IMG/VR virus record: IMGVR_UViG_3300025815_000059
Span: 1-32,075 of that record
Length of the DNA stretch: 32,075 bases
Direction: 5' to 3' (one strand)
DNA from: a virus
This document shows positions 1 to 32,075 of this stretch, piece after piece. Below the pieces are notes generated by a model. That model did not search any database. It was given only the letters and a program-made list of their open reading frames with translations, and was not told where the DNA came from. The number at the start of each line of letters is the position of its first letter. Position 1 is the first letter of the stretch. Both the position numbers and the translations under genes were made by a program.

Positions 1-712
1 GCAACCCAAGGCTCTCATTGGTGGCAGGGTCATGGTCAAAGCGTGGTGCGTAGTAGGCAGAGGCTGTCGTTGGGTAGTAGGTTTCTAAGCCTGTGGCAAC
101 GTCTGTGCGCTCTTGCATTTCTTTGTCGGCTTCGTAGACGTGAGCGCCCCAGATTGCAATGTCTCCATCCGTATTCCCTATGTATGCAAATCCAGAATTA
201 GATAAAGTAAATGTTTTGCTGACTAAAACCCAATCACTCGTGGGTGTAAAATCTTGCGTTTGAATAACGCCTGTCGTTCCATCTCGAAAATAAAGACGAC
301 CTGTTGTCGCTCCCAAGGTTTTTACAAAAAAGTTAAAATTCCAAGAAGAAGATGGTGGGGTGATTAGCCTTCTGATTACATTGTCACTAGAAGTAAAACT
401 CGTTCCATCTGCACCTGATAAAGTATCGGCTGTAGAAGTTCCATCAGGAGCATTCGTTGTATTGGCAGAAACAGAAACACTGCCGCCTTTTTGCCATGCA
501 GAATTATCAAATTGTTCAGAATAAGTAACAAGATTATGCCCCGCCCACTTCAGCGTACCGTCTGAGTCCACCACTGTGGCGTTGGAGCCTCTGGAGAAAT
601 CGACTCGACTGTCTAACGCCAAATCCTCTGCAAACCGTAGATCAAGCTGTGGTTTGATTCCTTGTGCAGATTGATTAGTTTTAAGTTTATTCAGAGGATT
701 GAACGAAAACAT
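1..712 (-). CDS. Tail fibre / receptor-binding protein, N-terminal part (partial)
   Basis: The gene starts at ATG 712 and stays open to base 1, giving 237 residues with no stop. The start overlaps the stop of the 100-aa gene upstream (TAATG). The protein begins MFSFNPLNKL, then has LDLRFAEDLALDSRVDFSRG, NLVTYSEQFDNSAW, a beta-rich stretch with WNFNFFVKT and WGAHVYE, and ends in RFDHDPATNESLGL. In phage tail fibres the RFDHDP..ESLGL motif normally leads into a further NLLxYSEQF-type module, so much of the protein probably lies outside the window. The middle part resembles carbohydrate-binding or concanavalin-like modules of phage fibres. Role: virion surface, host binding. The fibre assignment is by family resemblance; the exact fold is inferred. 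Confidence 0.75.
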   Translation of the reverse strand, partial: MFSFNPLNKLKTNQSAQGIKPQLDLRFAEDLALDSRVDFSRGSNATVVDSDGTLKWAGHNLVTYSEQFDNSAWQKGGSVSVSANTTNAPDGTSTADTLSGADGTSFTSSDNVIRRLITPPSSSWNFNFFVKTLGATTGRLYFRDGTTGVIQTQDFTPTSDWVLVSKTFTLSNSGFAYIGNTDGDIAIWGAHVYEADKEMQERTDVATGLETYYPTTASAYYAPRFDHDPATNESLGL

Positions 713-1014
713 TAGACCATCTCCGTTACGTATAACGTACCATCAGCCGTAGAACGGATAACAGATACATTATCGCCTTCAAAGACGTGGATATACTCAA
801 CAGTGCCTGCAGGAAGATACACATCTGATGTTGTTGCTGTTGAACCAATCGCATAAAAACAATCGATATCTGTGGCTAAACGTAACACACGTCCGCCTTT
901 TGATGCGCCGGTTGCTGTTGTATTCGATGTTGAACGAATGTTCACTAATTGAGTTGAATTAGGACGCAGTACCTGAATAGGTTTTGCGTTAGCGTCAATT
1001 GCTAATTTAGACAT
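712..1014 (-). CDS. Small structural-type protein, 100 aa, between capsid and fibre
   Basis: ATG 1014 has a good ribosome site (GGAG, 6 nt spacing). The protein is mostly short beta-forming segments with many Thr, Ser and Val, including VLRLATDIDCFYAIG and VEYIHVFEGDNVSVI, and has no membrane segment. I do not recognise a named family. Its position directly after the capsid gene and before the fibre, and its compact beta-rich composition, suggest a virion decoration or fibre-associated protein. A hairpin in the gap to the capsid gene could lower its expression relative to capsid. The protein at 28898-29236 has a similar size and style (GTPQTVYTVPAGKSAQWVLL) and may have a comparable role. Confidence 0.75.
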   Translation of the reverse strand: MSKLAIDANAKPIQVLRPNSTQLVNIRSTSNTTATGASKGGRVLRLATDIDCFYAIGSTATTSDVYLPAGTVEYIHVFEGDNVSVIRSTADGTLYVTEMV

Positions 1015-1049
1015 GGTTTTCTCCGTAGGTGTGAAAGAGGAAAACTGTA

Positions 1050-1073
1050 AAGAGGAAAGCCCCCGAAGGGGCT
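1050..1073 (-). terminator. Intrinsic terminator or attenuator after the capsid gene
   Basis: On the minus strand, AGCCCC-TTCG-GGGGCT forms a 6-bp stem closed by a stable TTCG tetraloop, followed by TTCCTCTTT. The U-tract is interrupted, so termination is probably partial. The stem-loop is the same 16-mer as the strong terminator at 19853-19868. It lies 11 nt after the capsid stop, where podoviruses often attenuate transcription to keep capsid in excess. Confidence 0.7.
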
Positions 1074-1084
1074 AACCAGAGGGA

Positions 1085-2086
1085 TTAGACTCCTGAAGGC
1101 ATTGCCAACACGAATCCAGTCTCAGGACGAAGAACCTGAACACCGTACAGAGTATCTGCAGTGTACAAGTTTGCAAGATATTCTTGCTTGTACTGAGTTT
1201 GTGAACGAACACCCATTTGCTCTGCTAACACCATTGTGTCACGATGAGCAAGGATTGCCGCACGAGTGTCTTGTGCTGAAGTTGTCGCAGTATTTTCTGC
1301 GGCAGTTTCAATGACAGGACAGTTAGTTGAAACGTAGATATCTACACCGTAAAGAGTGCCGATCAAGCCGTTGTTAACTACATTGTTACCAACATAGTCT
1401 GAGCTTGAGTAACGCTCAATGCCGAGCATAATCTGACGTACAGATGGTGGAACAACAAAGAAACGTCCGTCCATTGGAGTGTCTGCATCGTCCATCTTTT
1501 TGATGAGTTCACGGAAAGCAAGGTCAGTAAAGACATCTGTATCTTCCATTGTATCATCAGTATAAGTTACAATGCCGTTAGACGCATCTACGTAGAAAAC
1601 ATTTGAGTTTTCCCACGCATCTGGAGTCCATGTTCCATTGATTTCTGCTTCAGTTGCAGAGCCATCGCCAAAACGCAGACCAAGATTCAACAGATGAGAA
1701 TCAGTTTGCTTGGCAAGTGCATAACCCGCATCTTCTGTGTAGAAGCGACGAAGTGAATCAAGAGCTTGAACTTCTACAATATCTTCGATCAAACGAGAAT
1801 ATTCGTAGTGCTTGTTCAAATCAATTGCAACTTCTGATTCAGTATTTGCAATGATTGTAACAGCAGTGTCAGCGGCTTTTGCAGTCGCATCGCCACGAGT
1901 AGGCTTAGGGATATGTAGTTTGTCACCCTTCTTGCCTGACATTGACATTTTGTTAACGAGGTTAGCGGCAACAAGATTTTTCTTGTATGCGGCAACGATC
2001 TCGTCAGACCATAGTTCTGGGATAAAGGTAGCCGCTTCAGTCTTTGCTGTAAAGCCGCCTGCTCCCGGATAAGTTGCAGTAGCCAT
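1085..2086 (-). CDS. Major capsid protein
   Basis: A 333-aa protein. ATG 2086 is preceded by GGAG with ideal spacing. Near the N-terminus it has FIPELWSDEIVAAYKKNLV, then KKGDKLHIPKP, IDLNKHYEYSRLIEDI and DGRFFVVPPSVRQIML, a pattern I recognise from major capsid proteins of marine podoviruses and T7-like phages. It is expected to adopt the HK97 fold and form the head shell. It directly follows the scaffold gene, the usual order. The terminator-like hairpin behind it fits a highly expressed gene. I looked for a T7-type 10A/10B readthrough extension and found no long frame after the stop. Confidence 0.93.
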   Translation of the reverse strand: MATATYPGAGGFTAKTEAATFIPELWSDEIVAAYKKNLVAANLVNKMSMSGKKGDKLHIPKPTRGDATAKAADTAVTIIANTESEVAIDLNKHYEYSRLIEDIVEVQALDSLRRFYTEDAGYALAKQTDSHLLNLGLRFGDGSATEAEINGTWTPDAWENSNVFYVDASNGIVTYTDDTMEDTDVFTDLAFRELIKKMDDADTPMDGRFFVVPPSVRQIMLGIERYSSSDYVGNNVVNNGLIGTLYGVDIYVSTNCPVIETAAENTATTSAQDTRAAILAHRDTMVLAEQMGVRSQTQYKQEYLANLYTADTLYGVQVLRPETGFVLAMPSGV

Positions 2087-2103
2087 TAGTTTCTCCTATA
2101 AAG

Positions 2104-2907
2104 CTATCGGACTCGACCTTCGGCGTAAGCAGTTCGAATTTCTTCTGCAAGTGCTTGATAACGCTCTGGGTCAGTTTGCATTAGTTTAATAATATCAGCA
2201 CGACGATAGATTTTCCGACTCGGTGCTTCGCCTGAACCTTTGGTACTTCCTGTTGAAGCCGCTTTTAGCTGACGCTTCCGATCTTCTTCTTGCACTTTGG
2301 CAGTCTCTTGTACAATGTTTTGACGTTCTTTCCAAGAAGATAGTAACTCGTCAGCGGCATCGTAATCAAATTGTTTATCTGCTCGTTCATACAATTCAGA
2401 ACGTACTTTAGAGCCTGTCACCCATTCTGCAAACTTTTCATTTTGTATGATTTCTGAAAAGTCAGGATGGCTTGACTGTAGCTTAGTGAGAATTGCTTGT
2501 TGCTTCATAGCCATTGACATCTCTTCCGCCTCACGGATTTTAGGATGCTTGGCTATTGCCGCTTCAATTGCTTTCTCAGGTTCAGAGAAGAAGTCTATTT
2601 CTTCGTCTTTTTGTTGTGGGCTAGTTGACGCTTCAATCTGAGACTTAACGAAATCATCTACAATCTTGCGTAGTTCACCGACTTCAGAGCTTTGGCGGCC
2701 TAATAGCTTTTCAGCTTCTTGATGCATCCGCACAATGTCTTTAATGTCTTTGCCTTGATACTTCTCAGGAAGGTCATCTTCTGCGTTGCTTGGCTCTTCT
2801 ACAGGAGCTTCAACGGGTTCTTCAGTTGGTTCTTCTTGAGGTTCTAAGGATGTAAACTCTTCACCTTCTTGTAGTAGTTCGGGTTCTTGATCTAATATAC
2901 GTGCCAT
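2104..2907 (-). CDS. Capsid scaffolding (assembly) protein
   Basis: A 267-aa protein with a very acidic Glu/Pro-rich N-terminus (about residues 7-45, with repeats of EEP), then DLPEKYQGKDIKDIVRMHQE and AEKLLGRQSSEVGELRKIV, which is characteristic of podovirus scaffold proteins. The middle is predicted helical or coiled-coil and the C-terminus is basic (GEAPSRKIYRRADIIKLM), as expected for a scaffold that contacts the capsid shell. The start ATG 2907 has GGAG about 9 nt upstream. The gene sits between the zinc-ribbon gene and the capsid gene. The scaffold acts in procapsid assembly and is absent from the mature virion. Confidence 0.88.
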   Translation of the reverse strand: MARILDQEPELLQEGEEFTSLEPQEEPTEEPVEAPVEEPSNAEDDLPEKYQGKDIKDIVRMHQEAEKLLGRQSSEVGELRKIVDDFVKSQIEASTSPQQKDEEIDFFSEPEKAIEAAIAKHPKIREAEEMSMAMKQQAILTKLQSSHPDFSEIIQNEKFAEWVTGSKVRSELYERADKQFDYDAADELLSSWKERQNIVQETAKVQEEDRKRQLKAASTGSTKGSGEAPSRKIYRRADIIKLMQTDPERYQALAEEIRTAYAEGRVR

Positions 2908-2942
2908 ATTGTTAAACTCCGTGCCGTAGCATTATGGATGTA

Positions 2943-3152
2943 TTATTTCTTAGCGGCTCTTTCGTGATCCCTTGCCCACTTATCATCAGCATCGGGCCAT
3001 CCAATGCCTTTGAACTGTGTGGATACACTAGAGATTATCCGCTGTGCTGTTTCACCGCATGTTGGGCAAGTGGCAAATTGATCCAAGTGGTCAATCCACT
3101 GTTCTTCTACCAAAGCACATGCAGTACATTTGAAATCAAATCGTCTGAGCAT
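2943..3152 (-). CDS. Small zinc-ribbon protein (FmdB-like), 69 aa
   Basis: The protein starts MLRRFDFKCTACALVEEQW and has two CxxC pairs (CTAC near residue 9, CPTC near residue 30), a single zinc ribbon of the FmdB/regulatory type. I chose ATG 3152 rather than an in-frame ATG 24 nt upstream because 3152 has a strong GGAGAG five bases before it. The gene overlaps the end of the 82-aa gene by 17 nt. Such ribbons occur in the head modules of several marine podoviruses. The function is unknown; nucleic-acid or protein binding is possible. Confidence 0.8.
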   Translation of the reverse strand: MLRRFDFKCTACALVEEQWIDHLDQFATCPTCGETAQRIISSVSTQFKGIGWPDADDKWARDHERAAKK

Positions 3153-3384
3153 CAAAGCTCTCCAAGTTGACTTCATAATTTGTTTTTATCCCGTCTTCAA
3201 AACTTAATAGCCTTTGAAGGATATTACGTTCGCCTAAGACACGATAAAGTTCTGTTTCATCTTTGATGTCTTCAATACGATAGGAATCAAAGATTTCTTG
3301 TATTTCAGTTTGAAACTGCTTCCAACCTTTGGTTGTAAACAGATCTAAATAGAGTTCATAATACTCTTGATCTTCTGGGGTCAA
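3136..3384 (-). CDS. Conserved hypothetical protein, 82 aa, TTG start
   Basis: The frame begins at TTG 3384 with AAGGAG six bases upstream. The only ATG close to that site opens a three-codon frame, so TTG is the likely true start. The protein is acidic and helical (TPEDQEYYELYLDLFTTKGW, YRVLGERNILQRLLSFEDGI). I associate this type of sequence with a small protein next to the portal gene in marine podoviruses, but no function is known to me. It is the first gene after the consensus promoter at 3422-3450, so it leads a transcript that also carries the zinc-ribbon, scaffold and capsid genes. Confidence 0.8.
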   Translation of the reverse strand: MTPEDQEYYELYLDLFTTKGWKQFQTEIQEIFDSYRIEDIKDETELYRVLGERNILQRLLSFEDGIKTNYEVNLESFDAQTI

Positions 3385-3421
3385 AGCATTCTCCTTCTAT
3401 CGGTGCTCTGAATATATAAAT

Positions 3422-3450
3422 ATTATAGCATACTTTTTTAAAAATGTCAA
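3422..3450 (-). promoter_or_regulatory. Perfect sigma70 consensus promoter for the capsid operon
   Basis: On the minus strand, TTGACA (3450-3445), a 17-bp spacer and TATAAT (3427-3422) match the consensus at all twelve positions. The bases before the -10 (TATGC) add an extended -10 TGn. The TGA stop of the 46-aa gene overlaps the -35 box. Transcription would start at about 3415, ahead of the 82-aa gene, and would boost scaffold and capsid expression. Confidence 0.85.
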
Positions 3451-3587
3451 GCCTCTTCAGCAACTTTTGTTGTAGTTTTTTTCACGGACTTTGGTTTTTC
3501 TTCTAACGCTGTGATGCGTTTATCTAATTTGTCCAGAATTTTATTAATTTGATTGACAACTTGTTGAAGTTCTGTTTTTGTAATCAT
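3447..3587 (-). CDS. 46-aa coiled-coil-like protein after the portal gene
   Basis: The ATG at 3587 overlaps the portal stop (TAATG) and has GAGG 8 nt upstream. The product begins MITKTELQQVVNQINKIL and continues with a heptad-like LDKLDKRITALEEK, then a Lys/Thr-rich tail ending AEEA. It is probably a short coiled coil with a basic tail. No family is recognised. The overlap with the portal stop, the ribosome site and the end immediately at the capsid promoter all support a real gene. Confidence 0.7.
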   Translation of the reverse strand: MITKTELQQVVNQINKILDKLDKRITALEEKPKSVKKTTTKVAEEA

Positions 3588-5515
3588 TAGTTTTTCCTCA
3601 TTTGCATTGCAACAATATCTTCTTTTGTTTCTAGCTCACGCTCTTTGAGAACTAATTCAGCTAATTTAGCTCGTTGTTCAAAGTCAATTTCTGCATCATC
3701 TTTGCCAATGTTTTTCAGCAAAGCGTCCAGTCGTTCTGTCTCAGCTTCAACAGGTAGCAATTGAGTTTCAACATTATTCTGTTGAACCCTTGACATAATC
3801 TCTGCGGTCTGTGCTTGAACATTCTGCAGAGTTGCTTGTTGCTTTGCCATCTCAATCTGTTGTAATTGTGATTGCATTTGTTGTAGTTCTGGATTTGGTT
3901 GATTAGCTTGTTTGAGTCCTGCAATAATTTCTTCACGATTACTCAAGTTCATGTTATCTACAATTGACTCAATCAACATTGGGTACATTGGCGATTCAGG
4001 TGACATCGTTTGTAGTAATTGAACAAGTTGTGTTACTTCATATTCACGAGCAATAATCCCCAAAGAACTGGCAGGTACAAACTTATAATCCTGTGCAGGG
4101 TAACGCTGTGGATCAAATTGCATATAACGATATGCAGTTTTACGTACAAACGGTAATAAGAATGCTTCTTGGAAATTAATCAATGTACGCTTGTGTCGCT
4201 TGATAATTGCTCCAAGTGACATTGAAATGCCTGCGGCAGTTGAGTCACCGTTGATACTGCCGGGTATTCCTGCGGCATCAATTGCCCCGGTTGCCATCTG
4301 CACCATATTCATTAAGTCTTTGCCCTGTGCAAATGTAACTTGATCGAGTTGACCAAAGTTAAATGGTTGCAGGATTTCACGTGGATTACCATTTGTTAAA
4401 ATTGCTTTACCCGGACGAATTTCCATCTTAGCGCCACGAGGAAGCCTTGAAGCATCTACAGCTAACATTGGATGTACGGTTAATGCTAACGCATCAATAC
4501 GAGCACGTAATTCCGCATCTAAGGCTTTTTGTGCATTGTATCCTTTCTCACAGATACCACGGCCCCAGAAGCGACCCGGAACAATATCCCAAGGAAATGC
4601 AACAACTGGCCGATCTTGCATCATGTAGGGATTCAACTCAGCTTTTAATAGTGTACCGCCATTGGCAATAACTACAATTGCTTCGACGTATTCCGAGTCT
4701 TCTTCTTCCTCACTAACTTCATCTGTTCGGTTTGCATCAAACAAATACTTTGGGACAAGACCATAATATTTAGTTAACCGAACTTTATCATCTGAATAGA
4801 TTGTCAAGTCCTGATCTGGTTCTAAGTCCTGATCTGGTGCGGCAGACGTGACAGAAGCATCGTTATATATGCCTGCTTCTTGAGCTAAGTGAATTTGATG
4901 TAATGGTACAAACTCATCGATTGCAACACCCAAGGCTTCATCAATATGCGTTGCAACAGGATCAATCAAAAAGTTTTGTGGTAGTACAGGACGTAATTTA
5001 AATACAGTACGAGGGCGTGATATCACACCGATAGCTTGCATTTGCCCTTCCATCACTGGTTGAGAGCTTGGTGTTAACTCAGTCTGTTCTTCTGCAACAA
5101 TTTCACCAATGCCTACACCAAAGACAGCCGCATTAAGAATACATTCAGCAATTGCTTTGCGAGCAGAAACAAATTGAAAATCCTCATCCAAGTGATTCCG
5201 CATATGATAGATGTCTTGATTATTTGTATCCATCATATCATCTTTAATATCGAACCACTTACCACGACCAAATGTTGCTTCTTCGACTTCAGCAACAGCA
5301 GACTCAACAGCTTGTTGCAATGCAGGACTAATTAAGCGTGAACGCTCAGACACTCGCATCACATCGGATGGATCCCATATGCCTCGCCAAAGCCGGTAGT
5401 ATTCGTCAAACTTTTCTTGATAGTTTGATTCATAATGATCTCGCCATTGGTTGCATTTCTGCATTACCCAATCTTCTAGCGAACTGTCATTTTCAAAGTT
5501 GTGATCGTAGTCCAT
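3587..5515 (-). CDS. Portal (head-tail connector) protein
   Basis: A 642-aa protein that starts MDYDHNFENDSSLEDWVMQK. It carries YYRLWRGIWDPSDVMRVSERSRL, AVESAVAEVEEATFG, and later VAFPWDIVPGRFWGRGICEKGY with AAGIPGSINGDSTAAGIS, which are typical of podovirus portal proteins. The C-terminal 150 residues are Gln-rich and helical (LQQMQSQLQQIEMAKQQATLQ), as in the crown or barrel of portals. The portal forms the dodecameric DNA channel at one capsid vertex. It follows the large terminase with a 1-nt gap between that stop and its ATG. A short tandem repeat lies within the gene. Confidence 0.9.
   Translation of the reverse strand: MDYDHNFENDSSLEDWVMQKCNQWRDHYESNYQEKFDEYYRLWRGIWDPSDVMRVSERSRLISPALQQAVESAVAEVEEATFGRGKWFDIKDDMMDTNNQDIYHMRNHLDEDFQFVSARKAIAECILNAAVFGVGIGEIVAEEQTELTPSSQPVMEGQMQAIGVISRPRTVFKLRPVLPQNFLIDPVATHIDEALGVAIDEFVPLHQIHLAQEAGIYNDASVTSAAPDQDLEPDQDLTIYSDDKVRLTKYYGLVPKYLFDANRTDEVSEEEEDSEYVEAIVVIANGGTLLKAELNPYMMQDRPVVAFPWDIVPGRFWGRGICEKGYNAQKALDAELRARIDALALTVHPMLAVDASRLPRGAKMEIRPGKAILTNGNPREILQPFNFGQLDQVTFAQGKDLMNMVQMATGAIDAAGIPGSINGDSTAAGISMSLGAIIKRHKRTLINFQEAFLLPFVRKTAYRYMQFDPQRYPAQDYKFVPASSLGIIAREYEVTQLVQLLQTMSPESPMYPMLIESIVDNMNLSNREEIIAGLKQANQPNPELQQMQSQLQQIEMAKQQATLQNVQAQTAEIMSRVQQNNVETQLLPVEAETERLDALLKNIGKDDAEIDFEQRAKLAELVLKERELETKEDIVAMQMRKN
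4806..4838 (-). repeat. Tandem 18-bp repeat inside the portal gene
   Basis: The + strand shows AAGTCCTGATCTGGT twice, 18 nt apart. It encodes PDQDLE followed by PDQDLT in the portal protein. The repeat keeps the frame and looks like a recent local duplication in a surface loop. Confidence 0.85.
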
Positions 5516-5516
5516 G

Positions 5517-6770
5517 TTAATATCCTGCTACTGGGTCTAAAATTTCAAAGTCATCTTCTTCAACATCGAAGTGATAAGCAACCTTCGCCATCTGATCGAT
5601 ATAGGCTAAGGAGTCTACTAAGTCATCGTGTACTAATGGATTTGGAAACTGAAATAGTTCATCCAAGAATTGTGCATTCCAATCTCCTTCATTTAATGTA
5701 ATCTGTCCATGTTCAAATCGTCCCTGCAATGCCCAAACAATTCGATCCGTTTTCTTTTTATTGCCGTGTGTTAATTCTTCGATCCTAAAAAATCTTTGGT
5801 CTGATTTCATAATATCTGTCAGGTAGGGTAAGACAGCATTCTTCAATGCTCCTTTTTCAATCCCAACTGCAATAGGTTCATAATATGAAACAGCATCAAA
5901 TATTTTCTTTGCAGTTTTTTTAATATCCCATCGACCATGTACAATATCAGCAACCCACCATCCGTGTTCATTGACTTTAACAATTGAGATTGCTGTTTGG
6001 TCTAACTTTTTATTCTTAGACTTTGCTGTTGATTGAACATCTGCAAAGCCTGCAAGGTCAACTGCAATATAATAATCTCCGATTTCAGGTTCTTCATCAT
6101 CAAACTGTACCCAATCTTCTTTAAAGATTTCTGAACCCATTGCTTCAAAGCTCGCTAAGAATTCCTGTCGGAATGCATAGCTAGACATTGATTTCTTTGC
6201 AGTGTCAATTTCTACAGGATCGAGCAATGGATTATCATAGCTTGTAAAGTGCCAAGACTTATATGTTGTATCATCTTCAAGTTCTGCATACTGGTACAGT
6301 TCATAGAAGTGATTTCGACCCATAGGCGTACCAATAAACATTGCTTGGCCTTTTTGGTCTGCCAAAGCCGGTCTCAGGATTTGTTCCCAAACACTCGGCT
6401 TCATATCCGCATATTCATCCATTACAAGGAATTTAAGAGAGACCCCTCGCATTGTCTCCGGTCTATCCGCACCCTTTAATGAAATTGTACATCCATTAAT
6501 CAAGGTGATCTGTAGGTTATTGATATGAGATCCTTTGACAACAGGATGAGCAAGCTCAAGTAAAGTTTGCCACATAATATCTCTAGCCTGCCCTTGAGTC
6601 GGTGCAACATAAAATACATGTCCTCGATCAGTTTGCAATGCATTAATAATTAACATCCAAGCCGCTAATCGTGACTTGCCTGTTCGTCGCCCTGCGGCAA
6701 CTATTTTAAATCGAGTAGGATCGTTAAAGACTTCTTGTTGCCAAGGAAGAAGCTCAACATTAAGATCCAC
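5517..6770 (-). CDS. terL: Terminase large subunit (DNA packaging ATPase-nuclease)
   Basis: A 417-aa protein. Walker A is AAGRRTGKS (residues 25-33), Walker B is FLVMDEYADM with D117/E118, and a coupling motif is seen at FIGTPMGRNHFY. The C-terminal RNase H-like nuclease has AVDLAG (first Asp), a central GIEKGALKNAVLPYL, and the final acidic motif LVHDDLVDSLAYI. It pumps DNA into the procapsid through the portal and cuts concatemers. Its start overlaps the lysozyme gene by 11 nt. The length is normal for a compact podovirus TerL. Confidence 0.95.
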   Translation of the reverse strand: MDLNVELLPWQQEVFNDPTRFKIVAAGRRTGKSRLAAWMLIINALQTDRGHVFYVAPTQGQARDIMWQTLLELAHPVVKGSHINNLQITLINGCTISLKGADRPETMRGVSLKFLVMDEYADMKPSVWEQILRPALADQKGQAMFIGTPMGRNHFYELYQYAELEDDTTYKSWHFTSYDNPLLDPVEIDTAKKSMSSYAFRQEFLASFEAMGSEIFKEDWVQFDDEEPEIGDYYIAVDLAGFADVQSTAKSKNKKLDQTAISIVKVNEHGWWVADIVHGRWDIKKTAKKIFDAVSYYEPIAVGIEKGALKNAVLPYLTDIMKSDQRFFRIEELTHGNKKKTDRIVWALQGRFEHGQITLNEGDWNAQFLDELFQFPNPLVHDDLVDSLAYIDQMAKVAYHFDVEEDDFEILDPVAGY

Positions 6771-7215
6771 GCATTAGCTCCACAAGCTCTTTGCTACGGC
6801 GACCTGTTTGACCATACCACTTTGAATCAACCATTTCATCAGCGGCTTGATTATAAAAGCCTGCGTTGACTGCTTCAATCATGCGTTTAAACTTTGAAAG
6901 TCTATTACGTCCAAGATTAAATGCCATGTTAACACAAACTCGGATAACATTATCTGGGTTACTTTCAAGATTAAGAAAGACTGCACAGGCATCAGAGTAT
7001 GCTGTATTGAAATCAGCTTCAAATACTTCGTCTACTCGATCTTTGGTGACCGGTGTACCCACAGGCCATGAAGACTCAATATCACTTTCAATGACTAAGT
7101 GTCCGATACCAAAGGTAGGCAGATGTTCAGAATCCAGATAGATTTCCAAGACACAACCTTCATGACGAATTAAATCTTCTTTGATTAGTTCAACCAAGTT
7201 ACTATTCAGTGACAT
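6760..7215 (-). CDS. T4-type lysozyme (endolysin, glycoside hydrolase 24)
   Basis: A 151-aa protein. It has the catalytic triad spacing of T4 lysozyme: E19 in RHEG, D28 and T34, i.e. E-x8-D-x5-T, followed by FGIGHL. Later CVNMAFNLGRNRLSKFKRM and the final WYGQTGRRSKELVELM fit the C-terminal lobe of the family. It cleaves the glycan strands of peptidoglycan at lysis. No signal peptide or membrane anchor is seen, so release would depend on a holin. The gene sits between the two terminase genes and overlaps both (14 and 11 nt), which is an unusual place for an endolysin. Confidence 0.93.
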   Translation of the reverse strand: MSLNSNLVELIKEDLIRHEGCVLEIYLDSEHLPTFGIGHLVIESDIESSWPVGTPVTKDRVDEVFEADFNTAYSDACAVFLNLESNPDNVIRVCVNMAFNLGRNRLSKFKRMIEAVNAGFYNQAADEMVDSKWYGQTGRRSKELVELMRGS

Positions 7216-7579
7216 CTACATACTCCGCTTCAATTGGTTCTTCAGCGGAAACAACAGCCTGTTCACCAATCCCACTGATTGTAATATTAACAGATGCTTT
7301 GCCTGTAGTGTTTTTATCTTTATCAAAATAACTCAAAGGCAATACACGATCCATACACATCTTTAATGCCGCCATCTGTCCGGGATGTTCATCATCCAAG
7401 GCAATAGTAATAATTTTATTAATTACCTTATCACCTGATGTTGCTAACAGTCGGGCTTTGAATTCATTAATTCTAGAGGCATCTCCCGGAGGTCTGCCAC
7501 GAGCAACTCGATTACCCTTCTTCTTAGCTTCGATATCAGTCTTTCTTGGACGACCACGTTTAGGCTTGGTTTCCGTCAT
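7202..7579 (-). CDS. Terminase small subunit-like DNA-binding protein
   Basis: A 125-aa protein. The N-terminus has two AT-hook-like stretches, KPKRGRPRK and ARGRPPGDASRINEF, followed by a helical core with DDEHPGQMAALKMCMDRVLP, a segment I associate with small terminase subunits of T7-like marine phages. The acidic tail ends EAEYVDVTE. It probably recognises packaging DNA and recruits TerL, whose gene is two genes downstream. It is the first gene of the head operon and is driven by the promoter at 7605-7633. AAGGAT lies upstream of ATG 7579. The call is based on position and partial motif resemblance. Confidence 0.7.
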   Translation of the reverse strand: MTETKPKRGRPRKTDIEAKKKGNRVARGRPPGDASRINEFKARLLATSGDKVINKIITIALDDEHPGQMAALKMCMDRVLPLSYFDKDKNTTGKASVNITISGIGEQAVVSAEEPIEAEYVDVTE

Positions 7580-7604
7580 AAACTATCCTTTTTAGTTGCT
7601 TGAT

Positions 7605-7633
7605 AGTATAGCATAATTTTTTATAAAAGTCAA
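7605..7633 (-). promoter_or_regulatory. Sigma70-type promoter of the packaging/head operon
   Basis: On the minus strand, TTGACT (7633-7628), a 17-bp spacer and TATACT (7610-7605), with TATGC in front of the -10 as in the capsid promoter. Ten of twelve bases match the consensus and there is an extended -10 TGn. It points at the small terminase gene, whose ATG is 25 nt beyond the -10. Confidence 0.82.
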
Positions 7634-7945
7634 CCCTTTTTTCTAAATTCCAAGTAAATAAATATTTGATTCGGTTTAGATTCTAAAAACTGTTTAGATA
7701 TCAAAGTGTTGCTTGATAGTTGTTATTGGTTTAATAAAGGCTATTAAGTGGGGAATTATGGTTATATTTTAGGCCTTTTTTGTATCTCGGTGGGTACTGT
7801 ATAAATTACATAGCTATATAGCCCCTCCCCGGCCTACTATATAGGCCTATACCATTATTGCATAGACTTTGAAGTCTGTCAAGCTCTGTTGTCTTCGACT
7901 ATGGTAGTACATGGCAGTCCTTGACAGTGTGTGGGTCTATGTAGT

Positions 7946-7957
7946 ACCCTATAGGGT
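7946..7957. repeat. Perfect 12-bp palindrome ACCCTATAGGGT
   Basis: ACCCTATAGGGT equals its own reverse complement. It lies in the divergent control region just after a TTGACA (7920-7925) with no good -10. It could be a protein-binding site; nothing else supports a function. Confidence 0.55.
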
Positions 7958-8147
7958 TAAAAAGTTTTAGGTCTTAGACTAAAGTATAACTAGACAGTCT
8001 TAACAGACTATGCTACTTGACATCATACTATATACAAAGGACAAACACTGTATAAATATACACCGACTAATGTCTAATATACATTGTGCATTGCATCATG
8101 GTTCAATACATCCATCGACACAGAGAAACAAAGACAACACAAAAGGG

Positions 8148-8176
8148 TTGACAAAGTTTCAAAGGGTTGATAGAGT
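8148..8176 (+). promoter_or_regulatory. Candidate early promoter 1
   Basis: TTGACA (8148-8153), 17-bp spacer, TAGAGT (8171-8176), followed by ACAAA. The -35 is perfect; the -10 keeps T1, A2, A4 and T6. The predicted transcript begins near a small hairpin GCTTG-AGAGA-CAAGC. The same -10 and downstream bases recur in candidate promoter 2. Confidence 0.6.
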
Positions 8177-8289
8177 ACAAACAAGCTTGAGAGACAAGCA
8201 TCGACAGTCAAGGATAAAGACGTTAAAACCCTCGTGATGCTAGGCTCGTGATTGAATAAGGCAGATAGTCAAAAACAATCACAGAAAGC

Positions 8290-8354
8290 TTGACAATACA
8301 GAGTAAAGAGTATAGAGTACAAAAACATCGGGAGTCTGGCTTCGCTTGTCCCGA
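8290..8354 (+). promoter_or_regulatory. Candidate early promoter 2 with 5' hairpin
   Basis: TTGACA (8290-8295), 17-bp spacer, TAGAGT (8313-8318), followed by ACAAA as in promoter 1. The predicted start at about 8325 is followed at once by TCGGGA (8328-8333) pairing with TCCCGA (8349-8354) across a 15-nt loop. The hairpin may protect the 5' end of the early transcript. Confidence 0.6.
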
Positions 8355-8541
8355 GAGTAAAGACCAAACGAGTAATGTCTTAAAACTTTCTGCAGGCTTA
8401 CAGTGTTCGCCTATCAAACGCACCAACCGAACGGCACGGGATATTGTCGGAGCATTGGAGGATCACGGTCAAACGTGTAACGATAATGTGCTAGTGTGAC
8501 CCATACAGTGAGGCGGGCTAGCTTCTATCTCTCTCTGTTAT

Positions 8542-8623
8542 CTTGACAGTTGGCACTGGCTCTGCTAGTGTCAGCACTCAAGGTAATCAAGCCTTGGTAG
8601 CTATAACATGAGAGGTAATAGCA
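8542..8623 (+). promoter_or_regulatory. Leader A: hairpins and a 14-nt ribosome-site block before the first early gene
   Basis: TTGACA (8543-8548) is followed by GGCACT (8552-8557), which pairs with AGTGTC (8567-8572, one G-U pair), and by outer arms CTTGA/TCAAG. A second small hairpin is CAAGG/CCTTG at about 8580-8596. The leader ends with AACATGAGAGGTAA (8605-8618) five bases before the ATG. The -10 candidate TAGTGT (8566-8571) is poor. The same elements occur before the next gene at 8856-8923. Confidence 0.6.
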
Positions 8624-8845
8624 ATGCAAATATCAGCATCAAAAGTTGAGTCATGGACTCGTTGGGCAATGTTCAAAACTGCTAAACTGCACGGACGTAA
8701 GTTCTTCAATTTAGTAGGAGTGCGTGGATTTGTGGCACTGCGTAAATATAAATCACGTGGTTACTGTATCCAAAAATCAGCACTTACAAAACAAGTTCAC
8801 CTTGGACGCTTAACTGTTGGCGTTGGCAAATATAACTTTGCTTAA
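8624..8845 (+). CDS. Early basic hypothetical protein, 73 aa
   Basis: The first convincing plus-strand gene. The start has GAGAGG in front. The product (MQISASKVESWTRWAMFKTA, then HGRKFFNLVGVRGFVALRKY) is rich in Lys and Arg, has no membrane segment and ends VGVGKYNFA. No family is recognised. Small basic proteins in this first early position often act on host functions, but that is only inference from position. It shares its leader design with the GP88-family gene that follows after 78 nt. Confidence 0.65.
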   Translation: MQISASKVESWTRWAMFKTAKLHGRKFFNLVGVRGFVALRKYKSRGYCIQKSALTKQVHLGRLTVGVGKYNFA

Positions 8846-8855
8846 CAGTGTACTG

Positions 8856-8923
8856 CCGATAGGCACTTGACAGAGTGTCTATCATCGGTTACATTGACCG
8901 GAACAACATGAGAGGTAAACAAT
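8856..8923 (+). promoter_or_regulatory. Leader B: long hairpin and 14-nt ribosome-site block before the GP88-family gene
   Basis: CCGAT-AGGCACT (8856-8867) pairs with AGTGTCT (8874-8880) and, after a 3-nt bulge, ATCGG (8884-8888), closing a 6-nt loop TGACAG. TTGACA (8867-8872) sits in the loop, with TACATT (8890-8895) 17 bp later as a possible weak -10. AACATGAGAGGTAA (8905-8918) is identical to the block in leader A and also ends five bases before the ATG. Confidence 0.6.
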
Positions 8924-9568
8924 ATGATTAGACTCAGCAAACCTAGTAAGATGCCTTGTCTATCTTGGTCACTGGAAGCTCTTGTGACTTGTCCGGGTAG
9001 TGTAGGCTCTGATGGTGAGTTAGTGGATGCCTGTAAAGGTTGCTATGCAACATCGGGCAACTACCGATTCAAGAATGTGAAAGCTCCACGTCTTCACAAT
9101 AAAGAAGACTGGAAACGTCACGATTGGGTTGCGGATATGGTGCGTGAGCTAGACAACTCTCGATACTTTCGATGGTTCGATAGCGGTGATATGTACGATG
9201 TTCGTTTGGGATTTAAGATACTTGAAGTAATGCGGTTGACTCCGTGGTGTAAGCACTGGTTACCAACACGCATGCATAAGTTTAAAAAGTTTGTATCGGT
9301 GATCGGTGCGATGGAACAACTCGATAATGTAGTTGTTCGTAAAAGCTCCGACAGCGTTACCGGAGAGACAATTTCAGGATACTGTACCAGTACCATTATC
9401 CCCAATGTAGAGGCCGCTACAAAGGCTATGACAGTCTGTGAGGCCTACGCACGGGAGGGTAAGTGCGGCGAGTGTCGCAAGTGTTGGGATAAAAACGTCA
9501 AAGTAGTGGCGTATCCTGCACATGGGGCAAGTATGATGAAGTTAATCAAAACAAGGATGATTGCATGA
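8924..9568 (+). CDS. GP88-family protein with cysteine clusters
   Basis: A 214-aa protein. The order KMPCLSWSLEALVTCPGS, CKGCYATSGNYRF, YFRWFDSGDMYDVR, HWLPTRM and VVRKSSDSV matches what I know as the phage gene product 88 family. The early CPG/CxxCYA cysteines and the late CEAYAREGKCGECRKCW cluster suggest metal or iron-sulfur binding, perhaps with a radical-SAM-like layout. The biochemical activity is not established as far as I know. The gene is early, right behind a structured leader, and is followed by three tiny genes overlapping by 1-23 nt. The family call is by motif memory, the cofactor idea is inference. Confidence 0.75.
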   Translation: MIRLSKPSKMPCLSWSLEALVTCPGSVGSDGELVDACKGCYATSGNYRFKNVKAPRLHNKEDWKRHDWVADMVRELDNSRYFRWFDSGDMYDVRLGFKILEVMRLTPWCKHWLPTRMHKFKKFVSVIGAMEQLDNVVVRKSSDSVTGETISGYCTSTIIPNVEAATKAMTVCEAYAREGKCGECRKCWDKNVKVVAYPAHGASMMKLIKTRMIA

Positions 9569-9726
9569 GATATGAAATAGACACAATAGAGACATTTTCT
9601 CGATATTACTATGTCGAAGCTGAATCGGCAGAAGAAGCTGAGAAACTCCACGAACAAGGGGTATCAACACTTGAAATCGAGGATTTAGAACACGAATATA
9701 TCCAGTATATTGGAGAGGTGCAATAA
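9565..9726 (+). CDS. Small acidic hypothetical protein, 53 aa
   Basis: ATG 9565 overlaps the TGA of the GP88-family gene (ATGA). The product is MRYEIDTIETFSRYYYVEAE, then SAEEAEKLHEQG and an acidic tail ending YIGEVQ. The YYVEAESAEEAEKL segment resembles small phage proteins of unknown function with a beta-strand and helix (YxVEAxxxEEA). The stop overlaps the next start (TAATG). I give no function. Confidence 0.7.
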   Translation: MRYEIDTIETFSRYYYVEAESAEEAEKLHEQGVSTLEIEDLEHEYIQYIGEVQ

Positions 9727-9860
9727 TGTCTTGGATAACATACGGCTTAATCCTTTGGGTTGGCTTTGTCACCGCACTGTTTATCGGTGCGGGGATAGCC
9801 AAACTACTGGGTTACAAACTGAATGAACCGGAGTATTATGACGATGATAACAGTCAGTAA
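9726..9860 (+). CDS. Small single-pass membrane protein, 44 aa
   Basis: The ATG overlaps the previous stop (TAATG), with GGAG 8 nt upstream. The N-terminal half is one hydrophobic segment (WITYGLILWVGFVTALFIGA, about residues 3-22), then a short basic stretch and an acidic tail YYDDDNSQ. It is probably an inner membrane protein with the acidic end exposed. The function is unknown; an early effect on the host membrane is possible. Confidence 0.65.
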   Translation: MSWITYGLILWVGFVTALFIGAGIAKLLGYKLNEPEYYDDDNSQ

Positions 9861-10047
9861 TGATAATAGAATCAGGGTCAATAACTTAATTGATAAACAG
9901 ACCGGTGAGATACTTGACTTGCTTAACAAAGCGATGGTAATGTTGCATGACACAGGTGACACTGAGTCAGAGACACTAGACCAAGTGATGGTGAGTCTGA
10001 AGTATACCACACAGAAACTACAAGAGTATCGGGAGTATGAACTATGA
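9838..10047 (+). CDS. Hypothetical helical protein, 69 aa
   Basis: I chose ATG 9838 (MTMITVSNDNRIRVNNLIDK) because GGAG lies four bases upstream; ATG 9844 is an alternative with 10-nt spacing. The frame could be read 15 nt further up, but that would lack a ribosome site. The protein is mainly helical (TGEILDLLNKAMVMLHD, DQVMVSLKYTTQKLQEYREY) and acidic. It overlaps the membrane protein gene by 23 nt and the next gene by ATGA. No family is recognised. Confidence 0.65.
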   Translation: MTMITVSNDNRIRVNNLIDKQTGEILDLLNKAMVMLHDTGDTESETLDQVMVSLKYTTQKLQEYREYEL

Positions 10048-10244
10048 TAGACTACGATCCCCAAACAGGGTGTGATGACGGCTACGATGAGGCTATCAAG
10101 TGGTGCATTGAAGAAGTCATCGGTGAAATTCATCGAATAAAAGAGCTTGACAAGTTAAGTGTTGAGGCAGTATACTATGCACTCTTTAACCAAGAAGTTG
10201 AAGAAGCATACAAAGAATATCTAAGGGAGTGTAAAGAACCGTGA
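10044..10244 (+). CDS. Hypothetical acidic protein, 66 aa
   Basis: The ATG overlaps the previous stop. The product MIDYDPQTGCDDGYDEAIKW, then EVIGEIHRIKELDKLSVEAV, is acidic and helical, with three Cys (one at the N-terminus, one in the WCIEE segment, one near the C-terminus). There is no membrane segment. It is placed in a chain of tiny coupled genes between GP88 and the replication genes. No function can be assigned. Confidence 0.65.
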   Translation: MIDYDPQTGCDDGYDEAIKWCIEEVIGEIHRIKELDKLSVEAVYYALFNQEVEEAYKEYLRECKEP

Positions 10245-10420
10245 GATGCAAAGCATGCGATCAATTACTAACAGACTTTGAATCAACAAGGCGTAGTGCA
10301 AACTCTAATGAGTTCATAGACTTATGCAACTCTTGTTACTACATAGTCAAGGATGATCTCGAAGTGATTGAAAGGCCTGACTTAATGAATGTTGAGGATG
10401 AGCTTGACAATTTAGATTAA
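10241..10420 (+). CDS. Small zinc-ribbon protein, 59 aa, GTG start
   Basis: GTG 10241 overlaps the previous TGA (GTGA). The product begins MRCKACDQLLTDFESTRRSA and has LCNSCYY near residue 30, so two CxxC pairs form a likely zinc ribbon, followed by an acidic helical tail. I recognise the CKACD..L.DFEST pattern from small phage proteins of unknown role. The -35 box of the next promoter lies in its last codons. Together with the ribbon at 2943-3152 it makes two separate small zinc proteins. Confidence 0.75.
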   Translation: MRCKACDQLLTDFESTRRSANSNEFIDLCNSCYYIVKDDLEVIERPDLMNVEDELDNLD

Positions 10421-10431
10421 TATGCTATAAT
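10404..10431 (+). promoter_or_regulatory. Consensus promoter of the replication operon
   Basis: TTGACA (10404-10409), 16-bp spacer, TATAAT (10426-10431) with TATGC directly before it, giving an extended -10. Both hexamers are perfect. The transcript would begin at about 10438, just ahead of the long inverted repeat at 10451-10524, and would carry the primase-helicase and polymerase genes. Confidence 0.83.
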
Positions 10432-10450
10432 AACTATATAGCTATTTAGC

Positions 10451-10524
10451 TACATAGCTTTACCAAAGTTTAAGTATTAGAATATATATTCTTCTAACCT
10501 TTGGTTAAACTAGATAGCTATGTA
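10451..10524 (+). repeat. Long imperfect inverted repeat in the replication-operon leader
   Basis: TACATAGCT (10451-10459) pairs perfectly with AGCTATGTA (10516-10524). Inside, TTTACCAAAGTTTAAG faces CTAACCTTTGGTTAAA imperfectly, and the tip is the perfect palindrome AGAATATATATTCT (about 10479-10492). As RNA it would be a long leader stem ending 17 nt before the next ATG; as DNA it could extrude a cruciform. Confidence 0.75.
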
Positions 10525-10541
10525 CTACGGAGACTATACAG

Positions 10542-10727
10542 ATGGAAACAATACCAGATTCAGTGGCACAAGAGATGGCAATGCACATTGCACTCTGTGT
10601 CTGTGCAGACTATGTACAATCTTGGGGCATCACAGAGTTCTTGGAGAAACTCGAAGAATATTCTGAGGATCCTTTGATCCCGGCACTGGCTGTGCATGCA
10701 AACAAGTTGGAGTTAGAGCATGAATGA
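10542..10727 (+). CDS. Hypothetical acidic protein, 61 aa
   Basis: ATG 10542 follows GGAG with about 9 nt spacing, just behind the leader inverted repeat. The product METIPDSVAQEMAMHIALCV, then DYVQSWGITEFLEKLEEY, is acidic and helical, and ends KLELEHE. The stop overlaps the next start (ATGA). No family is recognised; it is the first gene of the replication transcript. Confidence 0.7.
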   Translation: METIPDSVAQEMAMHIALCVCADYVQSWGITEFLEKLEEYSEDPLIPALAVHANKLELEHE

Positions 10728-10911
10728 AATCAGCACGATTGCATTGTTGCAAGAACTGTGTAAACGATTGAGTGATGCAGTCTATGATATTGAACCACAG
10801 TATGATGCTGTACTTACTCCAATGCCTATCCAGTTTTCCTTGGATCTTCATCGAAAGATCGAAGATTACTTGGAAGACTATACCAAAGGAGTAGAAGATG
10901 GCGTTTATTGA
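10720..10911 (+). CDS. Hypothetical helical protein, 63 aa
   Basis: The start overlaps the previous gene. The product MNEISTIALLQELCKRLSDA, then MPIQFSLDLHRKIEDYLEDY, is helical and mildly acidic. It overlaps the primase-helicase gene by 14 nt, and the AAGGAG for that gene lies in its last codons. It is likely co-expressed with the replication proteins. No function can be read from the sequence. Confidence 0.7.
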   Translation: MNEISTIALLQELCKRLSDAVYDIEPQYDAVLTPMPIQFSLDLHRKIEDYLEDYTKGVEDGVY

Positions 10912-12505
10912 GTACGATCTCGCCTGTCCCAAGTGCGATAGCAGTGATGCATTCGGGATAGACGATAAAGGTTGGGGTAAATGTTTCAGTTGTGGTGCCA
11001 ATGTCCCACCAACAGGAAGCTCAACAGCAGAGGTAATAGACTACAAGAGTAGGGTGGGTAAGGTGAAGCAGAGATCGTCCAGTACAGAGGCTTACAATGC
11101 CTCTGAAGGGGTATTCCACAGGCAAATCAAGACTAGGAAACTTGAACTACCCACTGTACAGAAGTATGGTGTCGGTTATCGAGGCAATGATTTAATCTTT
11201 CCTTATGGTGATAACAAAGCCGCAAAGATTCGTATTGATGGTGAGAAGAAGTTCAAGATTGAAGGGAACTGGAATGATGCCAGTGGTTTATTCGGTCAAG
11301 AACGATTCAGTGCCGGTGGTAATCGAGTTCTTGTGGTTGAAGGTGAGTTCGATGCGATGGCCGCATACCAGATGCTTGGATCAAAGTATCCTGTTGTGTC
11401 TGTACGGAATGGTGCTCAGTCTGCACTGAAGGATTGCAAACAGAACTATGAATACCTAGATAGCTTTGATGAGGTGATCTTCTTCTTTGACAATGATAAG
11501 CCCGGACTAGAAGCACAGATGCATTGTGCAGAACTATTCAGTCACAAAGCCAAGTGTATGAAGGGTGTCAATGGATTAAAGGATGCCTGTGACTATCTTG
11601 ATGGGAATCAGAAAGACTTTGTTGATGCTTTCTGGAGAGCAGAACGATGGACTCCTGATGGGATTGTCTCTGGTGCATCGTTGTATGATGCAGTGATGAA
11701 ACCATTAGCCAAGGCTGATGTGATGTACCCCTATGATGGTATGAACAAACTCACATACGGGATCAGGCAGGCTGAGTTAGTCACAGTGACAGCAGGGTCA
11801 GGGCTTGGTAAGTCTCAGTTCCTACGTGAATTGATCTGGCATATCTTGCAGAACACTGAGTCTAACATTGGCTTGATGTTCTTGGAAGAATCCACACGCA
11901 GGACAGGACTATCCTTGATGTCAATGGCGGCATCCAAGCCACTGCACTTGCCAGATACTCAGGTGACGCAGAAGGAAAAGGATGATGCCTTTGAAGCAAC
12001 TCTGGGGACTGATCGGGTATTCCTATTCGATCACTTTGGTTCCTCCGATGTGGATAATATCGTCAACAGAGTGCGTTATTTAGCCAAGGTTGTGGGATGT
12101 GAGTACGTTTTTGTTGACCATATCAGTATCATTGTGTCAGCACAGTCCAATGGCGATGAACGGAAAGCTATCGATGAGATCATGACCAAGCTCCGTATGC
12201 TTGTGCAGGAGACTGGAATTGCATTGATTGTTGTCTCGCATCTGAAACGTCCTGAATCCAAAGGACATGAAGAAGGTGCGGCTACATCTCTTGCACAGCT
12301 ACGAGGATCTGGATCAATCGCACAGCTATCGGATATGGTGATCGGACTTGAACGCAATGGACAGCATGACGATCCGATTGAACGCAACACAACTCGTGTA
12401 CGGGTGCTCAAGAATCGATTCAGTGGGATTACTGGTAAGGCCTGTGCTTTACTGTATGATCTTGAGTCCGGGCGTATGTCGGAGATTGATGAGGAAGCAT
12501 TATGA
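10898..12505 (+). CDS. DNA primase-helicase (T7 gp4-like)
   Basis: A 535-aa protein. The N-terminal zinc-binding domain has C10, C13, C29 and C32 (CPKC and CFSC). The TOPRIM primase fold shows VVEGEFDAMAA (about 145) and FFFDNDKPG (about 198). The RecA-like helicase has Walker A TAGSGLGKS (about 300), FLEESTRRT, Walker B YVFVDHISII, and VVSHLKRP. It unwinds DNA and makes primers at the phage fork. AAGGAG lies six bases before ATG 10898. The domain order and length match T7 gp4. It works with the polymerase and SSB encoded downstream. Confidence 0.95.
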   Translation: MAFIEYDLACPKCDSSDAFGIDDKGWGKCFSCGANVPPTGSSTAEVIDYKSRVGKVKQRSSSTEAYNASEGVFHRQIKTRKLELPTVQKYGVGYRGNDLIFPYGDNKAAKIRIDGEKKFKIEGNWNDASGLFGQERFSAGGNRVLVVEGEFDAMAAYQMLGSKYPVVSVRNGAQSALKDCKQNYEYLDSFDEVIFFFDNDKPGLEAQMHCAELFSHKAKCMKGVNGLKDACDYLDGNQKDFVDAFWRAERWTPDGIVSGASLYDAVMKPLAKADVMYPYDGMNKLTYGIRQAELVTVTAGSGLGKSQFLRELIWHILQNTESNIGLMFLEESTRRTGLSLMSMAASKPLHLPDTQVTQKEKDDAFEATLGTDRVFLFDHFGSSDVDNIVNRVRYLAKVVGCEYVFVDHISIIVSAQSNGDERKAIDEIMTKLRMLVQETGIALIVVSHLKRPESKGHEEGAATSLAQLRGSGSIAQLSDMVIGLERNGQHDDPIERNTTRVRVLKNRFSGITGKACALLYDLESGRMSEIDEEAL

Positions 12506-12873
12506 TTACCGATGTAAATCGCATCGGAGATATCGCAGAGCACTATGCAATCACATACTTATGGGACAATGGATACGAAGTCTTTAAAAATTGTGGTTGT
12601 ACTGGGCCTGTGGACTTGATTGCGATGGCAGAAGATGGTACAATAATACTGATTGATGTGAAAACAACCAGAATAAATTCTGTAACCGGTAGCATTAAGA
12701 ATTTAAATTCACTTACGGATTTGCAGAAAGAGCTTGGTGTACAAGTGCTAGGCTTTGATAAAGATTCACGAAAATTAGAATTTGTTAGGCACAGACATGA
12801 AACAACTTATAGTAGATATCGAGACGAACAGCAAACACAACTTGATTTGGATTGCAGTGACGCAGGATGTTGA
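12502..12873 (+). CDS. PD-(D/E)XK endonuclease, Holliday-junction-resolvase-like
   Basis: A 123-aa protein that starts on ATGA overlapping the primase stop, with GAGGA upstream. RIGDIAEHYAITYLWDNGYE, then GPVDLIAMAEDG and IILIDVKTT form the E..GxxD..DxK layout of the PD-(D/E)XK nuclease fold, as in archaeal Hjc-like resolvases. It may replace T7 gp3 in resolving replication branches and degrading host DNA. The last 25 codons lie over the polymerase start in another frame and look unlike a conserved tail (HETTYSRYRDEQQTQ). The fold is fairly clear; the substrate is inferred. Confidence 0.78.
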   Translation: MITDVNRIGDIAEHYAITYLWDNGYEVFKNCGCTGPVDLIAMAEDGTIILIDVKTTRINSVTGSIKNLNSLTDLQKELGVQVLGFDKDSRKLEFVRHRHETTYSRYRDEQQTQLDLDCSDAGC

Positions 12874-14452
12874 GACAGGAGAAATACAATGTCATACAGA
12901 GCCATCAACCCTTACGCCGTTGGTAAAGGCATACGATCAAATCATCGGTCACAACTTAATTGGTTTCGATGCTCCGGTGTTGCGGAGAGTTTGGAACATT
13001 GGGATACCGAAATCGAAAGCGGTAGACACATTGATTCTTTCAAGGCTTTTGAATCCACAACTCGAAGGCGGTCACAGCTTGAGAGTTTGGGGGAATAGAC
13101 TGAACAATGAAAAGATTCATTTTGCCTTTGAGGACTTTGATGGTGGGCTTACTGAAGAGATGCGTTTGTACTGTATACAGGACGTTAAGGTCACTCGTGA
13201 TCTATATAAGCACCTTATGCAAGGCTTTAAAACGTGGCGTGATGCCTCGCAGAGTATACTATTGGAGCACGACATCGCAGTTATCTGCAGAAACCAAGAA
13301 ACCAATGGGTTTAAATTGGATCTACCGAAGGCTATGTCTTTACGTGCTGAACTGGCAGATCAGATGGACGTTATTGAAACTGAACTTCAAAGTCAGTTTG
13401 AACCGATTGTTGAAGAGCGTTGGTCTGAGAAGACTGGTAAGAGACTGAAGGATAAAGTAACAATCTTCAATGTTGGTAGCCGTAAACAAATCTCTGAACG
13501 ATTGATGACACTTGGATGGAAACCAGAGAAGTTCACAGAGAAAGGCCAACCCATTGTGGATGAGTCTACCTTGGAAGGGATCGAGATACCGGAGGCTCAG
13601 AAGATTGCTGAGTATCTGATGATACAGAAGAGACTTGGATTGCTCGATTCTTGGATTAAGAATGTTGATCCTGTCGATCATCGAGTACACGGTGCGATCA
13701 TCACCAATGGTGCAGTCACCGGACGTATGACGCATCATAGTCCCAACATGGGACAGGTGCCAAGTGTGAACAAGCCTTACGGGAAGGAATGCCGGGAGCT
13801 TTGGTGTGTTGACGATGGGAATGTGTTAGTTGGCACAGACTTGGCAGGGATTGAGTTACGTTGTCTTGCTCACTACATGCAGTGTGATGAATGGACAGAG
13901 GAATTATTAAATGGCGACATCCATCAGAAGAATGCTGATCTCACCGGGATCACTAGACCTCAAGCAAAGACACTTATCTATGCGACCTTGTATGGTGCAG
14001 GGCCAACAAAAATTGGCAATATTGTTGGCGGCGGGGCGAAAGAAGGGAATGAAATCTTATTTCGTTTTTATCGTAACACCCCTAAGCTCCAACAACTTAT
14101 GGAAAAAGTTCAGAAAGTGGCGGCAAAAGGGTATGTACCCGGCCTTGATGGTCGAAGAATACTGGTCAGAAGCGAGCATGCGGCACTCAACAGCCTGCTT
14201 CAAGGGTGCGGTGCTATTATTGCAAAGCAATGGGCTATCGAAGCACACAAGCAGTTTAAGTCCCAAGGACTCAGTGTTAAGCAAGTTGCGTTTGTACATG
14301 ACGAAATACAAATTGAAACAGCGGAGAAAGATGGTGAACAAGTTGCACAAATCATGTGCGATGCGGCCTCACAAGCCGGGATTACCTTGGGCTTTCGATG
14401 CCCAGTAGATGCCGAATCAAAGATAGGCAGAAATTGGTTTGACACACACTAA
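12797..14452 (+). CDS. DNA polymerase, family A with 3'-5' exonuclease (T7 gp5-like)
   Basis: A 551-aa protein. I chose ATG 12797 (MKQLIVDIET); an in-frame TTG lies 15 nt upstream. Exonuclease motifs are VDIET (residues 6-10), IIGHNLIGFDAP and YCIQDVKVTRDLY. Polymerase motif A is TDLAGIELRCLAHY (about 346), motif B is RPQAKTLIYATLYGAG, and motif C is FVHDEIQIE (about 497). It is shorter than T7 gp5, so insertions such as a full thioredoxin-binding loop are probably absent. It overlaps the endonuclease gene by 77 nt. Its stop codon lies in the promoter of the SSB gene. Confidence 0.95.
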   Translation: MKQLIVDIETNSKHNLIWIAVTQDVETGEIQCHTEPSTLTPLVKAYDQIIGHNLIGFDAPVLRRVWNIGIPKSKAVDTLILSRLLNPQLEGGHSLRVWGNRLNNEKIHFAFEDFDGGLTEEMRLYCIQDVKVTRDLYKHLMQGFKTWRDASQSILLEHDIAVICRNQETNGFKLDLPKAMSLRAELADQMDVIETELQSQFEPIVEERWSEKTGKRLKDKVTIFNVGSRKQISERLMTLGWKPEKFTEKGQPIVDESTLEGIEIPEAQKIAEYLMIQKRLGLLDSWIKNVDPVDHRVHGAIITNGAVTGRMTHHSPNMGQVPSVNKPYGKECRELWCVDDGNVLVGTDLAGIELRCLAHYMQCDEWTEELLNGDIHQKNADLTGITRPQAKTLIYATLYGAGPTKIGNIVGGGAKEGNEILFRFYRNTPKLQQLMEKVQKVAAKGYVPGLDGRRILVRSEHAALNSLLQGCGAIIAKQWAIEAHKQFKSQGLSVKQVAFVHDEIQIETAEKDGEQVAQIMCDAASQAGITLGFRCPVDAESKIGRNWFDTH

Positions 14453-14467
14453 GTAGTGTGATATAAT
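14439..14467 (+). promoter_or_regulatory. Perfect consensus promoter with a dyad in the spacer, before SSB
   Basis: TTGACA (14439-14444), 17-bp spacer, TATAAT (14462-14467), with an extended -10 TGA. The spacer is the inverted repeat CACACTA-AG-TAGTGTG (14445-14460), placing a symmetric site exactly between the two boxes. The polymerase stop codon is inside it. It would raise SSB expression independently of the operon, and a repressor on the dyad would block it. Confidence 0.83.
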
Positions 14468-14497
14468 ATATAGATACTACCAAGTAAGGAGAATAGT

Positions 14498-14911
14498 ATG
14501 GAACAAACACAACGTGTAAAGATTAAAGGGGATATCATGTGGGCTTACCTCGATAAAGTCAATGATATGTCCGGTAAGTATCAGGTTGATCTATGCAACC
14601 TGTCAGATGGTGCCGTGTCTGCACTCGAAGACATGGGCCTCACTGTTCGTCAGAAAGACGACAAAGGTTACTTCATTACTTGTAAGTCAAGTAATCCTAT
14701 CAAAGCCTTTGGCAAAGATGGTGATGTACTGGACGGTGTGATGGTAGGCAATGGATCCAAGGCAATTGCTTTGGTTGGCTTCTACGAATGGACGTGGAAG
14801 AACAAGCAGGGAGTCTCACCATCACTCAAGAAACTGGTGGTTGATGAGCTTGTTGCTTACGAGGGATCTGGTGATCCTGAACCCATCATGGATGATGATG
14901 ACGTACTATAA
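14498..14911 (+). CDS. Single-stranded DNA-binding protein (T7 gp2.5-like)
   Basis: A 137-aa protein. AAGGAG is found upstream of ATG 14498. The OB-fold-like core has RVKIKGDIMWAYLDKVNDMS, KYQVDLCNLSDGAV and KDDKGYFITCKSSNPIKAF, and GNGSKAIALVGFYEWTWK. The C-terminus is acidic and ends DDDDVL, the tail used by phage SSBs to contact polymerase and helicase. It coats ssDNA at the fork and stimulates strand annealing. It has its own promoter, as expected for a protein needed in large amounts. Its stop overlaps the exonuclease start (TAATG). Confidence 0.9.
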   Translation: MEQTQRVKIKGDIMWAYLDKVNDMSGKYQVDLCNLSDGAVSALEDMGLTVRQKDDKGYFITCKSSNPIKAFGKDGDVLDGVMVGNGSKAIALVGFYEWTWKNKQGVSPSLKKLVVDELVAYEGSGDPEPIMDDDDVL

Positions 14912-15579
14912 TGAAACATGCTCTGATTGATGCAGATATCCTGAACTACCGGATTGGTTTCGCAACCAATGAAGAGTCAGAAGATATTGCAATCCGTACA
15001 ATGGCAGGCTTCTTGGAAGACCTACTTCTAATTGACTTGCCAGAAGTACAGACATGGGAACTCTTCCTAACCGGTAAGAATAATTTCCGAACCAAGATTG
15101 CAGTGACTGCACCATACAAGGGCAACCGTAAGTCTGAGAAGCCCGTACACTATTCCTTGCTTCGTGAGTACCTTGTCCTCTCATGGGGTGCTCACGTAAG
15201 CGATGGGATTGAAGCTGATGACATGCTTTCAATTCGATGCACTGAGTTAGGTGAGGAGAGTGTGATCGTGACATTGGATAAGGACTTGGATCAAGTTCCC
15301 GGATGGCACTATAACTTTGTAAAGAAAAACAAATACTTAATAGATAAAGATGAAGGGCTTCTTAACTTTTATATGCAGTTTTTGACCGGTGATGCTGTTG
15401 ATAATATCATCGGAGTGAAAGGCATTGGCCCCAAGAAAGCATTGAAACTACTGGACGGAAAGTCAGAGCATGAAATGTGGGAAGTGGTGGTTGAGCACCT
15501 TGGCGAAGATCGAGCAATAGAAAACGGTCATCTACTGTATATGTTACGTCATCATGATGATACATTTACACCGCCATGA
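14911..15579 (+). CDS. 5'-3' exonuclease (FEN/PIN-like, T7 gp6-type role)
   Basis: A 222-aa protein. Acidic metal-binding motifs are ALIDADILNYRIG (D8, D10), SDGIEADDMLSI, and IVTLDKDLDQVPGWHYN, followed by a helix-hairpin-helix-like GDAVDNIIGVKGIGPKKAL. This is the order of flap endonuclease / 5' exonuclease domains. It would remove RNA primers, resect ends for recombination and help break down host DNA. It starts on TAATG with the SSB gene and ends on ATGA with the next nuclease gene. Confidence 0.92.
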   Translation: MKHALIDADILNYRIGFATNEESEDIAIRTMAGFLEDLLLIDLPEVQTWELFLTGKNNFRTKIAVTAPYKGNRKSEKPVHYSLLREYLVLSWGAHVSDGIEADDMLSIRCTELGEESVIVTLDKDLDQVPGWHYNFVKKNKYLIDKDEGLLNFYMQFLTGDAVDNIIGVKGIGPKKALKLLDGKSEHEMWEVVVEHLGEDRAIENGHLLYMLRHHDDTFTPP

Positions 15580-15917
15580 AATCACAGTCTGCCAAAGCAA
15601 AAGGAAGAAGGCTCCAACAAACTGTTAGGGATGCTGTGTTAGGTGCATTCAAAACACTAGAGCCTGATGATGTACGAAGTACGTCAATGGGTGCAGGCGG
15701 TGAAGATATTCTATTGAGTCCTAAAGCACGGAAGTTATTTCCATACTCAGTAGAGTGTAAAAACTTAGCAAAGATTGCGGTGTATAATTATTATTCACAA
15801 GCAGAAAGTAATTGTGGGATGCATGAACCTTTGGTTATTATTAAACAGAATCGATCAAAGCCATTGGCAGTTGTAGACCTAGATCATTTTATGGAACTGG
15901 TTAGGAGAAAAAAATAA
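15576..15917 (+). CDS. Second PD-(D/E)XK-like endonuclease, 113 aa
   Basis: The protein starts MKSQSAKAKGRRLQQTVRDA and then has VRSTSMGAGGEDILLSPKAR and PYSVECKNLAKIAVYNY. The GGED...ECK spacing fits the PD-(D/E)XK catalytic site (Asp, then E-x-K), and the basic N-terminus with LQQTVRDAV is common in phage resolvase-like nucleases. It is coupled to the exonuclease gene by ATGA. It is unlike the nuclease at 12502 outside the catalytic pattern, so the two are probably not recent duplicates. Substrate unknown; a branched or nicked DNA structure is plausible. Confidence 0.72.
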   Translation: MKSQSAKAKGRRLQQTVRDAVLGAFKTLEPDDVRSTSMGAGGEDILLSPKARKLFPYSVECKNLAKIAVYNYYSQAESNCGMHEPLVIIKQNRSKPLAVVDLDHFMELVRRKK

Positions 15918-15918
15918 G

Positions 15919-16152
15919 ATGGCTGATTTACATGAAATGGCAACCCGGTTGAGACAAGTAGGTGGCGAGCATTACACCAGTAAAGCTGTTCAACCGTGGG
16001 ATGCAATGGAATCTTGGATGACTGAAGAACAATTCAGAGGATTTATATTAGGTAATGTAATCAAATACATAGCCAGATTCCAAGACAAAGGTGGTCGATT
16101 AGATCTTGAAAAAGCCAAACATTATCTTGACAAATGTTTGGAACTCTGGTAG
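15919..16152 (+). CDS. DUF3310 family protein, 77 aa
   Basis: The core GGEHYTSKAVQPWDAMESWM, then FRGFILGNVIKYIARFQDKG and LDLEKAKHYLDKCLE is the DUF3310 pattern (GGxHY..K.IQPW......F..GN.IKY..R...KGG..DL.KA..YL). The family is widespread in phages and sits near replication or nucleotide genes. Some members are called nucleotide kinases, which I do not think is proven. AGGAG is found 11 nt upstream of ATG 15919. It lies between the nuclease and ribonucleotide reductase genes. Confidence 0.88.
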   Translation: MADLHEMATRLRQVGGEHYTSKAVQPWDAMESWMTEEQFRGFILGNVIKYIARFQDKGGRLDLEKAKHYLDKCLELW

Positions 16153-16169
16153 AATAATAGGTTCGCATC

Positions 16170-16346
16170 GTGATTACAATTGAAGAACTCAAACAAAAAT
16201 TGATGCAGTTGGATGAAGTCACTTTACTCGAAGCATTGAACTTAAACTCAGAAGATATCGTCAATCGTTTCGAAGACTTGATCGAGAACAACTACCATGA
16301 ACTGACTGGAGAATTTGATGAAGACACACCTTGGGATAATGATTGA
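16170..16346 (+). CDS. Small acidic protein, 58 aa, GTG start
   Basis: The frame opens at GTG 16170 (MITIEELKQKLMQLDEVTLL), continues with LNLNSEDIVNRFEDLIENNY, and ends EFDEDTPWDND. It is acidic and helical. I recall similar short proteins (ITIEEL.....LL..L......DLI.RF.D.IE) beside the ribonucleotide reductase genes of T7-like cyanophages. The ribosome site is weak. The 3' end overlaps the NrdA start and carries its GGAG. No function is known to me; a regulatory or assembly role with the reductase is only a guess from position. Confidence 0.72.
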   Translation: MITIEELKQKLMQLDEVTLLEALNLNSEDIVNRFEDLIENNYHELTGEFDEDTPWDND

Positions 16347-18075
16347 CTATGAAAGAGACAATCGCCTCAGTGAACAAGCAGTTACACTTATGCGTGACTA
16401 CTATATGCTTGAGCATGAAACATCTCCACAAGAGGCTTTCGCTCGTGCATCTGTCGCTTACTGTAATGATGACCTCGACTTGGCACAACGCATATACGAT
16501 TATGCTTCGAAGGGTTGGTTTATGTTTGCGTCACCTGTGCTCTCGAACGCACCTGAACATGGCAGAGGTAACAGGGGCTTGCCTATTAGTTGTTTCCTTA
16601 CTTACGTGGGCGACAATCTTGGCTCTCTTATTAATCACAATGCTGAAGTAGCATGGTTGTCCGTCAAAGGAGGAGGTGTGGGTGGTCACTGGTCAGACGT
16701 GCGAGGCGTATCAGACGTAGCACCGGGGCCAATACCATTCATGAAAGTGGTAGACAGTCAGATGACTGCGTACAAACAAGGCAAGACACGCAAAGGTAGC
16801 TACGCCGCCTACTTAGATATCAGTCATCCAGATATTGAAGAGTTTATTAGTTTTAAAGTGCCGACTGGTGGGGACATCAATCGGAAATGTTTTAATTTAT
16901 TTAACGCAGTCAACGTGACTGACGCATTTATGGAGAGTGTAATCAATGACACAGAATGGAACCTTATCGACCCAGACTCAGGAATTGTTAGAGATACAGT
17001 CAAAGCTCGTGGACTTTGGCAACGAATACTTGAAGCTCGCTTCAGAACTGGCAGTCCTTACATTAACTTTATCGACACAGCCAGACGAGGCCTCCCAGAA
17101 GCTCAAAGAAGGCTTGGACTCAACATTATGGGGAGCAACCTCTGCAATGAAATCCATCTCGCAACAAGTGAAGAACGCACAGCAGTCTGTTGCCTCTCCT
17201 CAGTCAATCTCGAATGCTACGATGACTGGAAAACAACAGGAATGGTTGGAGACCTTATCCGATTCTTGGACAACGTGCTTCAATACTTTATTGACAACGC
17301 ACCAGAAGAACTATCAAAAGCTGTGTACTCAGCTTACAGAGAACGCTCAGTTGGCCTTGGAGCAATGGGGTTCCACGGCTATCTCCAAAGCAAAGGCATA
17401 GCTTGGGAATCTTGGCAGGCCGCTAGTGAAAACTACCAGATGTTCCAAGAGATCAAACAGCAGGCTCAATACAGTACGTACCAGTTGGCTATGGAGCGTG
17501 GTGAATGTCCTGATGGACGTGGTACTGGTGTTAGAAATATGCATCTGTTGGCTGTTGCTCCTAACGCTAATTCTAGTATCTTATGTGGGTGCTCTGCTAG
17601 CATTGAACCACGCATTAGCAACTGCTTTGTGCATCGTACTCGTGCCGGGAGCCATACTGTTCGCAATCCGTACTTGGAGGAACTTTTAGATGATAAAGGA
17701 AAGAACACTAAGAAGGTATGGCAAAGTATTCTTGAAAATGAAGGCTCTGTACAGCACTTGGAGTTCCTATCCGACAGCGAGAAGGCTACATTTAAGACAG
17801 CATTTGAACTCGATCAGGGGTGGGTTGTCGAACACTCAGCTAAAAGACAAGAGTTTATATGTCAGGGGCAGAGTGTTAACGTGTTCTTCCCATCGGGTAC
17901 TGACAAGGCTATTGTCAATCAAGTACACCTCAAGGCGTGGAAGGAAGGGCTTAAAGGATTATATTATCTACGCACGACTGCAGGTGTTACAGCGGAGAAG
18001 GTTGGGACTAAAGTAGACCGTAATGCTCTGAAGGACTTTGAAGATGATGAAGTCTGTGTGAGTTGTCAAGGGTAG
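16318..18075 (+). CDS. nrdA: Ribonucleoside-diphosphate reductase, large (alpha) subunit, class I
   Basis: I chose ATG 16318 for its GGAG six bases upstream; ATG 16339 (MIDYERDNRLSEQ) is an alternative. The protein is 585 aa and lacks an N-terminal ATP-cone, so overall activity regulation by ATP/dATP is probably lost. Active-site features: SCF (C92), NLCNEI (N274, C276, E278), CCLSSVNL (C291/C292), APNANSSILCGCSASIEP, and a C-terminal redox pair CVSC (C580, C583). SVKGGGVGGHWSDVRG is the typical glycine loop. It makes dNDPs for phage DNA synthesis from ribonucleotides together with NrdB. Confidence 0.95.
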   Translation: MKTHLGIMIDYERDNRLSEQAVTLMRDYYMLEHETSPQEAFARASVAYCNDDLDLAQRIYDYASKGWFMFASPVLSNAPEHGRGNRGLPISCFLTYVGDNLGSLINHNAEVAWLSVKGGGVGGHWSDVRGVSDVAPGPIPFMKVVDSQMTAYKQGKTRKGSYAAYLDISHPDIEEFISFKVPTGGDINRKCFNLFNAVNVTDAFMESVINDTEWNLIDPDSGIVRDTVKARGLWQRILEARFRTGSPYINFIDTARRGLPEAQRRLGLNIMGSNLCNEIHLATSEERTAVCCLSSVNLECYDDWKTTGMVGDLIRFLDNVLQYFIDNAPEELSKAVYSAYRERSVGLGAMGFHGYLQSKGIAWESWQAASENYQMFQEIKQQAQYSTYQLAMERGECPDGRGTGVRNMHLLAVAPNANSSILCGCSASIEPRISNCFVHRTRAGSHTVRNPYLEELLDDKGKNTKKVWQSILENEGSVQHLEFLSDSEKATFKTAFELDQGWVVEHSAKRQEFICQGQSVNVFFPSGTDKAIVNQVHLKAWKEGLKGLYYLRTTAGVTAEKVGTKVDRNALKDFEDDEVCVSCQG

Positions 18076-18083
18076 GAGAAAAT

Positions 18084-18359
18084 ATGGAACCCGGAATGAT
18101 TAAAGTGACCCGTTTGGAAGAGAATGAAGATGGTTCGGCCAACTTAGAGATTGAAACAGATCGTGAGGCTACAAGGTTCTTGGTTGAGATCGGTCTGGCA
18201 CGGTTGTTAGAGATGGCGATAGACAAGGAGAATGGCTATGAGCTTAAACACACTACTAAAGAAGATGTGGCTGAAATTGTTAAAGGCTCAATGCAACAGG
18301 AAGTGGGAGAAAGCACGGAAGCTCCATGCGAAGATCATCGGGTTGGAACTGGAGATTAG
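18084..18359 (+). CDS. Small acidic protein between the reductase genes, 91 aa
   Basis: ATG 18084 has GGAG five bases upstream, better than the frame opening at 18063. The product begins MEPGMIKVTRLEENEDGSAN and has LEIETDREATRFLVEIGLAR then LLEMAIDKENG; the C-terminal third (EAPCEDHRVGTGD) is less ordered. I associate the IKV..LEEN.DGSA.......... RFLVEIGL pattern with small marine phage proteins near nrd genes. It follows nrdA by 8 nt. The function is unknown. Confidence 0.75.
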   Translation: MEPGMIKVTRLEENEDGSANLEIETDREATRFLVEIGLARLLEMAIDKENGYELKHTTKEDVAEIVKGSMQQEVGESTEAPCEDHRVGTGD

Positions 18360-18592
18360 AGTCCTTGAAAGATCAGACGGAAAACTTAATTAAGCGATTG
18401 GAGTTGATTAAGGACTCTGACCCTTTTAATAAACGAATACTGAATGATTGTTACGATCATATAAAACAATTACAAGATGAAGTAGATAGGCTAATATATC
18501 ACAATAACAATTTAATGAATGTCATATATCAAAATCAAGCTGAACTGGAGAACATATCATATGAGCTTGCTAATACAGAACAACAGTTATAA
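18326..18592 (+). CDS. Coiled-coil protein between the reductase genes, up to 88 aa
   Basis: The body LKDQTENLIKRLELIKDSDP, then NDCYDHIKQLQDEVDRLIYH and VIYQNQAELENISYELANTE has a long leucine/isoleucine heptad and should form a coiled coil. The start is uncertain: ATG 18326 overlaps the previous gene by 34 nt; TTG 18365 has GGAG 10 nt upstream and would give a shorter protein that omits the odd N-terminus MRRSSGWNW. It overlaps the nrdB start by 32 nt. No family is recognised. Confidence 0.65.
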   Translation: MRRSSGWNWRLESLKDQTENLIKRLELIKDSDPFNKRILNDCYDHIKQLQDEVDRLIYHNNNLMNVIYQNQAELENISYELANTEQQL

Positions 18593-19514
18593 ACCATTTA
18601 GCTATCCTTGGGCAGTGCAATATGCCACAGAGCATGAACGCATTCACTGGATTGAAGACGAACTGGAACTACAAACCGATGTATCACACTGGAAATCAGG
18701 CAAGTTATCAGAGGCTGAAAAGAACCACATCACCCAAATCCTGCGGTTATTTACGCAAACAGACGTGGCGGTTGGAACAAACTATCTTGAGTATTACATT
18801 CCCAAGTTCAAGAACAATGAAATCAGAGCGATGCTCACAGCCTTTGCTTCACGTGAGTTCATCCATCAACGAGCATACGCCCTTCTCAATGACACTCTTG
18901 GACTTCCTGAAGAGGAGTTCACAGCGTTCTTAGAGTATGAGCAAATGTCTGCAAAACTGGAGTTCATGTCCGGATTAGACGTACATTCACATCAAGGCAC
19001 TGCACTGGCTATCGCACGATCTGTGCTGAATGAAGGGATGAGTTTGTTTAGTGCCTTTGCAATGCTATTGAATTACCAAAGATTCGGGAAGATGCCGGGA
19101 ATGTGTACGGTTGTTGAATGGTCAGTACGTGATGAGAGCCAACATGCAGAAGGGATGGCTAAGTTGTTTAGGGAGTTCTGTGATGAACACCCAAGAGTAG
19201 TGAATGATGATTTCAAGAAAGATATATACGAAATGTTTAGGACTGCAGTCAAGTTGGAAGACAAAGTTATTGATCTTGCGTATGAGATGGGTGACTTGGA
19301 AGGTTTGTCGGCGGCGGATGTTAAACAGTACATTCGCTACCTCGCAGACAGACGTTTACTCCAACTTGGTCTCAAGACAAACTGGAAGGTTAAGGAGAAT
19401 CCTTTACCGTGGATGGAAGAGTTATTAGGTGGTAGCAGTATGTCAAACTTCTTTGAGAAGAGGGTAACAGACTATAACGCACATGGATTAGCAGGTCAGA
19501 ACTGGGGATGGTAA
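18561..19514 (+). CDS. nrdB: Ribonucleoside-diphosphate reductase, small (beta) subunit, class I
   Basis: A 317-aa protein from ATG 18561 (MSLLIQNNSYKPFSYPWAV), with GGAG 10 nt upstream; the frame is open 42 nt further up without support. Di-iron ligands: D68 (FTQTD), E99 and H102 (REFIHQRAY), E158 (NEGMSLF), E192 and H195 (DESQH). Y106, seven residues after E99, is at the position of the radical tyrosine of class Ia enzymes, so it should be a tyrosyl-radical R2. The C-terminus SNFFEKRVTDYNAHGLAGQN is the tail that docks to NrdA. Confidence 0.95.
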   Translation: MSLLIQNNSYKPFSYPWAVQYATEHERIHWIEDELELQTDVSHWKSGKLSEAEKNHITQILRLFTQTDVAVGTNYLEYYIPKFKNNEIRAMLTAFASREFIHQRAYALLNDTLGLPEEEFTAFLEYEQMSAKLEFMSGLDVHSHQGTALAIARSVLNEGMSLFSAFAMLLNYQRFGKMPGMCTVVEWSVRDESQHAEGMAKLFREFCDEHPRVVNDDFKKDIYEMFRTAVKLEDKVIDLAYEMGDLEGLSAADVKQYIRYLADRRLLQLGLKTNWKVKENPLPWMEELLGGSSMSNFFEKRVTDYNAHGLAGQNWGW

Positions 19515-19666
19515 GATATTATGACGTGTACTGCGGTGAGCGTTACATTGGACGTTATCGAGACTTTACAGCGCAAGGTGCTATAGACCAAGCGTATATG
19601 AAGACTGGTAGTGCTTCAAAGTATACAGGCAATGCCAGACATATGTACAAGGCGAAAGAACTATGA
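19508..19666 (+). CDS. Small basic protein, 52 aa
   Basis: The ATG overlaps the nrdB end by 7 nt. The product is MVRYYDVYCGERYIGRYRDF followed by TAQGAIDQAYMKTGSASKYT and a basic end KAKEL. The (Y)YxVYCGExYIGxY...T.Q.AIDQAYMK.GSASKYTG pattern is one I know from small marine phage proteins near nrd genes; it looks like a beta hairpin plus helix. No function is known. Its stop overlaps the next start (ATGA). Confidence 0.72.
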   Translation: MVRYYDVYCGERYIGRYRDFTAQGAIDQAYMKTGSASKYTGNARHMYKAKEL

Positions 19667-19848
19667 TTAGTGTTAAGTTTCACAATTCATTTGGGTTAGC
19701 ACTGGAGACAGTAGAGTCTCAGCCCGTTTTAGGATGGCAGGAAGGAGAGTCTATTGAGGATTCCCAAGTGTATTTTTTTGATGGTTGGATTTTTACATTA
19801 CCATTCTGTAAAATACACATTGGGGAAGTGTTTGATATTTTCCAGTGA
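19663..19848 (+). CDS. Hypothetical protein, 61 aa, last gene of the early block
   Basis: The start ATG 19663 overlaps the previous stop. The product MISVKFHNSFGLALETVESQ, then GWQEGESIEDSQVYFFDGWI and LPFCKIHIGEVFDIFQ, looks like a small beta protein without a membrane segment. The stop is 4 nt before the terminator stem, which supports it as the end of the operon. No family is recognised. Confidence 0.68.
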   Translation: MISVKFHNSFGLALETVESQPVLGWQEGESIEDSQVYFFDGWIFTLPFCKIHIGEVFDIFQ

Positions 19849-19852
19849 GTAT

Positions 19853-19874
19853 AGCCCCTTCGGGGGCTTTTTTT
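19853..19874 (+). terminator. Strong intrinsic terminator of the early operon
   Basis: AGCCCC-TTCG-GGGGCT makes a 6-bp stem with a UUCG tetraloop, followed by seven T in a row. It ends the plus-strand block where it meets the minus-strand block. On the minus strand the stem has no T-run behind it, so it probably acts in one direction. Confidence 0.92.
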
Positions 19875-22680
19875 ATTCTGCTAATTTAAAGGCTTCTTCG
19901 AATTTTTCTTGCTCAAACTTATCTAAACCACCGCCAAAGAAGTTGTAGATGAACGGCCCGATACCCGGCAACCCTCTCAAGAAACGAGTGTTCACTTCTT
20001 CACCGCTGAATGCATCAAACAATGATGTACCAATAGCGTCTATCTGACTGATGATTGCAGGGGTTGCAGTTTCTTGAATGAATGTACCAAAGCGTCCATC
20101 ATCCAGAGAATTTTCCCTTGCATATTCTGAAACAGCAAAGATTTTAAAGAAGTTATTGATATAGTTATCTGGGATTTCATCTGGGTTCAATCCACGTCCC
20201 ATCACAGCATCCTTGACTTCATCAACTGTTGCACCCATGAATGGCACAATAGTCATGTATCGAACTAAGTTCTTACCACCCTCTGTGTAGTTGCCTCGTG
20301 CAATCTGTGCAAAGATATCATTACGAATCAAGTCAAGTTGCTTTAAAGTAAATGTTTTAAGCGCATAGAAAATACGGCCATTAGGTGAATTCAAATACTG
20401 TTGAGGCATTTCTGTTAATGAGATGGGTTGCACATCAGAAAGTTCATTCCAGAGATAGAGCTTGACATTATCTGTTATTTTACCGGCACGTAGATCGTTG
20501 ACCAATAGATCAAACTCATCACCAAAAACTTCACCATATTTTGATTTAAGTTTCTGCGTTCCTTTGGTAGACTTAACTAAAGCCTGCGCTTTATTTAATG
20601 AACCATTAATCAATGTGTTCTTACCGAATCTGTCAATAGCACGGAACCCTGTGTAAGAAAACAGTTTGTTCAAAAACTTACCGGTTGAATTGGTACTAAC
20701 AAATTCCTGTGCAATGGTATCTTCAAGTCCTAGATCCTGCATCCGAATCCTCTTGGGGCCAAGCACAGCTTTGATTGTATTCCTGAATCCATTAACATAT
20801 GTAGCAACACCAACATCACCAAGCTGTGTCAATGCAGAGATTGGGTTACCGATGGTTGTTGAGTAACTGATGTTACGAATATCTTGAATCCATTTAGAAG
20901 GAGCTTTTTCTCCAAAACCAAAACGTGATTGCAGTAAGTCAGCAAGTTCAGCTTGGTCTCGCATATTAATATTGTTCTTAGCAATCTCTTTAGTAATTAA
21001 GCCACCGATAGATTCTTCAAGATCAATATCAGCCATGCCTTTGTTTTTAGCACTTTGCCCAAAGAATCTACGCTTCTCAATATTGTGTGTGGTCTGTCTA
21101 ATATATGCGTGTAAAGACTCCATTGGATTGGCGTAGTCATCAAGAATATCTTCAGTGACATTCTTAATAGTTCGTCCTTCAACAAAGGTCAACTTAGTCC
21201 CAACTGTTTTAGGAACATAACCACGGGCAATGTTATTCACAATCTGAATCTTATCTTCCTCAGGGAGCTTTGCAACTGTTGTACCAAGTTGTTTAGCCCG
21301 TGCTTTCCATGCCGCCTCAATCATTCCATTCTGAGTACCACTGAGCTTTTCACGCAGTGCGTTGACATCCTTGACTAAACGTGGGAAATAGTTAGGTATC
21401 TCAGCAACTTCATATCCTGCGGCTTTCATGTCATCATAAAGATTCTTGAGTACATTCCGAACTTCATCAAAGTCATCAGCAAGTTTTGGATTCGATGCCT
21501 TCATCAACCCCTTTGCTGTGTTGAAGTTACCATTGAATAGATGGCGAGATACAGCTTGTTGTGTTTTTTTATTGAGTTTGTTAAACTTTTTGATGAATGG
21601 CTCAACTCGACGCATATACTTTTCAGAGTTAACATGACTACGCATTTCAAATTTACGTAACCCACTTGCAACTGTTGGAGAAATATTTTTAACACGAGTG
21701 TGCAATGCACCAAACAAAGAGTCAATGGTTGGGAATTTTGAGCGAGCACTGATAGGATTTGTTTTTAATGCTTTAGCCTCTGCAATCAGTTTAGCTTCTT
21801 CAAGGCTAGGAATTTTAAATTTAGTTTCTGAGTTAGCAACAATTGTTTCAAACTCATCTGGAGTAATACGTACACGATTCTGCACGAACTTTGGTACATC
21901 AGATTCAGGCACACCCTTGACAACAGCTTCAGCAACAGCGTCATTGACTTCATCCATCTTAGCGGTTGATGCGTCACGCACTTGAATATCATCTGTTTTC
22001 TTACGAGTAATTTTACTGACAGTATTACCAATTGCTTTACCAACTGTCTTGGCCGCGATAGCAACTGCAGGAGTAGCGACAGCAGTAACAGCCGCTGTAG
22101 TTCCTGCCTGCACCGGATCAATTTGTCCGGTCTGTGCAAGCTGATCTGCAGAGTCATAACCAAAGCCAAGCAGACCACCAATTACAGCCATACCACGATA
22201 AGTAGCACCGACAGGAAGCAATGTTGATGGATCAGCTAAGGCACCACCAAGACCACCAATCTGTGCGGCTAGTGTATCTGTTTGGCCTGCTTTAATAACA
22301 TCAGCGTATTCTTGTTCTATCTGCTTTTGTCTTTGATCTAACAACATAACCCGGCGTTCTTCAGGCGAAGCATTTATAAAGTCTTGACCGTATAGTTCTT
22401 CAGGACTGCGATAATCAATCCCATCATCAGTGAATACGATATCTCCAAGTGGCATGCGAGACTCCGCCCACAATGCCATATTTTCTGAGAACGATGGTGT
22501 AGCATCAAAGCCATAGGATAGTTGCTCTAATACATCCGGGTCTTCAGTAATTAACGCACCGCCAAATTCATCAGTCTCTGATTGCTCAACTAATGTTCCA
22601 CCAAACGTATCAACAGTCGGTTTGTCTACAACAACTGTGATGTCAGGAACAAGAACTCCACCGAATTGATCTGTAGCCAT
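19873..22680 (-). CDS. Large internal virion (ejection) protein, 935 aa
   Basis: The start overlaps the previous stop (TAATG). The N-terminal 50 residues hold three copies of a D-x-FGG-x-L motif (DQFGGVLVPD, DTFGGTLVEQ, DEFGGALITE). A hydrophobic Ala/Gly-rich region follows (about residues 140-220, LGGALADPSTLLPVGATYRG and TAAVTAVATPAVAIAAKTVG). The rest is mainly helical with KKFNKLNKKTQQAVSRHLF and IPNYFPRLVKDV. Size, place at the end of the tail module and membrane-active stretch fit the podovirus ejection proteins (T7 gp15/gp16 role), which form the DNA channel through the cell envelope. No lytic transglycosylase motif was spotted. Confidence 0.75.
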   Translation of the reverse strand: MATDQFGGVLVPDITVVVDKPTVDTFGGTLVEQSETDEFGGALITEDPDVLEQLSYGFDATPSFSENMALWAESRMPLGDIVFTDDGIDYRSPEELYGQDFINASPEERRVMLLDQRQKQIEQEYADVIKAGQTDTLAAQIGGLGGALADPSTLLPVGATYRGMAVIGGLLGFGYDSADQLAQTGQIDPVQAGTTAAVTAVATPAVAIAAKTVGKAIGNTVSKITRKKTDDIQVRDASTAKMDEVNDAVAEAVVKGVPESDVPKFVQNRVRITPDEFETIVANSETKFKIPSLEEAKLIAEAKALKTNPISARSKFPTIDSLFGALHTRVKNISPTVASGLRKFEMRSHVNSEKYMRRVEPFIKKFNKLNKKTQQAVSRHLFNGNFNTAKGLMKASNPKLADDFDEVRNVLKNLYDDMKAAGYEVAEIPNYFPRLVKDVNALREKLSGTQNGMIEAAWKARAKQLGTTVAKLPEEDKIQIVNNIARGYVPKTVGTKLTFVEGRTIKNVTEDILDDYANPMESLHAYIRQTTHNIEKRRFFGQSAKNKGMADIDLEESIGGLITKEIAKNNINMRDQAELADLLQSRFGFGEKAPSKWIQDIRNISYSTTIGNPISALTQLGDVGVATYVNGFRNTIKAVLGPKRIRMQDLGLEDTIAQEFVSTNSTGKFLNKLFSYTGFRAIDRFGKNTLINGSLNKAQALVKSTKGTQKLKSKYGEVFGDEFDLLVNDLRAGKITDNVKLYLWNELSDVQPISLTEMPQQYLNSPNGRIFYALKTFTLKQLDLIRNDIFAQIARGNYTEGGKNLVRYMTIVPFMGATVDEVKDAVMGRGLNPDEIPDNYINNFFKIFAVSEYARENSLDDGRFGTFIQETATPAIISQIDAIGTSLFDAFSGEEVNTRFLRGLPGIGPFIYNFFGGGLDKFEQEKFEEAFKLAE

Positions 22681-23723
22681 TAAGGTTTCCTGTATGTGTT
22701 ACCATCTGCACCAACGTATGTTGCTCCACTAGGCAGTGCATCATATTGCGCTTGGGTAGTAATCGTTTGCGTGTCAGATTGGTCAACTAATTCTTGTTCT
22801 GCTCCAAGTAAACCAAATCCAGTTTGCCACCAAGGACGTTTTTGGATTCTACCTTGCTCTTTTATTTCTGCAAGAGCCTGTCGAGTTGCATCGGCTTGGT
22901 TGACGGGTTCTCCTCGACTTGATGCAGATCTCATAATCTCATCTACTCGTGCAGTAATCTCTGCAGATGCTTGTGTTTGATCTTCAATGCTTAAATCTGC
23001 AAACTCTTCGTCACCTAAAAGTAGTCCACGAGTAACCCCAACATCGGCTTTACTGATTGGAGTAGCGGCTCCCGGTGTAAATTCAATTGCATTGGCTACC
23101 AAAGTCGGAGGATCAGTATTTAAATTATAAATCTTTCCACCAATACGACCGCCTAAAAACTTTTCACCCGTTGCAGAATCTTGATACGTCTTGACATTTT
23201 TAAAGTCTACAGCATCTGGAGTAAGTTCGGATTCAGTTTTTGCTTTGGTTAGCTCGATCTGTGCAAGTTCTTTTTCTAACGATAACAATCCTGTCCCGGC
23301 ATCCAAAGCCTGTGCTCTTGCATTTTGTGCTTCAGCTAAGAAGCCTGCAGATTCTAATCGATCAGCGATGCGATTGTAGACATCATAGCTTGCTTGTAAT
23401 TGGTTGCGTAAGCGTTGTTCAGGAGCAAGTTCAGCCATGCCACGCTGACGTGCGTCTGCTTCTGCTTCAGCAAGCATAGCACCTTCATCACCACGTTCTG
23501 CTCTGGCCTCTTGGATAATACGCGCACCTTCTTTAGAGCGTTGCATAGCCTCTGATTCACCACCAAATAATCCTTTAAGTAGCAATCCAATTCCTGCACC
23601 GGCTTGTTGATATCCTGTGCGTTGTCCTGCTAGGTATTCAAAAGCGCGTTCACGTTCTCTGGCCGCTACTTCTTGGGGTGTCTCTAACCCAAACATTGAA
23701 TAGACTGTACTTTGCTTTGCCAT
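22680..23723 (-). CDS. Internal virion protein candidate, 347 aa
   Basis: The protein has MAKQSTVYSMFGLETPQEVA, a GTGL-like hydrophobic segment near residue 40 (AGAGIGLLLKGLFGG), then a long helical Ala/Glu/Arg-rich part (ARIIQEARAERGDEGAMLAE, ESAGFLAEAQNARAQALDAG). The C-terminus is QYDALPSGATYVGADGNTYR-KP, a motif I know from ends of phage internal virion or structural proteins. It lies between the 249-aa and 935-aa ejection candidates and is probably packaged in the head or at the portal. The function is inferred from order and composition. Confidence 0.7.
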   Translation of the reverse strand: MAKQSTVYSMFGLETPQEVAARERERAFEYLAGQRTGYQQAGAGIGLLLKGLFGGESEAMQRSKEGARIIQEARAERGDEGAMLAEAEADARQRGMAELAPEQRLRNQLQASYDVYNRIADRLESAGFLAEAQNARAQALDAGTGLLSLEKELAQIELTKAKTESELTPDAVDFKNVKTYQDSATGEKFLGGRIGGKIYNLNTDPPTLVANAIEFTPGAATPISKADVGVTRGLLLGDEEFADLSIEDQTQASAEITARVDEIMRSASSRGEPVNQADATRQALAEIKEQGRIQKRPWWQTGFGLLGAEQELVDQSDTQTITTQAQYDALPSGATYVGADGNTYRKP

Positions 23724-23728
23724 ATTAT

Positions 23729-23887
23729 TTACCTAAATGGAAATCTTGATTGTGATGCTACCCAAGGTGACTGAATGGGTGTTCCTATCGGTTGAAAATT
23801 AAAAGTGCTTGCGTAGTTCTGAACAGCAGGACTAAATGCAGTAATTCCTGTCCAGTTCGGTGGTGACGCAGACGAACCTGCTTCTAT
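23729..23887 (-). CDS. Putative -1 frameshift extension of the 249-aa protein (52 codons)
   Basis: After the stop of the 249-aa gene the -1 frame stays open for 52 codons and ends at TAA 23729, just 5 nt before the next ATG (23723). The peptide begins IEAGSSASPPNWTGITAFSP, then AVQNYASTFNFQPIGTPIQS, and ends PWVASQSRFPFR. It has no ATG or GTG of its own near its beginning and no ribosome site, yet fills the gap between two genes with a normal-looking Pro/Ser/Phe-rich sequence. Reading the slippery heptamer with a -1 shift would append it to the 249-aa protein, giving about 301 residues. A single-base sequencing error could give the same picture. Confidence 0.5.
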   Translation of the reverse strand: MEAGSSASPPNWTGITAFSPAVQNYASTFNFQPIGTPIQSPWVASQSRFPFR

Positions 23888-23905
23888 CCCCCCATTCCCA
23901 TTCCT
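23853..23905 (-). promoter_or_regulatory. Putative -1 ribosomal frameshift signal
   Basis: On the minus strand the last codons are ATG GGG GGA TAG. G GGG GGA (23893-23887) fits the X-XXY-YYZ slippery rule and both tRNAs can re-pair after a -1 step. An AGGAA (23905-23901) lies seven bases before it. Six bases after it a hairpin CAGGTTCG/CGAACTG (23880-23873 with 23859-23853, one bulged G, 13-nt loop) could stall the ribosome, though the stem is modest. Confidence 0.5.
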
Positions 23906-24633
23906 ACTGCACCCGCTAAACTACCGAAGAATCCTGCAGTAGCTTCTTGCTGACGTTGAGCCATATCAGCGGCTGTAGCGTATGGTGAAATAGCAAGGTT
24001 GCCTGCACCCAATGCCGCCGCCGCACGAGCCTGTTCAGCAGAGAGTCCCTGTGCCATCAATGCTTGTTCAAGCCCACTGATTTGTGCTCCTGCACCTAAT
24101 AAGCCTGATGCAAGTTGACCTAGCTGTGCTTGTTCACCAAAGGCTTGAGCACGAGATTGAGCCGCAAGCTGTGCAAGTGTTTGTTGTTGTGCTCTACCTA
24201 AGCCTAATGCATCTGGAGAGACCATGCCTGAGTCCCTACCTAATCCTGCAGACTCTCCTGCCATGCGAAGACCTAACCGTCCTGTACCAAACAAGGATGA
24301 TTGAAGCTCTGTTGCCTGACGTTGGAACTCTGGTTGTAGCAAGGCCGCTTGTTCTTGATACACTTCAGCGGCTCTAGCAGATGGATCAAAGGCCGCTACT
24401 TGACCAAACAATCCTTCCGCACCACCTAGTGCTGTTCCTAGAATGCGTTGATACTCTGGAGACAATGTAGTTGCAAAGCCTGTATCCGGGCTGTACGTTG
24501 CTGTCCCCATGCCTGTTGTAACTGTATAGGGCTTAAAGTAAGCAGACTCAGCACGACGAGCCGCCTCTTGTATGCCTTGCCCCGCAATTCCTGAACCGCC
24601 CTTACCGAACAGTCCACTTACTATACTACCCAT
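23884..24633 (-). CDS. Ala/Gly-rich internal virion protein, 249 aa (zero-frame product)
   Basis: MGSIVSGLFGKGGSGIAGQG at the N-terminus is followed by AARRAESAYFKPYTVTTGMG and YSPDTGFATTLSPEYQRILG. The middle is helical and Ala/Gln/Leu-rich (QEQAALLQPEFQRQATELQS, LAQLAAQSRAQAFGEQAQLG), and the C-terminus is glycine-rich, FFGSLAGAVGMGMGG. Such glycine-flanked amphipathic proteins are typical small ejection proteins of podoviruses (gp14-like role), packaged in the head and injected with DNA. The start overlaps the 93-aa gene by 8 nt. The stop codon follows the slippery site directly, so a longer form is likely. Confidence 0.75.
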   Translation of the reverse strand: MGSIVSGLFGKGGSGIAGQGIQEAARRAESAYFKPYTVTTGMGTATYSPDTGFATTLSPEYQRILGTALGGAEGLFGQVAAFDPSARAAEVYQEQAALLQPEFQRQATELQSSLFGTGRLGLRMAGESAGLGRDSGMVSPDALGLGRAQQQTLAQLAAQSRAQAFGEQAQLGQLASGLLGAGAQISGLEQALMAQGLSAEQARAAAALGAGNLAISPYATAADMAQRQQEATAGFFGSLAGAVGMGMGG

Positions 24634-24907
24634 ATGTATATATACTCCGTTGTATTTTATCGATGCATGTTACATCAGTTAAAAATTGGTATCCTAGTTT
24701 CTTTACAAACTTTTCTAGTTTTGAGTTATCAACCACGCAATAGAATGGTTGTCCTGCAATGATGTTTAATAATGAGTGTACGTCTGCAAACTCTTTGGCA
24801 ATCTTTGGTGTCCACCTGTACACATCAGCATGTGTCCATATTTTGTTTTCAAAGTATTCATAATAAATAGTGTATGCAGGCTGTATAGATACTGGTGTTT
24901 TAATCAT
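24626..24907 (-). CDS. Small protein, 93 aa, possibly acetyltransferase-like virion protein (T7 gp13-like)
   Basis: The start overlaps the adhesin gene stop (TAATG). The product has MIKTPVSIQPAYTIYYEYFE, WTHADVYRWTPKIAKEFADV, then GQPFYCVVDNSKLEKFVKKL and GYQFLTDVTCIDKIQRSIYT. The pattern of H.dV..W.p....f..d...l....g.pfy......k..kF...lGF resembles small GNAT-fold proteins coded before ejection proteins in T7-like phages. The acetyl-CoA loop is not clear, so enzymatic activity is doubtful. The position before the 249-aa gene fits gp13. This is a resemblance call only. Confidence 0.55.
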   Translation of the reverse strand: MIKTPVSIQPAYTIYYEYFENKIWTHADVYRWTPKIAKEFADVHSLLNIIAGQPFYCVVDNSKLEKFVKKLGYQFLTDVTCIDKIQRSIYTYG

Positions 24908-25767
24908 TAAATACTTAATGTATTGATTGTCAATGATCCATCACCAGTAAATGTATGGAAATGACGTGTAGTATCTCCAGAGCCTGTGGTAGTTACTGTG
25001 CCGCCTGTTAAGAGTTGGTTAGCATTAACATAGGATACAATCACAATGCCTTGATATCCATTACCACCTGCGGGACTTGTGCCTGTAGCACCACCTCCGC
25101 CACCACCACCGGCACCGTAGAATGTTGCGGCACCACCTGAACCACTGCCACCACCGGCACCACCACCACCGGCACCTCCTGCTCCTCCTGACGGGTCACC
25201 ACCGCCACCACCAGAGCCTGCGTAACGTGTGGAATTAACTGACCAGACAGTTCCTGCTTGACCGGCAGAACCGTTAGTATCGTCTCGTCCTTGTCCACCT
25301 TGCACACCATTTGGTGATCCACCGGCACCTCCTGCACCAGTACCACCGGCTTGTCCGGAGCCACGATATCCACCACCACCGCCTGTTGCAGTAATGTTTA
25401 AGGTTCCTGTAATTTCAGAGTCACCACCAGATTCACCGGGGTTTACTCCTGTATCACCGCCATCACCAATTGTAATACTTGCGGAGAAATCAGCGTTTAA
25501 AGAAACAGTCGATGTTCCAGAGTTGACACCTCCGCCGCCACCGCCGCCACCGCCGCCCCCAGTACCGTCAGGAACGCCTTCACCACCACGGCCACCCCCG
25601 CCTACTACAAGGTAATCTAAATCAATCTTTGCATGAGCTAACTGCCATGCATCACTTTCTTTGACCCAAACTTCAGTCGCTTCTTTCCATGCACCGTCAT
25701 CGTATACATGCACTTCGTCTTGAAGCTCCCAAGTGTCACCGGTTTTAACATAAACACCGATAGCCAT
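24907..25767 (-). CDS. Glycine-rich tail fibre tip / adhesin, 286 aa
   Basis: The N-terminal 45 residues have repeats of a V-x(2)-D-x-W-x-E/A type (VKTGDTWELQDEVHVYDDGA, then KEATEVWVKESDAWQLAHAK). DYLVVGGGG opens a region dominated by glycine (about residues 55-240), with a run of 11 Gly and repeated GGGG blocks, and the C-terminus is HFHTFTGDGSLTINTLSI. This matches the phage glycine-rich tail domain seen in adhesins whose polyglycine helices pack as a sandwich and expose variable loops to receptors. It belongs to the fibre set together with the 132-aa gene upstream. Likely host recognition at the tail fibre end. Confidence 0.8.
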   Translation of the reverse strand: MAIGVYVKTGDTWELQDEVHVYDDGAWKEATEVWVKESDAWQLAHAKIDLDYLVVGGGGRGGEGVPDGTGGGGGGGGGGGVNSGTSTVSLNADFSASITIGDGGDTGVNPGESGGDSEITGTLNITATGGGGGYRGSGQAGGTGAGGAGGSPNGVQGGQGRDDTNGSAGQAGTVWSVNSTRYAGSGGGGGDPSGGAGGAGGGGAGGGSGSGGAATFYGAGGGGGGGATGTSPAGGNGYQGIVIVSYVNANQLLTGGTVTTTGSGDTTRHFHTFTGDGSLTINTLSI

Positions 25768-26165
25768 TATGCAGTGTACCTATACCAAATATCACCATTA
25801 GCCCCGCCTGACGGAGCAGATGTACTAACTGTGCGAGTTCCAAAGCCGTTTGTAGTTGTATCCATTTTTGCAGAAGTTACCGCACCATCGACAATCTGTG
25901 CAGTGTCTACAATATCTGATTGAGCTAATGCAGATTGTACCATTGCTGTAGTTGCAAGTTGTGTTGTATTTGTTGATGCCGGTGCTGTATCTGCCGCAGG
26001 AGTTCCAGTAAATGTTGGAGATGCAATATCAGCTTTAGTTGCTATTGATGTTTCAATAGCCTCAAATTCATCGTCAATCTCTGTGCCTTTAACAATCTTT
26101 GCGGCATTACCAGTAGCTAGAGTATCCTTACTGGCAAAGTCTGTAAGTTTTGTATAATCAGTCAT
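25767..26165 (-). CDS. Short tail fibre protein, 132 aa
   Basis: The start and stop overlap both neighbours (TAATG). The protein begins MTDYTKLTDFASKDTLATGN and has the phage fibre repeat ASPTFTGTPAADTAPASTNT followed by TQLATTAMV, then AQIVDGAVTSAKMDTTTNGF and GGANGDIWYRYTA. The SPTFTGTP...TNTTQLATTA unit is a common building block of trimeric tail fibres. It is too short for a complete fibre and is probably an adaptor or stem segment that works with the glycine-rich adhesin. Confidence 0.82.
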   Translation of the reverse strand: MTDYTKLTDFASKDTLATGNAAKIVKGTEIDDEFEAIETSIATKADIASPTFTGTPAADTAPASTNTTQLATTAMVQSALAQSDIVDTAQIVDGAVTSAKMDTTTNGFGTRTVSTSAPSGGANGDIWYRYTA

Positions 26166-27904
26166 TAGTAGACCCTACCTTGTTTAACAAATATATCTAG
26201 TTTTTGAATGGATAATTCAGCCCCATTTACTGTTGCTTCAAAACCAATCTGTAATACATTGCCTGTACCACCACTTGCAGAGCGCACAACTTCTGATAAA
26301 GTTCCTGTTTCATATTCTGTGCTGTAATCCCCGCTTTGGGTATACAATGTAACTCTTGTACGAGTACCATCATCAGTTGAATAATAATATGTATCCGTAT
26401 CTTCCCAAACTTTTAATGGAGTATCATAGGTTGCATCTTGAGTTGTTTGAAAATCTACAGTATAATGTACATCTGGAGTTCCTTCAACTGTAATCGTTGA
26501 AGCTCCTTGTGCTCCTGCTACTACTGTATTGTTTAAACCATACTCAGCTACTCCATATTCTGACACAGTTTTGGTACGCAATACTGCAGGATATGATTGA
26601 TATGCATCTGTATAATCAAAACCAGATTTTAATACAAAGTCTTGAGCAGAACCACCAATCACTGTGGTAGCAAGACGCTTTAATATTTTAAATTGTGATG
26701 GATTACCAAAGTCAAAGTAGTTCGTATAATACTTCATTCGATATGAACCACTATTATCTTGATAGGTTGCGTAATCTGCAATGCCGTTGGTTTGTGTAAA
26801 GTATACGGCGTTAGGTAAAGACAACATATTAGTTTGTGTTTGTGTATCCCATATAGTAACACGTAACGATCCATTTGGTAATGGCGCTCGTGTATCAAAA
26901 CAATACACACGTTCAAATGATGGGAACAACAATAAATAAAATGCATTGTCTTCAGAATAGATAGCTTTGATATCTGCTACCGTTTCTGTTTGTGTTGCCT
27001 GCACAATATCATCTCGAATATTTGCAGACAGATCACGCATAGGTAGTGATTTTTCTTGGATGACTCGACCAAGACTACGTAGTCCATCTTCAGATAAGAA
27101 GAAGATATCAAGACCAGTGTTCTGAATACTGTCACGAGCAACACAACCAACACGACTAATGACTTCAATCAATCGCATAGTTGCAGGATCAAAAGAAGCA
27201 CCACCTGTGTTGTCGTCAAAGATAACAATGTTTTGTTTACAGAAAACAATTAACTGACCGTTTTGAGCACCGATACCAATAATCTCATCGGTGCCTTTAA
27301 CCAAGATCATGCTTAAATCAATTGACCCAGATGAGCCTGTACCCCAATCACTACCAGATAATAGGTCAGACCAGTACAATGTCATTTTATTTGAAATGGT
27401 ATCAGCAACCCATAAACGTCCATATGCAGACAGTACAGTGTTACCATTAGGAGCAGTACCAGAATAATCAGACTCATCTTCGACATCTGTGATTGTTCCA
27501 CCAACAGGATCATACACCATTGGTTTATAACCACTCTGGAAGAAGTATGCTTTATCGTTTAATGTTGCACACTGCCAGTTGCCTGCCGTAATGGTGTTGT
27601 CTGTTGTTGGTGTAATTGTTGTAAGTGTACCAATGCCTGTATAGAATGCTGTATCAGACCAAGAAATAATTGTTTCAGAACCAGTGATATCTACAAAACG
27701 ATGAGCACCTACTAAGGCAACACCATCGCTTCCACTGGTTAAATAACGCCAACCCTTACGAGCACCTAAGCGTCCATACTTGTCAATGATACAATTGTCA
27801 GCAACGAGTGCATACCCATCTTCAAGCGTAACAGAAGATTCTTGAGTGTTAAGCCCAAAGAATCCCGGTGCGGCAATACTGGCTGACTGTAAAGGCTTTG
27901 TCAT
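26165..27904 (-). CDS. Tail tubular protein B (nozzle, T7 gp12-like)
   Basis: The start is ATG 27904, overlapping the upstream stop (ATGA); the frame opens 12 nt earlier without support. The protein is 579 aa. It begins MTKPLQSASIAAPGFFGLNT and has QESSVTLEDGYALVADNCII and DKYGRLGARKGWRYL, typical of the N-terminus of podovirus nozzle proteins. The middle has beta-propeller-like blocks (RLWVADTISNKMTLYWSDLL, GQLIVFCKQNIVIFDDNTGG, IFFLSEDGLRSLGR). It forms the end of the short tail tube. It follows the tail tube A gene, the usual order. Confidence 0.88.
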   Translation of the reverse strand: MTKPLQSASIAAPGFFGLNTQESSVTLEDGYALVADNCIIDKYGRLGARKGWRYLTSGSDGVALVGAHRFVDITGSETIISWSDTAFYTGIGTLTTITPTTDNTITAGNWQCATLNDKAYFFQSGYKPMVYDPVGGTITDVEDESDYSGTAPNGNTVLSAYGRLWVADTISNKMTLYWSDLLSGSDWGTGSSGSIDLSMILVKGTDEIIGIGAQNGQLIVFCKQNIVIFDDNTGGASFDPATMRLIEVISRVGCVARDSIQNTGLDIFFLSEDGLRSLGRVIQEKSLPMRDLSANIRDDIVQATQTETVADIKAIYSEDNAFYLLLFPSFERVYCFDTRAPLPNGSLRVTIWDTQTQTNMLSLPNAVYFTQTNGIADYATYQDNSGSYRMKYYTNYFDFGNPSQFKILKRLATTVIGGSAQDFVLKSGFDYTDAYQSYPAVLRTKTVSEYGVAEYGLNNTVVAGAQGASTITVEGTPDVHYTVDFQTTQDATYDTPLKVWEDTDTYYYSTDDGTRTRVTLYTQSGDYSTEYETGTLSEVVRSASGGTGNVLQIGFEATVNGAELSIQKLDIFVKQGRVY

Positions 27905-28548
27905 GGAGCATTCCAAATAAGTTCTTCAGGGTGCTTTCCTTGATCTAAAGAAATTGCATCTGATAATGAACGCTGTGCTGTATTGTAGGCAGATAATGCA
28001 GGAACACCGCCGTCTTCGCCTCGTTCTTCTACAGCTTTGGCATATGCTAAATGTAAAACAGGCTGTGAAGGAACAGTTAATTGATCTGTGTTATTAACCA
28101 AAGCCGAAGGACGCAAGACAATATTAAAATCAATTGAATAAACACCATCAGGAATAGGGTGAAAACGAACTTTTGTATCTAAATCACTTGCAACCCCATC
28201 AAAGCTATAGTATCTTGGAGAAGCCGATGAAACCGCTGTTGTTAAAAACAACCGATTCATTTCAATTGATGGTTTGTATTCTAAAAAGAAATTATCTGTA
28301 TCGTTTGCAACATCTAATACAGTTAATCGACTTTGCGTTGCAGGCAGTTCATAACTATATGTACCAGACGTTGTAGAAATTGTTAAGGTCTGGCGTAATG
28401 AACTCCAGTTCCATGCATTCTCAACTTCTTCTTTTGCATCATTCACTAAGATGCCCACCAAAGTCGAGTAGGATGTTTCATCTACTGTAGATACAGTACG
28501 CTCTCGTAATCTACGTAGTATGTTGTTTACAATATCTAAGTATGTCAT
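27901..28548 (-). CDS. Tail tubular protein A / head-tail adaptor (T7 gp11-like)
   Basis: A 215-aa protein. The N-terminus MTYLDIVNNILRRLRERTVS and VNDAKEEVENAWNWSSLRQT is characteristic of the gp11/gp4-like adaptors, followed by a beta domain (YSYELPATQSRLTVLDVAND, KVRFHPIPDGVYSIDFNIVL) and helical LHLAYAKAVEERGEDGG. It binds under the portal and forms the first ring of the tail. It is the first gene after the promoter at 28574-28602. It is the upstream partner of the nozzle gene and overlaps it by 4 nt. Confidence 0.88.
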   Translation of the reverse strand: MTYLDIVNNILRRLRERTVSTVDETSYSTLVGILVNDAKEEVENAWNWSSLRQTLTISTTSGTYSYELPATQSRLTVLDVANDTDNFFLEYKPSIEMNRLFLTTAVSSASPRYYSFDGVASDLDTKVRFHPIPDGVYSIDFNIVLRPSALVNNTDQLTVPSQPVLHLAYAKAVEERGEDGGVPALSAYNTAQRSLSDAISLDQGKHPEELIWNAP

Positions 28549-28573
28549 CTTAGTTCCTAATTTATATCACACT

Positions 28574-28602
28574 ATTCTACCACATTTTAGTAGAAAAGTC
28601 AA
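28574..28602 (-). promoter_or_regulatory. Sigma70-type promoter of the tail operon
   Basis: On the minus strand TTGACT (28602-28597), 17-bp spacer, TAGAAT (28579-28574). Ten of twelve bases match. It lies in the 57-nt gap between the 96-aa gene and the tail tube A gene, and the ATG is about 25 nt beyond the -10, the same distance as at the head operon promoter. Confidence 0.8.
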
Positions 28603-28605
28603 CCC

Positions 28606-28896
28606 CTACCACTTAACTTTATCAGCCCAATATGCCGCAGACATTTTACCCTTTGCAATATTTTTACTATGACGGGCTTTAAATGACGCACGTTTCTTTT
28701 TCATTCGGTCTGATTCTCCTGCCTTTGGTTTGCCTGCAGTCTTTGCACCTTGCTCACCAAAACGAATAGTTTTAATTTGATCGCCTTCTTTAGCTACAAC
28801 GACATGAGACTTTTTAGGATGATTGGGTGTACGTTTTGGTTTATTAAAACCACTAACACCGGCTTTAGCTAATCGTGGATCTTGTTTAACAGGCAC
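28606..28896 (-). CDS. Small basic phage protein (DUF6321-like), 96 aa, GTG start
   Basis: I place the start at GTG 28896 because a full AAGGAGG lies five bases before it and the upstream gene ends one base earlier; an upstream in-frame ATG would overlap that gene. The product MPVKQDPRLAKAGVSGFNKP, then KEGDQIKTIRFGEQGAKTAG, and FKARHSKNIAKGKMSAAYWA ending DKVKW is strongly basic. I recognise the IRFGEQG..TAG....... RHxKNIAKGKMSAAYWAxKVKW pattern as a phage family, I think DUF6321; the number should be checked. Probably a virion-associated nucleic-acid-binding protein. Confidence 0.82.
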   Translation of the reverse strand: MPVKQDPRLAKAGVSGFNKPKRTPNHPKKSHVVVAKEGDQIKTIRFGEQGAKTAGKPKAGESDRMKKKRASFKARHSKNIAKGKMSAAYWADKVKW

Positions 28897-28897
28897 A

Positions 28898-29236
28898 TTA
28901 GCCTCCTTGGATAATTGCATTTTCTTCAATAAACGACATAAGCATAGTCATTTGTTGCGTAGAAAATGCAGAGATACTGTCACCTTCACGCATCATAATA
29001 AAAGAATTGATTGTTCCACCAATTTGAAGAAAATCTTTACCTGTTACCGTGTAACCTTCAAGGACAGAAAATGTAGAGTCTTGTGCCGCACTGTAATAAT
29101 CAACCTCTACATTTCCATTAGAGCCACTGGTATTGGTAATGTACAGGAGCACCCACTGTGCGCTTTTACCTGCCGGTACAGTGTACACAGTCTGTGGAGT
29201 GCCTGTCAGTACAGCACCGTAGGTTTTCTTAATCAT
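28898..29236 (-). CDS. Small beta-rich structural-type protein, 112 aa
   Basis: The start overlaps the previous stop (ATGA). MIKKTYGAVLTGTPQTVYTV is followed by PAGKSAQWVLLYITNTSGSN and NVEVDYYSAAQDSTFSVLEG. This is a beta sandwich-like design similar to decoration or fibre-anchoring proteins of phages with the PAGK...V..... ITNTSG motif. The rest is QIGGTINSFIMMREGDSISA. It lies between the small basic proteins and could be a virion component. No named family. Confidence 0.72.
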   Translation of the reverse strand: MIKKTYGAVLTGTPQTVYTVPAGKSAQWVLLYITNTSGSNGNVEVDYYSAAQDSTFSVLEGYTVTGKDFLQIGGTINSFIMMREGDSISAFSTQQMTMLMSFIEENAIIQGG

Positions 29237-29487
29237 TTACGTCTCTTTCCTGAAGCTGTCACTTTGTGCTTGATCTTTGCAGGGCCGGTCTTGCGTTGGA
29301 TGCTTGATCGTTTTTCTGCCGCTGTCATTTTCTGTGCTACTTTTTTTGGACGGCAGGATGGGTAAGGGCGTTTGGAAGTGCCTTTTGCGCTTTTGCGTCC
29401 ACAAGCCTTCCCTGTCTTGAGATCTACCCATTCTTCCTTGAACCATTTAGTTAGACCACCTTTAGGCTTACTTGTACGTGCCACCAC
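29233..29487 (-). CDS. Small basic protein, 84 aa, DUF5872-like C-terminal half
   Basis: The start is GTG 29487 (followed by a second GTG); AGGAG lies about 10 nt upstream, inside the end of the 45-aa gene. The product has SKPKGGLTKWFKEEWVDLKT, GKACGRKSAKGTSKRPYPSC and a Lys/Arg-rich tail. The KGGLTKWFKEEWVDL and YPSCRP motifs recall the second half of DUF5872-type proteins as I remember them. The first half (GGTYK) is coded by the upstream gene, in another frame, overlapping by 20 nt. The role is unknown; highly basic and likely nucleic-acid binding. Confidence 0.72.
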   Translation of the reverse strand: MVARTSKPKGGLTKWFKEEWVDLKTGKACGRKSAKGTSKRPYPSCRPKKVAQKMTAAEKRSSIQRKTGPAKIKHKVTASGKRRK

Positions 29488-29605
29488 GTTTTTTGTACTC
29501 CTTGGTTAACCAACCCGATGCATATGCAGAAGGCCAAACTTTGTATTTCTTTTTAGCTTCAGCTTTCACACGATTATACAGTGCTTTATTTTTTGGTTCT
29601 GCCAC
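29468..29605 (-). CDS. Small basic protein, 45 aa, DUF5872-like N-terminal half
   Basis: The frame opens at GTG 29605 and reads MAEPKNKALYNRVKAEAKKK, then YKVWPSAYASGWLTKEYKKR and GGTYK. The LYNRVKAEAK.K...WPSAYASGWL.KEYK.RGGTY pattern is well known in small phage and algal-virus proteins. The frame start lies inside the end of the 39-aa gene. It is the first part of what elsewhere can be one protein with KGGLTKWF (next gene). The function is unknown. Confidence 0.72.
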   Translation of the reverse strand: MAEPKNKALYNRVKAEAKKKYKVWPSAYASGWLTKEYKKRGGTYK

Positions 29606-29705
29606 TCTTCTTTACCTTCTTCAAATCAACCGCAGTAATTTTCTTACGAGGAGGAGCTACTGCCGCTAATCTTTTTTGTTTAGGGCTATATTTACTATAC
29701 GGCAT
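29586..29705 (-). CDS. Small basic protein, 39 aa
   Basis: ATG 29705 overlaps the previous stop (TAATG). The product is MPYSKYSPKQKRLAAVAPPR, then KKITAVDLKKVKKSGRTKK. It is very basic. I recall the MPYSKYSPKQK.LAAVAPPRKKIT pattern from marine phages as a short hypothetical protein next to the 45-aa type. There is no membrane segment. The coupling with both neighbours supports it. Confidence 0.7.
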   Translation of the reverse strand: MPYSKYSPKQKRLAAVAPPRKKITAVDLKKVKKSGRTKK

Positions 29706-29887
29706 TATTTTTTCTTTTTAGAAAGTAAGTATTTTTTAGCAAACTCCGCATCTTTCTTGCGTTCTGCCGCTTCTTTTTTCATAGCACGTTGCACTGCACC
29801 CGGATCACGATGCTTTGGACGCGCTGTTGTTGTTTTCTTTTTAGGCCGTCCTACTTTACTTCCGTATGTTCCTTTTCCGTATGGCAT
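29705..29887 (-). CDS. Small basic AT-hook-like protein, 60 aa
   Basis: There are two adjacent ATGs; I chose 29887, which has AGGAG six bases upstream, over 29890. The product MPYGKGTYGSKVGRPKKKTT has a GRPKKK AT-hook-like motif near residue 13, and the rest RDPGAVQRAMKKEAAERKKD is a basic helix ending LLSKKKK. It is likely DNA-binding. It begins like the neighbouring 39-aa protein (MPY.K), which may reflect a distant duplication. Confidence 0.72.
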   Translation of the reverse strand: MPYGKGTYGSKVGRPKKKTTTARPKHRDPGAVQRAMKKEAAERKKDAEFAKKYLLSKKKK

Positions 29888-29896
29888 CATAGTCTC

Positions 29897-30517
29897 CTAT
29901 TTTTTAAGTTCAGTTGTGTACTTTTTACCATTCCAAGTAAATGTTTTAGCACCTTTGTTGCGGAAATGTCTAAAGGCTTCACGGAATGATACACCACCTT
30001 TAGAAACACCAACATTGTAGTTTTTAGTTTGACGTTGAGTTTCACGATTGACAAACTCATTGCGACGAGATTCCATGCCCTTCATAGTATCTCGACCACC
30101 GCCTAGCTTTTCAGCCTGTAGTGCGGCACCAACTCCAGTCATACCACGAGCAAGTCTACCAACACGTGATGCAGTTTGTGCAACCTTCTTAGCTGTGGTA
30201 GTACGTTTATCAGTACGAATGCCTTCAGTAGAGCCTGTTAATGCTTTACGCTCTGCACGAAGTGCTCTTCTTGTGCCAGACTTTGGTGGAGTACGTTTAG
30301 CCATTTCAGTTTTGCTTAGGGCTTTATTGCGAGCTTGACGCTCTGCTGATTTCTTCTCAGCTTCTTTTTCTAACCGAGTTAACTCTGCTTTAGTTTTTGT
30401 CGCATTAGAAACTTTTTTGCCTTCAATAATTGCTTGTCTTCTAGCGGCTCTAATCTTCGCTTCTTTTTTAAAGTCTTCTAATCGTTTAGTACGTTTTTGT
30501 TGACCACGTGTTGCCAT
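29897..30517 (-). CDS. Large basic protein of the same cluster, 206 aa
   Basis: The first 120 residues are almost entirely Lys/Arg/Ala helices (MATRGQQKRTKRLEDFKKEA, KKSAERQARNKALSKTEMAK), followed by a less charged RVGRLARGMTGVGAALQAEK. The C-terminus SFREAFRHFRNKGAKTFTWN then GKKYTTELKK is a short motif (F.xAF...R..G.KTFTWNGK.YTT) I know from ends of phage virion proteins. It is likely a DNA-condensing or head-associated protein. Coded directly after the membrane protein at 30519. The function is inferred from charge only. Confidence 0.72.
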   Translation of the reverse strand: MATRGQQKRTKRLEDFKKEAKIRAARRQAIIEGKKVSNATKTKAELTRLEKEAEKKSAERQARNKALSKTEMAKRTPPKSGTRRALRAERKALTGSTEGIRTDKRTTTAKKVAQTASRVGRLARGMTGVGAALQAEKLGGGRDTMKGMESRRNEFVNRETQRQTKNYNVGVSKGGVSFREAFRHFRNKGAKTFTWNGKKYTTELKK

Positions 30518-30518
30518 A

Positions 30519-30887
30519 TTACTTTTTCCCCATCATATCCATTAAACCTTTGCCTGCTTTGACACCAAAGGATGCTAATACAATTACCATGAGAATCTCA
30601 TGATACCAAATCGGCAAAGTTGCCAATGCGTTGAACCCCGCTTGAATATGTCCTACCATGCTTGGTATAAAGACTAAGATCAACGGGATGCTGAACACTA
30701 TTGTTAACCACTCGTCTTTCCAAGAATTCTTGGAGGCTTCTGCCATGATGCGCTCCCAGTCCGCTGTAGACTGTGCCGCTGTTTTCAGTGCGGTGGCTTT
30801 GGCCTCTGCGGTGGCCTTGGTTGATTCCGCCTTGGCACTGACCCATGTACCTGCCAAGTTCGTAATAGCTGTGACTAATCCAATCAT
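30519..30887 (-). CDS. Putative holin-like membrane protein, 122 aa
   Basis: The start ATG 30887 overlaps the upstream stop (ATGA). The N-terminal MIGLVTAITNLAGTWVSAKA is amphipathic and is followed by a charged helical part (ATALKTAAQSTADWERIMAE, then KNSWKDEW). Two membrane segments follow: about residues 65-85 (LTIVFSIPLILVFIPSM) and 100-118 (ILMVIVLASFGVKAG). The SWKDE(W/Y)LTI.FSIPLIL pattern is common to a family of phage membrane proteins often marked holin-like. With the other lysis-like genes upstream, a holin or lysis-accessory role is probable. Confidence 0.65.
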   Translation of the reverse strand: MIGLVTAITNLAGTWVSAKAESTKATAEAKATALKTAAQSTADWERIMAEASKNSWKDEWLTIVFSIPLILVFIPSMVGHIQAGFNALATLPIWYHEILMVIVLASFGVKAGKGLMDMMGKK

Positions 30888-31066
30888 GAGGCATTTCCTG
30901 TTACGTCCGTCTGTATACAAATCGCATCGTAGTTTATCTTAGGCTGTGGGGCCGTTGCCATGAAATACTCACGGGCTTCAAAGCACTCGTCCATTGTTGC
31001 AAATGGGCCTTGAGGATAGACAGCATAGCCATCAGATTGAATTAGGATTGCAAATAATACCCACAT
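30884..31066 (-). CDS. Small protein with hydrophobic N-terminus, 60 aa
   Basis: MWVLFAILIQSDGYAVYPQG begins with a short hydrophobic stretch, possibly a signal or membrane anchor. It continues with FATMDECFEAREYFMATAPQ and INYDAICIQTD. The two Cys may form a disulfide if exported. I know similar small marine-phage proteins (MWVL..I......... F.TMxECxEAR......PKINYxAxCI) of unknown function. The stop overlaps the holin-like gene. A spanin-like role is possible, but the sequence does not show it. Confidence 0.65.
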   Translation of the reverse strand: MWVLFAILIQSDGYAVYPQGPFATMDECFEAREYFMATAPQPKINYDAICIQTDVTGNAS

Positions 31067-31073
31067 AGGTGAC

Positions 31074-31514
31074 CTACTGTTTACTAAGCCAATAGAAGAT
31101 GTATATCACCAAGCCAACGGCTGAGAGAACGCTAACGCCCAAACAGATGCTAATACAAAGATCAACAATTTGTTTTTTACGTTTAACTTTTTTGGCTTTC
31201 TCAGCTTTCTCTGCGGCTTCACGGCTTTCCTTCATCTTCCTTTGGTAGTCTAACCAATCTGTCCATAACCCGGCTCGCCCTTGCCAGACCATCATCTGTT
31301 TCAGAGTATACTCATATTCTTTGAGTTGCTCTGTGGCCATGAACGCTTCAAGGTCAGACTTATATCCGTGTTCATGTGCTTTCTTTTGTATCTCAGCTTT
31401 AAGACCAAAGTAGTCTGCTAGTGCCTGCCCTGCTTCATACAGTTCTTTACCATTGGCGATGGTTTCCTTAATAACGCCAAAGGCCGCATTAGCGGCGGCT
31501 AGTTCAGCTATCAT
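31074..31514 (-). CDS. C-terminally anchored lysis-region protein, 146 aa
   Basis: MIAELAAANAAFGVIKETIA, then LADYFGLKAEIQKKAHEHGY, MMVWQGRAGLWTDWLDYQRK and a charged coiled-coil-like stretch of Lys/Glu (about residues 93-115) precede one clear membrane segment at the C-terminus (LCISICLGVSVLSAVGLVIYIFYWL). Similar proteins with N-terminal IAELAAANAAFxVIKE and GRxGLWxDW occur beside holins in marine phages. An inner-membrane spanin or holin partner is plausible. It overlaps the holin by 11 nt and has AAGGA upstream. Confidence 0.7.
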   Translation of the reverse strand: MIAELAAANAAFGVIKETIANGKELYEAGQALADYFGLKAEIQKKAHEHGYKSDLEAFMATEQLKEYEYTLKQMMVWQGRAGLWTDWLDYQRKMKESREAAEKAEKAKKVKRKKQIVDLCISICLGVSVLSAVGLVIYIFYWLSKQ

Positions 31515-31686
31515 CTGGGGGTTCCTTCCCCAATAACCTCTGCACTGTTTGAGTTTCGTAAATTCTAATAGCTGTCCACACTAATGTAAACAAAGCCGCC
31601 AATGGTGGCAACACTTCACCTAATGTTCCTACTACTGTAACCACACTAGCCGCATCAATCATTTGCTTAGTGCTTTCTGTTGCCAT
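31504..31686 (-). CDS. Putative class II-like holin, 60 aa
   Basis: The start is ATG 31686; the frame opens 9 nt earlier without support. The product MATESTKQMIDAASVVTVVG then TLGEVLPPLAALFTLVWTAI ends RIYETQTVQRLLGKEPPDDS. The family pattern VVT..GTL...LPPLAALFT..WT.IRIYET.TVQ.LLG is one I know as holin in marine podoviruses. One long hydrophobic stretch with a central Pro pair could span the membrane once or twice. It would time release of the T4-type lysozyme coded at 6760-7215. Confidence 0.78.
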   Translation of the reverse strand: MATESTKQMIDAASVVTVVGTLGEVLPPLAALFTLVWTAIRIYETQTVQRLLGKEPPDDS

Positions 31687-31704
31687 CTCTTTCACATCCT
31701 ATCC

Positions 31705-32064
31705 TTATGCAAACACTCGCTGTGGTGTGACTGGAGTGACTCCAAAGGATTCATCCAATGCTTCAAACATATCACGATACTCTTCAGAAATTAATCTGAC
31801 ATTGACATGATAGCCTGCAACAGCAGTCATCTCAGGATAGTCATTACCTTCTGAGTCAGTCAGGGTATTGCCTGTTGCCTGATACATCGTACCGATTGTG
31901 TCGATGGCATAGTCATGCCCGAACTTAATTAGCACAGTGTTGTCGTCTTCGTCCTGTGTCGTAATGTCAGCAAGCTCTGACATCATCTCCGACTCACTGG
32001 CAAACTTCAGGAAGAAGTCACGCTTCGGTGCCGGGATTAGTTCTTCATTGATTTCATCTGTCAC
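31705..32064 (-). CDS. Hypothetical protein after the fibre, 119 aa, GTG start
   Basis: The frame starts with GTG 32064, overlapping a possible upstream TGA (GTGA). The product MTDEINEELIPAPKRDFFLK, then FASESEMMSELADITTQDED and GHDYAIDTIGTMYQATGNTL, then MTAVAGYHVNVRLISEEYRD, ends FGVTPVTPQRVFA. It is acidic and soluble. Comparable small proteins follow tail fibre genes in marine podoviruses and may be fibre assembly or virion proteins. No named family; its place before the holin, and the fibre at the other window end, fits. Confidence 0.75.
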   Translation of the reverse strand: MTDEINEELIPAPKRDFFLKFASESEMMSELADITTQDEDDNTVLIKFGHDYAIDTIGTMYQATGNTLTDSEGNDYPEMTAVAGYHVNVRLISEEYRDMFEALDESFGVTPVTPQRVFA

Positions 32065-32075
32065 GATGTGATCTC
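32061..32075 (-). CDS. Possible last codons of an upstream gene (fibre end?)
   Basis: Reading from the right end on the minus strand gives GAG ATC ACA TCG TGA, i.e. EITS and a stop that overlaps the GTG of the 119-aa gene in the GTGA arrangement seen elsewhere in this genome. It could be the end of the tail fibre begun at 712-1, with the middle missing. Four codons cannot prove it. Confidence 0.25.
   Translation of the reverse strand, partial: EITS

Follow-up and report, generated by a model that had tools for sequence, protein, structure and literature searches.

A probable programmed -1 ribosomal frameshift at the end of a putative internal virion protein gene in uncultured podovirus-like phages

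In the viral contig analyzed here (IMG/VR record IMGVR_UViG_3300025815_000059; the whole stretch of 32,075 nucleotides is called the window), a gene for a 249-aa protein is followed by an open -1 frame that reaches almost to the next gene. Is this frame translated as an extension of the 249-aa protein, and by which route? The zero-frame gene is on the minus strand (23884..24633). It starts with the ATG at 24633 and ends in ATG GGG GGA TAG, with the stop codon TAG at 23886-23884 (23884..23886, minus strand). The product is Gly/Ala/Gln-rich and mostly helical by prediction. The heptamer G GGG GGA (23893-23887, minus strand) is in the X XXY YYZ phase and abuts the zero-frame stop. The -1 frame (23729..23887, minus strand) contains 52 codons (23887-23732) and a stop codon at 23731-23729, which would give a long form of 301 aa. 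Five bases separate this stop from the ATG (23723) of the next gene, which encodes 347 aa (22680..23723, minus strand) and whose relatives set the limit of the gap in other contigs.

The -1 frame is open starting 11 codons upstream of the zero-frame stop, and this overlap of the two frames contains the heptamer in the zero-frame phase. There is no ATG, GTG or TTG in the -1 frame, either in the 11-codon overlap or in the first 30 codons past the zero-frame stop. An earlier note on this DNA, made from the sequence alone, had described the same zero-frame end, the exact X XXY YYZ phase, the 52 codons, the five-base spacing and the lack of a start codon, and all of these were confirmed.

The slip signal is conserved in related genes beyond chance. 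Six protein and profile scans of viral contigs yielded several hundred overlapping loci, which were deduplicated to 98 distinct gene ends; row L001 stands for the window in this comparison, and relatives are cited below by their row. At most of the 98 ends, the next ATG is within about 60 nt of the zero-frame stop; 14 ends have a longer gap, of 102-172 nt. At 11 of these, a gap of 117-172 nt is filled by the -1 frame, which, like that of the window, stops 1-11 nt short of the next ATG. An in-frame X XXY YYZ heptamer is present within the last four zero-frame codons of all 11 tailed ends. It is G GGG GGA in five (the window, L010, L018, L026 and L214), G GGA AAG in four (L027, L065, L135 and L181), and C CCA AAG in two (L062 and L063). 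Among the control ends without a long gap, 3 of 81 have a heptamer in the last four codons (Fisher p 6.8e-12, which is only indicative because the rows are related to one another). The gene bodies contain just 22 in-frame heptamers in a total of 16,421 codons. When synonymous codons were resampled, the chance of a heptamer given the amino acids and the codon usage was 0.005-0.21 per gene, and the product over eight less related rows was 6e-11. Two of the heptamer types, C CCA AAG and G GGA AAG, belong to the trio of -1 motifs that a study in E. coli names as most efficient when stimulators are present (PMC4066793). The efficiency of G GGG GGA may be low, because it is absent from the three motifs named there as most efficient.

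It is very probable, judging from this comparison, that a programmed -1 ribosomal frameshift produces proteins of 249 and 301 aa. The majority of ribosomes would terminate at the TAG and release the 249-aa protein. In a fraction of them, the tRNAs that occupy GGG and GGA within G GGG GGA would re-pair one base upstream. A hairpin immediately downstream would assist, and a Shine-Dalgarno-like stretch on the upstream side may contribute. The slipped ribosomes would read 52 more codons and make the 301-aa form, which shares the N-terminal 249 residues. The junction peptide predicted for simultaneous slippage is GMGMGGIEAGSS. We infer that both forms enter the virion. The two forms with 249 shared residues were proposed in the earlier note; the conserved phase of the heptamer, the homology of the tails and the selection on related tails, the last two described below, all support them. 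The note had also named conservation of the heptamer and fusion of the tail in relatives as signs of such a frameshift. The phase is kept in relatives through three motif types, and one relative, L146, has a related tail in the ordinary frame.

The in-frame tail of L146 would also suit a sequencing or assembly indel that broke one ordinary 301-aa gene, yet the probability of such an error is practically negligible. Two other IMG/VR contigs (L001 and L002) match the DNA of the window over 10,001 bases (no mismatch) and 6,708 bases (one mismatch), in both cases without a gap. Since the six-G run recurs in them, it cannot be put down to an isolated error. Ten further distinct sequences are split in the same way, by a zero-frame stop at an in-phase heptamer, and they include three motif types. 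An indel, the doubt raised by the earlier note, thus finds next to no room. It is very unlikely that RNA polymerase slips instead, adding a G to some mRNAs at the G6 run and leading to the same fused protein. The members with G GGG GGA do have a homopolymer run, and a T6 run is present in the three relatives whose tail is in the +1/-2 frame, but long runs are absent from the C CCA AAG members, and those with G GGA AAG contain G5A3. Moreover, the feature common to all 11 members is the heptamer's codon phase, to which RNA polymerase is blind, and the placement of the site, 3 nt ahead of a paired hairpin, suits a ribosomal signal. Ribosomal rather than transcriptional slippage is therefore preferred: the element in common is the codon phase of the heptamer, with or without homopolymer runs.

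The tail could alternatively be a separate small gene, read by coupled re-initiation at the stop, or a decaying remnant that is not translated. An ATG overlaps the stop codon in L065 (GC ATG A), and L062 and L063 have a GTG at the stop. No ATG, GTG or TTG of the -1 frame is found near the junction in the window, L135, L027, L181, L010, L018 or L214, however, and the heptamers would be left unexplained by a separate gene. A decaying remnant is at odds with the low dN/dS of the tails in two groups. These readings are considered extremely unlikely, and programmed ribosomal frameshifting is preferred to them. The overlap of the tail-frame start with the zero-frame stop is near position 3268 in L065 (ATG) and near 3262 in L062 (GTG), and re-initiation in these two could add a free tail peptide.

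The likely stimulator is a candidate hairpin, AAGCAGG-UUCG-UCUGCGU (23866..23883, minus strand). Its outer pair is 3 nt and its 5-bp core 5 nt downstream of the heptamer; a hairpin does begin shortly after the heptamer, as the earlier note had it, though nearer than the 6 nt given there. The hairpin occurs at equal spacing in L026, L018 and L214, and in L010 with one mismatch. Three of the seven pairs are changed on both sides among four distinct sequences, while none or one is so changed in the slid-partner controls. At the window site, the predicted folding energy is matched by that of shuffled sequence (z -0.17), and the support for the hairpin comes from the double changes in relatives, not from energy. 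In L062 and L135, other hairpins, stronger than this one and unrelated to it, lie 4-5 nt past the heptamer. A weak Shine-Dalgarno-like AGGA with a putative role is present upstream of the slip site (23902..23905, minus strand), as had been noted, and ends 8 nt, not 7, before the heptamer. GGAGGA precedes the heptamer in L026 and L135, whereas the window has just AGGA.

The tails are short, with 34-55 codons, and of low complexity. The window tail aligns with the -1 tail of L135 (z 13.6, 0 of 1000 shuffles), and they share NWTG[IV].AFSP.VQNYA..F.F. The extension peptide thus has a homolog in a -1 frame, and these homologous tails follow different heptamers. The dN/dS between the two is about 0.45 and near saturation, indicating mild constraint. 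The -1 tails of the L010 and L027 groups are under purifying selection. In L010, L018, L214 and L026, with the consensus SP[IL]STL[YF]NKGSTL.GTRY.TNPFS.QSRMLA.QEF, dN/dS is 0.06-0.16 and the changes are mostly at third positions of the -1 frame. In L027, L181 and L065, it is 0.14-0.22, again with changes mostly at third positions. The zero-frame tail of L146 can be aligned with the -1 tails of both L027 (z 13.5) and L135 (z 5.6). The fused proteins of the shifted members have 287-308 aa, and L146, in frame without a shift, has 307 aa. A search with the tail motif FSPxVQNYA matched only the window's own strain, the contig of L135 and one chance sequence, and the 53-aa tail peptide has no match in PHROGs. 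In the structure prediction for L146 (mean pLDDT 44), the tail is coil at low confidence. The tail is not essential family-wide, because many relatives have none. It is presumably flexible and aromatic-ended, and would dock a minority of the copies to a partner.

Besides the -1 frame, other routes to a longer C-terminus are suggested among the relatives. In three of them (L017, L042 and L087), the zero frame ends in GGY CTT TTT TCG TAG, and a tail of 34 codons follows in the +1, or equally the -2, frame. These possible +1/-2 genes are at L017:5977-6762, L042:668-1441 and L087:2432-3205, with the tail in the following 102 nt. The tail has a dN/dS of 0.14-0.27 and a stop codon that overlaps the next ATG, and the zero-frame stop is followed by a C5/G5 hairpin. 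A +1 shift at UUU U, or a -2 shift, could join the tail in these genes; this is a lead, not a result. A -2 frameshift is known for phage Mu (PMC5009743). About ten relatives (L003, L009, L011, L015, L022, L024, L033, L049, L061 and L068) have an S74-type chaperone domain at the C-terminus in the zero frame. L003 matches Pfam Peptidase_S74 (E 1e-11), and the other S74 ends were called by a DIRLKENI-type motif.

A quickly made tree of 57 proteins, with some long branches, interleaves members that have S74, tailed, short and frameshift ends. At least 9 changes are required to account for shifted versus unshifted members, and the shifted L018 is grouped with L061, an S74 member, as its supported sister. 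Such interleaving indicates that the gene end is an exchange point, and exchange there may be the origin of shifted and unshifted tails. As a tentative picture that is somewhat more doubtful than not, the gene would encode an internal virion or ejection protein with an exchangeable C-terminal cassette. The cassette would be attached through three -1 heptamers, through +1/-2 shifting at T6, or through in-frame fusion including S74, and in the frameshift members, the frequency of slipping would determine how much tailed protein goes into the ejection apparatus.

What is the protein that carries the tail? Head-tail adaptor/portal, capsid and terminase genes of the podovirus type are present in the window, along with DNA replication genes. 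The gene for a 935-aa protein (19873..22680, minus strand), two genes downstream of the 249-aa gene, is weakly matched by phrog_342 ('internal virion protein with endolysin domain'). The 249-aa protein itself matches neither phrog_6121 ('virion structural protein') nor phrog_4287 ('DNA ejection protein'), whereas its relative L024 matches both, the latter at residues 101-319, and L219 weakly matches phrog_6121. The family score of L024 comes partly from its Peptidase_S74-type end. The AlphaFold model of the 249-aa protein is mainly helical (pLDDT 63). Searches of the PDB by sequence and by fold gave nothing significant, the helical matches being uninformative, and the matches in BFVD are unnamed proteins of uncultured phages. 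Among annotated phage records, neither the 249-aa protein nor either of two distant relatives has a match, and no relatives of the 249-aa protein were found in bacterial genome contigs. Based on gene order, the weak match of the neighbor and the family matches of relatives, the 249-aa protein is somewhat likely to be an ejection or internal virion protein. The assignment made in the earlier note is thus plausible, on weaker grounds than the frameshift.

Just upstream of the genes for a 93-aa protein and the 249-aa protein, the window has a gene for a protein with a glycine-rich domain (24907-25767; PF21722, E 4e-11), and a tail-fiber-like gene precedes it. The capsid gene is at 1085-2086 (phrog_267, E 1e-52), and the major capsid protein is about 30% identical to those of cyanophage PP/Pf-WMP3-type podoviruses.

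The -1 frameshift is an already known class of mechanism. In lambda gpG/gpGT and related tail assembly chaperones, a -1 slip likewise ends a short gene, and the lambda slip motif, G GGA AAG, is one of the motifs found here. The present locus differs in its podovirus-like genome, and no match to a tail chaperone or a tape measure was found. A lambda-type G/GT chaperone, which would be a gene pair upstream of a tape measure gene in a long-tailed phage, was rejected: the next genes encode 347 and 935 aa, the 935-aa product has the internal-virion-type match, and the portal gene has a head-tail adaptor match. Gene 10A/10B of T7 and T3 is also a podovirus structural gene in which a -1 slip near the end leads to a longer form (PMC5009743). 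It encodes the major capsid protein, unlike the gene here, and the T7-type capsid frameshift was rejected because the capsid gene of the window is another gene (1085-2086). T7 moreover has G GU in the X XX place (PMC5009743), and the tail is different. Gene 10 and the Ig-like domains added by frameshifting are the nearest known parallels in kind. Such domains are attached as C-terminal modules to diverse phage proteins through -1 or +1 frameshifts or in frame, depending on the phage (PMC5009743). They resemble the present case in this respect, but the tails here are short and of low complexity, and the carrier protein is different.

A literature search, mostly without subscription papers, found no report that combines a frameshift with a podovirus protein of the internal virion, core or ejection type. 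Frameshift extensions in phage structural genes were previously known from capsid, tail tube and tail chaperone genes. Another structural gene would be added here, from a group of uncultured podoviruses in which the protein has no match among annotated phages. Its tailed form would be missed by ordinary single-frame gene calling. The swaps among slip motifs, the possible second type of shift and the in-frame fusion offer ready comparisons for the gain and loss of recoding sites. In L051 (5965-6762), the zero frame ends in G GGG GGT TAA and the next gene begins 9 nt on, with no tail; this heptamer without an extension is perhaps due to chance or a remnant.
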